From positions 3,358,518 to 3,422,517 of the forward strand of contig NZ_JACBZP010000001.1 of the NCBI RefSeq assembly GCF_013409065.1: a stretch of 64,000 nucleotides of DNA, written 5' to 3'. Both the position numbers and the translations under genes were made by a program. The stretch comes from Spelaeicoccus albus (lineage in GTDB: Bacteria > Actinomycetota > Actinomycetes > Actinomycetales > Brevibacteriaceae). Positions within the stretch are counted from its first letter, which is position 1. The number at the start of each line of letters is the position of its first letter. Positions 1-64,000 of the stretch are shown here, piece by piece. The notes under the pieces are model-generated. The model was not told where the DNA came from. It was given only the letters and a program-made list of their open reading frames with translations, and ran no database searches.

Positions 1-1136
1 ATCTCGGTCGGGAACATTTCCATGATGTACGCGGTGATCATGGCCCAGACGAGTAGCGCAACAAAAATGGCGACTGATCCACCGGCAATGACGGCGGTCG
101 AGCTGTGCGGGTCGGAGAATGCTACTACCAACGCGATTGGGGTGATTATCACGTTTAAGATGCCAAGCCACGTGACGATCCTTCTGCGGCCCCATTGCTG
201 TCCAGCAGCTCCGATGAGCGGAAAAGCAATGACCCCGACGATCGCGGCGATGAGTACAGCCACGTTGATGACGCCTACAGGGGTTTCGAGTCCCTTCATA
301 TGGCTTGAAAAAGCGCCGACCGTCCCGTCAAGCGTGAGCCACGCGCCGCTTCCGACCACAAAGGCAACCCCGAGCCGTCGGAGGTTCTGCCCCGTAAACA
401 GTGTGCGCAACGGATTCTTCACCTTAGTCATCTTGGTCCATAGCTCTGATTCGGGAACGGAGCGAAGGTAATACCAGAACATGGCCGCAGAGATCACGAA
501 TCCAACAGCAAACGGTATGCGCCAGCCCCACCTGGAATACGCCGAGTCGGCCGCGCCGGACGGGATAACGGCTAACAGGCCGATAGTGATGAGCGTGATG
601 ACGGCCAGTGCAGCTGGATACCCGATATTCAACAACGAGCCGTAAAGCCCACGACGTTTTTGGGGAGCATATTCCATCGCGAGTGGATTCGCCGCTGTAT
701 ATTCGCCGCCAAGGAACACTCCGTCTAGCAGTCGAAGCACCACAAGGATGATTGGTGCCCACACGCCTAAAGTCGCATGTCCCGGCATCAGAGCAATGAG
801 ACCGGTCGATACGGAAAACCCGCCGGCAACAATGATGGTCGTGCGGCGCCTACCCAACTTGTCACCCATCGCACCAAAAATGATCGATCCAAGGGGTCTA
901 CCAATTAGTGACGACGCGAAGATTAACGCTGTCAGTGTTGCCGTTTGAACCGGTGTCCAATTGGCGTCGGTGAAGTAGCCGATCGCTGGGGCGAGAACGA
1001 CGACTGGCAGATATACGTCGTACATGTCGACGAAAAATCCCCACATGGCAGCTCCCAGGGCCTTCCGTCCGTTGGCCCGGTACTCCGGAGAAAGCTGCTC
1101 TGATTCGTCGCTTTTCGGCGTTCTTGCTTCAGTCAT
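1..1136 (-). CDS. MFS transporter (metabolite:H+ symporter type), 3' end outside window
   Basis: A minus-strand frame stays open from an ATG at 1136 to the window edge, giving about 378 residues. It reads as a major facilitator superfamily permease: a hydrophobic helix around residues 28-50, the loop motif GDKLGRRR at about 91-98, a glycine-rich FLGGEY segment near 145-150, and RSVPES at the end of the sixth helix. This is typical of proton-coupled carboxylate or aromatic-acid uptake. The ATG overlaps the nitrilase stop by 8 bp (ATGACTGA), so the two genes are translationally coupled, and the substrate is probably the nitrilase substrate or product. The substrate cannot be told from sequence. 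Confidence 0.88.
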   Translation of the reverse strand, partial: MTEARTPKSDESEQLSPEYRANGRKALGAAMWGFFVDMYDVYLPVVVLAPAIGYFTDANWTPVQTATLTALIFASSLIGRPLGSIIFGAMGDKLGRRRTTIIVAGGFSVSTGLIALMPGHATLGVWAPIILVVLRLLDGVFLGGEYTAANPLAMEYAPQKRRGLYGSLLNIGYPAALAVITLITIGLLAVIPSGAADSAYSRWGWRIPFAVGFVISAAMFWYYLRSVPESELWTKMTKVKNPLRTLFTGQNLRRLGVAFVVGSGAWLTLDGTVGAFSSHMKGLETPVGVINVAVLIAAIVGVIAFPLIGAAGQQWGRRRIVTWLGILNVIITPIALVVAFSDPHSSTAVIAGGSVAIFVALLVWAMITAYIMEMFPTE

Positions 1137-2172
1137 CGAGAATCTCTCCTTGCCCAGTGAGATGCTGCACGTGCTCGCCGGCATCGGTCCTATTCGTGCA
1201 AAGATTCACCGGCGATGGTCGGCTCGTATCGACACTTAGTTGGAAGATGTCGAGCCGGTTGTACGTGCCGGAAATATCGTGGGCTTGTTTGAGTACGATT
1301 TCGTCATTCAGATCAATGTCGCCGTAGACGATTCCCTCGTCCTTGGTCAGGGGGCCGGCGACGGTCTGTCCACGAGGTCCCACCACCAGAGATGCGGTAG
1401 TCGTCGCTCGTAATAAGCGCTCGACACGTGCGTCTCCTTGCGAGACTTGGTTGACGGCGTCGTCGTCAAGTGCAGTTGCCGCCACTACTGTGAACACTTT
1501 TCCTTCGAAGCTGTGCGCCACGCTCCGCAGGCGGATGCTGTCTTCCAAGTCGTATTCGGCTTCACCTGGACGAGGGTCGAATGGCCAGGTCGGCGGATAG
1601 CTGGCAACGTGTAGCCGTTCACCCTGAGCCAGGAGGGTGTATCTGGCAAGCGTGTTTGTGTTTTCGCCGCAAATCAAAGCACCCAATTTCCAATTTTCTA
1701 GGTCAACTGGGGCAAGGCCGTTGGCGTCTCCATGAGACCACGTCAGCCGCTCGTACCATGTGGCGACAAGCTTTCGCCGATGGTTGACAAGCGCGCCGCT
1801 CTTGTCAAAGACGAGGTTGGCGTTGAAGACCTGGCCGAGGCTGTGCGGAGCAAGTTCATTCACACCAACTGACAGGACCACGTTATTGTTCGCTGCGATC
1901 CTTCCGAGACGTTCAGTTTCTTCGCAACCCACGGTGATCGCCGATCGGACGAGACGTTCGTGGAATTCATGCTGGTCGACCGGAGCTAGGACGCCATTCC
2001 AGATTGGGAACCCTGCGATGAAGCTCTCACCGAATGCGACCAGTTCTGCGCCGCTACTCGCCGCTTCTGCAACTAAACCCTCTAGCTTGTCTATAGACTG
2101 TTGCGCTTGAAGAAATACGGGTGCGGCTTGGACAGCTGCAACTTTGATTCGTGGTAATCGTGCCAACGTCAT
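1129..2172 (-). CDS. Nitrilase / carbon-nitrogen hydrolase
   Basis: Member of the nitrilase superfamily, which hydrolyses nitriles or amides with a Glu-Lys-Cys triad. From the chosen ATG at 2172 (347 aa) the triad is E49 in FGESF, K134 in HRRK and C168 in LICGEN. The GES/HRRK/CGEN pattern fits true nitrilases or cyanide-type hydrolases better than ureidopropionases. The frame is open 37 codons further upstream, but the ATG at 2172 has an AGGA element 6 nt before it, and the longer start would run through the operator at 2215-2232. It is the first gene of a nitrilase-MFS operon. Substrate (aliphatic or aromatic nitrile) is unknown. Confidence 0.92.
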   Translation of the reverse strand: MTLARLPRIKVAAVQAAPVFLQAQQSIDKLEGLVAEAASSGAELVAFGESFIAGFPIWNGVLAPVDQHEFHERLVRSAITVGCEETERLGRIAANNNVVLSVGVNELAPHSLGQVFNANLVFDKSGALVNHRRKLVATWYERLTWSHGDANGLAPVDLENWKLGALICGENTNTLARYTLLAQGERLHVASYPPTWPFDPRPGEAEYDLEDSIRLRSVAHSFEGKVFTVVAATALDDDAVNQVSQGDARVERLLRATTTASLVVGPRGQTVAGPLTKDEGIVYGDIDLNDEIVLKQAHDISGTYNRLDIFQLSVDTSRPSPVNLCTNRTDAGEHVQHLTGQGEILDD

Positions 2173-2214
2173 TGTCATTCCTGTCTTGTCGTCGTGCTCG
2201 CGCGACTCATACTG

Positions 2215-2232
2215 TGTCGACATTTCTCGACA
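2215..2232. promoter_or_regulatory. Candidate operator, nitrilase side
   Basis: Perfect inverted repeat TGTCGA-N6-TCGACA, 43 bp upstream of the nitrilase start. The same layout recurs in front of the divergent regulator at 2325-2342. Two matching copies flanking one divergent promoter region suggest binding of the TrmB-like regulator. Confidence 0.6.
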
Positions 2233-2324
2233 ACAATTCGCAGAATCTGCGTGGACGCGAGTACCGTATGTCGTGTAGATCACACCGTCAATAGACGAGC
2301 ACTATCCGGCATAGCAACAACAAG

Positions 2325-2342
2325 TGTCGACTGATTTTGACA
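2325..2342. promoter_or_regulatory. Candidate operator, regulator side
   Basis: TGTCGA-N6-TTGACA, identical spacing to the site at 2215-2232 with one arm mismatch. It ends 2 bp before the Shine-Dalgarno AGGAG (2345-2349) of the regulator gene, a position suited to autorepression. Confidence 0.55.
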
Positions 2343-2353
2343 ACAGGAGAAGC

Positions 2354-3121
2354 ATGTGGGAATCAGTAACCCAACTTGGACTCGATGGGAAAGAAGCACG
2401 TTTCTACCTCACAGTATTGAGCCACGACGGTCTGACAGTTGCCGACGCTGCCGAGCTCAGTGACGTCAGTCGAACGAACGCATATGACATCACGAAACGC
2501 CTTGTCCAGCGTGGATTGATCGACGTTACCGAAACCTCGCGCGAGCAAGGTCAAGGGCGCCGCGCACGAAGCACCCTCAGCGCGGCCGATCCACAGAGAC
2601 TCATTGACGAGTCGATCCAACATCGCAAAGTTCTCGATGACCTTGTGCCGCAGCTCAAGGCGATGCGGCGCAAGTCCGGGGCGAGACCGCGAGTTCGATA
2701 TTTAGAAGGATCAGTCGGAATTCGAACCGCGCTCTTCGAGACTCTTAGCTGGCAATCGCCGCTCAAAGGCATCCTGTCAATGCGCGATCTGCTCACTGAA
2801 CCCGGACAAGAGGCGATGACTGAATATATCGAAGGGCGAAAAGAGAACAACTTAACCCTTCAGGTCGTCCGTTCACCTGGAAAAGACTACTCACATGGTT
2901 GGCCTACAAGCACGGAGGAACTTCGCGAAACGCGCTATGCGCCGCCAAAATACGTTTTCAGCATGTCGATGTTTATTGGGTACAACACCGTAGCCGTCGT
3001 ATCCCCGCCGGACGAAAATTTCGCAATGATGATCGACAGCGCCGAATACGCTCAAATGCAACTCAACCTCTGGGAAATACTCTGGGCGTCAAGCAGCACA
3101 GCGTCACCCGAGGCAAACTAG
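2354..3121 (+). CDS. TrmB-like transcriptional regulator
   Basis: A 255-residue regulator with an N-terminal winged helix-turn-helix (about residues 5-60; the LTVADAAELSDVSRTNAYD segment is the recognition part), a short linker with a helical region around 75-105, and a C-terminal effector domain of the TrmB/PLD-like type. I chose the ATG at 2354, which follows AGGAG by 4 nt; a GTG at 2324 is in frame but sits at the edge of the operator. It is divergent from the nitrilase-MFS operon and is the obvious candidate to control it. Whether it represses or activates, and its ligand, are not visible. Confidence 0.8.
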   Translation: MWESVTQLGLDGKEARFYLTVLSHDGLTVADAAELSDVSRTNAYDITKRLVQRGLIDVTETSREQGQGRRARSTLSAADPQRLIDESIQHRKVLDDLVPQLKAMRRKSGARPRVRYLEGSVGIRTALFETLSWQSPLKGILSMRDLLTEPGQEAMTEYIEGRKENNLTLQVVRSPGKDYSHGWPTSTEELRETRYAPPKYVFSMSMFIGYNTVAVVSPPDENFAMMIDSAEYAQMQLNLWEILWASSSTASPEAN

Positions 3122-3602
3122 CCAACCATTTCTCTGGGGAGACCTGGTCGACGTCGTCACAGACTTCTGGAACCACTGGCACCATCGTATTGCTCGAAGC
3201 GGAGGATTTTCGCTGTTCGTTTCCGCCCCAGGGCAAGCTCCCGCTCGACCTAATATTACCGGCCATGGGAGTCCGAACTACCACGTCCTGCGAAGCCAGA
3301 AGGCATATGTATATCCCAGCCTGCTCTGCCAAGTCGTCACCGTCCGCTATACGGTAAGCCAAAACGTCGACTCGCTCCCCTAGTTCAACCTCAATGAGTG
3401 GATGAAGCGCTATCCGGTTGGGAATATACGCGAAGGCCTGTGGCAGGCCCACCGATTGATTGCGTGAGTAACTTGCATCGAGTGGACCCGAACTGAATAC
3501 GTCCGCCCACTTTATTGAGCTATCACTAAACAGTGCGTCAGTTGTCGAACATCCAGTGACCATCCGATATTTATGAGCATCGAATACCGGAAGTAGCTTC
3601 AT
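3063..3602 (-). CDS. Hypothetical protein downstream of LysR
   Basis: A 179-residue frame starting 12 bp after the lysR stop, on the same strand. The first 115 residues have plausible protein character (hydrophobic strands, balanced charge); the last 60 overlap the end of the TrmB-like gene on the other strand and look less convincing. No Shine-Dalgarno is evident and I recognise no domain. It may be a decayed gene whose real end lay before 3121. Confidence 0.35.
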   Translation of the reverse strand: MKLLPVFDAHKYRMVTGCSTTDALFSDSSIKWADVFSSGPLDASYSRNQSVGLPQAFAYIPNRIALHPLIEVELGERVDVLAYRIADGDDLAEQAGIYICLLASQDVVVRTPMAGNIRSSGSLPWGGNEQRKSSASSNTMVPVVPEVCDDVDQVSPEKWLASLPRVTLCCLTPRVFPRG

Positions 3603-3614
3603 TCGGTCGCGCGC

Positions 3615-4520
3615 TCAGTCAACGGTATTAAATCCCGGCACGTGCTTGAGGGCCGCGCGGGCGGTATCAACCAAAAAATCTACGCGCTGACTTGCGAGAC
3701 GACGCCGGTGAGCCAAGAAGATGGTGAGTCGATCAAGTTCCGGCGATGTGGCGTGTATGACGACACCTTGCGAATCCGATTCCGTCGTGACCATGCAGAG
3801 AGGGACCACCCCAATGCCTAGCCCTTGACGAACGAGTTGGATTGTCACCGGCAGACTGTCGCAAGTGTTGATAAGGGTAGATTTGCTCTCGTCGCGTAGC
3901 CATTGAGTCACGATGGAATTGATTGCCGATGGTCGCGGGTTCATGAATACGCGCTGCCGCGCCAAATCATCGGGAGTCAGCACGCTAGGCAGATTGAACT
4001 CGCCGTTACTCAAGACAGCGATGTCTGTTCGGGTTAATTCGATTAATTCACAGTCAGTTGTCGGATCGGGATCGCTGACATACGCCGCATCCAGGTGACC
4101 TTGGTCAAGCGCGTCCATCAAGAAAGTGCTCGCCCGAATGGTCAGGTTGACCTCGAGAGACGGGTGTGAAGATTCGAACGCGCTAAGTACCCGTGGCAAT
4201 GCGGTCATTGCGAAGAGCTCAGAACTCCCGATCCTGAGCACCCCACTCCACGGGTCGGCCTCTTCAAGGTAGCTATTCATCGAGTCAACAGCCTGTAGTA
4301 CCCGTTCAGCGTACGCGAGCAGCGTGACACCGGCCGAGCTAAGAGTGACTGCCCCGCCACGTCTGTCAAACAGTGTCGCTCCAGCCATCCTTTCGAGCTG
4401 ACGTACGCGTAGCGACACAGCTGGTTGTGAGATCTCTAATGACGCGGCCGCTCTGCTGAAGCTGTTTAAGTGACATATCGCGGAGAAAGTTCGGAGCAGC
4501 GGAATCGACAGACTATGCAT
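3615..4520 (-). CDS. LysR-family transcriptional regulator
   Basis: A 301-residue LTTR of normal family length. The N-terminal helix-turn-helix is clear (residues about 15-45; SFSRAAASLEISQPAVSLRV), followed by a linker helix and a periplasmic-binding-protein-like effector domain (about 90-295). It is divergent from the amidohydrolase across 71 bp, the classic LTTR arrangement, so it probably activates the amidohydrolase-MFS operon in response to a pathway metabolite. Confidence 0.93.
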   Translation of the reverse strand: MHSLSIPLLRTFSAICHLNSFSRAAASLEISQPAVSLRVRQLERMAGATLFDRRGGAVTLSSAGVTLLAYAERVLQAVDSMNSYLEEADPWSGVLRIGSSELFAMTALPRVLSAFESSHPSLEVNLTIRASTFLMDALDQGHLDAAYVSDPDPTTDCELIELTRTDIAVLSNGEFNLPSVLTPDDLARQRVFMNPRPSAINSIVTQWLRDESKSTLINTCDSLPVTIQLVRQGLGIGVVPLCMVTTESDSQGVVIHATSPELDRLTIFLAHRRRLASQRVDFLVDTARAALKHVPGFNTVD

Positions 4521-4591
4521 AAATGCAGCTTATACAAATCAGACATTCTCACTTATAGGCATACAGATCAAAAGTTCATATCGTAATTCAC
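4521..4591. promoter_or_regulatory. Divergent lysR / amidohydrolase promoter region
   Basis: AT-rich 71-bp spacer between the two divergent starts. A direct repeat CTTATA occurs at 4529-4534 and 4552-4557. LTTR sites normally lie in such spacers, but I cannot assign an exact T-N11-A box. Confidence 0.45.
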
Positions 4592-5437
4592 ATGGATGCC
4601 CCACCCCACACACGCCCGGGCACACCGCCAAAGTCGACAGTTACGGGAATCGACTGTCACGCGCACGTTGTACGCCGCGATGCGCCGCTAGCTCCGTCGC
4701 GACATTCGACCCCGGCGGTGGACGCAACGGCTCACGACCTTTTGCGTCGGCTCGACGAAGCCGGTTTGTCGCACGCCATGTTAACTGCACCCAGTTTCTA
4801 CGGAGACGATAATTCGCTACTGCTCACCGCACTGAAGATAGGCCGCGGGCGATTTATTGGAACCGCTCAAGTCTCCGCATCGACCACCAATGACCAACTA
4901 TCGCAACTGGCGAGTGCGGGAATTTGCGGCATACGCCTCAACTGGTGGCAAATGTCAGATCGACCAGATCCGTCGGACGAAAATTACACTCAGCTTTTCA
5001 AAAACGCTGCGGCTCTCGGACTCCACGTTGAAGTGCTCGTCGAACCCTCCATGCTCCCGCTCATGGCATCACCGATTCTTGCTGCAGGTGCAACCTTGGT
5101 GGTCGACCATTTTGGGCTAGTCGGCGACCTCCGCAGCCCGGACGGTCGGGCCTTGTTGTCGATCCTGAATTCGGGACAGGCTTGGGTGAAACTCTCTGCG
5201 CCTTACCGTCTTGTCGAACCCCGTTGCGGTTCTTCGCTCGCACGGCAGTTGTACGACCATCGGGGCGACCGCGTCTTGTGGGGCAGCGACTGGCCCTGGG
5301 TGAGCCACGAGCACGAAAACTTCGACTACAGCGAGACCCTAGCTCAGATCGACGATTGGTTCCCCGATCCTGCCCAACGCGAAGCTGTCCTAATTTCCAA
5401 CCCAGCCGCACTGCTATCAACCTACTTGCCCGCATAA
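4592..5437 (+). CDS. Amidohydrolase-family (TIM-barrel) hydrolase
   Basis: A 281-residue amidohydrolase-2 type protein. The metal-binding HxH (DCHAHV, residues about 22-27) opens the barrel, VDHFG (about 172-176) carries the strand-6 type histidine and GSDWPW (about 231-236) the C-terminal aspartate. This pattern is shared with 2-pyrone-4,6-dicarboxylate lactonase and related dicarboxylate or lactone hydrolases. It precedes an MFS gene by 21 bp with lysR divergent, so it likely acts in import and breakdown of an organic acid or lactone. The start lacks an obvious ribosome site and may be leaderless. Confidence 0.85.
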   Translation: MDAPPHTRPGTPPKSTVTGIDCHAHVVRRDAPLAPSRHSTPAVDATAHDLLRRLDEAGLSHAMLTAPSFYGDDNSLLLTALKIGRGRFIGTAQVSASTTNDQLSQLASAGICGIRLNWWQMSDRPDPSDENYTQLFKNAAALGLHVEVLVEPSMLPLMASPILAAGATLVVDHFGLVGDLRSPDGRALLSILNSGQAWVKLSAPYRLVEPRCGSSLARQLYDHRGDRVLWGSDWPWVSHEHENFDYSETLAQIDDWFPDPAQREAVLISNPAALLSTYLPA

Positions 5438-5458
5438 GCCACACGAAGGAGTTTGGTC

Positions 5459-6871
5459 ATGACAATGGACGTCAACGTTTCGAAGCACGGCGCAGCCGAA
5501 AGGCTCGATCGACTACCTCATTCTCGGTATTTGTCGATAACGATATTCCTGATCTCGCTCGGTACGTTCTGGGACGCGTACATGCTGTACTCGATCGGCC
5601 CCATCTCGTCAACATTCTTGTCCTCATTGGGCGAGTCCCACCTAGCAACAAGGGCGCCAACAGCCTTGTTCTTCGGCACCTTTCTTGGGGCCTTAATTCT
5701 CGGACGCCTCGCTGACAAAATTGGTCGAAGGAACGCGTTCACGCTGAACCTCAGCATCTTGGCCTTCGGCAACTTGTGTGCTGTCGTTGCTCCAAACGGT
5801 GGAATACTTATAGCTGCCCTCGTGGTCGCTGGACTCGGAACCGGCGCAGAGATTCCACTTTCGTCGACCTATACCCAAGAATTCATGAAGGCCAACAATC
5901 GTGGCAAGGCAACTGCACTGATGTTGGCATTTGGATTTCTCGGCGGAACCGCTGGCGGGTTCGTTGCCCGATTCATAGCCCCCATCACCAACTTGCCCAT
6001 CTCCGGATTTAAAATTGCGCTGCTCATCGGAGCAGCGGGAGCCATCGTCACTGTATTCATCCGGAGGCGCGTACCGGAATCTCCCCGTTGGCTCGATCGT
6101 CAAGGGCACCACCAAAAAGCCTCCGCCATCATGGACAACATCGAACAACGGGTCATGGCGGAACATCGCATTTCAAAACTTCCACCAGCGATCCCCGCGC
6201 CGTCGATGGATTCAGCATTGCGCAAGTCCGTGAAAACGTCCGACTTGCTTCGCCCGACGTATCTCCGCCGCACGCTAAGCGTTTGGATTATCGAGCTATT
6301 CCAAGGCTTCGGGGCTTATGGATTCACCACTTTCGTTCCGGTCATACTCACCGCCAAAGGGTATTCGATACTGGACGCTCTTGGATACACCGCGCTCATC
6401 CAGATCTCGTATCCAGTCGGATGTCTGATCGCCTCGCAGGTGACGGATCGAATCAACCGTAAATGGGGAATGTGTCTCTTCTATACGCTGAACATGCTCT
6501 GCGGCATAGCCTTCTACTTCTCCGACTCGGTTCCGCTGATCCTCATATTCGGTTTCCTCACCGAAATGCTGATTTTTATCGACGGCCCGATGCTGCACAC
6601 ATACGAAGTGGAAATCTACCCAACGCATCTAAGAGGACGAGGAGCGGGAACGAGCTTTGCCCTTAGCCGACTCGGTGGTTTCCTCGCGCCGCTCGCCGCT
6701 GGGGGCATCCTCGCGGTTGCCGGGAACGAAGGTGCGACCTATCTGATCATGACGGCCGCGGGGAGCTGGCTCCTTTGTGCAGCTACCGCTGCAGTCCTCG
6801 GCATCCAAACAAAGTCAATCAGCCTGGAACAACTCGAATCACGTCTAAAAACCTCACGCCACCCTGGTTAG
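5459..6871 (+). CDS. MFS transporter (sugar/aromatic-acid porter type)
   Basis: A 470-residue permease with about 12 hydrophobic segments. Visible MFS signatures are GRLADKIGRRN after helix 2, RRRVPESPRWL after helix 6 and the second-half repeat DRINRKWG. The ATG at 5459 has AAGGAG 7 nt upstream (5446-5451), which fixes the start over an in-frame TTG two codons earlier. It is cotranscribed with the amidohydrolase and presumably imports its substrate. Confidence 0.9.
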   Translation: MTMDVNVSKHGAAERLDRLPHSRYLSITIFLISLGTFWDAYMLYSIGPISSTFLSSLGESHLATRAPTALFFGTFLGALILGRLADKIGRRNAFTLNLSILAFGNLCAVVAPNGGILIAALVVAGLGTGAEIPLSSTYTQEFMKANNRGKATALMLAFGFLGGTAGGFVARFIAPITNLPISGFKIALLIGAAGAIVTVFIRRRVPESPRWLDRQGHHQKASAIMDNIEQRVMAEHRISKLPPAIPAPSMDSALRKSVKTSDLLRPTYLRRTLSVWIIELFQGFGAYGFTTFVPVILTAKGYSILDALGYTALIQISYPVGCLIASQVTDRINRKWGMCLFYTLNMLCGIAFYFSDSVPLILIFGFLTEMLIFIDGPMLHTYEVEIYPTHLRGRGAGTSFALSRLGGFLAPLAAGGILAVAGNEGATYLIMTAAGSWLLCAATAAVLGIQTKSISLEQLESRLKTSRHPG

Positions 6872-6896
6872 CGCACCGGTCGAAGAATCGGTCAGC

Positions 6897-7112
6897 TCAG
6901 GCCACCACGTCGGGCCGGACCAGAACGATGAACCCGCCATCGGTCGAGACTGCTAAATCCGTACCCGTTTGTTCTTGAAGTCCGAGTGGCGAGAACCATA
7001 GGCGACGGTGAGTTTCGTCGGAGACGATGAGCTCCCACACACTTGGCATCCTTGCCACCGAATCGATGCATCGTATGACGGCGCCAGGCTCCGAATCGGC
7101 GAGCGTCTTCAA
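6897..7112 (-). CDS. Small hypothetical ORF, possibly a remnant
   Basis: A 71-codon frame with a TTG as its only obvious start. The open frame continues about 30 codons further upstream without ATG or GTG. The composition looks protein-like, with a hydrophobic C-terminal strand, but I recognise no family and see no ribosome site. It lies at the edge of the decayed segment, so it may be the end of a larger lost gene. Confidence 0.25.
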   Translation of the reverse strand: MKTLADSEPGAVIRCIDSVARMPSVWELIVSDETHRRLWFSPLGLQEQTGTDLAVSTDGGFIVLVRPDVVA

Positions 7113-7382
7113 TGCGCTATCGGCAGATATTGCGCGTACAGAGTAACGAGAAATTCGGCATAGCGAAGATCGTACGTGGGCGCGCCGGGCGAAACATGCG
7201 TGCCGTCATGCGTCCGACTCGGCGAGATGTCGCCAATCATCATACGTCGAGGACCAGCACGGCACGAGCCCTCAACAACGCCTGGGGTGTTCCTTCTGCA
7301 TCAGGCGCGGAAGGGCCTTGGCCAGCTGCAGGAGCTGCGTTCAACACTTCTCCAGCACCTTAACCATCGCTTTGTGTTCAGA

Positions 7383-7658
7383 CTAGGCCACCCACAGATC
7401 ATACTCGCATTGTTCATGCGAATCTCCAGCCGTTGTCTCGTTGACGTCATCGGCAGACAGACATCCAACCAATTTTGCGACTAGTTCGGCTTCGCGATGC
7501 GTCATCGTCACTTTGACACGTTCGGGATATTCGTCCTCGCTGAATTCGATTGCGTTGATTTCCGTGGTTCCGCCTTCCCGAGGTGATGCTAGCTTGTCTG
7601 ATGAGGACTTGGACGCATTTCCGCCTGATCTGTCCGGCCTTTCGTCAACTGGCCTCAA
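7383..7658 (-). CDS. Small hypothetical protein coupled to the SLOG gene
   Basis: A 91-residue acidic, soluble protein with no recognised domain. Its likely TTG start (7658) overlaps the original end of the SLOG gene (TGA at 7645-7647) by 14 bp, indicating a former two-gene operon. Small proteins behind DUF2493 genes are common on actinobacterial plasmids and phages, so a mobile-element origin is plausible. Confidence 0.45.
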   Translation of the reverse strand: MRPVDERPDRSGGNASKSSSDKLASPREGGTTEINAIEFSEDEYPERVKVTMTHREAELVAKLVGCLSADDVNETTAGDSHEQCEYDLWVA

Positions 7659-8046
7659 TCGTGCGAACCTCGATGCCGGCTAACCGGGCGCAGCGCACAC
7701 AATCGACTGTGCCGCGAGAGTCCGGAAGCTAAAAGGCCGGTGCCAGCTCGGCGCCTAGATCGGCCATCTGCTGATTTCTGATCGGGCCAGCCTTCTTGCC
7801 GTACTTCGACCAGTCGCCCGGGAACACTTCGACCGACAGTCCCAGGCACAGCCAATACTGGTCGGCGACTTCGTCCACCCCTGTCGGGCAACCGCCGTGA
7901 ACAAGTACCTTGTCGGGTCTGCTGTCGAGCCCAGGCCACGCGACGGCGACGGCTTCCCGAACTGACCAATGCCGCGACCCTGTCACGAGAGCCCGGGCCC
8001 GGCCAGGTCGCGGGTTCTCGTTCATCGCTGTCTCGCCGTTCAACAT
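7645..8046 (-). pseudogene. DUF2493 / YspA-like SLOG-domain gene with an internal amber codon
   Basis: The frame encodes a SLOG-type nucleotide-binding domain: RALVTGSRHW near the N-terminus, VHGGCPTGVDEVAD in the middle and GPIRNQQM after it. This is the pattern of the YspA/DUF2493 family, thought to bind nucleotide-derived ligands. A TAG at 7729-7731 follows AELAPAF. The same frame then continues with LPDSRGTVDCVRCARLAGI, the expected family C-terminus (AF-x-DSRGT), to a TGA at 7645. The gene is thus intact apart from one nonsense codon; otherwise the product is truncated by about 27 residues. Start chosen at the ATG at 8046, with AAGG upstream; ATGs at 8025, 8064 and 8079 are alternatives. 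Confidence 0.7.
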
Positions 8047-8232
8047 TTTCGCCTTGTTAGGCATCGCTGTGTAGTCCATTGTCGACAAGCTGGGGTGTAC
8101 CGCCCAATACTCGTTCGTCAGGATCAAGAGGCGGCAGATTAAGTCGGCAAGGTGACAACTATCGCTTCCGCCGCGATAACATCGCCTGCATTGACAGCTC
8201 GATCTTTCAAGCTCTACTCGACCGAGGAAATC

Positions 8233-8781
8233 ATGGCACGATCCAAGCAACCCGCAGGTGGAAGCGCACCGCTCCAGGGCTTACCCGGCCACCGAAAGCG
8301 CACGCCGCTGCCAATCGTCGCGGAAATCGCGAGCGACACAACGTCACTCGCGACGGCCGCATTCGGAGCCGCGTTGGTCGTCGACATCAACTCAAATCAA
8401 CAATCAAATTTTCGTTTCATACCCGTCGCTTTGATCGCAGTCACGACACTTGTCGAATGCACAGCGGACACCGGCACGCGAGGTCGATGGACAGCGCGGA
8501 TTGCAAAGACTTTCTGGCGATGGTGGGCAGAATTTTTCGGAATTCTCGCCCTGGGCTTCGCCAGTCTCATGATTGGCTACGGGACAGACTCTGAGCACAA
8601 TGCCCCAGCAGATCTGGTCGCGGGAGCAATACTGGCATTGCTGTTCGTCGTTGTCGCACACGTCATGCGCCATCCCGACGACTCTAATCGTAAAGCCTTC
8701 AAAAGACTCATCTGGTGCGCCATCGTCGGCGTCCTCCTCATCGCGATGATGCTTGCCGTACTATATGTCTCTCGCGCATGA
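8233..8781 (+). CDS. Hypothetical membrane protein
   Basis: A 182-residue protein with a basic N-terminus and four hydrophobic stretches, at about residues 40-55, 65-80, 100-120 and 130-180 (the last containing two helices separated by a short polar loop, HPDDSNRK). No family recognised. The ATG at 8233 follows GAGGAAA by 2 nt or GAGGA by 4 nt, better than earlier in-frame starts. It stands alone in the plasmid-like stretch; mobile regions often carry such small membrane proteins. Confidence 0.6.
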   Translation: MARSKQPAGGSAPLQGLPGHRKRTPLPIVAEIASDTTSLATAAFGAALVVDINSNQQSNFRFIPVALIAVTTLVECTADTGTRGRWTARIAKTFWRWWAEFFGILALGFASLMIGYGTDSEHNAPADLVAGAILALLFVVVAHVMRHPDDSNRKAFKRLIWCAIVGVLLIAMMLAVLYVSRA

Positions 8782-9704
8782 GCGACGGTGTCGTCGAGGC
8801 CACTGGTGATCGACAAACGCGCTGATCTCCTCTCACGTCGCACTCGTCCTAGATATTCCTCGTCTGTTTCTTACGATCGCGCGGGCCCGGCGCCCCTCGG
8901 GTCGCTACAGCATGCGGCTTACAGCAGGTGTAGTCGAAATTGTTGGCGACCGTCGTCATTGGCTCGCGCACTTCCACGGACGTCAGTCCGCTGCGGTTGT
9001 CACCATAACGGCCACGTCATCGCTCAAATACCAATGGAGATTTTTGCGCCGTCAGTGCCACACAAAATGCACGCCTCCCATCGGCCACCTCGCGAGCATG
9101 TCGTCGCATTTCAGTTTCTTCGACTTGGTGCACTCGGCAACGTTCGACGTCCACGGAAAGAGCCCAAATGCCGCATTTTCAATTTCTGACCACTGGTAAC
9201 GTCCCTGGCCGACACCAACGCCGCTCGCCGGTGAGTGTCTCACGAAAGAACGCCATGGCATCCCGCGAACCTGTCGAAAATTCACTACCTTGCTCGTTCA
9301 GGTACCCCGCCGTCGCGGAAGCGCGAAGTCGCGCTTCGTCCGACATTCCCACACCAGCCCACGGTCTGAGCGGTTTTCGTTTGTCGTGGCGCGACACGAC
9401 AGCCAGACGGACCGCCGGCAATGTGAAAAGCGCTTGCGAGACTCACCTACCCGACGCATCGCAGGGAAGCAGCCATGCCACATTGGGCCCGTTCGCCATC
9501 CGATCTTGGGTCCGTTTGGCGAACCTTGTGCTCCACCTCTGAACCTCGAGGGAGTACTCGGCGCCACCGACACACACGTCCGATTGTGTTGGCTCGTGCT
9601 CAACTACGACCTCATATTTAAGAAGGTCGACAATGCGGGCGACTCGGAACTGCAACCACCAGTGTCCCGCAGACATTGCCCCGCCACCGCATTCCTCGCT
9701 CAGT
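8782..9704. other. No supportable gene
   Basis: Both strands carry short open frames (for example minus 9052-9285 and plus 8912-9199), but none has a ribosome site, recognisable motif or consistent codon bias. The segment looks like decayed sequence between two gene remnants. Confidence 0.5.
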
Positions 9705-9926
9705 GTGAACGCGGCTTTGCACGAGGCCGGGGCAACCAGCGAAGACGTCATCAAGACGCAAGTCCCGGTCGTTTCTACGCAGCAGAGCGACCTTGTCGCC
9801 GATTGGGAAGTAGTGCGAGATGCCTTCGGCGCCCATGGCTTGCCTAGCACTCTGGTCGAAGTGACGGTCCTCGGATATGCCCACCGACTGGTAGAGGTTG
9901 AAGCCATTGCTGCAGTTGCGGATTAG
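9705..9926 (+). pseudogene. 3' fragment of a RidA (YjgF/UK114) family gene
   Basis: About 73 codons match the C-terminal half of RidA enamine/imine deaminases: VNAALHEAGATSEDVIKT, then DWEVVRDAFG, then LPSTLVEVTVLGY and LVEVEAIA. The family N-terminus, including the strand before the usual QTRQ-like helix, is not present in any frame immediately upstream. The fragment therefore cannot give a complete trimeric enzyme. It marks an old insertion or deletion breakpoint near 9700. Confidence 0.65.
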
Positions 9927-10062
9927 CTCGTCTCAGTAACCAATCCGCTAAAGGACGATAGGTGGAGAGGTTGCCTCGCAGCGCGGCCTGCGGTGGCCGT
10001 GCGGGCCGGAAGGGGCGTGACCAAAGCCATGATGCTCAAGATATGGGTACGAGAGCGTCACT

Positions 10063-10629
10063 TCAGATTAGCTGCAGGTGGACGGCAAGGCGAACGATGT
10101 CAGCGTGCATTGGATCACTACCCGCCGAGAGTACTTCGATGGCTTTTTCGACGGAGACGTGCGAGACCTTGGTAATTTGTTCGCCGTCGACCGGGCACGT
10201 CGGCTGACCAACAACTTCGGTCGGCAGCACCGCGAATGTCCACCATGCCACAGGGTGCGGCACATGCGGCATGTAGGGCTCCAATCGTCGGCTCGTCGCA
10301 ATATGACTGAAGAACAACCGGCACATGGCACCCGGCTCGGGTCGGCATCCTGCTTCTTCCAGCAGTTCTCTGGTCAACGCCTGATTGATACTCTCGCCGA
10401 GTTCCAATCGCCCACCGGGCAGAAACCGCCACCCATCCTCGGACTCGCAGACGGTGACTCTCCCGGGTGTCGGACACGCCACTGCGTGTACGCGGTGTAC
10501 CAGCTGTGGTGGTGGTTCCTGCAACGTGCCCCGTATGTCCGCGTCTGCGTAGTCGACGTAGGCCGGTTCGAACAGGCGCGGGAGGGCCGCAGGATAATCC
10601 TTAAGGTAAGCGTCCCCGTTTGATCCCAT
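10063..10629 (-). CDS. NUDIX hydrolase
   Basis: A protein of about 188 residues with a complete Nudix box, GGRLELGESINQALTRELLEEAG (GX5EX7REUXEEXGU), the Mg2+-binding catalytic helix of nucleoside-diphosphate-X hydrolases. The region after the box (PHPVAWWTFAVLP) resembles the domain's C-terminal strands. The start is uncertain: ATG at 10629 is chosen, while an in-frame start at 10683 would add 18 residues. Its substrate cannot be inferred. A terminator-like hairpin lies just upstream (10702-10738), so it probably has its own promoter. Confidence 0.82.
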   Translation of the reverse strand: MGSNGDAYLKDYPAALPRLFEPAYVDYADADIRGTLQEPPPQLVHRVHAVACPTPGRVTVCESEDGWRFLPGGRLELGESINQALTRELLEEAGCRPEPGAMCRLFFSHIATSRRLEPYMPHVPHPVAWWTFAVLPTEVVGQPTCPVDGEQITKVSHVSVEKAIEVLSAGSDPMHADIVRLAVHLQLI

Positions 10630-10701
10630 AATCCGATCATCGCACGGCGCCGTGCGATGATCCTCGCTGTGAAGTGTCCTCACAAGACGAACGCCTCCGC
10701 G

Positions 10702-10738
10702 AAAAAGAGAAAAACACGGGGCTCGGCCGGAGCCGGGC
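10702..10738 (-). terminator. Rho-independent-like terminator, minus direction
   Basis: Read on the minus strand, a GC-rich hairpin (GGCTC-CGGCC-GAGCC core at 10718-10738) is followed within a few bases by a T-rich run (TTTTTCTCTTTTT). It sits 22 bp after the stop of the minus-strand remnant ending at 10760, suggesting that remnant was once a genuine gene end. Confidence 0.5.
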
Positions 10739-10759
10739 TGGCTTCTTGCGACGCGTAGT

Positions 10760-10972
10760 TTACGCAGCCGCCTTATCGGCAGTCGGCTTCCACCGTTTCA
10801 TCGTCGTGAACAAGTCAGCAGACGCGTCGATAGTGCGCTGGTGAATGTGATTCTCGGCTCCGTCCAGCGCGTTGTTGAGAAATCGACTTGCAATACGATC
10901 GTCTGGACGAAGTGCGCCGGGCCTACGCCAACGGCGGGTTGATCGAACCGGGCGGCTTGTCGGCAGAAGCAA
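10760..10972 (-). pseudogene. Remnant of an unidentified gene (3' end)
   Basis: The last 50 codons look protein-like (DDRIASRFLNNALDG, then a basic C-terminus rich in Lys and Ala) and end 22 bp before a terminator-like hairpin on the same strand. The upstream part is arginine-rich and out of character, suggesting a frame break near 10920. No family recognised. Confidence 0.3.
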
Positions 10973-11370
10973 ATAACAAGATCGTTAAAGACTCTCCGCT
11001 GCCATTCCCGACAGCTCACCAAGTGCGGGTAAACAAAGAGCGTCGACTCATCGCAGATGCCCAGCGCTTGAACCTTCCGGCCTTCCGAAGTCCGTACAGG
11101 AACTCAACGAAGCTACAAACGAGATCGACGAGCTCGAATTCCGTGTCACCGACGTTTCGAGGATCGTCAAGGAAGAAAATAGCTCACATCCAAGGCATCA
11201 TGGTGCGCACAGAAAATCGATTCCGGTCCGATCGCGGATGCTCTCACTGTCGCCCTGAGCGCCCCTCACACTCAGATATGGGTACTATCTGGACTTTCTG
11301 CACAGGCTTCCTTGGGCAGTACATTAAAGACCCGACTCATCTGACCCAGCCATTCTTATTCACTTTATAT
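10973..11370. other. Gene-poor segment with a plus-strand coding relic
   Basis: No complete gene is visible. A plus-strand frame open from 11094 to 11258 encodes a helical, charged stretch (VQELNEATNEIDELEFRVTD and onward) that resembles real protein. The frame before it is shifted relative to the likely continuation, so it is probably a broken gene of unknown type. Confidence 0.35.
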
Positions 11371-11396
11371 ACTATTAATCGATTCTATTGCACAAT
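11371..11396. promoter_or_regulatory. Candidate promoter and operator of gntR
   Basis: A TATACT -10-like hexamer lies at 11368-11373. Next come TTAATCGA (11375-11382), the decamer AATCGATTCT (11377-11386) and the inverted repeat ATTG-CA-CAAT (11387-11396). The decamer, TTAATCGA and an ATTG-n-CAAT repeat recur upstream of the oxidoreductase at 12242-12275, suggesting a GntR autoregulatory site. Confidence 0.45.
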
Positions 11397-11411
11397 GTTA
11401 AACTATCGAAC

Positions 11412-12116
11412 ATGTCAAAGCGTGGAAGTTCCGCAACGAAGACACAGGCAGTCTTCGACCGCCTGCATTCGGATATCACGTCTGGACGCCTGACTTCGGG
11501 CGAACGACTCAGTCCGGAAGGGTTGAAAGCCGGCCTTGGCGTCAGTGTCAGCGTCATTCGCGAAGCACTCACGCAACTCGTCGCGCAGGGTCTCGTCCAG
11601 ATTGAGCACAACCGCGGGTTTCACGTCAAGCAATTGTCGATTCGAGACCTCGTCGACCTTATGTATGTCCGAAAGATCAATGAATGCGCCGCATTGCGGC
11701 TTGCCGTCGAGCGTCATGACCTCGCATGGGAATCGACAGTTCTCGCAGCTCACCACGTGATGGCCGGTCTATCAATGTACTCCCCAGACGACCCAGCCCA
11801 CCGCAACGACGAGTGGGCACGCGCACACACCATCTACCATCAAAAGCTCTTTGAAGGCTGCGGCAACGACACGCTCATTGACATTTGCCGCAACCTCTCT
11901 GAAGCGGCAGAACTATATCGAGGCTGGACTACTCAAGACGCCCCGGACTCAGAGACTGAGGTTGCCGCCAACCACAAACAGCTCTTGGATGCCGTACTGG
12001 CGCGCGACGCCGACAAGACAGTCGCGCTCCATACTTCCCATCTACAACGCACAATTGACATTCTTCTCAGTCGAACCGAGAAGATCGGCGACATCGACAC
12101 GACCATTTCGAAATAG
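11412..12116 (+). CDS. GntR-family regulator (FadR/FCD subfamily)
   Basis: A 234-residue regulator with an N-terminal winged helix (about residues 10-75; LSPEGLKAGLGVSVSVIREAL is the recognition region, RGFHVKQLS the wing) and a C-terminal all-helical FCD ligand domain. The FCD domain carries the expected metal/ligand histidines (YHQKLFEGCGN around 145-155; the NHKQLLDA and HLQRT helices near the end). Start chosen at ATG 11412; an in-frame TTG at 11388 lies inside the putative operator. It heads the amino-acid oxidase/ABC importer cluster and is its likely regulator, in response to an acid or amino acid substrate. Confidence 0.9.
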   Translation: MSKRGSSATKTQAVFDRLHSDITSGRLTSGERLSPEGLKAGLGVSVSVIREALTQLVAQGLVQIEHNRGFHVKQLSIRDLVDLMYVRKINECAALRLAVERHDLAWESTVLAAHHVMAGLSMYSPDDPAHRNDEWARAHTIYHQKLFEGCGNDTLIDICRNLSEAAELYRGWTTQDAPDSETEVAANHKQLLDAVLARDADKTVALHTSHLQRTIDILLSRTEKIGDIDTTISK

Positions 12117-12241
12117 CTCGGCTACTGGCATCCCACGTCGGACGCCCTACCCCGCCACCCGAGGAACGAACGCCTCGCGGCGCGAATACCCTACTGCCTT
12201 TCACTGGATCGTACACCCATCCCGTGACCACACTAGATCGA

Positions 12242-12275
12242 ATTGTTAATCGACTAACTATTGACAATCGATTCT
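12242..12275. promoter_or_regulatory. Candidate GntR operator upstream of the oxidoreductase operon
   Basis: Contains TTAATCGA (12246-12253), ATTG-A-CAAT (12260-12268) and the decamer AATCGATTCT (12266-12275), all also found in front of gntR. It lies about 110 bp before the first structural gene, in a 271-bp intergenic region where no gene is visible. Confidence 0.45.
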
Positions 12276-12387
12276 CAGTCGCAGAAACTGGCCACAAGCC
12301 TGGGTGGCATATATCACATAGGACTCAACGCCGATTGTCACGCAGAAGTATCGGCGCCTTCGAGCTCGACGGAGAGGGACACAGTCA

Positions 12388-13494
12388 ATGGCGAGCAGAA
12401 GAGTCACGGTCATCGGAGCCGGCGTTGTAGGGGCGTCGATCGCCTATCGGCTCGCGCAAACGTCAAGTGTCGAACTTCAGGTGATCGATACGTCAACGCC
12501 AGGTGGAGGAACCAGTGCTGCGAGTATGGCTTGGCTGAATGCCAGTAGTAAGCGCCCGAAGGATTATTTCGACCTCAATTTTGCCGGTGTCCGTGAGTAT
12601 TATCGACTCAAGTCCGAGCTTGCTGCCGATTGGCTCCACCTCACCGGAACACTTGCACAGGCCGCGTGCACCCCGAACCTTGAAGACCGTGCGGCAGAGC
12701 TTGAAGCGTGGGGCTACGGGGTGGAACGAACGAACGCGGCAACCGCGTTCGGTCAGCATCTCCCCCAGGCCACAATTGTCGATCCGGACGAGTTCGTCGC
12801 CCATTATCCGGATGAGGGATGGATCGACACCAATGGCGCCACTCAAGAACTCATCGGCGCCGCAGCCGCATGCGGGGCCGAATACCAACAAGGCTGCGCC
12901 GTCACGCGGATCGATGCCGAAGGATCCGCCTATCGACTCACACTGGCAGACGGAACTACCTTCCTCACCGACGTCGTCGTCAATGCAGCCGGCCCAAAGG
13001 CCGACCGAATCGCGGCGCTCGTGGGCCGGCACCTTCCTCTGGCCCCGACCAAGGGTATGACTATCAAGTTCTTTGCTCCGGATCTCGATATCGACAAGAT
13101 CGTCTTGTCCGACCAGGTGGAAATCCGTCCGGACGTCAACGGTTGCGTACGTACTCATTCCGATGCCGTGGACGGCATGATGGCTCAGGGGGCCGCCACT
13201 GATCGGACAGAGATCGTTGAGGTCATGCGCACTAAAGCTGCCAACTTCCTCCCAGCCCTCGAGTCCGCGCCAATAGCCGGCGTTTACATGGGAGTGCGCC
13301 CGATCCCCGAAGACCAGTTCTCGTGCGTCGGCGCCGTCGACGGCATCGACAACTATTTCGAAGCCGTTACGCACAGCGGCGTGACGATGGGGCCACTCAT
13401 CGGTCGGCTCATCACCGAGTACGTCGTCGACGGCACGCGAAACGACCTCCTCACGAGCCGCTTCGACCCGAATCGCTTCAACGAATTGTCCTAG
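12388..13494 (+). CDS. FAD-dependent oxidoreductase (D-amino acid oxidase/DadA-like)
   Basis: A 368-residue DAO-family flavoenzyme. The Rossmann motif VIGAGVVGASIAYRL (about residues 7-21) binds the ADP part of FAD, and VVNAAGPKADRIAALV (about 192-207) is the conserved second FAD segment. The C-terminal GVRPIPEDQ...AVTHSGVTMGPLIGRL is the family's closing FAD-binding stretch. Such enzymes oxidise amines or N-substituted amino acids to imines. It is first in an operon with a polar amino acid ABC importer and a second DAO enzyme, so its substrate is probably the imported compound. GGAGAGGG precedes the ATG. Confidence 0.87.
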   Translation: MASRRVTVIGAGVVGASIAYRLAQTSSVELQVIDTSTPGGGTSAASMAWLNASSKRPKDYFDLNFAGVREYYRLKSELAADWLHLTGTLAQAACTPNLEDRAAELEAWGYGVERTNAATAFGQHLPQATIVDPDEFVAHYPDEGWIDTNGATQELIGAAAACGAEYQQGCAVTRIDAEGSAYRLTLADGTTFLTDVVVNAAGPKADRIAALVGRHLPLAPTKGMTIKFFAPDLDIDKIVLSDQVEIRPDVNGCVRTHSDAVDGMMAQGAATDRTEIVEVMRTKAANFLPALESAPIAGVYMGVRPIPEDQFSCVGAVDGIDNYFEAVTHSGVTMGPLIGRLITEYVVDGTRNDLLTSRFDPNRFNELS

Positions 13495-13528
13495 CCCACA
13501 ACTAGTCACTTGTTCAAAGGAGCACGAG

Positions 13529-14479
13529 ATGAATAACAAGCGCACTTTAATCACTAGCGTCGTCGCGGTACTCGCATTGTCGGTGGCCGCATGTTCGAAC
13601 CAGGATTCAGAGGGCCCATCCAACCAAAAACCGTCGTCGACCACAGAATCAGGAGGGTCAAGCAACTCCATAATTTCGAAAATCAAGACCGACAAGTCGC
13701 TACATAACAAGCTCCCCAGCAAAATAGCTAGCTCCGGAGTCATCAACGTTGGTGCGGACCCAGGATCGCCGCCCGACGAGTACAAAGACGAAAACGGAAA
13801 TTTCGCTGGATGGGAAGTCGATTTGGCCAAGGCTGTCGGCAAAACGATGGGTGTCAAAATCAAGTTCACACCATTGCAATTCGACTCCCTGATCCCGTCG
13901 TTGCAATCGAAACGCATCAATATGGCAATCGGACAAATGGGTGTTACGGAGCAGCGTGAAACAATAATTGACCAGGTCGCCTGGCTCGCCGGAAATGAAC
14001 TCTTCGCAGCCCGCACCGATTCTTCGCTGAAGAACATCACCAAACTCACCCAGCTTTGTGGCATAAACGTAGCCACGACCCGCGGCTCACGCGAACAAGA
14101 GTTCGCAAAAGATGTCAAGGATAAGAAGAAGTGTGAAAAACTGAATAAGGAACCGATCAATCTGCACGTCTTCAACGGAGCGGACCAGGCCGCCCATAGC
14201 GTGACGAACGGCAGAACCGATGTGTTTTGGTTAGGGTCGACCGCCGTCAGTTACTTTGTCAAACAATCGAACGGTAAAGCGAAAATAGTTGGTCACTACA
14301 CAGACAAGGCATACATCGGCCCAGGGTTCAGCAAAAACAGCAAGCTATCACCACTGGTCAAGCAAGCGATTCAAAAACTCATCGACGGCGGATCATATGC
14401 GCTCCTTCTGAAGAACTGGGGGTTGAAAGACTCCGCTATAGCGAACGCGCAATTGAATCCGACCGGTACACCGAAGTAG
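13529..14479 (+). CDS. ABC transporter substrate-binding lipoprotein, polar amino acid family
   Basis: A 316-residue family-3 solute-binding protein. A basic N-terminus and hydrophobic helix end in the lipobox LSVAAC (Cys at about residue 22), so it is anchored outside the membrane as a lipoprotein. A Ser-rich linker follows, then the binding domain: GVINVGADPGSPP and GNFAGWEVDLAKAVGKTMG, the standard start of glutamine/arginine/opine-binding proteins. AAAGGAG lies 6 nt before the ATG. It is followed by permease and ATPase genes, giving a complete importer. Confidence 0.92.
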   Translation: MNNKRTLITSVVAVLALSVAACSNQDSEGPSNQKPSSTTESGGSSNSIISKIKTDKSLHNKLPSKIASSGVINVGADPGSPPDEYKDENGNFAGWEVDLAKAVGKTMGVKIKFTPLQFDSLIPSLQSKRINMAIGQMGVTEQRETIIDQVAWLAGNELFAARTDSSLKNITKLTQLCGINVATTRGSREQEFAKDVKDKKKCEKLNKEPINLHVFNGADQAAHSVTNGRTDVFWLGSTAVSYFVKQSNGKAKIVGHYTDKAYIGPGFSKNSKLSPLVKQAIQKLIDGGSYALLLKNWGLKDSAIANAQLNPTGTPK

Positions 14480-14494
14480 TAAGGCGCTATTAAT

Positions 14495-15373
14495 ATGAAT
14501 GACCGCGCCGACAATGTGACAGCAGCGGCAACTTCAGACGAGGGAGGTCAATTGACCCCCGGCCTGGTCCCGGTCAAACGAAAGCATCCAGGGCAGTGGG
14601 CAGCAACGCTAGTCGCTACAGTTCTAATAATACTGATCGCGATAAGCGTATCCACTAATCCGGGATTTGAATGGCCGGTGGTTGGGCAATACCTCTTTGA
14701 CGTTCGTATCCTCGAGGGATTGCTGAAAACTCTGGAACTTACGGTCATTGCCATGGCCATTGGACTAGTCCTGGGCACCCTACTCGCACTAATGAGATTA
14801 AGCAACAACAGGTTGCTTAATGTCTTAAGCTGGTTATACATATGGTTTTTTCGAAGTATCCCGCCTCTCGTGCAACTCATCTTCTGGTACAACTTCGCCG
14901 CTCTATATCAAACTCTAAAAATTGGCATACCGTTCGGACCGTCTTTACTCGAGGCTAACACGAACAGCATCATCAGCCCTTTTACCGCGGCCATATTAGG
15001 GCTGGGCCTCGCACAGGCTGCGTATACCGCTGAAGTGATCCGCGGCGGCATTCTCTCCGTCCCACGCGGCCAGTTTTTGGCAGCGCGCGCGGTCGGTATG
15101 CCGGGTGCCTTAATTATGCGAAGAATTATTTTGCCTCAATCGATGAAAGTTATCATTCCACCGATTGGCAATGAGGTCATTTCTATGATCAAGAACACGT
15201 CTCTTGTGAGCGTTATTTCATTCGCTGAATTGCTGTATTCAGCGCAGTTGATATATTCGCGCACCTACCAGACGATTCCACTGCTTATAGTCGCATGTAT
15301 CTGGTATTTGGTTGTTGTATCTTTATTCACATTAGGCCAGTCATTTGTCGAACGAAAATATCGCGAAAGGTAG
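14495..15373 (+). CDS. Amino acid ABC transporter permease (HisM/GlnP type)
   Basis: A 292-residue inner-membrane permease of the polar amino acid class. One transmembrane helix near residues 28-48 is followed by the conserved GLLKTLELTVIAMAIGLVLG start of the permease domain. The EAA loop is seen as EVIRGGILSVPRGQFLAARAVG (about 182-203), where the ATPase docks. It starts 15 bp after the lipoprotein gene. Base composition is clearly more AT-rich than the core genes to the right, consistent with acquisition by transfer. Confidence 0.92.
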   Translation: MNDRADNVTAAATSDEGGQLTPGLVPVKRKHPGQWAATLVATVLIILIAISVSTNPGFEWPVVGQYLFDVRILEGLLKTLELTVIAMAIGLVLGTLLALMRLSNNRLLNVLSWLYIWFFRSIPPLVQLIFWYNFAALYQTLKIGIPFGPSLLEANTNSIISPFTAAILGLGLAQAAYTAEVIRGGILSVPRGQFLAARAVGMPGALIMRRIILPQSMKVIIPPIGNEVISMIKNTSLVSVISFAELLYSAQLIYSRTYQTIPLLIVACIWYLVVVSLFTLGQSFVERKYRER

Positions 15374-15382
15374 GATGACGGT

Positions 15383-16147
15383 ATGACTTCAAGGTTAGTT
15401 GACGTAAAGCACGTTACAAAACTGTTCGCTGATGAATACGCCGTTCGCGATGTAAGTTTGCACGTTGACAGTGGCGAGGTCTTATGCATTATCGGGCCAT
15501 CGGGTTCCGGTAAAAGTACCTTACTTAATTGTATAAATTGTTTAGTGAGACCAGATTCCGGTTCCATCTCGGTGGACGGTGAACTAATCGGTATTGAATA
15601 TCGTAATGGCACTCCTTACGAAATGACGGAGCGTTCCATATGTTTCCAGCGTCGGAAAATGGGAATGGTATTTCAACAATTCAACCTATTTCCACATATG
15701 ACGGTTATGCAAAACCTCTGCGAGGGCCCGATTCGCGTCCTTCACGAAGGCCGTGCCGAAGCACAGTCGCGCGCCGCCAGTCTACTCGGGCAGGTTGGCC
15801 TAGGCGACAAAGCTGACTCTTACCCGTCCGAGTTGTCGGGCGGACAACAGCAGCGTGTCGCTATCGCCCGTGCCCTCAATATGCAGCCAGATCTGATGCT
15901 CTTCGATGAACCGACGTCGGCGCTCGACCCTGAATTGGTAGGCGAAGTCCTGTACGCGATGAAGGAACTCGCGCGAACTGGCATGACCATGGTCGTCGTC
16001 ACCCATGAAATGGGATTTGCGCGTGAAGTTGCCGACAACGTCGTGTTTATGGCCGAGGGGCGTGTCATCGAAGAAGGTTCGCCCGCGCGCGTTTTAGATA
16101 CTCCTTCTAATCCAAGAACAAAGGATTTTTTATCAAAAGTTCTGTAG
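15383..16147 (+). CDS. Amino acid ABC transporter ATP-binding protein (GlnQ type)
   Basis: A 254-residue ABC ATPase with all motifs: Walker [10 protein letters not shown] (about residues 37-45), Q-loop [12 protein letters not shown], signature LSGGQQQR, Walker [15 protein letters not shown] and the H-loop VVTHEMGFA. It energises the neighbouring permease and completes the binding protein-permease-ATPase set. It begins 9 bp after the permease stop. Confidence 0.95.
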
Positions 16148-16177
16148 CACAATCACACCCCCGAGTTAGGAATGAAC

Positions 16178-17323
16178 ATGCAGTCTAGTTATGACATCGT
16201 GATCGTTGGTGGCGGCATATACGGGACATCTCTCGCCTATGCATTATCCAAAGAAGATTGCTCAATCGGCCTCTTCGAGTCTGATAATTTTGCGGCAGGA
16301 GCATCCGGTGGGCCAGGTGAGCGCGGCGTGCGGGCATCGGGGCGCGATTTGCGCGAGCTCCCTATCGCAGCCAGAGCACGCGAGCTTTGGAAGGCTTACG
16401 AGGAAACCTTTACCGCGGGCGTTGGGTATCGTCGAACCGGTGGACTCGCGGTGTTCGACACGCCTCCCGCTGGTTCGCTCGATGAATTGAAAGGACTCGC
16501 ACGTCAACGTGCGACAGCCCAGACGCGATTGGGCGTCAACACAACATATCTGGAAGGCGATCGACTTTTTGAACTAGAGCCGGAATTGTCACCGTCCGTC
16601 GTTGGAGCGCTTTACTGCCCCGAAGACGGCACGGCAAATCATACGTACGCGACCCAGCAGTTCGGGAGCCGAGCGAGTGAAGCCGGAGTCGATGTCGTCA
16701 CAGGTACTTCCGTTGCCACAGTAAATTACTCAGAAGGTCGTGCTAAATCTATCGATTTGGACTCGGGTGAAAGCGTTGGAGTTAATCAATCCTTGGTGCT
16801 TCTGTGCAATACTTCCGTCCCCGAGCTATTGCCCCCCGGTCAAGGACAAGATTTGCCGCTCTGGTCCATTTACCCGCAGATGGTTTATGTTCGTGACAAT
16901 CGAGACAAGGTGATCAATCAACTTATTTCGCACCTCGGACGAAAGTTGTCAATGAAACAGCTGCCCGACGGTACGTTCATGTTGTCCGGCGGTCTGGGCA
17001 TCGACAACGATTCATTGGGCGCGCACGGCAGTTTAAAGGCGATGACATACAATGTTCAAGACGCCGTCGCAACTTTCCCGTTCCTCTCTGATGCGGTCTT
17101 TGACAAGGTCAACCACGAGCGTAGGGATACTGTCTGCGTAGATGGGATCCCGATTATTGATCAGCCTACCGGTATCGTGAACACTTACTTCGGCGTCGGT
17201 TGGAGCGGGCACGGGTTCGCTATCTCACTCGGGTTCACGGAATTAATCGCCTCATGGCTCAAAACCGGTGATAAGCCGAATATGCTTTCCCCGTTTTCGA
17301 TTGCCAGATTTTCATCCCAGTAA
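16178..17323 (+). CDS. FAD-dependent oxidoreductase (second DAO-family enzyme)
   Basis: A 381-residue DAO flavoenzyme with IVIVGGGIYGTSLAYAL (about residues 7-23), a substrate-domain middle, and the C-terminal FAD segment NTYFGVGWSGHGFAISLGF. It differs clearly from the oxidoreductase at 12388, so it is not a recent duplicate. The second ATG (16178) has AGGA 6 nt upstream and is preferred over the ATG at 16172. Two oxidases on one importer operon suggest stepwise oxidation of an N-substituted amino acid (opine, sarcosine or betaine-like); this is inference. Confidence 0.85.
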   Translation: MQSSYDIVIVGGGIYGTSLAYALSKEDCSIGLFESDNFAAGASGGPGERGVRASGRDLRELPIAARARELWKAYEETFTAGVGYRRTGGLAVFDTPPAGSLDELKGLARQRATAQTRLGVNTTYLEGDRLFELEPELSPSVVGALYCPEDGTANHTYATQQFGSRASEAGVDVVTGTSVATVNYSEGRAKSIDLDSGESVGVNQSLVLLCNTSVPELLPPGQGQDLPLWSIYPQMVYVRDNRDKVINQLISHLGRKLSMKQLPDGTFMLSGGLGIDNDSLGAHGSLKAMTYNVQDAVATFPFLSDAVFDKVNHERRDTVCVDGIPIIDQPTGIVNTYFGVGWSGHGFAISLGFTELIASWLKTGDKPNMLSPFSIARFSSQ

Positions 17324-17411
17324 TTTGGCACGAATCACGTTCGCCTTGATCGCTTTTTGGGACACGTCGCCGGCCCGCCATCCTGGCCGGCGATACGTCT
17401 CGATTCGCCCA

Positions 17412-17816
17412 AACGGAGCCTTCGACGGGATGAAGTTCAGCCCGGTGGTCGCGACCGATGTTGAACACGATACGCCGATTGCGACTGACGAAATCTTCGG
17501 TCCCATCGTCGCGGTGCTTGACGTCCCGAATACGATGCCGTTCTCGATGCACTCAACAACTCCCGCTATGGACTCACCGCAGGAATCTGCACCGAAAGCC
17601 TCGCACACTCAATTGACTTCGCGACACGCGTCCAAGCAGGGGTCGTGAAGGTCAATCGCGCGAGTTCCCGGCCTCGACCTGCACGTGCCGGTCGGCGGAA
17701 TCAAGGACTCGTCGTCGAACACCATCCGTGAATGGGTCAGAGTGCTGACGGCATCCACCAATTTCCGCACACTCAGTCCGAGTCCTCTTACTTTATGGTC
17801 GCTTCAAGGGGGCTGA
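17412..17816 (+). pseudogene. C-terminal fragment of an aldehyde dehydrogenase, two frameshifts
   Basis: Three reading-frame segments join into an ALDH C-terminus: DGMKFSPVVATDVEHDTPIA plus TDEIFGPIVAVLDVP, then EYDAVLDALNNSRYGLTAGI through VQAGVVKVN, then GLDLHVPVGGIKDSSSNTIR. The first break (near 17530) looks like loss of one base and the second (near 17670) like gain of one. The KVN...GLDLHVP.GG.KDSS pattern fits 2,5-dioxovalerate (alpha-ketoglutaric semialdehyde) dehydrogenases. The N-terminal three quarters, with the catalytic cysteine, are missing. It directly follows the second oxidase and may once have handled an aldehyde produced in that pathway. Confidence 0.8.
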
Positions 17817-18292
17817 TTATTGGTTGCGATGATGGAAGTCATCGGAAGTGGCCAGCCACGACATGGTGCTCTTCAAAAGCCACGCGTGTTCAACAATTGG
17901 GATGAGAGTTCAGCTAGGGTAACCATCGCCAGCGGCGTTTCACGACAATGGCCGGTCGCTTGCGATGCTCCGAATGCGAATGAAGATCGCCCCGTTAAAA
18001 TTCAGTTGTAGCTATCTACATGCATGAACTGCGCAAAGTTGGATGTATGCCAGATTCCACGCGCCACGCGGGCCGACCAGCGCAATTGGACGTCGACACT
18101 CAAAGAGGAAGGCATGCGTGACTAGAAGATTCACGAGCGCTTAGCGGCTAATATTCGCGCAAGGCACATTGATACCGGATCATCCTAAAAGCATTCGGTG
18201 AAGCTCGCTAGAGTCAAGCAGAATACGAACCGGGTTGAAGGTGCCCGAACGTGCGTCTCTGTGCTTGGCTACGAGCCGGGCCGGCGCCTTTG
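17817..18292. other. Non-coding junction between accessory and core regions
   Basis: No gene or tRNA is visible. A short plus-strand frame from 18047 begins like a TetR-type N-terminus (a basic start, then GRPAQLD) and stops after about 24 codons, so it may be another remnant. The junction ends at the comEC stop codon. Confidence 0.4.
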
Positions 18293-20680
18293 TTAGGAAC
18301 CGGCGCCGTGGCAGTCGTGTTGAGTGCTTACTGCCAGCTGCGGATCGAACGTAAGCGCGATCGACCCGCACCGATCGGTCCGGTACGTTGGCACGCCCAT
18401 CCCGGCCAGCATCGATAGCGTTTCCGGCGCCGGATGCCCATAATCGTTATCCGCCCCCACCGACACCACCGCCACCCGCGGCGCCAACGCCCGATTGAAC
18501 GCCGGATCCTGATCGGCCGACCCGTGATGAGCCACCACCAACACATCCACCCGCGGCACCGAACCTTCCCCACGCACCAACTCACGCCGCAACGCCGCCT
18601 GCGTCGCCGCATCCAAATCAGCCGGAAACACCACCCGCTTCCCGTCAATCGTCACCAACGCGACCAGCGCCGACTCATTACTCACCGTCCCCGACCCACT
18701 CACACTGCTCCCACCGGCAGACGGCCACACCAGCCGCCACCCGACACCCCCGACCTCTCCGCTCATACCAGCCTCCCCGACATCCGGCTTCAGCTGCGCC
18801 CCGGCCAACTCGGCGTACGCCCTCGCCGCGTTCGCCGGCGGCTGTCGCAACGGCGACACCAACACACGATCCACCTTCCGGCCCTGCAATACCCCGGACA
18901 AACCGCCGACGTGATCCAAATCGAAATGACTCAACACGATCAACGGCACCTCAGTAATCCCCATCGACGACAAACACCTGTCGATATCCGCCGCCTCCTC
19001 CCCCACATCGAACACCATCCCGGCATGCTCACCCGTCCGCACCACTGCCCCACTGCCCTGCCCGACATCACAAATCACCACCGGCGCCGCGACCGGAAGC
19101 CACCGATCCGGCAACCGCATCACCGGGCGCCACAACAACCCGACACAGGCGACCGTCAACCCCGCCGTGACCACGAACGCCCGCCGCGAACGCAACGCCA
19201 CCGCACACAACACGCACCCCACCACCGTCACAGCCACCAGCACCACGGCCCCCGGCAAACCCGCCGGCCACGGCACCGTCGCCGCCGGCATACCATCGAA
19301 AAACCTCGCCACCCCGGCAATCCAATCCGTCCCCCAACCCGCCCACCACGCGACGAACCTCGCCGCCGGCATCCACACCGCCGCCGCGACCATCGCCACC
19401 ACCCCGAGAATCGTCGCCGCAGGCACAGCCGGCGCCGCCAACAAATTCGCCGGCACCGCATACAACGACAAACGCGGACGCAACAACACAATCACCGGAG
19501 CACAAAACGCCTGCGCCGCCGCCGGCACCGCAACCGCCAACGCCAAAAACCGCGGCATCACCGCCGATAACGCCGCAGCCCACGGCCGCACGCAAATCAA
19601 CAATCCCGCACACGCCAACACCGACAACGCAAACCCGAAATCCCGCCCAAACCACGGATCCGCCACCAGCAGCACAACCACCGCCAAACTCAACGCCGGC
19701 AACCCACGCCCACCCCGCCCCGACAACAACCCCAACAACGCCACCCACGCCATCACCGCCGACCTGAGCACACTCGGATCCGGCCCCACCACCAGCACAT
19801 ACCCCACCAACACCACCCCCGCACCCACCAACTGCAACCACCGCACCACCCCCACCAACACACCCACCACCAACACCGCCCCGGAAAGAATCGCCAAATT
19901 CGAACCCGACACCGCAACGAGGTGTGTGAGGCCCGTGTCTTTCATTGACGCGCCGAGCGAATCCGGCACGCGCGACGTGTCGCCGTCCACAAGTCCGGGC
20001 AGCAAGCCGGCCGAGTCGGGTGCCAAGCCGGACGATGCCTGCCTGAGCCCGGTTCGGAGATCGCCGGTCATCTTTGCTATTCCATGCGCCGGCGCTTGTA
20101 CTGCCGGGTCGCCGAACGGCCGGCAAACTGCCGCCGACCGTCGTCCGGCCTCGGGCAAGGAGAGATGCAGTCTGCCGCTCACGCTCGTGCCCGGCGCCAG
20201 TTCACCCCACGACGGTCCGGCAAAGATCGTGACCGGCGCTCGCAGCGTGAGAGTCTCTCCCCCGCCGGTCGCGCGGGTGAGGCGTGCATGAACGACAAAC
20301 CGGTTTTCGCCCGAGAACCTGTCCGGCGTTTGAAGGGGTGTCGCGGGGCGCGTGATGGTCGCCCGCGCGTTCACGCTGCGGTGGTGCGCGGCCAGCTCAT
20401 GGAAGTTGCTCGGCGCCCACACGGCGGTCTGCACAGCGATGGACACGCCGATCAACGCGATGCCGGCCAGGCATATGCCTACTGCGACGAAAGCCCGTCG
20501 TACTGCCGCGCCGGTCACGACGGCCGCCGCGAACGCCGCCCCTGCGGCACCGGCGAACCCTGCCACCACGGCCATCTGGCCGGAGCGTTGGCCGGTGAGC
20601 AGCCCGGCCGACGCCCAGACCGCCAACGCCGGTGCCATGAGGCGCAGGTCGGCACCCCATCGCGCGCCGTTGCTGGGCAC
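18293..20680 (-). CDS. comEC: ComEC/Rec2 DNA uptake channel protein
   Basis: A 795-residue polytopic membrane protein. It has N-terminal hydrophobic segments, a soluble OB-like part, and the Competence domain with LTHLVAVSGSNLAILSG (about residues 250-270) and many helices to about 520. The C-terminal metallo-beta-lactamase-like domain shows the HFDLDHVGG metal motif and a later AHHGS motif. It conducts single-stranded DNA across the membrane in competence. Its GTG overlaps the comEA TAG by one base (TAGTG), so the pair is coupled. In many actinobacteria holA and rpsT follow comEC; here the gene ends at the accessory region. Confidence 0.95.
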   Translation of the reverse strand: MPSNGARWGADLRLMAPALAVWASAGLLTGQRSGQMAVVAGFAGAAGAAFAAAVVTGAAVRRAFVAVGICLAGIALIGVSIAVQTAVWAPSNFHELAAHHRSVNARATITRPATPLQTPDRFSGENRFVVHARLTRATGGGETLTLRAPVTIFAGPSWGELAPGTSVSGRLHLSLPEAGRRSAAVCRPFGDPAVQAPAHGIAKMTGDLRTGLRQASSGLAPDSAGLLPGLVDGDTSRVPDSLGASMKDTGLTHLVAVSGSNLAILSGAVLVVGVLVGVVRWLQLVGAGVVLVGYVLVVGPDPSVLRSAVMAWVALLGLLSGRGGRGLPALSLAVVVLLVADPWFGRDFGFALSVLACAGLLICVRPWAAALSAVMPRFLALAVAVPAAAQAFCAPVIVLLRPRLSLYAVPANLLAAPAVPAATILGVVAMVAAAVWMPAARFVAWWAGWGTDWIAGVARFFDGMPAATVPWPAGLPGAVVLVAVTVVGCVLCAVALRSRRAFVVTAGLTVACVGLLWRPVMRLPDRWLPVAAPVVICDVGQGSGAVVRTGEHAGMVFDVGEEAADIDRCLSSMGITEVPLIVLSHFDLDHVGGLSGVLQGRKVDRVLVSPLRQPPANAARAYAELAGAQLKPDVGEAGMSGEVGGVGWRLVWPSAGGSSVSGSGTVSNESALVALVTIDGKRVVFPADLDAATQAALRRELVRGEGSVPRVDVLVVAHHGSADQDPAFNRALAPRVAVVSVGADNDYGHPAPETLSMLAGMGVPTYRTDRCGSIALTFDPQLAVSTQHDCHGAGS

Positions 20681-21705
20681 TACACGGTCACCAGGTCTTT
20701 CAGCTGCGCAAACGTCTTCGGGCCGATCCCCGAGACATCCAGCAGGTCCTCGACCGACGAGAAACCGTTGTTCTGCGTGCGCCAGTCGATGATCTTTTGC
20801 GCGGTCACCGGGCCGATGTTCGGCAAGGTCTCAAGCTCGGTCAAGTCGGCGGTGTTCAGATTGACTGACGCCGGCGTCGTTCCGGGCGGCGATGCTGCCG
20901 ATCCGGCGGCCGGATCCCCCGGCTGCTGCACGGACGGCGCCGCCGGGGTCGGCTCCTCGCCGACCCGCGGCAACCGGATTTGTTCGCCGTCGACGACCTT
21001 GCGTGCCATATTGACCGCGGCAGTATCCGCTTTGCCGCCCGCGCCCCCTGCCGCTTTGATCGCGTCCACGACGCGCGACCCTGCCGGCAAAGTCACCACT
21101 CCGGGCTTTCGGACCGCGCCGACCACTTGCACGGTGACCCGTTCGGAAACGCCGGTTCCGGACGACGACGTACCGGACGCCCCGGTGCCGGGCAGCGGGG
21201 CGGGCGCAGCCGGCGCCGTGGATTCCGACGGTTCATCGGAGGGCCCAACAGACGAGAGCGGTGCGGCAGACGCACCGGGAGTTGCCGTAGCGGCATCACC
21301 GGCGACCGGATGCGCGGCCGGAGCGGCGGTCGCAAATCGGACCGCGAAGATCCCGCCGGCAATCAGCATGACGACAAGTACGAGGACGCCGGCGCCCAAC
21401 GCGATTCCCATCCGCGGGGACTGCGGCAATCGGGATGCGAGCCATCGCGGCAACCGCGACTGATTCGACTCGTCGTCGGCCCTCGTCTCGGGGATCCAAC
21501 CGCCAGTCTTGGTCGGAATTTCCTCGGCTTCGACGCTGTCATCGGGTTCGGAGTCCGCCCCGGTGCGGCCGGTCCGGCCGGCTCCGCTCGCGCGGCGACG
21601 ATGCACCGGGTCAGCGTCCCCGGCGCGCGCACCCTCGTCGGACCGGGCGGCCGCAATCAGCGCTGCCATCCGGTCCGCCGGTGACATTCGGCCGGAGTTC
21701 CGCAT
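20680..21705 (-). CDS. comEA: ComEA-like DNA-binding competence protein
   Basis: A 341-residue protein with a long polar cytoplasmic N-terminus (about 1-100), one transmembrane helix (about 100-122), a Pro/Ala/Ser-rich extracellular linker, a SLBB domain (VTVQVVGAVRKPGVVTLPAG, about 190-245) and a C-terminal helix-hairpin-helix pair (NLNTADLTELETLPNIGP, then VSGIGPKTFAQLK). The HhH domain binds DNA and hands it to ComEC. The N-terminal extension is longer than in Bacillus ComEA but usual for actinobacteria. Confidence 0.94.
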   Translation of the reverse strand: MRNSGRMSPADRMAALIAAARSDEGARAGDADPVHRRRASGAGRTGRTGADSEPDDSVEAEEIPTKTGGWIPETRADDESNQSRLPRWLASRLPQSPRMGIALGAGVLVLVVMLIAGGIFAVRFATAAPAAHPVAGDAATATPGASAAPLSSVGPSDEPSESTAPAAPAPLPGTGASGTSSSGTGVSERVTVQVVGAVRKPGVVTLPAGSRVVDAIKAAGGAGGKADTAAVNMARKVVDGEQIRLPRVGEEPTPAAPSVQQPGDPAAGSAASPPGTTPASVNLNTADLTELETLPNIGPVTAQKIIDWRTQNNGFSSVEDLLDVSGIGPKTFAQLKDLVTV

Positions 21706-21762
21706 GCCGGCACGCTAGCGCCGGGCGGACCCGTCACATAGGCGGATCGGCCCGATTGTGGA

Positions 21763-22656
21763 TTATTCGGCGCCGGACGGCGGCTGTGCCGTCAAGTCGC
21801 CGGTACGTGCCGGCACAACCGTGATGCCCAGCACTCCGGGCCCCACGTGTGCTCCGATCACCGCCGAGACCTCCCGGACCGTCGATGATACGCACATGTC
21901 CGACTGTTTGAGCCGCTCCGCGATTTTGGCCGCCCGGTCATAGGAATCCAAATGCTGCACGACGTACTCGACCGGGTGCCCGTGTGCGGACTCTTCGGCG
22001 ATGGCCACCAGCCGGCGCAACGCGCGCCCCGACGTCCGTACCTTTTCCACTGCCGCTACCTCGCCGGCGCGCATTTGCAGGATCGGCTTGATGGCCAGAG
22101 CGCCGCCGAACCACGCCGACGCGGCTCCGATGCGTCCGCCGCGGCGCAGGTACTCGAGGGTGTCGACGTAAAAATAGCTGTTCGACTCTTCCAACACCGC
22201 CGACGCCGCAGCGGCCACCGCGTCGACGTCGGCACCGGATTCGGCCGCGAGCACGGCAGTCTCGACGGCGAACCGCAATTCGGCTGCGGTCGTCCGCGAG
22301 TCGAGAACGTTGATGTGCCCGTCGCCCCATTCAGCGTTGACGATTTCCGCGGCCGATGATGCCGCGCGCGCCGTCCCGGAGATCTCGCCGGAGAGGGTGA
22401 TGGCAACGACGCCGTCCGCGCCCGAGTCCCGAGCGGCGCGGAAGACGCTCTCGAAATCCGTGCCCGCCGGCATCGAGGTGCCGGCACGCCGTCCGGCGCG
22501 CAAATCCGCGGCGAGCTCGTCCGCAGTGATCTCGCTGCCCTCGAGACGGCTCGAGTCGCCGACTATCACGTGCAACGGCACCACGGCAACATCCGACGCC
22601 CACGCGTCGGCGTCGGTGATGCCCGCCGTCGAATCGGTGACGATCGTGATGGTCAT
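21763..22656 (-). CDS. DegV family protein
   Basis: A 297-residue DegV protein, a family that binds a fatty acid between two domains and can present it to a fatty-acid kinase. Seen are the opening IVTDSTAGI, the GTSMPAG loop (equivalent to TSQPS in most members), TLSGEISGTARAA, and the C-terminal-domain start VDTLEYLRRGGRIG. degV lies upstream of comEA as in many actinobacteria. No FakA-like partner is in this window. Confidence 0.92.
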   Translation of the reverse strand: MTITIVTDSTAGITDADAWASDVAVVPLHVIVGDSSRLEGSEITADELAADLRAGRRAGTSMPAGTDFESVFRAARDSGADGVVAITLSGEISGTARAASSAAEIVNAEWGDGHINVLDSRTTAAELRFAVETAVLAAESGADVDAVAAAASAVLEESNSYFYVDTLEYLRRGGRIGAASAWFGGALAIKPILQMRAGEVAAVEKVRTSGRALRRLVAIAEESAHGHPVEYVVQHLDSYDRAAKIAERLKQSDMCVSSTVREVSAVIGAHVGPGVLGITVVPARTGDLTAQPPSGAE

Positions 22657-22697
22657 GCCGCCACCTTATTGCACCGGGGTCCGGAATCTCCGCACGC

Positions 22698-24251
22698 TCA
22701 CACCGATGTCGGCTGGTCGAAAAGGCCGTGCGGATCGTAGGCACGCTTCACCGACCGCAACCGTGCCGCGTTTGCGCCGAAGTAGTCTTTCGCATCAAGC
22801 GTCGGATCGGCGTAGTTGACGTATGCGCCGGTTCCCCAATGCGGAACCATGGTCGAGCGCAAATCGTGCACGTAACCGTCGTAGGCACGCCCGTCGGATC
22901 CGCCGCCGGAGTGCCACGTCGCCGTGTATTGCACCGACGCCAGCGCGTCCCGGTACGCGAACGCCGTCCCCGATCCCTGCTCGACCGCCCCGCCGAGAGC
23001 GTCCAACGACACGCCGCCTTCGACCAGTCCGTCCACGGCCCGGGCCCGCTGGACGGCGTCCGTCAATTCGCCGATCGCCGTGCGCGACAGGCGACTGCCG
23101 GCGATGTGGGACGTCGCGCTCAACGTTTCGCGCTCGAGCGCGCCGCCGTGGCCGATGTGGCACTCGCTGACGCCGAGTTTGGAACATCCCGCTTCGAGCA
23201 GCATGGCGTCCAGGTACGAGTGGGTGCCGGTAAAACGGGACGACGGCGCACCGGCCGCATCGATGAACTCGTCGATTTGCTCGTCCAGTCCCGACGAGCC
23301 GATCCACGTGCCGGCGACCTTGAGCACCGGGGTCGGGTGTTTGGCGCCGGACAGGTATTTGCACGTCGACCACAGCCGTTTGTCCGCGGTCGGCGCCCAT
23401 CGTTGCCATGCGTCGATCACGTCGGTGGCCCGGGACGCCGGGAACTCCAGAAAGAATACGCTGACCGTCGGGGCGGAACGGGTGCGGAATTTCCATCCGG
23501 TGACGACACCGAACTGTCCGCCGCCACCGCCGCGGCAGGCCCAGAAGAGGTCGGCGTCATGCTTGGAGTCGACGGTGCGGACCGTGCCGTCGGCCGTGAC
23601 GATGTCGACGGACTCGACCTGGTCGCAGGTCAGCCCGTACGAGCGGGTGAGCACTCCGACTCCCCCGCCGAGCGTCAGTCCCGTCACGCCGACGGTCGGA
23701 CACGAGCCGGCCGCAATGGCGCGTCCCTTGTCGGCAACTGCGGCGTAGACGTCGATCAGCTGCGCGCCGGCGCCGACCGTCGCGGTGCCGTTGCCGCCGA
23801 CGCTCACGTCAGCGAGGTCGCGCAGGTCGATCACCAGGGACCGCGGTACGTGCGTGCCGGGAGCGCCTCCGGCCGACCAGCCGGCGTAATTGTGTCCGCC
23901 CGACCGCACCGCGATCGGCACGTCGTAGTGCGCCGCGAATTTCAGGCCTGCCGCGACGTCCTTGGCATTCTTGGCTCGGAGCAACGCCAGCGGGCGGGCA
24001 TCGTCGTAGCGGGGATTTTCGACCTTTTTCAGGCTGTCGTAAGACGAATCGGACGGGCGTACGAGCTCACCGCGCAGGTTGTCGGCCAACGTCGACCACT
24101 GCGGTTTGCCCGCGTGAGTGGGGGTTCCCGGACTGCTGCCGCTCGGCGACGCGCTGCCGCTCGGCGATTTTTCGTCGCTGCCGCTGACGCCGCACCCGGC
24201 AAGTAGTGCGGCGGGCGCCAGAGCCAGAGCCGCACGGCGAGGGATATTCAT
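22698..24251 (-). CDS. Exported FAD-dependent oxidase, berberine-bridge (BBE) type
   Basis: A 517-residue exported flavoprotein. The N-terminus NIPRRAALALAPAALLAGC combines a twin-arginine-like pair with a lipobox (Cys at about 20), so it is probably a folded, lipid-anchored export substrate. The PCMH FAD domain shows SGGHNYAGWS (His for covalent FAD) and SCPTVGVTGLTLGGGVGVL, where the Cys gives the second covalent bond in bicovalent members. A BBE C-terminus ends in NAARLRSVKRAYDPHGLF. Family members oxidise sugars, alcohols or alkaloids; the substrate is unknown. It shares strand with degV, 41 bp away. Confidence 0.88.
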   Translation of the reverse strand: MNIPRRAALALAPAALLAGCGVSGSDEKSPSGSASPSGSSPGTPTHAGKPQWSTLADNLRGELVRPSDSSYDSLKKVENPRYDDARPLALLRAKNAKDVAAGLKFAAHYDVPIAVRSGGHNYAGWSAGGAPGTHVPRSLVIDLRDLADVSVGGNGTATVGAGAQLIDVYAAVADKGRAIAAGSCPTVGVTGLTLGGGVGVLTRSYGLTCDQVESVDIVTADGTVRTVDSKHDADLFWACRGGGGGQFGVVTGWKFRTRSAPTVSVFFLEFPASRATDVIDAWQRWAPTADKRLWSTCKYLSGAKHPTPVLKVAGTWIGSSGLDEQIDEFIDAAGAPSSRFTGTHSYLDAMLLEAGCSKLGVSECHIGHGGALERETLSATSHIAGSRLSRTAIGELTDAVQRARAVDGLVEGGVSLDALGGAVEQGSGTAFAYRDALASVQYTATWHSGGGSDGRAYDGYVHDLRSTMVPHWGTGAYVNYADPTLDAKDYFGANAARLRSVKRAYDPHGLFDQPTSV

Positions 24252-24311
24252 GGTGCCACTATGCCAGCCGCTCGCGGATCGGCGGTCAACGGTACGGCAT
24301 CGCTCGCGTGC

Positions 24312-25940
24312 CTATTTCGCGTCGGAATACGCGTCGACCGCCGACGTCGTGAGTGGGAACGTCACGGGAATATCGCCGAACATCAGGTGCGTGGCGGCAG
24401 CCGCGGCATCGTCGATCGCCTCGGCGACCTGCCCGGCCATCCCCGCCGGGCAGTGCACCATGACTTCATCGTGCAGAAAAAACACGAGCCGCGGTTCGTC
24501 GGAAATCCGGCGCAGCGCAGAGCGCAACTCGGCCAGCCAGCACAATGCCCAGTCGGCGGCGCTGCCTTGGATCACGAAGTTGCGAGTGAATCGGCCGCGC
24601 GACCGGGCGATGCCCACGGCGCGCCGTTCTTCTTCGGCCGAGACGGTTCGCAGCATTGCCGCCCAGTCGTCGCCGGCCGGCGGACAGCTGCGGCCGAGCC
24701 GGGTGGTCACGATGCCGCCGCGTTCACCGGTCCGTGCAGCATCCTCGACGTAACCGACGGCGCGAGGGAACGTTCGGCGCAGCTGAGGCATCAGCCTGCC
24801 GCTTTCACCAGTGGTCGAGCCGTAGATGGCGCCGAGCATGGCGACCTTTGCGTGCGCGCGGTCTCCGCCGAACCCCTGCGCCGCGATTCCGGCGTACAAG
24901 TCCCGTTCCCGGCCGGCTTCCATCATGGCGCTGTCGCCGGACAGCGCCGCAAGCACGCGCGGTTCGAGCTGCGCGGCGTCCGCGACGACGAGCTTCCACC
25001 CGTCGTCCGCGCGCACGGCCGGCCGCACTTGTGCCGGGATCTGCAACGCGCCGCCCCCGTTTGCCGCCCAGCGTCCGCTCGACGCGCCGCCCGGCACATA
25101 TTCGGGACGGAACCGGCCGTCGCTGACCCATTCGTCCAGCCACGCCCAACCGTTCGCCGTCATGAGCCGGGAGAGCTTCTTGTACTCCAGCAGCGGTGCA
25201 ATGGCCGGGTGCGTCAGCCGTTTCAGCTCCCACGAGCGGGTCGTCTCGACGCGAAGCCCGGCATACTGCAGCGCCTTGAGCACTTCAGCGGGCGAGTCGG
25301 GGTTGAGTTCGGGCGCGTCGAGCGCGCTGCGCACGTTCGCGGCCAGTGCTTCCAGTCCGGCCGGACGGTATCCGGGCGCCGGGCGCGGGCCGAGGGCGTC
25401 TTTCAGCAGGGCGTCGTGGACGTCGGCGCGCCAGGGCACGCCGTCCGCAGTCATTTCGACGCCGAGCAGGCCGCCGGCCGATTCGGCCGCGCACAACAAG
25501 CGCAACCGCCACGGCTCGTCGGCATCGGCCAAGGCCGTGACCTGCCTGCGCAGCTCGGATTCGACGTCGTCCAGCGCGGTGCCGCCGTCGTTGCCGAACA
25601 GCGCGGGCGGGCCGGACGGGGTGACATCGGGAACCGAGAATTCCGTGCCGGCGAGACCGGGCGACAGCTCCGACCCCGCCAGAATCGCCCGGCACAGCCG
25701 GAGATCGTGGCATCGGGTCAAGCGCACCCCGGCCGCGACGATGGCCGGATACCAGCGCCGCACGTCATCGAACACCCACCGGCGATGGTCGGCGTCACGT
25801 CCGGCGAACGCCTCGGCAAGACCGTCCGGCGTCACGGTCTCCGGACGGCCGATGACGCTGCCTGCCGCATCGGCCTCGGCAAGGACGTACCGCTCCCGCG
25901 GCACCCCGGCTACGAGCAAATACGCGGATGTGGGCTGCAC
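24312..25940 (-). CDS. PolA-like DNA polymerase without a 5' nuclease domain
   Basis: A 542-residue family-A polymerase, shorter than Pol I (about 900). Motif A reads VVADAAQLEPRVLA (canonical DYSQIELR changed to DAAQLEPR), motif B includes KVAMLGAIYG, and motif C LHDEVMV has the catalytic Asp-Glu. The first 190 residues correspond to a degenerate 3'-5' exonuclease-like domain; the 5' nuclease is absent. Actinobacteria often carry this protein next to a normal polA and annotate it as a bifunctional exonuclease/polymerase. A repair or translesion role is inference. Confidence 0.88.
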   Translation of the reverse strand: MQPTSAYLLVAGVPRERYVLAEADAAGSVIGRPETVTPDGLAEAFAGRDADHRRWVFDDVRRWYPAIVAAGVRLTRCHDLRLCRAILAGSELSPGLAGTEFSVPDVTPSGPPALFGNDGGTALDDVESELRRQVTALADADEPWRLRLLCAAESAGGLLGVEMTADGVPWRADVHDALLKDALGPRPAPGYRPAGLEALAANVRSALDAPELNPDSPAEVLKALQYAGLRVETTRSWELKRLTHPAIAPLLEYKKLSRLMTANGWAWLDEWVSDGRFRPEYVPGGASSGRWAANGGGALQIPAQVRPAVRADDGWKLVVADAAQLEPRVLAALSGDSAMMEAGRERDLYAGIAAQGFGGDRAHAKVAMLGAIYGSTTGESGRLMPQLRRTFPRAVGYVEDAARTGERGGIVTTRLGRSCPPAGDDWAAMLRTVSAEEERRAVGIARSRGRFTRNFVIQGSAADWALCWLAELRSALRRISDEPRLVFFLHDEVMVHCPAGMAGQVAEAIDDAAAAATHLMFGDIPVTFPLTTSAVDAYSDAK

Positions 25941-25975
25941 TTTTCCATTATCGCGGCCGCCACCGACAAGCGCCG

Positions 25976-26614
25976 TCAGAACAGCCGGGCGATCAACGCG
26001 ATGATCTCGATGATCGCGAAAACGACGAACACCGCCGCGCCGATGGCCGAGGCAAGTGTGAAGTACCAGGTGAACATCAGCCGCGGCGGCAGGAACGGGC
26101 GGAGCTTCGGAAATTCCGTGAACCGGGTGACGACGTCGGTCGCGCCTGCGAACCAGTTGTGCAGCCGGCGCATTCGGCCGAAGATGTTGCCCGAGCCCAA
26201 ATGCAGGCTGCGGACGCCGCGCACGGCCCGGCCGGCGTCACCGAACGCTCCGGGGAGATCGAGTGCACGGGCGACCTCGGTAGTCAGGTCGTCGGGATCC
26301 TCCACCGATTTGATGGCCGATCGGCGCTGCACCCACAGCAGCGCCGGCGACGCCAAGCCCACCACGAAGATGATCGCGGCGGCCAGCAGCCACCCGCCGC
26401 CCAGGACGAATCCGAAGGCCAGCGCCACGAGGGCCGGCACGACGGGCAGCAGGATCACGAGCATCAGCGGGATCCGCGCCACCTGCACCGTCACGTACAG
26501 CATTTGCACGATCTGAGCGGCCAGGCCGCGCGTCGATTCGCCGGCCGCCGAGCCGTCGTCGATCACTTCACCGGTGATCGGCTCGTCGTCGGGCTCATTA
26601 CTGGGGTCGGTCAT
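25976..26614 (-). CDS. Conserved hypothetical membrane protein
   Basis: A 212-residue protein with an acidic N-terminal 30 residues, two adjacent hydrophobic helices (about 48-68 and 72-95), a soluble central part (about 100-175, with arginine-rich GRMRRLHNWF), and two closing helices (about 178-212). No family recognised. It lies 3 bp downstream of the isomerase gene and 35 bp before the polymerase, so it belongs to the same transcription unit. Confidence 0.7.
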   Translation of the reverse strand: MTDPSNEPDDEPITGEVIDDGSAAGESTRGLAAQIVQMLYVTVQVARIPLMLVILLPVVPALVALAFGFVLGGGWLLAAAIIFVVGLASPALLWVQRRSAIKSVEDPDDLTTEVARALDLPGAFGDAGRAVRGVRSLHLGSGNIFGRMRRLHNWFAGATDVVTRFTEFPKLRPFLPPRLMFTWYFTLASAIGAAVFVVFAIIEIIALIARLF

Positions 26615-26617
26615 CGC

Positions 26618-27331
26618 TCACAGCCAAACGGGGGCGTCGGGGATGGTGCCGGTTCCGGCCACGCTCACGCCGTCCGACCCGCGGCCGGTGGCCCAGGCCG
26701 TGACGGCGGCAAGCGATCCCGTCACCTTGGTGTGGCCCGGGTTGCCGGTGTCGACCGCGAATGACACGCCGTTGTCGGGCCGCACCACCAGGTCAAGGCC
26801 CTCGTCGCGGCTACGCCACGACGACAGCACGTTTCGCAGCGTCCGGCGCAGGACGCCGTCCGGCACCGAGTCGAACCCGCGACCGGTCGCCAAGTCCGCC
26901 AGGTGCACCCAGAGTTCGCGGGCACGCATCCAAATGACTGTGGCGGCTTCGACTTCGAGTCCTTGCCGGGTACGCACGAGGGCCCGCCACTGCAGATCGG
27001 TGGTGGTGTCGATGGCGTGCTGCAGATCGGCATCGGTCTTCTCGTACAAGGCGATCGCCTCCCGTGCCGGCAGCGCCGCACCGGCATCGATGTCGGCGTC
27101 GCGCCGTTCGGGCGAGACGTACATCGGAGTTTCGACGCCGGTTTGCGCCCAGTGCAACAGATTGCCGATGGCGACGGCATTGTGCGCCACGTGGACGACG
27201 ATGTGCTGCCGGGTCCAGCCCGGTAACAGCCCCGGCTTGGTCAGCGATTCGTCGTCCAGCTTCGCCAACTCATCCGCCCATGCACGCCGCGCATCGGCCA
27301 GCCACGCGAATTCCTCGGCCGGTGGTGCCAT
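26618..27331 (-). CDS. Maleylpyruvate isomerase family, mycothiol-dependent type
   Basis: A 237-residue MDMPI/DinB-fold protein. The N-terminal four-helix bundle carries the metal-binding histidine in GWTRQHIVVHVAHNA, and WVHLADLATGRGFD supplies the other conserved histidine. The C-terminal sterol-carrier-like domain follows. Known members isomerise maleylpyruvate in the gentisate pathway using mycothiol. No gentisate genes are in the window, so the substrate is open. GTG (27334) and ATG (27331) are both usable behind AAGGAG. Confidence 0.88.
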   Translation of the reverse strand: MAPPAEEFAWLADARRAWADELAKLDDESLTKPGLLPGWTRQHIVVHVAHNAVAIGNLLHWAQTGVETPMYVSPERRDADIDAGAALPAREAIALYEKTDADLQHAIDTTTDLQWRALVRTRQGLEVEAATVIWMRARELWVHLADLATGRGFDSVPDGVLRRTLRNVLSSWRSRDEGLDLVVRPDNGVSFAVDTGNPGHTKVTGSLAAVTAWATGRGSDGVSVAGTGTIPDAPVWL

Positions 27332-27356
27332 CACTCACGCTCCTTCGCCCCGTGCG

Positions 27357-28646
27357 TTAATCGAGTTCCTTGTTATGAGTCTCGTGCAGGAACAGGTAAA
27401 CGACAAATGAGATCGCGCACAAGGCCGCGATATACCAACCGAAATACTCCGGATGGCTGATTTTCGTCATCCACGTGCCGACGTACGGAGCTGTGCCGCC
27501 GAAAATCGCGACGGTCAGCGAATACGGGAATCCGACGCCGGCTGCGCGCACATGCCACGGGAATTGCTCGGCGTTGACGGCTGCGCTGATGGACGTGAAG
27601 GCCGCAAGGATCACCATGCCGACCAGCACGACGACGAGGAGCGGCACGAATCCGGTGACGCTGCGGACCAGTGCGAGAGCCGGGACGATGCCGACCGCGA
27701 AAATGCCGGACGACGCCAGCAGCATCGGCTTGCGTCCGATCCGGTCGGACAGCATTCCCATGAACGGCTGGATGACGCAGAAAAACGCCAGTCCGATTGT
27801 CGAAATCATCAGCGATTTGCTGGCGGTGATCCCGCTGTTTTCCTGCGCATAGCTTGGCAGGTACGTCGTCCACGTGTAATAGGCGATGGTGCCGGCAATC
27901 GTGATACCGCAGATCATCAGCGACGCCTTCGGGTAATGGATGATCGCGTCGAACATCTTGGGTCGCCGGACCGCCTTGTCCGTCTGCCGCGTCTCCGCGG
28001 CTCCGGCCCGGATCCACAGGCCGACCATGCAGATCAACGCACCGACGATGAACGGAAGGCGCCATCCCCACGACGACATGCTGGATTCGGTGAGCAGTCC
28101 GGTGAGCAGCGCGGCGAACCCGGACGCGATGAGCTGGCCGATGGTCGTGGACACGTACTGGAACGACGAGAAGAAGCCGCGCCGCCCAGGAGGCGCCGAC
28201 TCGACGAGCCACGTCGTATTGGCCGCGAACTCGCCGCCGATCGAGAGGCCGGACACACACCGGCCGAATACCAGGATGACCGGCGACAACGCGCCGACCG
28301 TCTCGTACGTGGGGCACAGGCCGACGATCAAGCTGCCGGCGCCCATCAGCATGATGGTGAGGGTGAGGGTGTTCTTCCGTCCCCACCGGTCGGCAAGGAA
28401 CCCGATGAGCAGGCCGCCGATGGGGCGCAGGAAGAATCCGACTGCGAAAACGGCGAAGGCCTCGAGCACCGAGACCAGGTGGTTGTCCGCGGCGAAGATC
28501 TGCCCCGCGAAGATTCCGGCCAGGAACGAATAGGTGTACCAGTCGTACCACTCGATCACATTGCCGATGGATGAGGCCATGATCTGGCGGGTTTTGTGCT
28601 TTTGGGCGGCCTGATTGACGACTGCCGGCGGGGATTGCGAGGTCAT
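27357..28646 (-). CDS. MFS transporter, alpha-ketoglutarate/proline permease (MHS) type
   Basis: A 429-residue permease of the metabolite:H+ symporter family. It opens with the family's SSIGNVIEWYDWYTYSFLAG, then GFLADRWGRKNTL after helix 2, SIGGEFAANTTWLVESAPPG in helix 4-5, and MLSDRIGRKPML in the second half. Close relatives import alpha-ketoglutarate, citrate, shikimate or proline. It stands upstream of the isomerase on the same strand, so the pair could serve one organic acid, but this is not proven. Confidence 0.9.
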   Translation of the reverse strand: MTSQSPPAVVNQAAQKHKTRQIMASSIGNVIEWYDWYTYSFLAGIFAGQIFAADNHLVSVLEAFAVFAVGFFLRPIGGLLIGFLADRWGRKNTLTLTIMLMGAGSLIVGLCPTYETVGALSPVILVFGRCVSGLSIGGEFAANTTWLVESAPPGRRGFFSSFQYVSTTIGQLIASGFAALLTGLLTESSMSSWGWRLPFIVGALICMVGLWIRAGAAETRQTDKAVRRPKMFDAIIHYPKASLMICGITIAGTIAYYTWTTYLPSYAQENSGITASKSLMISTIGLAFFCVIQPFMGMLSDRIGRKPMLLASSGIFAVGIVPALALVRSVTGFVPLLVVVLVGMVILAAFTSISAAVNAEQFPWHVRAAGVGFPYSLTVAIFGGTAPYVGTWMTKISHPEYFGWYIAALCAISFVVYLFLHETHNKELD

Positions 28647-28870
28647 TCGGCCAGGGTACTGATCGACGCCGGGGCGGCGCAGCGCTTCCCGTTATGCGGA
28701 CGATGCGGTTTGTGTGCGCTGATGCGAGGACGGGGTGCATCACCGGACACATTCCGCATCGCGAACAAGGCCAGCCCCCTTGCGTCCACAGCCGGGACGT
28801 TCAGTCGAGTTATCCACAATCGATCGAACCGGCATGGCGGTCGGCGCGTTGAAGGCGAAGTATTTCCTCC

Positions 28871-29881
28871 ATGACTTTCCATTTGCCCGCCGATGTTGCA
28901 CAGATTGCGTCACGTCAGTACGGGCTCATCACGTCGCGGCAAGCCGAGATGCATGGGATGACGCGGAAGATGCAAAGTGATCGGGTGCAGCGCGGCGACT
29001 TGGTCCGGGTAGTTCATGGCGTGTTGGCCATCCGGTCGGAGTGGGACGAGCGGGATGCCGACGCCCGATACGACGCCCGGTTGTACGGTGCGGCGCTTCG
29101 AGGAATGGCACGCATGCCGTATTCGGCGTTCAGTCACCGCTCGGCGGCGTTCTTGCACTCGCTGGCGCTCTTGACGCGCCCGCACGACATCGACATCACC
29201 AAGGTCAGCTGTCGGACGGAGCGGCGCGCCGATGGTATCCGTTTACACCGGGCGGATGTCTCCGGCGAAGTGATGGCGCTTCGCAACAGGGCAGTCACTT
29301 CGTTGGACCGGACAGTCGTCGATTGTGCCGCCGCCCTGTCATTCACGGACGGCGTGGCAATGGTCGAATCTGCGATGCATAAGTTCGTTCCGAAACGTGA
29401 CAGATCACCCGAGTCCGCAGCCGCGGCGGCCGCGCGGTGCCGCGCCGTCTGGCTCGAACGGCTGAATCGGCTCCGGCCGCGCGGTGCCGCCGTGGCTCGC
29501 ACGTCCATCGAGTTCGCCGGCGCGGCGTCGGAATCGGCAGCCGAGTCGCTGGCCCGCGTCGTGTTCAAAGACCTCGGCCTTCCGGACCCGGTCCAGCAAA
29601 TCGAAACTCGCACCCGGAACCGGGTGTACTTCTCGGACTTCGGATTCCCGAGCCTCGGAGTGATAGTCGAAGTAGACGGTGAGATGAAATACCGCGAACC
29701 GTACTCGAAGGACGTCGCGGCCACGCTGTCTGCCGAACGGCAACGGCATAACGACATCCAAGAACTCGGCTGGGAGATCGTCAGGCTGACGTGGAAAGAC
29801 CTGCACCATCCGGGCGAGGTCTATCGTCGAATCGCGGACGCCGCTCGCCGGGCTCAGGCACGAAAGTCCCGTTCCCGGTGA
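28871..29881 (+). CDS. AbiEi-like N-terminus with a DUF559/Vsr-like nuclease C-terminus
   Basis: A 336-residue protein. The first 65 residues resemble the AbiEi antitoxin winged helix (QYGLITSRQAEMHGMTRKM, then VQRGDLVRVVHGVLAI). The middle has a conserved DRTVVDCAA block. The last 100 residues resemble the DUF559/very-short-patch-repair nuclease fold: GVIVEVDGEMKY supplies acidic residues and a Lys, followed by ERQRHNDIQELGWEIVRLTW. Such solitary proteins are frequent and lineage-expanded in actinobacteria; function is unknown. There is no adjacent nucleotidyltransferase toxin gene, so a type IV toxin-antitoxin role is not supported. Confidence 0.78.
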   Translation: MTFHLPADVAQIASRQYGLITSRQAEMHGMTRKMQSDRVQRGDLVRVVHGVLAIRSEWDERDADARYDARLYGAALRGMARMPYSAFSHRSAAFLHSLALLTRPHDIDITKVSCRTERRADGIRLHRADVSGEVMALRNRAVTSLDRTVVDCAAALSFTDGVAMVESAMHKFVPKRDRSPESAAAAAARCRAVWLERLNRLRPRGAAVARTSIEFAGAASESAAESLARVVFKDLGLPDPVQQIETRTRNRVYFSDFGFPSLGVIVEVDGEMKYREPYSKDVAATLSAERQRHNDIQELGWEIVRLTWKDLHHPGEVYRRIADAARRAQARKSRSR

Positions 29882-29994
29882 TCGCCGTGATGCCTTTTCG
29901 TGCCGACGATGCGGAATGTTCCCGACGATGCCGGACCAACCTGCATCTACAGATACAAACCGCATCGCGATCCTGGCGAGAGGGGTGCCGGGCC

Positions 29995-30816
29995 TTAGCG
30001 CCACCAGGTGTCGTACGGCGCGGCCGGCATCCGGCGCTTATGCTCGGACGCCGCGTACTTGCTCTCGATTGTGCGAGCCACATCCGGGTCGACATCGCCG
30101 CCTTCGAGATACGTGTCGATATCGTCGTAGGAAAGGCCGAGATTGGCCTCATCGGTCTGGCCGGGCTCGTCGTCAAGCAGATCGGCCGTCGGCGTTTTCA
30201 GGTAGAGCCTGTCCGGTGCGCCGAGCTCGGCCAGCAAGGCTCGGCCTTGGCGCTTGGTCAGCCCGGCCAGCGGCGTGAGGTCGGCGGCGCCGTCCCCGTA
30301 TTTGGTGTAGAAGCCGGTGACGGCCTCGGCGGCGTGATCGGTGCCGATGACCCGGTAATTGAATTGCCCGGCGATCGCGTACTGCGTGATCATCCGGGCA
30401 CGCGCCTTGACGTTGCCCTTGTTGAAGTCCGTGAGGGCCGTGCCGCACTCCGCAGCGAACTCGCCGGCCAGCGCATCGACGGTGGAGACGATATTGAACG
30501 TCATCAGCGTGGTCGGCGCGATGAATTCGCAGGCCAACGACGCGTCGTCCTCGTCGAGTTGCCTGCCGTACGGCAGCCGGACCCCGAGGAACTCGCACGG
30601 GTGCCCGGACGCCGTCAACTCTTCCGTGGCCAGCTGCGTCAGTCGGCCGGCCAGCGACGAATCCTGTCCGCCGCTGATCCCCAGCACCGCGCCGTGCGCG
30701 CCGCTGCCGGCCAGATAACTCTTCAGAAAGCCGATGCGCGCCTTGATCTCGGCTGCCGGGTCAATGGACGGTTGGACGCCTAGGGCGCCGATGATCTCTC
30801 GCTGCTTGTCCCGCAT
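29995..30816 (-). CDS. nadE: NH3-dependent NAD+ synthetase
   Basis: A 273-residue ATP pyrophosphatase that amidates deamido-NAD+ as the last step of NAD biosynthesis. The PP-loop GISGGQDSS is at about residues 46-54, and the [11 protein letters not shown] and [19 protein letters not shown] segments are typical NadE substrate-binding regions. Length matches the short ammonia-dependent form; the N-terminal glutaminase domain of the long form is absent. Confidence 0.95.
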
Positions 30817-30844
30817 GGCTCTACCCTATGACGGGCCCTCGAAC

Positions 30845-30895
30845 GCCTGAACGTGCGGAGGGCCTGAACGCGCGGATGGCCCGAGCGCGCGGAAG
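30845..30895. repeat. Three tandem 17-bp repeats between gabD and nadE
   Basis: Units at 30845-30861, 30862-30878 and 30879-30895 share the pattern GCCyGArCGyGCGGAnG. They are followed by a GC hairpin CGGGGCC-CGAAC-GGCCCCG near 30898-30916, which may end gabD transcription although it has no T-run. Confidence 0.6.
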
Positions 30896-30968
30896 GCCGG
30901 GGCCCGAACGGCCCCGACCCTCCCCACGACGGCTCTGCTTGCGCAGAACTGTTTGACATAGTCGCTTT

Positions 30969-32435
30969 TTACATCGACATGCCGATGTATTTCGTTTCGA
31001 GGAACTCGTCGATGCCCTCGGGCCCGCCCTCGCGGCCGAGTCCCGAGGCCTTGACGCCGCCGAACGGCGCCGACGGATTCGACACGACGCCTTGGTTCAA
31101 GCCGATCATGCCCGCCTCGAGTGCTTCGGACACGCGCAACGCCCTGTTCAACTCGGTCGTGAACACGTATGCGATCAGACCGAATTCGCTGTCGTTGGCC
31201 TTCTCGATCGCTTCGTCCTCGTCGTCGAACGGGATGAGCGGTGCAACGGGTCCGAAGATCTCTTCGTTGGCCAGCCGCGCGTCCGCCGGCACGTTCGACA
31301 GTACGGTCGGCGAATAGAAGAACCCGTCGCCGTCCGGCTTCGACCCGCCGGTGAGCACCGTCGCGCCCTTCGACACGGCGTCGTCGACCAGGTCGGCGAC
31401 CTTGTTCTGCTGGGTGCCGTCCACCATCGGGCCGACGTCGGTGCCCTCCACCGTGCCGCGGCCGACGGTCAGCGCGCCCATTCGTTCCGAGAGCCTCGCC
31501 GAGAACTGCTCCATGATGCCGCGCTGGACGTAGATGCGGTTGGCGGCCGTGCACGCCTCGCCGCCGTTGCGCATTTTCGCCGCCATGACGCCGTCGATGG
31601 CCTTATCCAGATCGGCGTCCTCGAAGACCAGCAACGGGGCGTTGCCGCCGAGCTCCATCGACGTGCGCAGTACCTTCTCGGCCGACTGCTCGAGCAGCTT
31701 GACGCCGACCTCGGTCGACCCGGTGAACGAAAGCTTGCGCGCTTTGCCCGACCGAATGAGCGGCTCCATCACGGCACCCGTGTGCGACGTCGTGATGACG
31801 TTGACCACGCCGTCCGGAAGTCCGGCCTCGCGCAAGATATCGGCAAGCGCCAACATCGACAACGGCGTGAGAGTGGCCGGCTTGATCACCGACGTGCAGC
31901 CTGCGGCGATGGCCGGACCGATCTTGCGGGTGCCCATGGCCATCGGGAAGTTCCACGGCGTGATCAGGATGCACGGACCGACCGGCTGCTTGGTCACGAT
32001 GAACCGCGCATCGCCCTTGGGTGACGTCTGATAATTGCCGGTGATGCGGACCGCTTCTTCGGAGAAGTGCCGGAAGAACTCGGCCGCGTACACGATTTCG
32101 CCCTTCGACTCGGCCAGCGGCTTGCCCATTTCCAGGGTCATGATCAGCGCGAGCTCGTCGATCCGCTCATGAAGCAGTTCGAAAGCGCGGCGCAGAATAT
32201 CGGCACGGAACCGCGGGCTCGTTGCAGCGAATTCCTTTTGTGCGGCGACGGCGGCGTCCAGAGCCGCGCGGCCGTCCGCTTCGGTCGCATCCGCGATGCT
32301 GCACAGCGACGTGCCGGTCGACGGATCGACCACGTCGATAGTGCCGCCGGCACCCCCGTCGATCCATTTTCCGCCGATGAACAGCTGCTTGGGCACTGAC
32401 GAGATGACTGCGGATTCGGAGGATGTAACTGTCAT
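30969..32435 (-). CDS. gabD: Succinate-semialdehyde dehydrogenase (NAD(P)+)
   Basis: A 488-residue aldehyde dehydrogenase of the SSADH group. NFPMAMGTRKIGPAIAAGC and SFTGSTEVGVKLLEQ form the nucleotide site, ELGGNAP contains the catalytic glutamate, and NGGEACTAANR (about residue 290) the catalytic cysteine. It oxidises succinate semialdehyde to succinate in GABA or related catabolism. No gabT is nearby. GGGAGA lies before the ATG; leuS ends 89 bp upstream on the same strand. Confidence 0.9.
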   Translation of the reverse strand: MTVTSSESAVISSVPKQLFIGGKWIDGGAGGTIDVVDPSTGTSLCSIADATEADGRAALDAAVAAQKEFAATSPRFRADILRRAFELLHERIDELALIMTLEMGKPLAESKGEIVYAAEFFRHFSEEAVRITGNYQTSPKGDARFIVTKQPVGPCILITPWNFPMAMGTRKIGPAIAAGCTSVIKPATLTPLSMLALADILREAGLPDGVVNVITTSHTGAVMEPLIRSGKARKLSFTGSTEVGVKLLEQSAEKVLRTSMELGGNAPLLVFEDADLDKAIDGVMAAKMRNGGEACTAANRIYVQRGIMEQFSARLSERMGALTVGRGTVEGTDVGPMVDGTQQNKVADLVDDAVSKGATVLTGGSKPDGDGFFYSPTVLSNVPADARLANEEIFGPVAPLIPFDDEDEAIEKANDSEFGLIAYVFTTELNRALRVSEALEAGMIGLNQGVVSNPSAPFGGVKASGLGREGGPEGIDEFLETKYIGMSM

Positions 32436-32524
32436 GAAAAATTCTCCCTCATCGTAAAGAAGGTGTTACTTGCGCTGTGGAGGTATCCGGGAGACGGTCG
32501 GCGCGAGGCACTGGACTGAAGCGA

Positions 32525-35026
32525 TCACTCTCCTATCACGATGTTCACGAGCTTCGGCGCCCGTACGATCACCTTACGCACACCGCGCCCGCCGATAAAC
32601 CTCACGATCGCGTCGGACGACGTCGCGAGCTTTTCCAGCTCGTCCGCGGCGATGCCCGGGGCAACCTCGAGCCGGTCGCGCACCTTGCCTTGTACTTGGA
32701 CGACGCACGTGACCGTCTCATCGACCAGCAGCGACTCGTCGACGTCCGGCCACGCGGCCAGTGCAACGCCCGGCTCATGGCCCAACCGGGCCCACATGTC
32801 CTCGGCAGTGTACGGCGAGTACAGGCTGAGCAGGATGGTGACGGCTTCGGCGGCCTCGCGCACTGCCGGATCGGACGCGCCCGCCCCGGAGTCGATGGTC
32901 TTGCGGACGGCGTTGACCAATTCCATGGCACGGGCCACGACGACGTTGAACTTGTTGTTCTCGATCAGCGCGGCGGCTTCCGAGACGGTCTTGTGCGTCT
33001 GCTTGCGTAGCGCCGTATCCCCGCCGGCCGGGTCGGTTCCCGGCGCGGACGCGACGTCCCCGGCCAAACGCCAGGCGCGGGCCAAAAACTTCGCCGAGCC
33101 GGCCGGCGACACATCGGCCCAATCGACGTCGTCCTCGGGCGGGCCGGCGAACGCCATGGTCAAGCGGACGGCGTCCACACCAAATTCGTCCATTTCGGCG
33201 CCGAGGTCGACGCCGTTGCCCAGCGACTTGCTCATGGCCTTGCCCTCGTTGATGACTTGGCCCTGGTTGAGCAGCCGGGTGAAGGGCTCTTGGAAGTTCA
33301 GCATGCCCATGTCGTAGAGCGCTTTGGTGAAGAACCGGCTGTAGAGCAGATGCAAGATGGCGTGCTCGACGCCGCCGACATACTGGTCGACAGGCAGCCA
33401 TTCGGCCACTTTCTCGGTATCGAACGCACGCTCGGTGTCCCCCGGCGACGTGTACCGCAGGTAATACCAGGACGAGTCGACGAACGTGTCCATCGTGTCG
33501 GTGTCGCGCGTGGCGGCGCCACCGCAGCTCGGGCACGGCACGTTCACCCAGTCTTCGGCAGCTGCCAGCGGCGACGTGCCCTTGGGCGCGAGCTGCTCGC
33601 CTTTGAGGTTGTCCGGCAGCCGGACGGGCAGTTGATCGTCCGGGACGGGAACCTCGCCGCATTCGCTGCAGTGGATGATCGGGATCGGTGCGCCCCAGAA
33701 CCGCTGACGCGACAGCAGCCAGTCGCGCAGCCGAAAGGTGATGGTTTTTTCACCGGTGCCGCGTTCGGTGACCATGTCGATGGCGCGCGCGATCGCGTCG
33801 TCCTTGGTCAGGCCGTTCAGCTCACCGGAATTGATCAATTTGCCGTCCCCGCTGGTGGCGACGCCGGTCTCGGCGGGATCGCCTTCGCCGGTGTCGACGA
33901 CGGCTCGGACCGGCAAGTCGAAGGCACGCGCGAAGTCGAGGTCGCGCTGGTCGTGCCCCGGAACCGCCATGATGGCGCCGGTGCCGTAATCGGCGAGCAC
34001 GTAGTCGGCGGCCCAGACCGGCAGCTTCTCGCCCGTGAGCGGATTTATCGCATAGCGGCCCAGGAACACGCCGGTCTTCGGGCGTTCGGTGCTCTGCCGC
34101 TCGATCTCGCTGAGCGTCTTGACCTGCTCGCGATACTCGTCGAGCTCGGCGCGGCGCGCATCGGTGACGAGGTCTTCCGTCAGGTCCGCGTCGGCGGCCA
34201 CCACCATGAACGTGGCGCCGAACACCGTGTCGGGCCGGGTCGTGAAGACCTCGATCTGCCGCTCTGCTGCGCCGTCCTCCGCTTCGACGACGAAGCGCAA
34301 CTGCGCGCCGGACGACCGTCCGATCCAGTTGCGCTGCATGGCCAGGACTCGCGACGGCCAGCGGCCCTCCAAGTCGTCGATATCGTCAAGCAGGCGTTGC
34401 GCATAGTCGGTGACCTTGAAATACCACTGGTTGAGGTTCTTCTTGGTCACCGGCGTGCCGCACCGCTCGCAGGCGCCGTTGACCACTTGTTCATTGGCCA
34501 GGACCGTCTGATCCTTCGGGCACCAGTTGACCGGCGAATCCTTCTTGTAGGCCAAACCGCGCGCGTAAAACTTCAAAAACAGCCATTGCGTCCACCGGTA
34601 GTATTCCGGATCGGAAGTGTGCAGGCGCCGCTTCCAGTCCACGGCGATGGCGTACCGGCGGAACGATTCGGCCTGGGTGTCGATGTTCTTGTACGTCCAT
34701 TCGCCCGGATGGGAGTTGCGCTTGATGGCCGCGTTCTCAGCGGGCAGGCCAAAGGAATCCCAGCCGATCGGGTGCATCACGTTGTAGCCGCGGTGCATCC
34801 AGTACCGCGCCACGACGTCGCCGAAGGCAAATGCTTCCGCGTGCCCCATGTGCAGGTCGCCGGACGGGTACGGGAACATGTCGAGCACGTACTTCTTCGG
34901 CCGATTATCGCCCGAACGGCCGCTGTCGAACAGGTCGAGTTCGTCCCACACCGGGCGCCACCGAGCTTCAAGGGTGCGGAAGTCGTATTCCGCATCCTGC
35001 TGCGAGCTGCTGGTGGTTTCGGTCAT
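32525..35026 (-). CDS. leuS: Leucyl-tRNA synthetase
   Basis: An 833-residue class I synthetase. The HIGH motif appears as HMGHA (residues 59-63) in [20 protein letters not shown] as AMSKSLGNG (about 596-600). The zinc-binding CPKDQ...CERCG pair, the editing domain and the terminal anticodon-binding region are all present. Its leader carries two adjacent hairpins, the second followed by five T residues (35099-35153), suggesting transcription attenuation. Confidence 0.98.
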
Positions 35027-35098
35027 CGGCTGTCCTTCTGTCTGGTTGGCTGTCGGGTTAATGACGCATCGTTTCGGCCGGCGCGCCGTCCGGACGTT

Positions 35099-35153
35099 AA
35101 AAAGCCCCTTACCGGTGCAAGGGGCGTACCGCGCGACAAGGCGTGCGCGCGGT
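35099..35153 (-). promoter_or_regulatory. leuS leader: hairpin plus rho-independent terminator
   Basis: Read toward leuS, an 8-bp perfect hairpin (ACCGCGCG arms, 35128-35153) is followed 2 nt later by GCCCCTT-GCACCGGT-AAGGGGC and TTTTT (35125-35099). This is the layout of an attenuator, 72 bp before the leuS start. No leucine-rich leader peptide is visible, so the sensor is unknown; it could instead end read-through transcription. Confidence 0.65.
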
Positions 35154-35361
35154 CAGTCGGTAAGTCGCTTTTCTTTCACACGCCCATGGTATCCCACCCA
35201 CGGGTATCTGGTTTTGTCTCGATTGGCTCACGGACCGCGCGAATCCGCGATGCCCGGGCACGCTTACCGGTCAAAAGTTCGTAGGATGAGGGCTAAGGAC
35301 CCTGCACGCGCCATTGCCCGGCGTCCACTGCTACAACGTTCACCGCTACAAAGGAGCTTCC
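35154..35361. promoter_or_regulatory. Divergent leuS / fadD spacer
   Basis: About 200 bp with no gene. It must hold both promoters. A TTGACC hexamer on the minus strand near 35267-35272 is a possible -35 element for leuS, with no clear -10 partner. Confidence 0.3.
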
Positions 35362-37188
35362 GTGCCCGAACCGGCCGCAGAGTCGCGTACCAATCCGTCG
35401 ACCTTGGCGGAAAGCAGCGCGCCGCTGACCATGACCGTCGACACCGGCAGCAACATCACCGACCTGCTGCAACGTCAGGTGAACAGCCATCCCGAACGGC
35501 CACTGTATTCACGCCGCACGAACGGCATCTGGACGGACGTGTCGGCACGGGAGTTCCACCGCGACGTCACGGCCGTCGCCAAGGGGTTGATCGGCAGCGG
35601 TGTCGCCGGCGGCGACAGGGTCGGGCTGATGGCGCACACGAGCTATGAGTGGACGCTCGTCGATTTCGCAATTTGGTATGCCGGCGCCGTCACGGTCCCG
35701 GTGTACGAGACGTCGTCCGCCGAACAACTGTCGTGGATCGTCGGCGATTCCGGTACGACGTCCCTGTTCACGGAAAGCCGGGCCAATATGGATGTGCTGG
35801 CCGCCGCGTACCCGGACGACGACGGCCCCGCCCGGGTCTGGTGTTTCGAAGACGGCGGGCTGGATGTCGTCCGCGAAGCCGGACGTTCGGTCGATGACGA
35901 TACGTTGGAGGAACGGCGCCGAGCAGCCGGCCTCGAATCGCTGGCCACGATCATCTACACATCGGGCACGACGGGCCGGCCGAAGGGATGCGAACTCACG
36001 CACGGCAATTTCGTGCTGCTCAGTGAATCGGCGATCGACAAGATTCCCGAGGTGTTCGCCGAAGATGCCCGGACCCTGATGTTCTTGCCGTTGGCGCACG
36101 TGTTCGCCCGGTATATCCAGGTCCTGTGCGTAGCTGCCGGCACGACGATGGGCCACACCAGTGATCTGAAGGACGTCACTCGGGATCTCGGCAGTTTCCA
36201 GCCGACCTTCGTGCTGGCCGTTCCCCGGGTATTTGAAAAGGTGTTCAACTCGGCGGAGCAGAGCGCGACGGCCGATAAGAAGGGCGGCATCTTCGCGAGG
36301 GCTGCCGACGTGGCGGTCAAGTACTCGGAATCGCTCGACACCGGCAAGCCAAGCCTCGGCCTGAAGCTTCAGCACACGGTGTTCGACAAACTCGTGTACT
36401 CCAAGTTGCGCAAGGCACTTGGCGGACAAGTCACCCACGCCGTGTCGGGCGGCGGGCCGCTTGGCGAATATCTTGGGCACTTCTACCGGGGTATCGGCCT
36501 GATCGTGATGGAAGGGTACGGACTGACCGAGACGACTGCCCCATTGACGGTGAATCTGCCGTCGAACAGCAAGATCGGCACGGTGGGCCCTCCGCTGCCC
36601 GGTTGTGCCGTGCGCATTGCACCGGACGGCGAGGTGCTGGCCAAGGGCATCTGCGTATTCCGCGGATATTGGCACAACAAGGCGGCAACGAACGAAGCGT
36701 TCTCGGGCGGCTGGTTCCATACCGGCGACCTCGGCTCGATCGATGAGGACGGGTACCTCACGATCGTGGGCCGGAAGAAGGAGATCCTGGTCACGGCCGG
36801 CGGTAAGAACGTGGCCCCGGCCCCGCTCGAGGACCGCCTCCGCCGCAATATTCTTGTCGGCCAGGCCGTCGTCGTAGGCGACCAGCGCAAGTTCATCGCC
36901 GCGCTCATCACGCTAGATTCCGAAATGCTGCCGACGTGGTTGAAGAACAACGGGCTTGGCGAGATGTCGCTGCCGGAGGCCGCCGACAATCCGGCGGTCC
37001 TCGACGAGATCCAGCGCGCCGTCGATGACGCCAATCAGTCGGTATCGCGCGCCGAATCGATCCGCAAATTCGCAATCCTTCCGATCGAGTTGACCGAAGA
37101 GAGCGGACATCTCTCTGCAAAGCAAAGCGTCAAGCGCCATGTAGTGAATCGCGATTTCGCCGAACAGATCGACGACCTCTACCGCTGA
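35362..37188 (+). CDS. Long-chain fatty-acid-CoA ligase (FadD15 type)
   Basis: A 608-residue acyl-CoA synthetase activating fatty acids through acyl-AMP. Motifs: IIYTSGTTGRPKGCELTHGN (about residue 195; P-loop), EGYGLTETTAP (about 385), TGDLGSIDEDGYLTIVGRKK (about 455) and the C-terminal lysine region (HLSAKQSVKR). The GTG at 35362 is fixed by AAGGAG 6 nt upstream. It could feed acyl-CoA to the Ole olefin pathway encoded 12 kb to the right, which starts from acyl-CoA; that link is inference. Confidence 0.94.
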   Translation: MPEPAAESRTNPSTLAESSAPLTMTVDTGSNITDLLQRQVNSHPERPLYSRRTNGIWTDVSAREFHRDVTAVAKGLIGSGVAGGDRVGLMAHTSYEWTLVDFAIWYAGAVTVPVYETSSAEQLSWIVGDSGTTSLFTESRANMDVLAAAYPDDDGPARVWCFEDGGLDVVREAGRSVDDDTLEERRRAAGLESLATIIYTSGTTGRPKGCELTHGNFVLLSESAIDKIPEVFAEDARTLMFLPLAHVFARYIQVLCVAAGTTMGHTSDLKDVTRDLGSFQPTFVLAVPRVFEKVFNSAEQSATADKKGGIFARAADVAVKYSESLDTGKPSLGLKLQHTVFDKLVYSKLRKALGGQVTHAVSGGGPLGEYLGHFYRGIGLIVMEGYGLTETTAPLTVNLPSNSKIGTVGPPLPGCAVRIAPDGEVLAKGICVFRGYWHNKAATNEAFSGGWFHTGDLGSIDEDGYLTIVGRKKEILVTAGGKNVAPAPLEDRLRRNILVGQAVVVGDQRKFIAALITLDSEMLPTWLKNNGLGEMSLPEAADNPAVLDEIQRAVDDANQSVSRAESIRKFAILPIELTEESGHLSAKQSVKRHVVNRDFAEQIDDLYR

Positions 37189-37210
37189 CGGCGCCCGTGC
37201 GTCGGGTACG

Positions 37211-37567
37211 TTACGGCGTGTAACCGCCGTCGCCCAGCCCGGCTTCGCGCTCGTATTTGTTCGTCAGCGGGTTATTGCCGGCGGCGAAGTAGCGGATCGG
37301 AAAGGCAAGTCCGTAGCGGCGCCATTGGTCGCGATGGACTTTTTCGTGCCGGAGGCGCTCATGTGTGAGCAGTCGCGGGTCGCTCCCGGTGACGACGGTG
37401 TCGCCCCAGCACACGCCGCCGCGCGGATATGCCCACGTCGGGACGCCGGTGCACACGCGGATGCCGTCGATCCACCGGCTCCTGCCGCCCAGGCAAGCGG
37501 AATAGAGGCTCGCCGCGTGTCCGATTGCCTGCGACGCTGCGTAGTTGACCCGTTTCATACGTTTCAC
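37211..37567 (-). CDS. Small HExxH-motif protein of unknown function
   Basis: A 118-residue protein. One moderately hydrophobic N-terminal segment (NYAASQAIGHAASLYSACLG) precedes a conserved domain ending in RHEKVHRDQWRRYG, then PLTNKYEREAGLGDGGY. HEKVH fits the HExxH zinc-protease signature, and a downstream Glu (YEREAG) could be a third ligand. Homologues in actinobacterial genomes are often mislabelled Fe-S oxidoreductases, though it has no cysteine cluster. The GTG at 37567 is preceded by GGAGGGAGAG and, just before that, by the hairpin end of a repeat array. It lies downstream of the FUSC gene on the same strand. Confidence 0.7.
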   Translation of the reverse strand: MKRMKRVNYAASQAIGHAASLYSACLGGRSRWIDGIRVCTGVPTWAYPRGGVCWGDTVVTGSDPRLLTHERLRHEKVHRDQWRRYGLAFPIRYFAAGNNPLTNKYEREAGLGDGGYTP

Positions 37568-37580
37568 GGTAACTCTCCCT

Positions 37581-37743
37581 CCGCCGAGTGGTGGCGAATG
37601 GCTGCGAAATCGGCGATTTCGCAGCCATTCGCCACCACTCGGCGGGCGGGTCCAACCGTTTGCCACCACTCGGCGGGCGGGTCCAGCCATTCGCCACCAC
37701 TCGGCGGGCGGGTCCAACCGTTCGCCACCACTCGCCGGGCGGG
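37581..37743. repeat. 31-bp-period repeat array 1 with terminal hairpin
   Basis: The core GCCGAGTGGTGGC occurs once forward (37583-37595) and four times inverted (37631, 37662, 37693, 37724; the last with one change), spaced exactly 31 bp. The forward and first inverted copies form a perfect 29-bp stem (37583-37611 / 37615-37643) with a 3-nt loop, extendable by 2 bp. Read along the FUSC gene (minus), the array begins directly at its stop codon: four tandem units, then the hairpin. No T-run follows. Period 31 excludes a coding repeat. Confidence 0.9.
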
Positions 37744-38859
37744 TCAGTCGGTGCCGGCGACGGGCGTTCGATACCGGCCAACAAATTTGACGATCCAAAC
37801 GACTATCGCCGCTACGACCCCGCCGATCAGCGTCTCGAAGAGTCGGTCCGTCAACAAGCTCTCGGTCGACATGGCCGTGCTGAGTTTTCCGACCGACAAC
37901 GCCAGCGGAGTAATGAACAGCAGCGCCACCCCATAAATCTTCCCGACGAAGATTTCGGCGCCGAACTGGCAGACGCCGATCACCAAGATCACCACGAGCA
38001 ACGGAGGCTGCAGGTACAAGTACATTCCCGCCACGACAACGCCCGCCGCCGTGCCGAGCACGCGGTGAAAGATCCGGGTAAATGCGTGCGGCGCGTACGG
38101 TCTCGGCAGCGTGGCGGCTACCGTGACGGCCGCCCAGTACCCGTGCCCCAAAGTCGTCAACGACGCCAGCCACAACGCCACAGCCAATGCCACTGTCGTT
38201 TCCAGAGCAACGCCGTACACCACCGGGTCGGAGGCGGCCCCCGGTGCGCGCGGCGACGACGTCAAAGTGCGCAGTCGCCGTCGCACGGTGTCCGGTGCCC
38301 GGCGCCGCACCATCCATCCGGACATGCACACGAGCCACGAGAACGCTGCGGCCGCTGCGGCCAGTCCGATCCGCGGCAGCACCTGCGACGGACTCGTCGG
38401 AATGATGACGCACACGCTGAAGCCGAAGACGTAAAAGATCGGTCCGAACGGGATCCACCGCATGACGCTGCTCAGGACGACGCCGCCGGCCGTAATGATG
38501 AATAGTGCGGCAAGACGCACCGGCGCCGGCCAGTCGAATGCGGCCGCGACAGTAGCGGTCGAGATCACGGTCAAGAGCGCCAGCCCGGCAACCGCCACGG
38601 TGGTGATGCGCTGCCGATAGGCCTCATAGCGTCCGTACAGGCTCGTGAACGCACCAAACGTGGCATACGCGCTCAGTTGCAGGTCCCCAAAGGCATACAG
38701 CACGAGCAATGGCGCCAGCATGGAGATGCTCGCGCGGAATGCGGCCTCAAAATCGACACGGCCGAGCCGCAAACCGGAGAAGTAGACCACTGCTCCATTA
38801 TGTGCGCGCCCTACCGCACGGCGCCGTCCCACCCCTTTTACGGCTGGCAGCCGGGGCAC
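37744..38859 (-). CDS. FUSC-family membrane protein
   Basis: A protein of up to 371 residues related to the FUSC/aromatic acid exporter (YccS/AaeB-like) families. Two blocks of hydrophobic helices (about 45-165 and 215-355) are separated by a basic loop (RRRAPDTVRRRLR). The second block contains GHGYWAAVTVAATLPRPY and FHRVLGTAAGVVVAG, the usual FUSC core. The track-length GTG start at 38859 overlaps the glycosylase gene by 22 bp. A GTG at 38790 is also possible and would start just before the first conserved helix. Substrate unknown. Confidence 0.82.
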   Translation of the reverse strand: MPRLPAVKGVGRRRAVGRAHNGAVVYFSGLRLGRVDFEAAFRASISMLAPLLVLYAFGDLQLSAYATFGAFTSLYGRYEAYRQRITTVAVAGLALLTVISTATVAAAFDWPAPVRLAALFIITAGGVVLSSVMRWIPFGPIFYVFGFSVCVIIPTSPSQVLPRIGLAAAAAAFSWLVCMSGWMVRRRAPDTVRRRLRTLTSSPRAPGAASDPVVYGVALETTVALAVALWLASLTTLGHGYWAAVTVAATLPRPYAPHAFTRIFHRVLGTAAGVVVAGMYLYLQPPLLVVILVIGVCQFGAEIFVGKIYGVALLFITPLALSVGKLSTAMSTESLLTDRLFETLIGGVVAAIVVWIVKFVGRYRTPVAGTD

Positions 38860-39725
38860 CAGAAGAGCCGGCGGGCCTGCATGAGTGCCTCACGCACGGG
38901 CGTACCGCACCGAAGACACGGCTCACCCGCGCGGTGGTAAACGAAGAACGGTACCGTTTTCCGGCCGGTCGAGTTGATGGTTCCGGTCCGGACGCCGCGT
39001 CGCATCAGCCGCGCCAGCGTCGTCCAGAGCTCGCGCGCCTCGCCGTCCGTGACGTCCCTTCCGGGGCGATACGGGTTCACACCGCACAAAAACAGCGATT
39101 CGGCGCGAAAAATGTTGCCGACGCCGGCGGCGACCGTTTGGTCCATCAACAGCGCCCCGGCGGCGACGCGGCGCGCGCGGATCCGAGCGGCGAATTCCGC
39201 GGCGGCGCCCGTGTCCTTCCGGAGCGGATCCGGCCCGAGCTTGGCGATGACCTCCCGCTTCTCGGGGCCGGTGACGACCTCGCACGCCGACGGCCCGGTC
39301 AGATCGGCGCATCCGTCGCGTCCGACAAGTCGAAGCCGGACCGCTCCGCGCGGAGCCGGCGGTACGAATCGGCCGTCGTCGTCAACGCTCCCGGTGTCTC
39401 CGGCAACTGCGGTGTCCGCCTCACCAATCCGTCGCCGCGGGGCGCCGATCGCGTGCGGTCCGGCAAACGAATCGGTACCCGTGAAGGTCCAGGCTCCGTA
39501 TAGGCCCAAGTGGACTCGCAGCCACCGCTCCGGGCCGGTCGGCGTCCCGCCGAACCCTAAGAAGAGCTGTTTGCCGTACGCCTCGGCGGCAGTCAAGGGC
39601 AACCCGTCGAGCAGCGCAGCACCGGCGGCAAACCTGCCTTGCGGGCTGGACGCCGCGAGCGGCGTTCCGCCGAACAGTTCGTCGAATGCTCGGCTCAAGC
39701 GGTGGATGGAATGTCCTTCGGGCAT
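38838..39725 (-). CDS. Fpg/Nei-family DNA glycosylase
   Basis: A 295-residue bifunctional glycosylase/AP lyase of the Nei type. It starts with the catalytic MPEGHS (Pro2, Glu3 after Met removal). The H2TH region is MDQTVAAGVGNIFRAESLF, and the zinc finger CxxC-x16-CxxC (CLRCG...CPGC) closes the protein. It excises oxidised pyrimidines. The ATG at 39725 is fixed by this catalytic N-terminus; the frame is open further upstream without meaning. Confidence 0.93.
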   Translation of the reverse strand: MPEGHSIHRLSRAFDELFGGTPLAASSPQGRFAAGAALLDGLPLTAAEAYGKQLFLGFGGTPTGPERWLRVHLGLYGAWTFTGTDSFAGPHAIGAPRRRIGEADTAVAGDTGSVDDDGRFVPPAPRGAVRLRLVGRDGCADLTGPSACEVVTGPEKREVIAKLGPDPLRKDTGAAAEFAARIRARRVAAGALLMDQTVAAGVGNIFRAESLFLCGVNPYRPGRDVTDGEARELWTTLARLMRRGVRTGTINSTGRKTVPFFVYHRAGEPCLRCGTPVREALMQARRLFWCPGCQP

Positions 39726-39831
39726 AATCAACGATCCTATGCTCCAGTGTTCCGTTACGGTGCGGCGGATGATTGACTGTTGAATGACCTCCGTCGATGC
39801 GGAGGCGATCGTCACGGTACTGGAGGCAACT

Positions 39832-40887
39832 ATGGCTGACGACACCACTCCCCCCGACAACGCAGGCACCTATGTGACGCCCGGTGAGACCTACGACCGC
39901 GACACACGGTACATTTCCGACCGGATCGCGGCCGACGGCGACTATCCGGTGGAAGCGGGCAGGTACCGGCTGATCGTCGCCCGCGCATGCCCCTGGGCCA
40001 ACCGGGCAATCATCGTGCGTCGGCTGCTCGGCCTGGAAGATGCCTTGTCGATGGGGATCTGCGGGCCCACACACGACCAGCGCAGCTGGACATTCGATCT
40101 CGATCCGGGCGGCGTCGACTCGGTGTTGGGCATCGAACGGCTCCAGCAGGCGTATTTCACCCGGTTCCCGGATTATCCGCGCGGCATCACGGTTCCGGCC
40201 ATTGTCGACATCCCGACCGGCGCCGTCGTGACGAACGACTTTCCGCAAATCACTCTCGATTTGTCGACCGAATGGACGGCGTACCATCGGGACGGCGCGC
40301 CGAACCTGTACCCCGACAAGCTCCGCGACGAAATCGACGAGGTCGCCCAGCTGGTCTACAAGGACGTCAACAACGGCGTGTACCGGGCCGGATTCGCCGG
40401 ATCGCAGGGAGCGTACGAAACCGCCTACGACAGACTGTTCGCCCGGCTCGATTGGCTCGAGGAACGGCTGACGAACCAGCGTTATCTGGTCGGCGAGACC
40501 ATCACGGAGGCCGATGTCCGGCTGTTCACCACGCTGGCCCGCTTCGACGCCGTCTACCACGGGCATTTCAAATGCAACAGGTCGAAGCTCTCCGAGATGC
40601 CGGTCCTGTGGGCCTATGCCCGCGACCTGTTCCAGACTCCGGGCTTCGGCGACACGACCGATTTCAACCACATCAAACGGCATTACTACATCGTGCACTC
40701 CGATGTGAATCCGACGGGCATCGTGCCGAAGGGCCCCGATCTGTCCGGCTGGCTCGCGCCGCATCACCGCGAGGAGCTCGGCGGCCGTCCGTTCGGCGAC
40801 GGTACTCCGCCCGGCCCGGTCGCCGCCGGCGAAGAGGTTCCGGCCGCGCATCGGGCGTCTGCCGGCGAGGTCACGGCGGACGCCTAA
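39832..40887 (+). CDS. Glutathionyl-hydroquinone reductase-like (YqjG/ECM4) GST-fold protein
   Basis: A 351-residue Xi-class GST homologue. The thioredoxin-fold part has the catalytic Cys53 in ARACPWANRA, then the family blocks DQRSWTFD, ITVPAIVD and TNDFPQI. The helical part includes YLVGETITEADVRLFTTL, and the C-terminus FNHIKRHYYIVHSDVNPTGIVP is diagnostic. These enzymes remove glutathione from quinone adducts; actinobacteria mostly use mycothiol, so mycothionyl-hydroquinones are the likely substrates here (inference). GGAGG 5 nt before the ATG at 39832 fixes the start. Repeat array 2 begins 34 bp after its stop. Confidence 0.9.
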   Translation: MADDTTPPDNAGTYVTPGETYDRDTRYISDRIAADGDYPVEAGRYRLIVARACPWANRAIIVRRLLGLEDALSMGICGPTHDQRSWTFDLDPGGVDSVLGIERLQQAYFTRFPDYPRGITVPAIVDIPTGAVVTNDFPQITLDLSTEWTAYHRDGAPNLYPDKLRDEIDEVAQLVYKDVNNGVYRAGFAGSQGAYETAYDRLFARLDWLEERLTNQRYLVGETITEADVRLFTTLARFDAVYHGHFKCNRSKLSEMPVLWAYARDLFQTPGFGDTTDFNHIKRHYYIVHSDVNPTGIVPKGPDLSGWLAPHHREELGGRPFGDGTPPGPVAAGEEVPAAHRASAGEVTADA

Positions 40888-40921
40888 CCGGCGGCCGTTG
40901 CCCAGACCCGCTTACTCACCG

Positions 40922-41077
40922 CGCCGAGTGGTGGCGAATGGCGGCCGCCCCGCGCCGAGTGGTGGCGAATGGCGGCCGCCCCGCGCCGAGTGGTGGCGAA
41001 TGGCGGCCGCCCCGCGCCGAGTGGTGGCGAATGGCGGCAAAATCAGCGATTTTGCCGCCATTCGCCACCACTCGGCG
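40922..41077. repeat. 31-bp-period repeat array 2 with terminal hairpin
   Basis: The core GCCGAGTGGTGGC occurs four times forward (40923, 40954, 40985, 41016) at exact 31-bp spacing, then once inverted (41064-41076). The last forward and the inverted copy form a perfect 29-bp stem (41016-41044 / 41048-41076) with loop AGC. Relative to the upstream gene, the order (four units, then hairpin) is the same as array 1. Compared with array 1 the stem shows paired changes (T-A to G-C and G-C to A-T), so the hairpin is kept while its sequence drifts. Confidence 0.92.
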
Positions 41078-41106
41078 GCCCGGTCACGCACCGCCCGGGA
41101 CGCCGC

Positions 41107-41829
41107 TCAGATGTCGCCGAACAATTCGACGGCGACGGCGCGCCGGCCGCCGAAGTCCTCACGCGGCGCCGTGACCATTTCGACCTGCCGCCGGGCCTGA
41201 TCCGGCACCGGATCGGCCGAGAGTGCTTCGAGATACCGACGGTGCTCGGCCAGCGACGCCACGGCCGACTCAATGCCCGCGGCGACCTCGACGGCGTGCG
41301 TGACTTCCGGCCCGGCTACCGCGATCCAGCGGACGCCGGCCCACGGCTCCTCGGTGAGCTCGGGAAAGATCCATTCGTTGGCGGCGTCGGCGACGGCGTC
41401 CAGCACGGACCTGCCGACGGCACGATGATCGGCGGTATTCCAGCCCCCGGGCCGCCAGCCGGCGTCCCGATGGTTCAGCGTGACGACGAGTTCGGGACGA
41501 TGCCGGCGGATCTGCGCAGCGATATCACGGCGCAGTTGAAGACCTTCTTCGATGCGCCCGTCCGGATAGTCGAGGAATTCCAACGCCGACACGCCCACGT
41601 GTGAGCAGGCGCGACGTTGTTCGTCGGCGCGTAGCGGCCCCGATTCATCCGGCGGCATACCGGCGATTCCTGCCTCGCCCTTCGTGGCCAACACGTACCG
41701 CACGTCCTTACCGGCCGCCGTCCAAACCGCGACAGCGGCCGCAACGCCGTATTCGGGATCGTCCGGATGGGCCATCACGACAAGCGCGCGCTGCCAGTCA
41801 TCCGGTAACGGCTTCAGCTGCTCGGTCAT
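41107..41829 (-). CDS. PIG-L/MshB-family deacetylase
   Basis: A 240-residue zinc deacetylase of the LmbE/PIG-L family. The metal site begins with AHPDDPEYG (about residues 20-28; His and the two Asp), and NTADHRAVGRSVLDAV carries the third histidine. Known actinobacterial members are MshB (mycothiol synthesis) and Mca (mycothiol conjugate amidase); this one is shorter and more like the generic PIG-L group, so I assign no gene name. AGGAGG before the ATG at 41829 sets the start. The gene converges with the GST-like gene across repeat array 2. Confidence 0.88.
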   Translation of the reverse strand: MTEQLKPLPDDWQRALVVMAHPDDPEYGVAAAVAVWTAAGKDVRYVLATKGEAGIAGMPPDESGPLRADEQRRACSHVGVSALEFLDYPDGRIEEGLQLRRDIAAQIRRHRPELVVTLNHRDAGWRPGGWNTADHRAVGRSVLDAVADAANEWIFPELTEEPWAGVRWIAVAGPEVTHAVEVAAGIESAVASLAEHRRYLEALSADPVPDQARRQVEMVTAPREDFGGRRAVAVELFGDI

Positions 41830-41851
41830 GAACGCCTCCTGAGGTTCGTCT

Positions 41852-43213
41852 CTACACATCTCCTACCACGGTGCGCCGCGAGACAGCTAGTGCCGCAATG
41901 CCGATGACGACGGCAACCGCAAACGCCGCAATAAATCCCAGCCTCGGCGACATCGCCAAAATCGCCGCGAAAAGCGCCCCCGTGCCGGCAAAGGCGATCG
42001 ATTGTCCAATAGCTTCGGACAGCTGCAGCGCGGAGCTGTTGACACCGTGCTCCGATTGGGGCGAATACCGCAAGATGAGCACCGCCAGCGTCGGATATGC
42101 AAGGCCCATTCCGGTTCCGGCCATTGCCCAAAAGACCAATCCGACCGCGACGGGCACCGGTTGGAACACCGGCAACAGCGCGCCGGCAATACCGACAGTC
42201 AAAAATGCGGCGGCTACCGGCATCCGCACCGGAACGCGTATCTTGCCGCGGCCGGCCAACCACGCGCCGCAAAACCATGCCACCGAGCCGATGCTCAGGG
42301 CCAAGCCGGCCATGGCCGGCCCGAATCCGCGCGCATCGGTGAGCAGCAACGGTATGAACACTTCGGCGATTCCGAACGCCGCGGCAATCAGCCCGCGCAT
42401 GGCCACCACGCTCGGGATACCGCGGACGGCCCGCCACACTCCGGCCGGCATCAGCCGGGGCACCGTCACAATCACTATGCAGGCGGCGACTGCCAATTCG
42501 ACCGGCCACCACGCGTCGGCACGCTCACCCCCACGGCTGAACAAGAACACGCCCGCCGCGGCTCCCACCGCCCACAGCGGCTTGCGCCCGACAGCCGACC
42601 GCGGTCCATCGACGGCAGCCCGCAGCCGTCCGACCGAGGGCCGGAGCGCGAAAAGCCCGGCAAGCGCGAGCACCGGAACGGCCAGGAATATCCACCGCCA
42701 CCCCACCGTCGCCGTGACGAACCCGGCCAGTGCCGGTCCGACAAGTCCCGGCAACACCCAGGCAGCGCTCAACACGGCAAAGAGCTTCGGCTGCAGTTCT
42801 CCAGGGAACAGGCGGCCAACGACCACGTAAAGGCTGACTGCCACAAGTCCCGTGCCAAGGCCCTGCAATGATCTACCGGCGACGACCACCCACATGTTCG
42901 GGCTGAACCCGACGGAGAGCAGTCCGGCCGAAAAGACGACGATGCCCACTTGCAGCGGCACTCCCGGCCCCGACCTGTCGTTCCACACGCCCCCGACCGT
43001 GAGCGCGAAAATGCTCATGGTCAGCGGCGCGGCGAATGCGAGCCCATAGAGCTCGATCCCATGCAGCTCACGCGCCATTGTCGGCATCGCGGTCGTGACT
43101 GCGAACAATTCAAAAGCCGTGAGAAAATCCAGGGCGAACATCACCACGACAGTCGTTCGGACCCGGGGGTCGGCAAGCGACGTCGGCGCACCATGCGTCG
43201 ATTGCTCAGTCAT
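41852..43213 (-). CDS. MFS transporter (drug efflux type)
   Basis: A 453-residue permease with 12 or more hydrophobic segments. The first helix has the DFLTAFELFAVTTAMPTMA pattern of DHA-type exporters, where acidic residues in helix 1 are common. GVWNDRSGPGVP replaces the usual loop 2-3 motif, and GRSLQGLGTGLVAVSLYVVVG is the helix-4 motif B. It is likely an exporter, but the substrate is unknown. Followed 22 bp later by the PIG-L gene on the same strand. Confidence 0.88.
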   Translation of the reverse strand: MTEQSTHGAPTSLADPRVRTTVVVMFALDFLTAFELFAVTTAMPTMARELHGIELYGLAFAAPLTMSIFALTVGGVWNDRSGPGVPLQVGIVVFSAGLLSVGFSPNMWVVVAGRSLQGLGTGLVAVSLYVVVGRLFPGELQPKLFAVLSAAWVLPGLVGPALAGFVTATVGWRWIFLAVPVLALAGLFALRPSVGRLRAAVDGPRSAVGRKPLWAVGAAAGVFLFSRGGERADAWWPVELAVAACIVIVTVPRLMPAGVWRAVRGIPSVVAMRGLIAAAFGIAEVFIPLLLTDARGFGPAMAGLALSIGSVAWFCGAWLAGRGKIRVPVRMPVAAAFLTVGIAGALLPVFQPVPVAVGLVFWAMAGTGMGLAYPTLAVLILRYSPQSEHGVNSSALQLSEAIGQSIAFAGTGALFAAILAMSPRLGFIAAFAVAVVIGIAALAVSRRTVVGDV

Positions 43214-43436
43214 TCGCGTCCAGTCATTCGGATCCGGTTGTCGTCGGCTCGTTACCGCCGTCCCGCCGGTCGAGCGCTGTCGAACAATCCGTCCTCGTTC
43301 TGCATCAACAGCCTGTCCGGCCGGGGGAAGCCAATTCTCACAGCTTAGAACCTGCCCCGGAGCGTGGGGTATTCCGGCCCGTGTTCCGCGGAGTTTCGAC
43401 GCGCCGGGCTCTGTGTACGTGTGCTAGAGATGAAGC

Positions 43437-44861
43437 ATGGACACCAGCGCGCAGTCATCGATCGCCGACGCAGTGGACGACGCGCGCCGGGCATTCGCCG
43501 AGTCCCGCAGCAAGCCCGTCCGTTGGCGTCTGGCCCAGCTCGACGCGCTGGAGACCATGCTGACGCACCAGACCGCCGACTTCGAAGCTGCGTTGCAGCA
43601 CGACCTCGCCAAAAACCCTACCGAATCCTGGCTGACCGAGATCGGGTTCGTCGTCGGCGAGATCGCGCACACGAAAAAGCACCTCCGATCGTGGCTGGCC
43701 CCGCGCCGCACGCGCGTACCGGCCAGCCTGCAACCCGGCACGGCAACGGTCTTGCGCGAGCCGCTCGGCGTCGTCCTGGTCATCGCACCGTGGAACTATC
43801 CGATACAGCTGGCCCTCGGCCCCCTCGTCGGAGCGCTGGCAGCCGGCAACACGGCAGTGGTCAAGCCGAGCGAGCTGGCGCCTGCCACCGCAGCAGCCAT
43901 CGCCAAATACCTGCCCGCGTATCTGGACGAGGACGCCGTCCGCGTCGTGCAGGGCGGGCCCGAGGAGACCTCCGAGCTGCTTACCCACCGCTTCGACCAC
44001 ATTTTCTACACCGGTAACGGACGGGTCGGTCGCCTTGTCATGGAAGCCGCAGCCAAGCACCTCACGCCCGTGACGCTCGAGCTCGGCGGAAAATCGCCGG
44101 TGTTCATCGACGAATCGGTGGACTTGCCTGCTGCGGCCGACCGCATTGCCTGGGGCAAGTTTCTCAACGCCGGCCAAACGTGCGTGGCACCCGATTACGT
44201 ACTCGGCACCGCACGCACTTTGGAAAAGCTCGCACCGCTCCTGGCGGTCTCTATTCAGCGCATGTTCGGCCGCGACCCCTCGACCAGCGCCGATTACGGG
44301 CGGATCGTCAGCGACAAGCATTTCCACCGGCTGTCGGCATTCGTCCCGGTCGGCACACCGGGAGGGCCGGCCGGGTTCGGCGAGCCGGATCAGCGGACGC
44401 GGTATCTGCCGCCGACGGTGCTTCCGCGAACGGCCCCCGACGCGGCGGTCATGCGCGAAGAGATCTTCGGCCCCGTCCTGCCGCTCGTCGAGGTCGACGG
44501 GCCGCACCAGGCAATCGCCATGATCAACGCCGGCGACAAGCCGCTGTCGCTGTACGTGTTCAGCAACGACAGGTCGGTGCGGAAGACGTTCACGTACGGC
44601 ACGTCGTCCGGCGGTCTTGGATTCAACGTGCCGGTCGCGCATCTGATGGTGCCGGATTTGCCGTTCGGCGGCGTCGGCGGATCCGGGATGGGCAGGTATC
44701 ACGGCGAATATTCGGTCGACACATTCAGCCACCAGAAGGCAATTTTCTCCAAGCCGCTGCTCCCGGACACGCTTGCCGCCGTCTACCCGCCGTTCTCACG
44801 GGTCAAGGACGTGTTGATTCGCCGCGTCATCGCCCCCATGCGCCGCGCGAAAGGTGGATAG
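43437..44861 (+). CDS. Aldehyde dehydrogenase (class 3-like)
   Basis: A 474-residue ALDH. Conserved segments are VLVIAPWNYPIQLALGPLVG, FYTGNGRVGRLVMEAA, the catalytic Glu in LELGGKSP, the catalytic Cys in NAGQTCVAPDYVL, EEIFGPVLPL, and the class-3 C-terminus LPFGGVGGSGMGRYHGEYSVDTFSH. The group oxidises long-chain or aromatic aldehydes and is often bound to membranes; the C-terminal 30 residues are basic and moderately hydrophobic. A 42-bp perfect palindrome covers its stop codon. Confidence 0.94.
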   Translation: MDTSAQSSIADAVDDARRAFAESRSKPVRWRLAQLDALETMLTHQTADFEAALQHDLAKNPTESWLTEIGFVVGEIAHTKKHLRSWLAPRRTRVPASLQPGTATVLREPLGVVLVIAPWNYPIQLALGPLVGALAAGNTAVVKPSELAPATAAAIAKYLPAYLDEDAVRVVQGGPEETSELLTHRFDHIFYTGNGRVGRLVMEAAAKHLTPVTLELGGKSPVFIDESVDLPAAADRIAWGKFLNAGQTCVAPDYVLGTARTLEKLAPLLAVSIQRMFGRDPSTSADYGRIVSDKHFHRLSAFVPVGTPGGPAGFGEPDQRTRYLPPTVLPRTAPDAAVMREEIFGPVLPLVEVDGPHQAIAMINAGDKPLSLYVFSNDRSVRKTFTYGTSSGGLGFNVPVAHLMVPDLPFGGVGGSGMGRYHGEYSVDTFSHQKAIFSKPLLPDTLAAVYPPFSRVKDVLIRRVIAPMRRAKGG

Positions 44862-44897
44862 GTGCCCGGTTACCGGCCGGTAACCGGGCACCTATCC
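44856..44897. repeat. Perfect 42-bp palindrome at a gene junction
   Basis: Two 21-bp arms (44856-44876 and 44877-44897) with no spacer, containing TTACCGGCCGGTAA at the centre. It overlaps the last two codons of the aldehyde dehydrogenase and the first codons of the next frame. It can form a hairpin in RNA or serve as a dimeric protein site; no T-run follows. Confidence 0.85.
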
Positions 44898-46820
44898 GGC
44901 ACTCGGCGCGCGGTGACGTATGTGGCCCTCGTGCACGGCGCCGCAACCGACGACCCGGCTGTCTGGGCCGCCACATTGCTTGCCCGGGTGGTCCGGCGCT
45001 GGTCGGAACGCGAGGAATACACGGTCGAGATCACCGAGTGCCCCGCCGAGTGCCGGTTGCACCCCGGGCGCCACAGGCACTTGCGCCTCACCCGGGACGG
45101 CCGCACCGAAAACGTGGATCTCGAAGCTGTCTACTGGGGCTCGCTGGTGCGGGCCGGCTCGTGGTGGACGACGCTGGGCCGGGCTTTCCACATCGGCGGT
45201 GCCGTGCTGCTTGCCGACTTCGCGGCGGTGTGGTCGTCGATCTTCGGCCGTCACGCGTATCGCAATGCGCCCGCGCCCGGCCCGATATTGGCTCTCGGCC
45301 GGCTGCTGACGCTTTTGGTCAGGCTGCTGGCCGCACCGCTCATCGTGGCCGCGATCTTCGTCATGGCCGGCATCGGACGGTTCCGGTTGATGGTCGACGA
45401 TGCGTACGTCTGGTTGACCGACGATCGGGAGCGCGCCGAGATCGTGCACACCGTCACGGACGCCGTCATCCGCGCCCGCGCCGAGCGCGTCGTGTTGGCC
45501 GGACATTCACAAGGCGGCTCGGTCGTGCTGGGCGCGCGCAAGCGGCTTCTGGCGGACGGCCACCTCTCGGCCGCCGACCGGGTGACGACATTCGGCAGTG
45601 CCGATCCGCTGTTGCAGACGGTTCGTCGGCTCGGCATTCAAGAAGGTCTCGGCCGCTACTGGGCTTTGCTGGCAGCGCTTTGGGTGCTCTCGGTGATTGT
45701 GGCGGCCGCGCCGGCGGCGGCGTTGATCGCACTGATCTTGCTCACCGGCAAGGCAATTGCCGCCGTCTTGGCCGCCGCCGGTGCGCTGTGGCGTTTGGCC
45801 CCGGACGCCGCGCCGGCCGTCGCCGCACATGCGTTCCCGTCGTTTGCCGACATGTTCGCACGCATTGCGCCGGCCCTGGCCATCAGCCTCGTTCCCGCTG
45901 CCGCGTCCGTCCTGATCATCACGGCCATCTTGCAGCGCACCGGTTTAGCGCGCCGGATCCTGGCCGGCCCGGACCACCGGCCGACGATTCCGGGGCACGA
46001 CGTGCTGGCGCGCGACGATCCGATGGCGCCGCTCGTGCGGGCCATCGGCGACCCGCAGCGCCTCAGACAGATTCCGCAGACCGCATCGATACTGCTCGAT
46101 CACGAGGCGTATTTTCGCAATGCGGCCACCTCCTTGCCGACGCTGTTCGACGACGTGTGGCAACGCGCCGTCGGGGACGAGGCCGGGTCCGCAAGCCCGG
46201 ACGACGCCACGGCCGGCTCCGACGCCGGGCTGTTGACGGCGCGCTATCGCACCGGCCTGCGGGCACGACGTATCGCCATATTCCTGGGCTGGGTCGCGGC
46301 GATCGCCGGAGCTGCGGTACTCGGGCCGCCGACCGGATCGTCCGCGTTGGTCTGGGTGCTCCTGGCCGCGGTCTCGGGAGGAGCCGTGTCGGCGCGGCTC
46401 GCCCTGCTGTGGACGTGGATGGAGCGGATGGACGTCGCTGCGCGCACCGGGCCGCACGTCGTCGCGCGTCGGGTGCGGCGGCGCCGAGTCCGGCGTTCGT
46501 TGGTCTTCACGGTGTTGTTGTTCGCGGCGTCGGCGCTGTCGCTGGGCGGAGCCGTCGAGACGCCGGATACGCCGGCCGGTTCGCATTACGCGCTGCAGCC
46601 GCCGGCTCTGGATCTCGCCTTGTTCGTCCTGGGAGCCGCGCTCTTGGCGTCCGCTATCGGATCTCTCGCGGGAACTCTGCTGGCCCGGATCGCGGGGATC
46701 ACCTCCCTGCTGGCCTATTCGGCACTATGGCTCGTGCACGGACCGGCCGGCTGGATCGCCGTGGGCATCTGCGCGGCCGGTAGCGCGTACGCGGTGGCGG
46801 CCCGACGCTCGGCGGATTGA
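44862..46820 (+). CDS. Large membrane protein with an alpha/beta-hydrolase-like GHSQGG motif
   Basis: Up to 652 residues. The start resembles a lipase-like hydrolase (VTYVALVHGAATDD), and RVVLAGHSQGGSVVLGARKR (around residue 210) carries the nucleophile-elbow serine, followed by VTTFGSADPL. The hydrolase parts are interrupted by a transmembrane pair (about 140-175). The second half has hydrophobic stretches (about 265-310, 325-355, 465-515, 550-650) around a soluble loop. GTG 44862 follows the previous stop directly; GTG 44913 is an alternative that leaves the palindrome outside the gene. No substrate can be named. Confidence 0.7.
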   Translation: MPGYRPVTGHLSGTRRAVTYVALVHGAATDDPAVWAATLLARVVRRWSEREEYTVEITECPAECRLHPGRHRHLRLTRDGRTENVDLEAVYWGSLVRAGSWWTTLGRAFHIGGAVLLADFAAVWSSIFGRHAYRNAPAPGPILALGRLLTLLVRLLAAPLIVAAIFVMAGIGRFRLMVDDAYVWLTDDRERAEIVHTVTDAVIRARAERVVLAGHSQGGSVVLGARKRLLADGHLSAADRVTTFGSADPLLQTVRRLGIQEGLGRYWALLAALWVLSVIVAAAPAAALIALILLTGKAIAAVLAAAGALWRLAPDAAPAVAAHAFPSFADMFARIAPALAISLVPAAASVLIITAILQRTGLARRILAGPDHRPTIPGHDVLARDDPMAPLVRAIGDPQRLRQIPQTASILLDHEAYFRNAATSLPTLFDDVWQRAVGDEAGSASPDDATAGSDAGLLTARYRTGLRARRIAIFLGWVAAIAGAAVLGPPTGSSALVWVLLAAVSGGAVSARLALLWTWMERMDVAARTGPHVVARRVRRRRVRRSLVFTVLLFAASALSLGGAVETPDTPAGSHYALQPPALDLALFVLGAALLASAIGSLAGTLLARIAGITSLLAYSALWLVHGPAGWIAVGICAAGSAYAVAARRSAD

Positions 46821-46828
46821 GGACGTCG

Positions 46829-48088
46829 TCAGGGCCCGATCCGCAGCTTCGCCGAGCGGACGCCGAGCCGGCGGCTGAGTACGAGACACGCCGCGCCGAT
46901 GGCGCCGACGTCTTCGCCAAGCTCCGTACCGTCGACCCGGGGCGAATGGAACTCGCGCCCAATTGCCAGTTCATCGACGATTCCCGGCACCCTGGCCAAG
47001 AACCGGTCCGCGATCCGCGGCCAAAAGGGGCCGCCAAAGACGACCCGGTCGACGTCGAGCAGATTCGTGATCACCGAGATGCCGCGAGCGACCCGGTCCG
47101 CCGCCGTGTCCAGGATCGCGCCGGCACGCTCGTCGCCGGCGCCGGCCGCGTCGCACAACCGGGTGAAGCTCGCGCTGATGGCCGGGCCGCTGCGCGACAC
47201 CCGGTCGTCGGGGATCACCCCGAGCGATTCGGCCTCACGGACCAGGTTCGAGGGCATGCAGCAGGCCGACAAGCAACCGCGTAAGCCGCATTCGCACGGT
47301 GGGCCGTCCGGATCGACGATGATATGTCCGATCTCGCCGGCGTTGCCGGACGTGCCGCGCACCACCTCACCGGCGTGTACGACGCCGACGCCGAACCCGG
47401 TTCCGACGTAAAAGAAGACGAAATCGTCTGCCGTATCGCTTCCGGCCCACATCTCGCCGATGGCCACGGCAGCCGTGTCCTTGCCGGATTCCACGGCAAG
47501 CGACGTCTCTTCGGCAAGGATGCGACGGAACGGCACCCGGTGCCAGCCGAACAACAGCGGCGGGTCGACCACTTCGGAGGCATCTTCGTCAATGGGGCCG
47601 GGCGTGGCGATCCCGATGCCGGCGATGCGACCGCGATCGATCTCCGATTCGTCGACAAGCCGGCGCACTTGGTCGGCCACGAGCGCGATGATCCGATGTG
47701 GATCGGTGTCCAGCGGGGTCGGAATTGCCGCCCGCGCACGCGTCGCGCCGGCCAGGTCGAGCAGCACGCACGTGATGACGGCCGGGTCGAGGTGGACGCC
47801 GGCCGCGTACCCGCCGTCCGGGTCCAGCTTCACGATCGTGCGAGGCTTGCCGGGTCCGCGGGTCTGCTTACCGGACTCGACGACCATCCCGGCGTCCAGC
47901 AGGCGCCGGACGATGTTCGAGACCGTCTGCGCGGCCAGGCCGGTCTGGTCGCGCAGCACGGTGCGGCTCACGCCGTCCGGAGCCCGCCGTACGGCGTCCA
48001 GCACCACTGCCTGATTGAAGTCGCCCAGGTGCGCTAAGTTCGTGCCGGGATGCCTCGGCGCGGAAGGGCGTGGCTCGGAGTCCGTCAT
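46829..48088 (-). CDS. ROK-family transcriptional regulator
   Basis: A 419-residue NagC/XylR-type regulator. The N-terminal MarR-like winged helix (about residues 25-80; SRTVLRDQTGLAAQTVSNIV) is followed by an ROK ASKHA domain: GIGIATPGPIDE, FVFFYVGTGFGVGVV, GNAGEIGHIIVDPDGPPCEC, and the zinc-type CxCGxxGCxxxxC signature (CECGLRGCLSACC). Such proteins sense sugars or sugar phosphates. AGGAGG lies 6 nt before ATG 48088, which overlaps the upstream gene's stop (ATGA). Confidence 0.92.
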   Translation of the reverse strand: MTDSEPRPSAPRHPGTNLAHLGDFNQAVVLDAVRRAPDGVSRTVLRDQTGLAAQTVSNIVRRLLDAGMVVESGKQTRGPGKPRTIVKLDPDGGYAAGVHLDPAVITCVLLDLAGATRARAAIPTPLDTDPHRIIALVADQVRRLVDESEIDRGRIAGIGIATPGPIDEDASEVVDPPLLFGWHRVPFRRILAEETSLAVESGKDTAAVAIGEMWAGSDTADDFVFFYVGTGFGVGVVHAGEVVRGTSGNAGEIGHIIVDPDGPPCECGLRGCLSACCMPSNLVREAESLGVIPDDRVSRSGPAISASFTRLCDAAGAGDERAGAILDTAADRVARGISVITNLLDVDRVVFGGPFWPRIADRFLARVPGIVDELAIGREFHSPRVDGTELGEDVGAIGAACLVLSRRLGVRSAKLRIGP

Positions 48089-48918
48089 GACCGACCTCCT
48101 ATTGTCTGCCCGTCCGCGTGGGCCTTGGCGAACATGCCCCTGACGATGCCGGCCACCGTGGATTCGGACAGGCCGAGGATCACCAGGACGCTGACGACCA
48201 GGGCGGCGCCGACCAGCACGGGCGAGTGGACGCTGAAGAACGGATAGACGATCAGCAGGCCGACATAGGTGATGGCTCGCATGGCGCCCGCCACCGGGAT
48301 CCGTTTGCCCGCGATGAAGAACCGCACTATCGCATATGCCAGCAACACCGCGTACGGCAAGCTGATCAGCACGCCGAGGGTCGTCGACGTGTCGCCGGCG
48401 CCAAACGCACGCTGCGCGCCGCCGGCGAAAAACAACAAAGCCATGGACACGCTGCCGGCGAGCTGCACGCAGAACCAGGCAAGGATGACCCAGCGCAGCC
48501 ACCCGGGCGTCGGCCATTCGGCGGGCGAAAAGAACCCCCGGCCTTCCCGCCGGGTGACGAGGAACCGTGTCACAGTCCAAATGGCGAGGAACGCCACGTA
48601 CATGAGGGCCGCGGACGGCCGGAAGAAGTAGTCATTGGATTTGGTGACGAATTTCCCGACCTCGTCCATGAACAGACCAAAGCCGACGCCGCCGAGCACC
48701 GCAGCAATCACGTGCCGTTTGACGGAGCCGAGGAGCGCGATCATCAACGCGGCGGCCAGCGCCAGTCCGCCCCAAATCGAGTGGGCGATGTGCAGTGAGC
48801 CGCCGCCGACTTGGGGATATCCGGTCAACGCCAAACCTCCGCGGACCATGCCGATGGTGATCACGCCCGTCACGACGAACGTGTCCAGCAAGTTCAATCG
48901 GGACGCTGTGCGGGACAT
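48085..48918 (-). CDS. Conserved membrane protein
   Basis: A 277-residue protein with about seven hydrophobic segments. The second loop contains GVGFGLFMDEVGKFVTKSNDYFF, a conserved stretch of a family usually annotated hypothetical; acidic and aromatic residues there may form a functional site. No clear Shine-Dalgarno before ATG 48918; the frame is open further upstream but reads as low-complexity. The stop overlaps the ROK start by 4 bp. Confidence 0.75.
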   Translation of the reverse strand: MSRTASRLNLLDTFVVTGVITIGMVRGGLALTGYPQVGGGSLHIAHSIWGGLALAAALMIALLGSVKRHVIAAVLGGVGFGLFMDEVGKFVTKSNDYFFRPSAALMYVAFLAIWTVTRFLVTRREGRGFFSPAEWPTPGWLRWVILAWFCVQLAGSVSMALLFFAGGAQRAFGAGDTSTTLGVLISLPYAVLLAYAIVRFFIAGKRIPVAGAMRAITYVGLLIVYPFFSVHSPVLVGAALVVSVLVILGLSESTVAGIVRGMFAKAHADGQTIGGRS

Positions 48919-49013
48919 GCTTTCATTTTGACCGCAGCAGCGGCCCGGCGCTAATCGAGCCGATCGCGATTCCGGCGATCCCGGCACGGGCGGCGTCCGC
49001 GTCGCGGCGGCTG

Positions 49014-49982
49014 TTAGCGGGCGTAGTAGGCGGCGAGCCGTTCGATGCCCTGGTCGAGACTGACGCGCGGGCGCCAGGCCAAGGCTTCCCTGGTACGCCG
49101 CTGATCGAACCAGTGCGCCGTCGACAACTGCTCGGCCAGAAAGCGGGTCATGGGCGGCTCGTCGGTTCCGGGACGGACCCGCCACACCCGCTCGACGACT
49201 CCCCCGGCGGCCCGGGCCAGCGCGGCGGGTACGCGCAACGTCGGCGCGGGAGCGCCGGCAGCAGTGCAGATATCCGCCAACAGGTCGCCGACCGGTCTCG
49301 GCTCGCCGTTGGAAACGACGAAGGCTTCGCCGTGTACGTCGGGAACCCTGCGCAAGGCGGCGACAATCGCGTCCGCCGCGTTGTCCACGTACGTCGTGTC
49401 AATCAGCGCCGCGCCGTGGCCGAGCAACGGCAGACGCCCGGCCTTGGCGCGGTCGACGACGCGCGCGACGAGCTGAGTGTCTCCCGGGCCCCACACAATA
49501 TGAGGCCTCACGGCAACGATCGGCATCGCTGCGGAGTCGGCCGCCAGTGCGGCGAGCTCGGCGACGGCTTTCGTGCGGGCGTAGTCGCCGCGGGCCCGGT
49601 CGGGGTCGGCGCGGCCGGCGCCCACTCCGACCAGCGAATCGCCGGCATGGGCCACGGACGGCGTCGAGACGAACACGAATCGTTCGACTCCGGCGGCGCG
49701 GGCGGCCGACACGACATTGGCCGAGCCGGTGATGTTGACGTCGTCGAATTCGCTGGGTCGGCCGTGGAACGACACCTTGGCGGCCAGATGCACGACGGCA
49801 TCGACGCCGTCCATTGCGGCATCGACAGCGCCGCGATCGGCGACGCTGCCGCGCCGCTCGTCCACGCCGTCCAACTCGGACCTGCCGCGTTGGAACGTGC
49901 GCACGGCGTACCCGCGCTCAAGCAGGGCCCGGACGACGGCTCCGCCCAGAAAGCCGCGTGCGCCGGTCACCAGTACCGTCAC
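49014..49982 (-). CDS. oleD: OleD: NADPH-dependent 2-alkyl-3-keto acid reductase
   Basis: A 322-residue extended short-chain dehydrogenase. The nucleotide motif TGARGFLGG is at about residues 6-14, HLAAKV at about 65-70, and the catalytic Tyr-x3-Lys is YARTK (134-138). In the olefin pathway OleD reduces the 2-alkyl-3-keto acid made by OleA to the beta-hydroxy acid. The GTG start at 49982 overlaps the oleBC stop by 4 bp (GTGA). It is last in the oleA-oleBC-oleD operon, which settles its identity against other SDRs. Confidence 0.9.
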   Translation of the reverse strand: MTVLVTGARGFLGGAVVRALLERGYAVRTFQRGRSELDGVDERRGSVADRGAVDAAMDGVDAVVHLAAKVSFHGRPSEFDDVNITGSANVVSAARAAGVERFVFVSTPSVAHAGDSLVGVGAGRADPDRARGDYARTKAVAELAALAADSAAMPIVAVRPHIVWGPGDTQLVARVVDRAKAGRLPLLGHGAALIDTTYVDNAADAIVAALRRVPDVHGEAFVVSNGEPRPVGDLLADICTAAGAPAPTLRVPAALARAAGGVVERVWRVRPGTDEPPMTRFLAEQLSTAHWFDQRRTREALAWRPRVSLDQGIERLAAYYAR

Positions 49983-52657
49983 GGCCGCCCCATTCGTCCG
50001 CCGGCAAGCACACCCGATGCCCACGCCGAGAGTCGTGCCCTGTCGACCTTGGAATTGTGACGCACGTCCGTGGGCAGTTCCGGCACCGTGATGATGGCCG
50101 CCACCGGGATAGCCACGGCGTGGCGTACTGCCGCGGCGAGTTCGGGCGGGGCCATCCGCGGCCGCCGGGTCGGCGTCGTGGTTTCGACCACTGCGACAAC
50201 CTGCTGAGTGCCGGCCGGCCCCACGCCGGCCACGCCGGCTCGACGAACGCCGTCCACGGTTTCGATCAGCTGTTCCGGACGCACCGGGGTGATGACGCCG
50301 TCCGGCGACGTGATGACATGCCCGAGCCGACCTTCAACCCAGAGCCTGCCGCGGCCGTCCAAATGACCGACATCGCCCGTTGCGTGCCGGCCGGGGAATC
50401 TGGCGCTGCGGCGCTGCGTGGCCCAGAGCCTGTCATACCTGTCCTTGATGTGCGGGGCGGCGACAACTATCTCGCCGGTCACATTCGGCTCGGCGGTCAG
50501 CCGCGCGGCCGGGACGCCGGCGCCGTCCAGCGGGCTGATGCGCACGTCGGCCGGTCCGATCGGCACGCCGACGCACACCCCGTTGCCGACGCCGGCGTCC
50601 TCGATCTGCGGCAGATCGACGTCGGTGACCAATAAGGCCTCCGTCATTCCATACGGGGTGTGGATGCTCGCAGCCGGCATCAGCCCGGCGGCCGCCGTGA
50701 GCAGCGGCTGCGACAGCGGCGCGCCGGCGGAAAGGAAGAGGCGGACGGCGCGCAAGGTCTCGAGCCCGTCAGCGGTCAGCTCCGGGGCGGTGTCGAGCAC
50801 GTTGGCCAAAGCAGCCGGCGAGGCGAAGACCGCTGTCGCGTCGACGGCGGCTGCCGCGTCGGCAAGCGCCGCCGCCGACAGGGTCTTCGGTTTCGTCACA
50901 TCCATATCGGGGCTGACCGAGGTGGCGCCGAGAGCCGGGCCGAGCAGCGCAAACGGCGCAAATCCGGCGACAAGTGACGATCCGTGGCCGATGCCGTACC
51001 TGTCGGCCAGCGCGTCGCGCATGGCTTCGAGGCGGGCATGCGTGTAGACGACGCCCTTGGCCGGTCCGGTCGACCCGGAAGTGAACAGGATGGCGGCGTC
51101 GGCCGAGGCCGGCGGAGCCGGCGGTACGGCGTGGCCGGCGCCGTCGCGGATGACGTCGGCAAGCGTGAGATCGACACCGAGCAACCGCCGTTCGGGCGCG
51201 TTCAACGGGTCGACGGCAATGCGTTGTCCGGGCCAATTCAAGGCACGCGCGGCCGTCAGACCGCTGCGAATGGCGACGATATGGTCCGGGCCGGAACCCT
51301 TCACGGCGCGGCTGAGTCCCGCAATGCCGAGCCCGGCGTCGGCCACCACGACGACGGCTCCGATTCGCAGGCACGCGTACATGACGGCGGTGAGGTCGGC
51401 GCCCGGCTTGACCAACAGCGACACGCGGTCGCCGGCGCGGACGCCGTGAGCCGCGAGCCCGGCCGCCAGCGCCGTGACTTGTTCGGCAAGGCGCCGCCAG
51501 CTGACCACCCTCGGCCCGGTGAAGCCGGTCGGCGCCATTTCGACGAGCGCCGTGTCGTCGTCGCCGGCCAGTTCGTCGAGGTAGCGCCAAATGGGCACGC
51601 GGGCCCGGCCGACCGGCTCGACCCCAGCGCCCGGATCGGGCCGCGTAGCCGGTTCAGCCTGTGCAAGGACGTTCGGTGTTTCGGCGGCCGCGCCGTCGCC
51701 GGCCAGGTCCGTCAGCCAGTTCCGGATCGGACCGGCGATGTCGACGTCCTCGGCCAACAGGTGCCCGGCGCCTTCGAATCGATGGATTGCCGCTTGCGGC
51801 AGGCGTTCGGCAAGATCGCGCAAGTACCCGTCGGAGAAGATCGGATCGCGCGGCCCCCACAGCATCAGCGCCGGGACCGTCAGCGATGCGGTGCCGTCGG
51901 CGATCCGAGTCAATTCGGGAAAGCTCGGATGCGACGTCTCAACCGGGATATCGGCGACGAATGCTCCAATGCCGCGGCGACGGCCCGCCGTCCGGTAAGG
52001 GGCTCGATAGGCGCGTCGCACCTCACCGGAAAGTCGCGGGTGCGCAAGCGACAGCGTTGTGTCCAAAAAGGCGGTTGTGGTCACCGTGCCGGCCGTGTGA
52101 ACGGCCGGGGTGAGAGCAAGGCGCAGCGGCGAGGGAACGCTTCGGCCTGCCGGTTGGTGCACTGCCGTGTTGGTGAGGATGACGCCTGCCAACAACGCCG
52201 GGTGGTCGATGGCCCAGCCGAGCGAGACGACCCCGCCCCAATCGTGGCCCAGCGTGACGACCGGGCCCTCGACGTCCAGCGCAGCGGTCAACGCGGACAA
52301 GTCGGCGACCCGTTCGGGAAGAGTGCGCGCCCGCCCGGTGCGTTCGGAATAGCCCATGTCGAGCTGATCGACGGCGATGACGCGCCACGCAGGCGAGCCG
52401 GCGTCGTCCTGCGTCATGGCATTCATGACCGTACGCCAGAGATATGACCATGTCGGGTTGCCGTGAACACACAGCACGGTACCTGTGACCGTTCTACCCA
52501 TTTTGGTCAGCTCATCGAGGTTGTCCTGGATGTGCCAGGTGTGCCGACCGTCCGGCCCATCAACGTCGACAAGTCGCGACAAGCGGGCGGAATAACCAGG
52601 CAGCCCCGCCGGAGGGAGTTCCGCCGGCAGTCCGCCGTCGAACTCGCTTGCTACCAT
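49979..52657 (-). CDS. oleBC: OleBC fusion: beta-lactone synthetase plus beta-lactone decarboxylase
   Basis: An 892-residue natural fusion. Residues about 1-325 are OleB, an alpha/beta-hydrolase of the haloalkane dehalogenase type with HGNPTWSYLW (65-74), nucleophile Asp139 in GHDWGG and His299 in EGAGHLLAED. Residues about 345-892 are OleC, an adenylate-forming enzyme with the P-loop TSGSTGPAKG (526-535), YGMTEA and GDVGHLDGRGRLWVEGR. OleC closes the beta-hydroxy acid to a beta-lactone; OleB decarboxylates it to a cis-olefin. The start ATG 52657 overlaps the oleA stop by 7 bp. The same fusion is known in Micrococcus luteus and related actinobacteria. Confidence 0.94.
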   Translation of the reverse strand: MVASEFDGGLPAELPPAGLPGYSARLSRLVDVDGPDGRHTWHIQDNLDELTKMGRTVTGTVLCVHGNPTWSYLWRTVMNAMTQDDAGSPAWRVIAVDQLDMGYSERTGRARTLPERVADLSALTAALDVEGPVVTLGHDWGGVVSLGWAIDHPALLAGVILTNTAVHQPAGRSVPSPLRLALTPAVHTAGTVTTTAFLDTTLSLAHPRLSGEVRRAYRAPYRTAGRRRGIGAFVADIPVETSHPSFPELTRIADGTASLTVPALMLWGPRDPIFSDGYLRDLAERLPQAAIHRFEGAGHLLAEDVDIAGPIRNWLTDLAGDGAAAETPNVLAQAEPATRPDPGAGVEPVGRARVPIWRYLDELAGDDDTALVEMAPTGFTGPRVVSWRRLAEQVTALAAGLAAHGVRAGDRVSLLVKPGADLTAVMYACLRIGAVVVVADAGLGIAGLSRAVKGSGPDHIVAIRSGLTAARALNWPGQRIAVDPLNAPERRLLGVDLTLADVIRDGAGHAVPPAPPASADAAILFTSGSTGPAKGVVYTHARLEAMRDALADRYGIGHGSSLVAGFAPFALLGPALGATSVSPDMDVTKPKTLSAAALADAAAAVDATAVFASPAALANVLDTAPELTADGLETLRAVRLFLSAGAPLSQPLLTAAAGLMPAASIHTPYGMTEALLVTDVDLPQIEDAGVGNGVCVGVPIGPADVRISPLDGAGVPAARLTAEPNVTGEIVVAAPHIKDRYDRLWATQRRSARFPGRHATGDVGHLDGRGRLWVEGRLGHVITSPDGVITPVRPEQLIETVDGVRRAGVAGVGPAGTQQVVAVVETTTPTRRPRMAPPELAAAVRHAVAIPVAAIITVPELPTDVRHNSKVDRARLSAWASGVLAGGRMGRP

Positions 52658-53673
52658 TCGATCTCGGTCATCGCCGTGTTGAGGCCCGACCCGACTCCCA
52701 TACACAGCACACGGTCGCCCGATCCGAGCGAATCGGCTTCACCGGCAAGCGTCAGCGGCAGCGAAGCCGGACCGACATTCCCGAAGTGCGGGTACGTCAA
52801 CGGCACCTTGGCCCGATCGATCGACACGGCATTGAGGATGGCCGACGTGTGGACGTTACTGACCTGATGCATGACGTAACGATCCATGTCCGACCAGTTC
52901 CATTCGTCCTTTGCTTCATTCCACGCGTCCACGACGAGCTCCATGCCGCCTTCGAGCAGCAGCTTGGTGTCGGTCCGCATGCCGGAGACGTCGCCGACGC
53001 ACACATCGTAATGCTGCGATGCCGCACGGGTGATGCCCCCTTTGACCGAGTGGGCGCCCGGGTGCTCCGACGTCGGTCCCAACACGGCGGCCGCGGCACC
53101 CGATCCGAGCGTGAGCGTGGCGAATTCATTGTTGAAGTCGGCGCGCGTGACGCCGGGCCGCAGCAATCGGTCGATGGTGGCGCGTTGCGCATCCTCCGAG
53201 TCCTCGCCGTCGACTACGACGGCATAGCGGATCTGTCCGGCATCGATCATGGTGGCGGCCAGGGTGATGGCGTTGACGAAGCCCAAGCATGCATTGGCGA
53301 TGTCGAAGTTCATGGCGGACGAGGGCAGCCCGAGCCCGTGGTGGACCTTGACGGCGACCGACGGCTCCAGGTGCTTGCGCGTCACGGACGAATTGATGAG
53401 CATCCCGACTTCGGACGGCTCGATACCCGCCTCGGCGATGGCCTTGGCACCCACGTGCACCGCGGCGTCGTCGAATGCCATCGTGTGATCCCACCAGCGC
53501 CGCTCATGCACGCCGGCGACCCGTTCCAGCAACGTGGCCGGAAGGTGCAGCCGGTTCAGGACCGGCTCGAGCTGTTCCTGGATGTGCTGGGACTGGATGA
53601 CCCTTGGCGCCTCCATGCCGGTGATCGACAGCAAGGAGGTGTTGTGGTGACGAAATGTCCTATTACCTGTCAA
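52651..53673 (-). CDS. oleA: OleA: head-to-head acyl-CoA condensing thiolase
   Basis: A 340-residue thiolase-fold enzyme of the KAS III/HMG-CoA synthase type. It joins two acyl-CoAs by non-decarboxylative Claisen condensation to a 2-alkyl-3-keto acid. Catalytic Cys129 sits in NACLGF, His269 in VMHQVSN and Asn299 in GNVGPAS; Glu103 (HLEPS) matches the glutamate that acts as base across the dimer in Xanthomonas OleA. The start is a TTG at 53673 with AAGG 6 nt upstream, an economical start for the first gene of this operon. Confidence 0.94.
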   Translation of the reverse strand: MTGNRTFRHHNTSLLSITGMEAPRVIQSQHIQEQLEPVLNRLHLPATLLERVAGVHERRWWDHTMAFDDAAVHVGAKAIAEAGIEPSEVGMLINSSVTRKHLEPSVAVKVHHGLGLPSSAMNFDIANACLGFVNAITLAATMIDAGQIRYAVVVDGEDSEDAQRATIDRLLRPGVTRADFNNEFATLTLGSGAAAAVLGPTSEHPGAHSVKGGITRAASQHYDVCVGDVSGMRTDTKLLLEGGMELVVDAWNEAKDEWNWSDMDRYVMHQVSNVHTSAILNAVSIDRAKVPLTYPHFGNVGPASLPLTLAGEADSLGSGDRVLCMGVGSGLNTAMTEIEW

Positions 53674-53898
53674 CGGGTACCTTCGGTTTCGGCGTTTCGC
53701 ATTCGGTTTCGACCGCAGAAATGCCTGCGCCGCAGCCGATGAAAGGCACGCCGGACACCTCGAGTCTCACCTGATTCTTCCACTTTTTTTGCTTTGGTAC
53801 ACATTCGACCCATTACTATAGCTGCGAAGCGGCGGATAATTGCCGGTTCCGCCGGACCGCTCGCGGTACGCCGTGCACCTGAATATGAAAGGCACCCC
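53674..53898. promoter_or_regulatory. Divergent oleA / gap promoter region
   Basis: A 225-bp spacer without a gene, AT-richer than its flanks. On the plus strand a TTACTAT element near 53812-53818 could be a -10 for the dehydrogenase gene. Nothing more specific can be assigned. Confidence 0.3.
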
Positions 53899-55347
53899 TT
53901 GACGACGACGTCTGACATCTGCCGGAGATCCTGGGCAGATCGCGAGGCCATGGCCGAGGCCATGATCCCCTTGATCGGCCGCCTGTACCGCGACAACAAC
54001 GTGGTCGTGTCGATCCACGGCCGGTCGCTGATCAACCAGTCGGTGATCAGCATTTTGAAGGCACACCGCTTTGCCCGTCAGATCGACGAAGTCGAACTGC
54101 CGCTTGCCGAAACGCTGCCGATCCTCCAAACCCTTGCGGGGCTGGAACTCGGGCAGGCGTCCATTGACATCGCCCGGCTGAACGGGCGCTTCCACGACGA
54201 CGGGGCCGGTAGAACGCTCGAGGAGTTCCTCCGTGACGAGCTTTCCGACATCATCGGACAGTCCGGCAAGGACTCGTCGGGAAGTCGGGACGTCGTCCTG
54301 TACGGGTTCGGCCGCATTGGCCGGCTGTTGGCACGGATCCTCGTCGAGCACGCCGGCGGCGGCCACGGCCTGCGACTGCGGGCCATCGTCGTCCGCAAGG
54401 GCTCCGAACGCGATTTGGTGAAGCGGGCCAGCCTCCTACGCCGCGATTCGGTACACGGTCCGTTCAACGGCACCATCACGGTCGACCCGGAAGCGAACAC
54501 CATCACGGCCAACGGCACGCTGATCCATGTGATCCATTCCTCGGATCCGGCGGCCATCGATTACACGCAGTACGGCATCGAGGACGCAATAGTCGTCGAC
54601 AACACCGGCCGGTGGCGCGATGAAGAAGGACTGTCGCAGCACTTGCTCAGCAAGGGCACGTCCCGCGTCTTGCTGACGGCGCCGGGCCGGGGCGATCTGA
54701 AGAACGTGGTGCACGGCATCAACGATTCCGATATCACCGATGACGACGCCATCGTCACGGCCGCCTCGTGTACGACGAACGCCATCGTGCCGGTGTTGAA
54801 GGCCGTGAACGACGAATACGGAATCGTGCACGGGCACGTCGAAACCGTGCATTCGTTCACGAACGACCAGAACCTGACTGACAATTTCCACTCCGGCAAC
54901 CGGCGGGGCCGCTCGGCAGCGCTGAACATGGTGCTCACCGAGACCGGCGCCGCCAAGGCCGTGGCGAAGGCACTGCCGGAGCTCGCCGGCAAACTCACGG
55001 GCAACGCCATCCGGGTGCCCACGCCGGACGTGTCGATGGCCATCTTGAATCTCACGGTCGAGAACGGCGAGACGAAAGAGCGCGTGAACGCCTATCTGCG
55101 ACATATGTCGCTGGGGTCGTCGCTGCGCAAGCAGATCGACTACGTCGATTCGCCCGAGGTCGTGTCAACCGACTTCGTCGGGTCCCGCCGAGCCGGCATC
55201 GTCGACGGCCTTGCCACGATTTGCAGCGGAACGAACATCGTCTTGTACGTCTGGTACGACAACGAGTTCGGCTACAGCAGCCAGGTGATCCGAGTTCTCG
55301 AGGAAATGGCCGGCGTCCACCCGCTGTCGTTCCCGAAACTGTCATAG
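53899..55347 (+). CDS. Glyceraldehyde-3-phosphate dehydrogenase, long form with N-terminal extension
   Basis: A 482-residue GAPDH. The first 130 residues are a helical extension not found in the usual 335-residue enzyme. The dehydrogenase starts at VLYGFGRIGRLLARIL (GxGxxG about 136-142), with catalytic Cys291 in AASCTTNA, and VWYDNEFGYSSQVIRV closes the catalytic domain. This long type corresponds to the second GAPDH (GapB-like) of corynebacteria, associated with gluconeogenic, NADP-using activity there. TTG 53899 with AAAGG 6 nt upstream is the start; the open frame before it lacks a site. Confidence 0.9.
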   Translation: MTTTSDICRRSWADREAMAEAMIPLIGRLYRDNNVVVSIHGRSLINQSVISILKAHRFARQIDEVELPLAETLPILQTLAGLELGQASIDIARLNGRFHDDGAGRTLEEFLRDELSDIIGQSGKDSSGSRDVVLYGFGRIGRLLARILVEHAGGGHGLRLRAIVVRKGSERDLVKRASLLRRDSVHGPFNGTITVDPEANTITANGTLIHVIHSSDPAAIDYTQYGIEDAIVVDNTGRWRDEEGLSQHLLSKGTSRVLLTAPGRGDLKNVVHGINDSDITDDDAIVTAASCTTNAIVPVLKAVNDEYGIVHGHVETVHSFTNDQNLTDNFHSGNRRGRSAALNMVLTETGAAKAVAKALPELAGKLTGNAIRVPTPDVSMAILNLTVENGETKERVNAYLRHMSLGSSLRKQIDYVDSPEVVSTDFVGSRRAGIVDGLATICSGTNIVLYVWYDNEFGYSSQVIRVLEEMAGVHPLSFPKLS

Positions 55348-55408
55348 CAACGAAGAAGCCCCCACCCGGAAGGTGCGTCCGCCACGGACGCCACCGCAAG
55401 GAGATGAC

Positions 55409-55753
55409 ATGACCGACAAGTCCGCTGCCGCAGACGACCCCGATGCCAAGGCCAAGCAACGTGCCGAGGACGATGCGGTCATGGAACGGTGGGTCGCGTC
55501 CTTGACGTCCGCGCTGACCGATGCCGGACTTGATACCGGCGATCTGCACGTCGAGCTGGACGCCGTGCTCGGATTGGCCGGACATGCCGCCCACGCGGTG
55601 TTGCGCCCGGCCGCACCGCTGACCACGTTCGTCGTGGGATACGCCGCCGGGCGTGCCGCGGCGGGCCAGACGCCGTCGTCCGAGGCCGTGCAGCAGGCGA
55701 CTGCCACGGCTTTGCAGTTGACCCGCGAGTACCGGGCCGAACACCCCGCCTAA
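55409..55753 (+). CDS. DUF6457 domain protein
   Basis: A 114-residue soluble protein. The stretch VMERWVASLTSALTDAGLD and the later VLGLAGHAAHAVLRPAAPLTTFVVGY match the DUF6457 family, which in actinobacteria is found alone or fused to MobA molybdenum-cofactor guanylyltransferase. This fits the molybdoenzyme operon that converges on it. AAGGAG lies 5 nt before ATG 55409. Molecular function is unknown. Confidence 0.75.
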   Translation: MTDKSAAADDPDAKAKQRAEDDAVMERWVASLTSALTDAGLDTGDLHVELDAVLGLAGHAAHAVLRPAAPLTTFVVGYAAGRAAAGQTPSSEAVQQATATALQLTREYRAEHPA

Positions 55754-55755
55754 TT

Positions 55756-55835
55756 CTTCCGCAAAACGCGCCGCGACGTATAGCCCGCGCCGTCATGACG
55801 GCGCGTTCCTGACGCCGCGACGCGTTTTGCGGAAG
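55756..55835. repeat. Nested palindrome between convergent genes
   Basis: Outer 15-bp perfect arms (CTTCCGCAAAACGCG at 55756-55770 and its complement at 55821-55835) enclose a 20-bp perfect palindrome (55786-55805, centre TCATGA). It lies between the DUF6457 stop and the fdhF stop, so it probably ends transcription from both sides. Confidence 0.75.
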
Positions 55836-55863
55836 GGATGGCGCGGGGGTGGATGGCGGAAAG

Positions 55864-58170
55864 CTAGACGGGCACGGGGGCCGGCACCCGATCCAACCGG
55901 ACGATTATCGACTTCGACACGGGGGTATTGCTGCCTTCGGCCGTATAGTCGAGCGGGATCAGCACGTTGGCTTCGGGAAAATACGCAGCAGCGCAGCCGC
56001 GCGCCGTATCGTATTCGATGATCCGGCAGCCTTCGAGGACGCGATCGACGTCATCGGTCCATTCGCTGTGCACGTCCACGAATTCGCCGTCGTGCAGGCC
56101 CAGGTCGGCAAGATCGTCGGGGTTGACGAACACGACACGCCGCCCCTTCTTCACGCCGCGATACCTGTCGTTCAAGCTGTACATGGTCGTGTTGAACTGG
56201 TCGTGGGACCGCATCGTCTGCAACAGCAACCGCCCGTCCGGCACGACGAGGGTCTCCAGCTCGTTCACCGTCAACATGGCTTTTCCGGTCGCGGTCGGGA
56301 AAGTGCGGGAATCGCGCGGACCGTGCGGCAACACGAATCCGCCGCGCTGGCGCACCAGCTGGTTATAGCCGACGCATCCGGGGACGACGTTCGCGATGTG
56401 GTCGCGGATCGTGTCGTAATTTCGCTCGAACGCGGCCCAATCGGCGGTGCCGCGCACGCCGACGGCACGGGCCATCCGGGAGATGATCGCCACTTCCGAG
56501 AGCAGGTTGTCGGCGACGGGCTTCAGTTTGCCGGTCGACGAGTGCACGGCGCACACCGTGTCCTCGACGGTGACGAACTGCGGGCCGGAATCCTGATTGT
56601 CGATCTCGCTGCGGCCTTTGGTTGGCAGGATGAGCGCTTTCTCCCCCACCACTCCGTGCGAATGGTTGAGTTTGGTCGAGATCTGCACCGACAATTTCGT
56701 CCGGCGCAATGCCTCCTCGGCCGTCCCGGTGTCCGAGACGGCGCCGACGATGTTGCCGCCGAGCCCCACGAAAACTTTGACATCGCCGTCCCGCATGGCA
56801 CGGATCGCTTTGACGGCGTCCACCCCGTGCTTCCGCGGGGGGTCGAAGCCGAACTCGCGTTGAACGGCGTCGAGGAACGAATCCGGCATCTGCTCCCAGA
56901 TCCCCATGGTGCGGTCGCCTTGCACATTACTGTGCCCGCGGATGGGTGACGCACCGGCGCCGGGCCGCCCGATGTTGCCGCGCAACAGCAACAGATTCAT
57001 GATCTCTTTGATGGTCGGGACTGCCTTCTTGTGCTGGGTCAGCCCCATCGCCCAGGTGATGATGACGCGGTCGGCGCGCATGTACCTGTCGGCGAGCTCG
57101 TCGATCTCCCGCGCCTTCAAGCCCGTCGCTTGTTCGACGGCAGTATCGTCGAGGTGCGCCAGGTGGGCCCGCAATTCGTCCAACCCCTGGCAATGATCGT
57201 TTAAGAAGTCGTGGTCGAGCACAGTGCCCGGGGCCTTGTCCTCCGCGTCCAGCACACGCTTGGACACGGCCTGCATCAGGGCCATGTCGCCGCCCAGGCG
57301 GATCTTCATGAACTGATCGGCAAGCCCGGTGCCGTGTCCGAGGATGCCTTTCGGCGTTTGCGGATTCTTGTAGCGCATCAACCCGGCCTCGGGCAGCGGA
57401 TTGACGGCCACAATGTCGGCGCCGGCATTCTTGGCGTCTTCCAGCGCCGTGAGCATGCGCGGATGATTGGTGCCGGGGTTCTGTCCCATGATGATGATCA
57501 AATCGGACAGTTCGAAATCGGTGTACGCGATAGTCGATTTGCCGACGCCGATCACCTCTCCCATGGCGGTGCCCGTTGATTCGTGGCACATGTTCGAGCA
57601 ATCGGGCAGGTTGTTCGTGCCGAACGCGCGTGCAAACAGCTGATAGGCGAACGCCGCCTCATTGCTGGTGCGACCGCTCGTGTAAAAGGCCGCTTCGTCG
57701 GGCGAGTCCAGGCCATTCAATTCATCGGCAAGTATGGAAAACGCCTGGTCCCATCCGATCGGCCGGTAGTAGTCGACTCCGGCCGGTTTGTAGACGGGCT
57801 GCTTCAGCCGGCCCTGCTGGCCGAGCCAGTATTCGCTCTTGCCGGCCAGTTCGCGCACCGAATGCTTGCCCCAGAACGTTTCCGGCACGGTCAACGGCGT
57901 CGCTTCCCAGGTCAGCGCCTTGGCACCGTTCTCGCAGAATTCGAAGGTCTTGCGCTCGGGCGGGTCCTGCCAGGCGCAGCTCATGCAGTCGAAGCCGTCT
58001 TTCTGGTTCATGGCCAGCAGGCCCGTCATGCTGCGGGCCACGCCGACGTCCTTGAACGCCGGGCCCATTGAATGCGTCACTCCCGGGACGCCGGCGGCCC
58101 AATCCTTACGCTTGCCGACTTCCAAGTCCTTTTCCGCGACCTTGCCGACCACTGACTTTTTCTTGCTCAT
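55864..58170 (-). CDS. FdhF/YdeP-family molybdopterin oxidoreductase (formate dehydrogenase-like alpha subunit)
   Basis: A 768-residue molybdopterin bis(MGD) enzyme. The N-terminal CMSC (Cys62, Cys65) is a reduced form of the iron-sulfur motif. Other blocks are FYTSGRTSNEAAFAYQLFAR, PDCSNMCHESTG (cofactor/active-site region; no selenocysteine signal), GQNPGTNHPR, GNIGRPGAGASPIRGHSNVQ and the C-terminal MGD-binding domain from about 640. This is the FdhF/YdeP group, whose substrate is often unproved. No electron-transfer beta subunit is adjacent. ATG 58170 overlaps the fdhD stop (ATGA), tying it to its sulfurtransferase. Confidence 0.9.
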   Translation of the reverse strand: MSKKKSVVGKVAEKDLEVGKRKDWAAGVPGVTHSMGPAFKDVGVARSMTGLLAMNQKDGFDCMSCAWQDPPERKTFEFCENGAKALTWEATPLTVPETFWGKHSVRELAGKSEYWLGQQGRLKQPVYKPAGVDYYRPIGWDQAFSILADELNGLDSPDEAAFYTSGRTSNEAAFAYQLFARAFGTNNLPDCSNMCHESTGTAMGEVIGVGKSTIAYTDFELSDLIIIMGQNPGTNHPRMLTALEDAKNAGADIVAVNPLPEAGLMRYKNPQTPKGILGHGTGLADQFMKIRLGGDMALMQAVSKRVLDAEDKAPGTVLDHDFLNDHCQGLDELRAHLAHLDDTAVEQATGLKAREIDELADRYMRADRVIITWAMGLTQHKKAVPTIKEIMNLLLLRGNIGRPGAGASPIRGHSNVQGDRTMGIWEQMPDSFLDAVQREFGFDPPRKHGVDAVKAIRAMRDGDVKVFVGLGGNIVGAVSDTGTAEEALRRTKLSVQISTKLNHSHGVVGEKALILPTKGRSEIDNQDSGPQFVTVEDTVCAVHSSTGKLKPVADNLLSEVAIISRMARAVGVRGTADWAAFERNYDTIRDHIANVVPGCVGYNQLVRQRGGFVLPHGPRDSRTFPTATGKAMLTVNELETLVVPDGRLLLQTMRSHDQFNTTMYSLNDRYRGVKKGRRVVFVNPDDLADLGLHDGEFVDVHSEWTDDVDRVLEGCRIIEYDTARGCAAAYFPEANVLIPLDYTAEGSNTPVSKSIIVRLDRVPAPVPV

Positions 58171-59045
58171 GCCACACCTTCGCTCGTTGCCGGCTGCGAA
58201 CCGGCCATGCCGGCGATGCGTTCCTCGCCGGTGTAGACGACCATGGATTTGCCGCGCAGGAACCCGACAAGCGTCATCCCGGATTCGACTGCCAATTCGA
58301 CTGCCAGCGACGACGGCGCCGACACAGCCGTCAGCATCGGGATGCCGGCCATTGTCGCCTTTTGCACGAGTTCGAAGCTCGCGCGCCCGGACACCATCAG
58401 TACCGTCCGCCGGAGCGGAAGTCGTTCCTGGGTCAGTGCCCATCCGATAACCTTGTCGACGGCGTTGTGCCGGCCCACGTCTTCGCGGACGACGACGAGC
58501 TCCCCGTCCGCGTCGAACAAGCCGGCAGCATGCAGCCCGCCGGTCTTGTCGAAGACGTCCTGCCGGTCGCGCAGCCGATCCGGCAGCTCGGCCAGAATTT
58601 CCGGTTCCATCACGAAGTCGCTACGTGCCGGTTCGAACTTCGAACGGGTGCGGACGGCGTCAATGCTGGCTTTGCCGCACAGGCCGCACGAGCTTGTCGT
58701 ATAGAAATTCCGCTCCAGGCTCGGATCGAGCGGAGCCACGCCCGGGCCAAGCGTCACGTCAAGCACGTTGTACGTATTGCGCCCGTCGTCGTCCGTGCCG
58801 GCACAATAGCGTGCCGTCATCACATCGGACGCAGCCGATGCGACCCCTTCGGACACCAGGAAGCCGGCGGCCAACTCGATATCGTGGCCGGGCGTGCGCA
58901 TCGTGACCGACAGCGGGCGGCCGCCGACGCGGATCTCCAACGGTTCTTCGACGGCCAGCGAATCGGGTGCGCGGGTGATCCGGTCGCCGATCTCGCCATC
59001 GACGTGCACCCGTGCGACGCGCCGCCTTGCGGTTATCCTGCCCAT
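58167..59045 (-). CDS. fdhD: FdhD: sulfurtransferase for molybdenum cofactor sulfuration
   Basis: A 292-residue FdhD. The cysteine pair CGLCGK (Cys120, Cys123) carries the transferred sulfur, and the family blocks EEPLEIRVGG, TPGHDIELAAGFLVSEG and REDVGRHNAVDKVIGWA are all present. It moves sulfur to the bis-MGD cofactor before insertion into formate dehydrogenase-like enzymes, here surely the FdhF encoded immediately downstream. Confidence 0.96.
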   Translation of the reverse strand: MGRITARRRVARVHVDGEIGDRITRAPDSLAVEEPLEIRVGGRPLSVTMRTPGHDIELAAGFLVSEGVASAASDVMTARYCAGTDDDGRNTYNVLDVTLGPGVAPLDPSLERNFYTTSSCGLCGKASIDAVRTRSKFEPARSDFVMEPEILAELPDRLRDRQDVFDKTGGLHAAGLFDADGELVVVREDVGRHNAVDKVIGWALTQERLPLRRTVLMVSGRASFELVQKATMAGIPMLTAVSAPSSLAVELAVESGMTLVGFLRGKSMVVYTGEERIAGMAGSQPATSEGVA

Positions 59046-59072
59046 CTCTCGCTCCCGACTGACGACGCCGTG

Positions 59073-60155
59073 TCATCCACCGATGTACGACATTTCGATC
59101 TTTTGTCGCTTGGCCGTCTCCTGTCCGCGGCGCTCCGAGTAGTTGTCGGTACGCGCCCGCCAGAGATGGGCCATCACCGTGGCGATCTCGTCGTCGGTGC
59201 AGCCACCGCGCAGCAAAGCACGCAGATCGTGGCCGGCCGCCTGGAACAAACACGTGAACAGCTTGCCGTCGGCGGAGATCCGTGCTCGCGTACACGTACT
59301 GCAGAACGCCTGGGTCACGCTGGAGATCACGCCGATCTCTCCCCCGCCGTCGGTATAACGCCAGCGGCCGGCGACCTCTCCGGAGTAGTTCGGAGACGCC
59401 GGTTCGAGCGGCATCTCGTCGTTGATGCGGGCGATGACTTCGGCCGACGGCACGACTTCGTCGAGCTTCCACCCGTTGGACGTGCCGACGTCCATGAATT
59501 CGATGAACCTGACGATATACGGGGTGTCCTTGAAGTGCCGCGCCATGGGCACGATGTCCTGATCGTTCATGCCCTTCTTCACGACCATGTTGATCTTGAC
59601 GGGCGACAGGCCGGCCTCGTGAGCGGCGTCGATGCCGTCGAGGACCGAGCGTACCGAATAGTCGACGTCGTTCATGGCGCGGAACGTGTCCTCGTCGACC
59701 GAGTCCAGCGAGACGGTGACCCGGTCGAGCCCGGCGTCCGCGAGTTGCTGCGCTTTTCGGGCCAGAACGGAACCGTTGGTGGTCAATGCCACGTCCAGCG
59801 GCGTGCCGTCGGTGGTGGGAACGTCCTTGATCATCGAGACGAGTTTGTCGATGTCTTTACGCAACAGCGGTTCACCGCCAGTGAGACGTACCTTGCGGAT
59901 GCCGTGCGCAGCCGCGATGGTCGTCAGCCGCGTGATCTCTTCGAACGAAAGGAGGGACGCCTTGGGCAAGAACGCGTAGTCCCTGCCGAAGATCTCTTTC
60001 GGCATGCAGTAGACACATCGGAAATTGCACCGGTCGGTCACCGAGATGCGTAAATCGCGCAATGCGCGCCCGCGCGTGTCCTCGACGTGTCCCGTCGGGC
60101 TCTCGACCGTCTCCGGCACGTCCGAAACCTTTCGGAAATACAGCGGATCGGACAT
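59073..60155 (-). CDS. moaA: MoaA: GTP 3',8-cyclase (radical SAM)
   Basis: A 360-residue enzyme of the first molybdopterin step. The radical-SAM cluster is CNFRCVYC (Cys43, 47, 50), [10 protein letters not shown] binds SAM, and the C-terminal second cluster ligands are [18 protein letters not shown]. It ends in the GG typical of active MoaA. It begins the moaA-fdhD-fdhF operon, 27 bp before fdhD, with AAAGG before ATG 60155. No other moa genes are present in the window. Confidence 0.97.
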
Positions 60156-60241
60156 GCTCACCACCTTTCGACTTCTCTTTCGACTCTATCGCGGAACGCG
60201 GCGATTTTGGGTGGCGCGCCCGGCTATTCGCAGTCAACTCG

Positions 60242-61483
60242 TCATTGCCCACCGCGAGCCGGCTGCCGACGGCTGCGGGCACGGTCAACGGAATACCAGG
60301 AAAGTGCCGCCGCCATGACGATCGCCAAGATGAGCCACGCCGTCCGGTATCCGACAGCAACGAGGAGATATCCGAAAATGATCGGGCCCGCCGCGTGCCC
60401 GGCGTCCCAGAGACTGCCAAAGACTCCCATGGCGGCGCCGAAGCTCTTGCCAGCCGCCAAATCGCCGATCAACGCGGTGGTCGCCGGCGTCACGATCCCG
60501 GTGCCGGCGCCGAACACGGCCGCGATGATGATGAGTTCGACGAAACCGGAGGCGTACGGGATTCCAATGAGCGCCCCGATACAGATCAGGCTGCCGGCAA
60601 CGATGAACGGCGTCCGGCTGCCGAGGCTGTCGGAGAACCGTCCAATGAGCGGCCGACCGACAATCGACACGACCCCCTGCGCTCCGGCGACGACCCCGAT
60701 CTGCCAGACACGCAGTCCGATAGTCAACGCAAAGATCGGTAGATACGCCTGCACCGATCCGATGCCGACCCACATCCCGGCCTCGACCAGGCTCACGACT
60801 CGCACACGCGGGTCGGCCACGATCTGCCGGACGCCGGACGCCGCTTCGGCGACGACCGCGCGCAACGTTTTCGCCGGGTCGGCGGTCGCCGTCCCGATGC
60901 TGCGCGGCACACGGGTCATGACGAGAAGCGCCGCCACACCGATACCGCCCGCGATGAGGAACGTCGCCGGGAAGTTTGAAACCGTCAGCGCCAGGACCAC
61001 CCCGCCGGCGACGGGGCCGAGCACGATTCCGACGTTCTCGGCCGCGTTGTAAATCCCCAGCTTCCTGCCCCGCGACTCCGGGTAGGTCTTCGCTACGAAC
61101 GCCGACGCGGGCGGCGAGTACAAGGCCGTGGCCAGGCCGTGGACGAACCGGACGACGAGAAGCACCGGCCACACGAACGCCAGCAAATACAGAAACGGGC
61201 CGCCGGCTTTCACGACTGCTCCGGCCAGCATCATGCGGCGGACTCCGAACACATCCGACAGGGCGCCGGCAGGCATCTTCACGGCGATGCCCGTGATGGT
61301 CACGGCTCCCACAATCAGCCCGATCAATTGCACCGGGGCGCCGATGTGTTTGGCGTACAGCGGTGTGACGGGGCTGCGCATCATCTCGTAGCTGAGCCGG
61401 CCCAGCAGACCGACGGAGCATACCAGCGCGAACGGTGAAGCCCAGCCGCGCATCCCGTGCATCCAACGACTCTTCATTGCCAT
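60242..61483 (-). CDS. MFS transporter
   Basis: A 413-residue permease with about 12 helices. GALSDVFGVRRMMLAG is the loop 2-3 motif, RFVHGLATALYSPPASAFVA the helix-4/5 region, and LIGRFSDSLGSRTPFI the matching loop in the second half. The PPASAFVAKTYPESRGRKLG segment is typical of drug/H+ antiporter-1 exporters. Substrate unknown. It shares strand with moaA but is separated by 86 bp. Confidence 0.87.
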   Translation of the reverse strand: MAMKSRWMHGMRGWASPFALVCSVGLLGRLSYEMMRSPVTPLYAKHIGAPVQLIGLIVGAVTITGIAVKMPAGALSDVFGVRRMMLAGAVVKAGGPFLYLLAFVWPVLLVVRFVHGLATALYSPPASAFVAKTYPESRGRKLGIYNAAENVGIVLGPVAGGVVLALTVSNFPATFLIAGGIGVAALLVMTRVPRSIGTATADPAKTLRAVVAEAASGVRQIVADPRVRVVSLVEAGMWVGIGSVQAYLPIFALTIGLRVWQIGVVAGAQGVVSIVGRPLIGRFSDSLGSRTPFIVAGSLICIGALIGIPYASGFVELIIIAAVFGAGTGIVTPATTALIGDLAAGKSFGAAMGVFGSLWDAGHAAGPIIFGYLLVAVGYRTAWLILAIVMAAALSWYSVDRARSRRQPARGGQ

Positions 61484-61781
61484 GGTCCTGCTTCGTGTCG
61501 ACAGGGACCATCGGTCGGATGACGGTTCTCCCGGACCGTTGGCCTGGGACGGCGGGTTCCTTCGCCGGTTCGTTCAGGATAACCGTTCGGGAAAGCTGCA
61601 CGCAGGCCGCCGGCGAGCGCGCAGAATTGCTTATCCACGACCGGCGGGTGCAAGCGTTGTATAGTCAGGGTTGTCCGATCACGAACGGCGGAGGGGCTCG
61701 CCGTCATCAATTTCGGCTTCGACCGACAACGGTCCCTACCCTGCGGTGACATTCACCGCCTCGAGGTAGGAGAGCCGAATC
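61484..61781. promoter_or_regulatory. Divergent MFS / enolase spacer
   Basis: A 298-bp region without a supportable gene. TATAGT at 61660-61665 is a plausible -10 for the enolase gene, and GGTAGGAGAG (61764-61773) is its ribosome site. Confidence 0.35.
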
Positions 61782-63068
61782 ATGACAAGTATCGACATCC
61801 GGTCCGTGCGCGCACGCCAAGTGCTCGACTCCCGGGGGTATCCCACCATCAAAGTTCGCCTGGATTTGGACGACGGCCGGTACGCCGTCGCCGCGGCGCC
61901 CGCCGGCGCGTCCACCGGCAATCACGAAGCGGCGGAACTTCGCGACCGTGACAGCCATTACGCAGGCCGCGGCGTGCGATTGGCGGTCGAAGCGGTCGAC
62001 AGCGAAATCAATGACCTGCTGGCCGGCCGGACGTGGGACAGTCTGCAGGATCTCGACGATGCCATGCGGGCGCTCGACGGCACCCCGCAGAAGCTCCGGC
62101 TGGGAGCGAATTCGATGGTTGCGGTCTCGATGGCGGCGGCACGGGCTTTCGCGCTGGTGGACGATCTGTCGCTGCACAGCTGGATTCGCCGCTCTCTGGA
62201 TCGGGCCGACATCCTGCCGGTACCGCATTTCAACGTGCTCAACGGCGGCGAACATGCACGGAATCCGCTGGACTTCCAGGAATTCATGATTGCCCCGGTC
62301 GGCGCGGCCGATCTGCCCGAAGCCATCGAATGGGGCGCCGCCGTGTACCACAGCCTCGGTGGCTTGCTCCGCCAGCTCGGACTGTCGACCGGTCTCGGGG
62401 ACGAGGGCGGATTCGCGCCGGACATCAGTTCGCCGGAACAAGCGCTCGACTTGGTTGTGGACGCGATCAAACACGCCGGGCTCGAAGCCGGCCCGGGCGG
62501 TGTGGCCATTGCGCTCGATCCCGCCGCAAACGGCTTCTTCCACGACGACGGCTATAAGGTCGCTGGAAAATACTATTCGAGCCGCGAGTTGATCGACTAT
62601 TACGCGCAATTGGTGACGGATTACCCGATCCGCAGCCTCGAAGATCCGCTGGCCGAGGGCGACTTCGAAGCATGGCCGATCATCACGAACACTCTTGGCA
62701 ACGCCGTGCAGATCGTTGGCGACGACGTGTTCGTCACCGACCCCGACCGCGTACTCAAGGGCGCACGCGAACACACCGCCAACGCCGTCCTGATCAAACC
62801 GAACCAGATCGGCACGGTGAGTGAGACGTTCGAGACGCTCCGGGTCGCCGATTCGTGCGGCTTTGCGGCGATGGTGTCACACCGCTCGGGCGAGACGACT
62901 GACAGTTTCGTGGCCGATCTTGCCGTGGGGTGCGGCTGCGGCCAGCTGAAATCCGGAGCTCCGGCACGCGGCGAGCGCGTCGCGAAATACAACAGGCTGC
63001 TCGATATCGCGGCAAGCGACCCCGAGATGCCCTACGGGCCGGCAACTCCGCGCAACGAACTGAAATAG
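61782..63068 (+). CDS. Enolase, divergent paralogue type
   Basis: A 428-residue enolase that should interconvert 2-phosphoglycerate and phosphoenolpyruvate. Catalytic residues are kept: Glu208 in GDEGGFAP, Lys339 in LIKPNQIG and Lys390 in KSGAPARGERVAKYN. Metal ligands are Asp246, Glu287 (SLEDPLAEGD) and Asp314 (VGDD). Several canonical positions differ, for example NGGEHARNPLDFQEF in place of NGGxHADNxVDxQEF. The usual actinobacterial eno lies next to a ftsB/divIC gene, absent here, so this is probably a second enolase. Confidence 0.9.
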   Translation: MTSIDIRSVRARQVLDSRGYPTIKVRLDLDDGRYAVAAAPAGASTGNHEAAELRDRDSHYAGRGVRLAVEAVDSEINDLLAGRTWDSLQDLDDAMRALDGTPQKLRLGANSMVAVSMAAARAFALVDDLSLHSWIRRSLDRADILPVPHFNVLNGGEHARNPLDFQEFMIAPVGAADLPEAIEWGAAVYHSLGGLLRQLGLSTGLGDEGGFAPDISSPEQALDLVVDAIKHAGLEAGPGGVAIALDPAANGFFHDDGYKVAGKYYSSRELIDYYAQLVTDYPIRSLEDPLAEGDFEAWPIITNTLGNAVQIVGDDVFVTDPDRVLKGAREHTANAVLIKPNQIGTVSETFETLRVADSCGFAAMVSHRSGETTDSFVADLAVGCGCGQLKSGAPARGERVAKYNRLLDIAASDPEMPYGPATPRNELK

Positions 63069-63082
63069 CGAAAGGACTCTCC

Positions 63083-63682
63083 ATGACCATCGACACGCGG
63101 GACATCTACCTGGCCAGGCACGGCGAAACCGCGTTCAATGCCGACGGCAGGCTGCGCGGACTGGCCGACCCACCGCTCAACGACACAGGCGTCGCCGAAG
63201 CCGAGCGACTGGCCGACGCGCTGGCACGCCGTCTGACCAGCGAGCCGAACAGCGCCGCGCCGCACGTCTTGTCGAGCCCGCTCGACAGAGCGGTTCACAC
63301 GGCTCGCATCATTGCGAGCGCCCTGGGTGCGACCAATGCCGTCGACGAACGGTGGAACGACCGCGATTACGGCCCGCAAACCGGCAAGATCAAATCCGAG
63401 GTCATCGAACGGTGGGGCAGCGTGGACGACGCCCCCGGTGTCGAACCGCTGTCGGCGGTCGTCGCCCGTGTCCGGCCGGCACTGGACGCCGCTCCACGGG
63501 AAATCGCGGACGGCCCGATCGTGATCGTCACCCACGATGCCGTGATCCGCGCGCTGATCCGCGATCTCGACCCACGCCGTCCGGCCCTCGAATCGCCGAC
63601 CGCCAGTTGGAACCATCTGCGGGGCCGCGCCGGCTGCTGGGAGATCGCCGCCGTCGACCGCAAGCCCGGTGCAGGGGCATAA
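63083..63682 (+). CDS. Histidine phosphatase / phosphoglycerate mutase-like protein
   Basis: A 199-residue member of the histidine phosphatase superfamily. LARHGETAFN (RHG motif, His at about residue 13) holds the phosphoacceptor, SSPLDRAVHTARII supplies the second arginine, and VTHDAVIRALI the second catalytic histidine. It follows the enolase by 14 bp with AAAGGA upstream, so the two are cotranscribed; the enzymes could act on neighbouring metabolites. Whether it is a mutase or a phosphatase is not decidable. Confidence 0.88.
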   Translation: MTIDTRDIYLARHGETAFNADGRLRGLADPPLNDTGVAEAERLADALARRLTSEPNSAAPHVLSSPLDRAVHTARIIASALGATNAVDERWNDRDYGPQTGKIKSEVIERWGSVDDAPGVEPLSAVVARVRPALDAAPREIADGPIVIVTHDAVIRALIRDLDPRRPALESPTASWNHLRGRAGCWEIAAVDRKPGAGA

Positions 63683-63777
63683 TGGCGGGCATTTGCGTGT
63701 TCTACGGACACCGGATGGAGCTCCGGGACGGCGCCCACGCGGCTGATGGCTCCTCAGGACGGTGGGAGGCGTCATGA
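63682..63777 (+). CDS. Possible 31-residue small protein coupled on both sides
   Basis: The ATG overlaps the phosphatase stop (TAATG) and the TGA overlaps the next start (ATGA), the arrangement of translationally coupled genes. The product would be 31 residues, Gly/Ala/His rich, with no recognised motif. Coding is not proven; the frame may simply bridge two genes. Confidence 0.35.
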   Translation: MAGICVFYGHRMELRDGAHAADGSSGRWEAS

Positions 63778-64000
63778 GCGTGAGCGTGCTATTCGGTCCC
63801 GGAGTTCCGGACGACCCCAAGCCTCGCGAGCCGGAGAGCTTTTCCGATCTGGGCTTCGACCAGGTCGTCGAATCGATCACTTCCGAACTCGATCACTACG
63901 AGTTGGCGCCGTTTTTCTATACGCCGCTGAAGACCGTGGACGCGATCAAATACCGGCATGCCGTGCTGCGCGACTTGGCGAGGCCGGACGTGCTGGCGGT
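63774..64000 (+). CDS. MutS-related protein, 5' part only
   Basis: The first 75 codons. FSDLGFDQVVESITSELDHY and FFYTPLKTVDAIKYRHAVLR match the opening of the lone MutS-like proteins of actinobacteria (helical core domain, without the mismatch-binding domain I). The ATPase part lies beyond the window. GGGAGG precedes the ATG at 63774. Which MutS subgroup it belongs to cannot be decided. Confidence 0.7.
   Translation, partial: MSVSVLFGPGVPDDPKPREPESFSDLGFDQVVESITSELDHYELAPFFYTPLKTVDAIKYRHAVLRDLARPDVLA

Follow-up and report, generated by a model that had tools for sequence, protein, structure and literature searches.

A REP-like family of extragenic palindromes with tandem 31-bp units, mostly at transcription-unit 3' ends, in the genome of Spelaeicoccus albus

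Within a single stretch of the Spelaeicoccus albus chromosome, 64,000 nucleotides long and referred to here as the window, two genes are followed by arrays of 31-bp units joined to a long hairpin, an arrangement that raises the question of what such arrays are and whether they act as RNA or as DNA. The features concerned are collected in Table 1. An earlier note on this DNA described five copies of one word per array, four in one orientation at 31-bp spacing and one inverted, and motif positions bear this description out. Specifically, GCCGAGTGGTGGC occurs in array 1 at 37583 (+) and at 37631, 37662, 37693 and 37724 (-), and in array 2 at 40923, 40954, 40985 and 41016 (+) and at 41064 (-); the copy at 37724, which carries one mismatch, is the sole inexact one of the ten, all copies in array 2 being exact. 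The four same-orientation copies of each array follow one another at steps of exactly 31 bp, and one of the four is itself a hairpin arm, which leaves three extra units per array. At up to two mismatches the word is matched 14 times, against a mean of 4.0 and a maximum of 8 in shuffled windows, and TRF reports a period of 31 in both arrays.

The perfect stems and 3-nt loops of the earlier description were likewise found, although the stems measure 31 and 30 bp and not 29 bp. The absence of a T-run behind the hairpins was confirmed at both arrays, and Pfam agrees with the assignment of a FUSC gene to the minus strand and a GST-like gene to the plus strand. Folding of the hairpins yields -68.3 kcal/mol (z -12.0) for array 1 and -63.6 kcal/mol (z -11.1) for array 2, while a pair of extra units folded without the hairpin has a z value of 0.7 in array 1 and -2.9 in array 2. 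An Rfam search of positions 37400-41250 at E values up to 1 returned eight matches, all far under the gathering score; microRNA models account for seven (best E 2e-5).

Table 1. Coordinates of the two arrays and their neighboring genes within the window.
Feature	Position	Strand	Remarks
Predicted gene, 118 aa	37211..37567	-	without Pfam match; lies downstream of array 1
Array 1, central palindrome	37581..37645		31-bp perfect stem, 3-nt loop
Array 1, three extra 31-bp units	37646..37743	-	17-bp cores start at 37656, 37687, 37718; FUSC side of hairpin
FUSC-family gene	37744..38859	-	stop codon abuts array 1; Pfam FUSC_2
Glutathione S-transferase-like gene	39784..40887	+	upstream of array 2; Pfam GST_N_2, GST_C_2
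Array 2, three extra 31-bp units	40919..41014	+	17-bp cores start at 40925, 40956, 40987
Central palindrome of array 2	41015..41077		30-bp stem, 3-nt loop
PIG-L family gene	41107..41829	-	convergent with GST gene; array 2 between both stops

Both arrays proved to be members of a chromosome-wide family, well supported as a repeat family and defined by a 17-bp core, CGAGTGGYGGCGAAYGG. When the host genome, a single contig of 4,029,871 bp, was searched for the motif with up to three mismatches, 140 forward and 140 reverse matches were obtained, against 2 and 3 for a reversed control pattern, and the hairpin pattern, searched over the whole genome, detected 81 palindromes. A catalogue was compiled from 69 stretches taken around listed matches, plus the window; its 272 matches fall into 93 clusters, from which clusters 31 and 34 (weak, inside genes) were excluded, and five cluster pairs split by insertion sequences were merged, leaving 86 loci. 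Recurrence of the motif elsewhere in the genome, on which the earlier note had staked its reading, is thus evident from the 81 palindromes and the catalogue of at least 86 loci and at least 270 copies of the core. The aligned palindromes number 78 against the 81 found genome-wide, one of the absentees adjoining L183, and the loci are scattered evenly over the whole chromosome (KS p 0.56). Core scores within the fetched stretches exceed 15 at 269 positions and lie between 6 and 15 at only seven; since the stretches had been selected for containing matches, this gap is uninformative on decay outside them. Two of the 269 high-scoring cores touch a predicted coding sequence, both at its 3' end.

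A typical locus is composed of an inverted pair of cores whose starts lie 40 bp apart, with zero to three extra direct units per side. The commonest layouts are ++- (26 loci), +-- (20), +- (13) and ++-- (10), and the maximum of five units is reached by both window arrays and seven other loci. Four of the 86 loci are without a palindrome, one palindrome has 36 bp in place of 40, and three are split by an insertion. Core to core the palindrome measures 57 bp, extending to 63-65 bp in the window, with an A/T-rich interior at most loci. The inner stem varies among loci yet remains paired: 15 of 27 pairs are changed on both sides, in 108 cells (62 distinct rows), against averages of 9.0 pairs and 21.7 cells in shuffled controls, and slid structures perform much worse.

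Conservation is concentrated in the core. Among loci, core identity is 0.91-0.95 over 71 arms, while the last 11 nt of the linker reach 0.50 against 0.41 expected by composition in the same number of arms; linkers are C-rich, starting with CTG or CTC in 42 of 71 arms, and inside one arm their identity rises to 0.957 (20 comparisons). Comparison of the outermost core with its own arm in 77 arms placed 46 of 58 differences at positions 8, 11, 12, 14 and 15, which had previously been noticed as variable in the family, the outermost copies lying outside the stem. The outermost core is identical to its own arm in 39 of the 77 cases, and its similarity to the arm of its own locus is 0.881, which none of 2000 shuffles attained, as compared with 0.797 by chance. 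Because extra units are closer to their own arm than chance would have it, local duplication or conversion contributes to the observed conservation, and the near-identical linkers within an arm lend support to local duplication in 31-bp steps. A CRISPR-like array is ruled out by linkers that are 14 nt long, C-rich and near-identical inside an array.

Same-orientation cores are nearly always one 31-bp step apart. A distance of 31 bp was recorded 88 times, 41 bp six times, 63 bp twice, and 24, 32, 42 and 62 bp once each. Among the 12 spacings other than 31 bp, 11 deviate by no more than about 1 bp from an integral number of helical turns (10.5 bp per turn), and none of 20,000 uniform draws did as well, in a test that was devised post hoc, rests on a simple uniform null, and omitted spacings of 49, 39 and 10 bp in which the partner core scored low. 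The 62- and 63-bp spacings may each represent two 31-bp steps.

The relationship of the elements to genes was analyzed with gene calls from a purpose-written simple hexamer model and tRNAs called by ARAGORN. Of the 86 loci, 44 have convergent neighbors, 35 tandem and 7 divergent ones, while gaps that are 60 bp or longer and free of elements comprise 15 convergent, 87 tandem and 69 divergent cases; measured against these gaps, which form a local and not a random baseline because the stretches were centered on elements, convergent gaps are enriched (Fisher p 1e-13) and divergent gaps depleted (p 2e-8). The placement at gene 3' ends proposed from the two window arrays holds for most of the family, as 79 of 86 loci have the 3' end of a gene or tRNA on one or both sides; over all 123 such ends, of which six belong to tRNAs, the median distance is 29 nt. 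In tandem gaps, 33 of 36 clusters, counted before merging, lie closer to the 3' end of the upstream gene (median 29 vs. 128.5 nt). What does not generalize is the fixed order of stop codon, four units and hairpin: in the 33 tandem loci with a hairpin, the extra units divide equally, 21 lying towards the gene and 21 away from it. The like order of the two window loci is consequently a coincidence, and an element oriented with the transcript, its units upstream of the hairpin, is ruled out by the same counts.

Additional information on the elements comes from the insertion sequences that they harbor. An insertion sequence with rve and HTH domains, which we take to be IS481-like, has four full copies in the genome, all four inside repeats; three interrupt the palindrome and the fourth a linker, and their junctions show target duplications of 15 bp. 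All four copies of an IS110 element (DEDD_Tnp_IS110, Transposase_20) are likewise inside repeats, and each begins exactly after CCACCACTC of a palindrome. The 5' non-coding part of this element holds the repeat's own 12-mer, CCACCACTCGGC, an apparent target guide of the kind that a putative bridge RNA would be expected to carry; target guidance of this kind is described in the available portion of PMC11208160. The available portion of PMC1525189 reports that REP repeats are targets of IS110 and other insertion sequence families, with full association for several.

How far the family extends was addressed by searches of other genomes, which brought up no other genome of the host genus. The tandem pattern, at up to two mismatches, was matched in two of 58 relatives, by one weak 2-mismatch match each, and the hairpin pattern, at up to three mismatches, produced a single poor match when 395 further genomes of the order were searched, namely a palindrome in G250 with different inner and outer sequence. 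Two genomes representing further genera of the taxonomic family, G002 and G003, are outside the 395-genome list and were covered by the tandem-pattern search of 58 relatives, G003 also by a 10% sample. In this sampled tenth of G003, the element is absent at all four junctions whose two neighbors are both conserved, and no different "dialect" of the repeat family was found, the sample containing five ordinary hairpins and locus-specific tandem repeats. Another palindromic word, CCGGACG..CGTCCGG, lies inside predicted genes at nine of nine listed places. Across 84,980 species genomes, a collection that may not have included the host genome, the exact tandem pattern was matched by one stretch, L061, without a second core of this type, and an exact 18-mer had no match in a viral contig collection. 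A widespread family is therefore not supported by the searches of relatives, order, species and viruses, and the family is so far known from one genome among those searched.

Whether the elements act as RNA can be judged from several of these observations. In a bidirectional RNA element, transcripts arriving from both directions would form the hairpin, which would either bring about termination with no need of a U-tract or shield the 3' end of the mRNA; the extra units would then be by-products. Placement at 3' ends, including six tRNA ends, and a stable, strongly covarying hairpin speak for such an element, as does the rarity of any other T-tailed hairpin in convergent gaps (1 of 43 with an element, 2 of 15 without). 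T-tailed hairpins nevertheless stand beside elements in 6 of 37 tandem gaps (8 of 85 without an element) and in 5 of 11 divergent gaps (6 of 65 without); taken by gap type, these counts, made with elements masked and no shuffled control for either set of gaps, reveal no clear replacement of T-tailed hairpins by elements. Further difficulties are that TTT follows the hairpin foot within 14 nt on only 4 of 156 sides, that unpaired extra units still keep the core, and that G.U mismatches are no commoner than A.C mismatches (7 each) when tandem loci are read on the sense strand, which in this small sample gives no signal of RNA-level selection through wobble pairs. Since the equal wobble counts, near-absent T-runs, constrained unpaired cores and turn-wise spacing all favor a strand-symmetric role at the level of DNA, such a role is the likeliest of the readings, with a U-less bidirectional terminator as a close rival; the RNA element as a whole we regard as somewhat unlikely.

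Alternatively, the elements could be selfish REP-like or MITE-like repeats of no use to the host, propagated by an enzyme that has been lost or has escaped detection, in which case template switching would keep palindromes perfect, slippage would multiply units, and 3' gaps would simply tolerate insertion. Restriction to a single genome among those searched, absence from the four conserved junctions in the G003 sample, evident local duplication, and the sharing of a common linker and inner stem by some loci (e.g., 3428413 and 3436626 in L116) are all in keeping with this account. It is opposed by the lack of a Y1 transposase match, by the divergence of linkers where core and spacing have not diverged, and by the scarcity of decayed cores in the fetched stretches, and on balance we hold it to be unlikely. 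Preferred instead is the reading that the elements are RAYT-less, REP-like, strand-symmetric boundaries of transcription units, probably bound by a host protein. The elements would then act at the DNA level, equally from either side, with the 17-bp core as the recognition sequence of a putative DNA-binding protein that would sit on the inverted pair and the extra units along one face of the helix. Together with the palindrome as hairpin or cruciform, the bound array would constitute a two-way boundary, limiting read-through and collision of adjacent transcription units, while extra units may arise at least partly via local 31-bp duplication and would be retained only if helical phase is preserved. 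Several facts count against this protein-site reading: stem covariation is not needed for binding of double-stranded DNA, local duplication accounts for part of the core conservation, and four loci lack a palindrome, one palindrome has 36 bp and seven loci are divergent. The mechanism, a two-way boundary bound by a putative protein, is accordingly put forward tentatively, at a little less than an even chance. Its fullest form, a lineage-specific class of boundary in which phase-locked arrays of 17-bp protein sites surround a cruciform-capable palindrome at some 80 transcription-unit ends, insulating neighbors by means of a dedicated putative binding protein and with no transposase partner, is distinctly improbable. 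The three options of the earlier note, a 3'-UTR processing or stability element, a protein-binding array and a mobile palindromic repeat, may all stand.

If the preferred reading is true, gene ends can be occupied by REP-like repeats in the absence of a RAYT system, and such repeats can carry helically phased arrays of protein sites; their role at transcript ends then becomes testable in one genome, which offers some 80 natural replicates of varying unit number. Moreover, two unrelated insertion sequences land in this repeat family, one of them with an apparent guide, which makes for a compact system in which to study target choice by bridge RNA.

Several known systems invite comparison with this family. 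BOX elements of Streptococcus pneumoniae are also intergenic and modular, their inner modules being repeated in tandem a variable number of times, whereas here the central palindrome is fixed and the tandem units on its flanks are copies of its arm. Intrinsic terminators, among which "I-shaped" forms dispense with a U-tract, resemble the elements in having a stable hairpin, here at a median of 29 nt from the facing 3' end, and differ in that the present hairpins belong to a repeated sequence family, nearly lack T-runs and are accompanied by conserved unpaired extra units.

The closest known kind is REP/BIME. The earlier note knew of no described family with this layout, and it is right in part: among the papers listed by a search of mostly open-access text, neither the sequence nor the tandem layout was found and none describes the family, and the ten listed of the 77 papers that contain a 10-mer of the motif are unrelated. 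The available text of PMC3733652 does not contain the word actinobacteria, and the available portion of PMC12306157 names actinobacterial genomes among those surveyed for REPs, with no particulars of the layout there. Like the REP/BIME-RAYT system, the present family is built on a high-copy extragenic palindrome, here in 81 instances; REP elements are, moreover, often located between convergent genes and preferred as targets by insertion sequences including IS110 (PMC1525189, in its available portion), and they form clusters of copies in both orientations (PMC2817692 and PMC3733652, likewise). Binding of gyrase, IHF or Pol I is another trait ascribed to REP/BIME. REP palindromes, in contrast, measure 20-40 bp and those described here 57-65 bp, and the extra copies are here direct repeats mostly at whole helical turns and there alternating REPs. 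The GTAG/CGTC tag is absent from the base composition of 172 outer flanks, which are C-rich with a weak CGC before the core, and PF01797, the Y1 (RAYT) transposase, has no match in the host genome at E values up to 10, so that no RAYT partner was found there by this model; a control search with PF01797 found matches in 10 of 14 genomes, six of them above the cut-off. Taken together, these data describe a REP/BIME-like family of extragenic elements, located mostly at transcription-unit 3' ends in one genome, that departs from REP/BIME in tag, palindrome size and Y1 transposase, agrees with it in placement, copy number and targeting by insertion sequences, and has phased tandem units as its unusual trait.

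In the S. albus genome, all four copies of an IS110 element are inserted at one and the same base within the repeat palindrome, and CCACCACTCGGC is present in the 5' non-coding part of the element, where, judging from sequence, it is likely to serve as a bridge-RNA target guide directed at the repeat family. Similarly, each of the four full copies of a second element, which we take to be IS481-like, lies within a repeat array (genome stretches L072, L075, L080 and L118), three in the palindrome and one in a linker between neighbouring cores, with target duplications of 15 bp.

Three far-apart repeat elements have an inner segment in common, GCAAAACGCCC.CCATTGGCC, part of which is not palindromic; this suggests that the three form a subfamily copied between loci.

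Locations of the insertions and repeats
Feature	Stretch	Position
IS110 copy 1, in repeat palindrome	L071	genome 583510
IS110 copy 2, in repeat palindrome	L089	genome 1944136
IS110 copy 3, in repeat palindrome	L123	genome 3785030
IS110 copy 4, in repeat palindrome	L183	genome 1876122
Element with inner segment	L064	3002-3058
Element with inner segment	L102	3000-3056
Element with inner segment	L124	2961-3017
G003 tandem repeat, example	L170	7361-7474
G003 tandem repeat, example	L171	10700-10808
G003 tandem repeat, example	L169	9938-10062

Outside the repeat family, another perfect hairpin (window 44856-44897; 19-bp stem, 4-nt loop) overlaps the start of one ORF and the stop of the preceding, presumably aldehyde-dehydrogenase-like, ORF (43437-44861).

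Within the sampled tenth (L161-L180) of G003, a same-family genome from another genus, 8 of the 34 convergent gaps contain tandem repeats, as do 14 of the 100 tandem gaps and 4 of the 55 divergent ones; in contrast to the S. albus family, the units of these repeats vary between sites.
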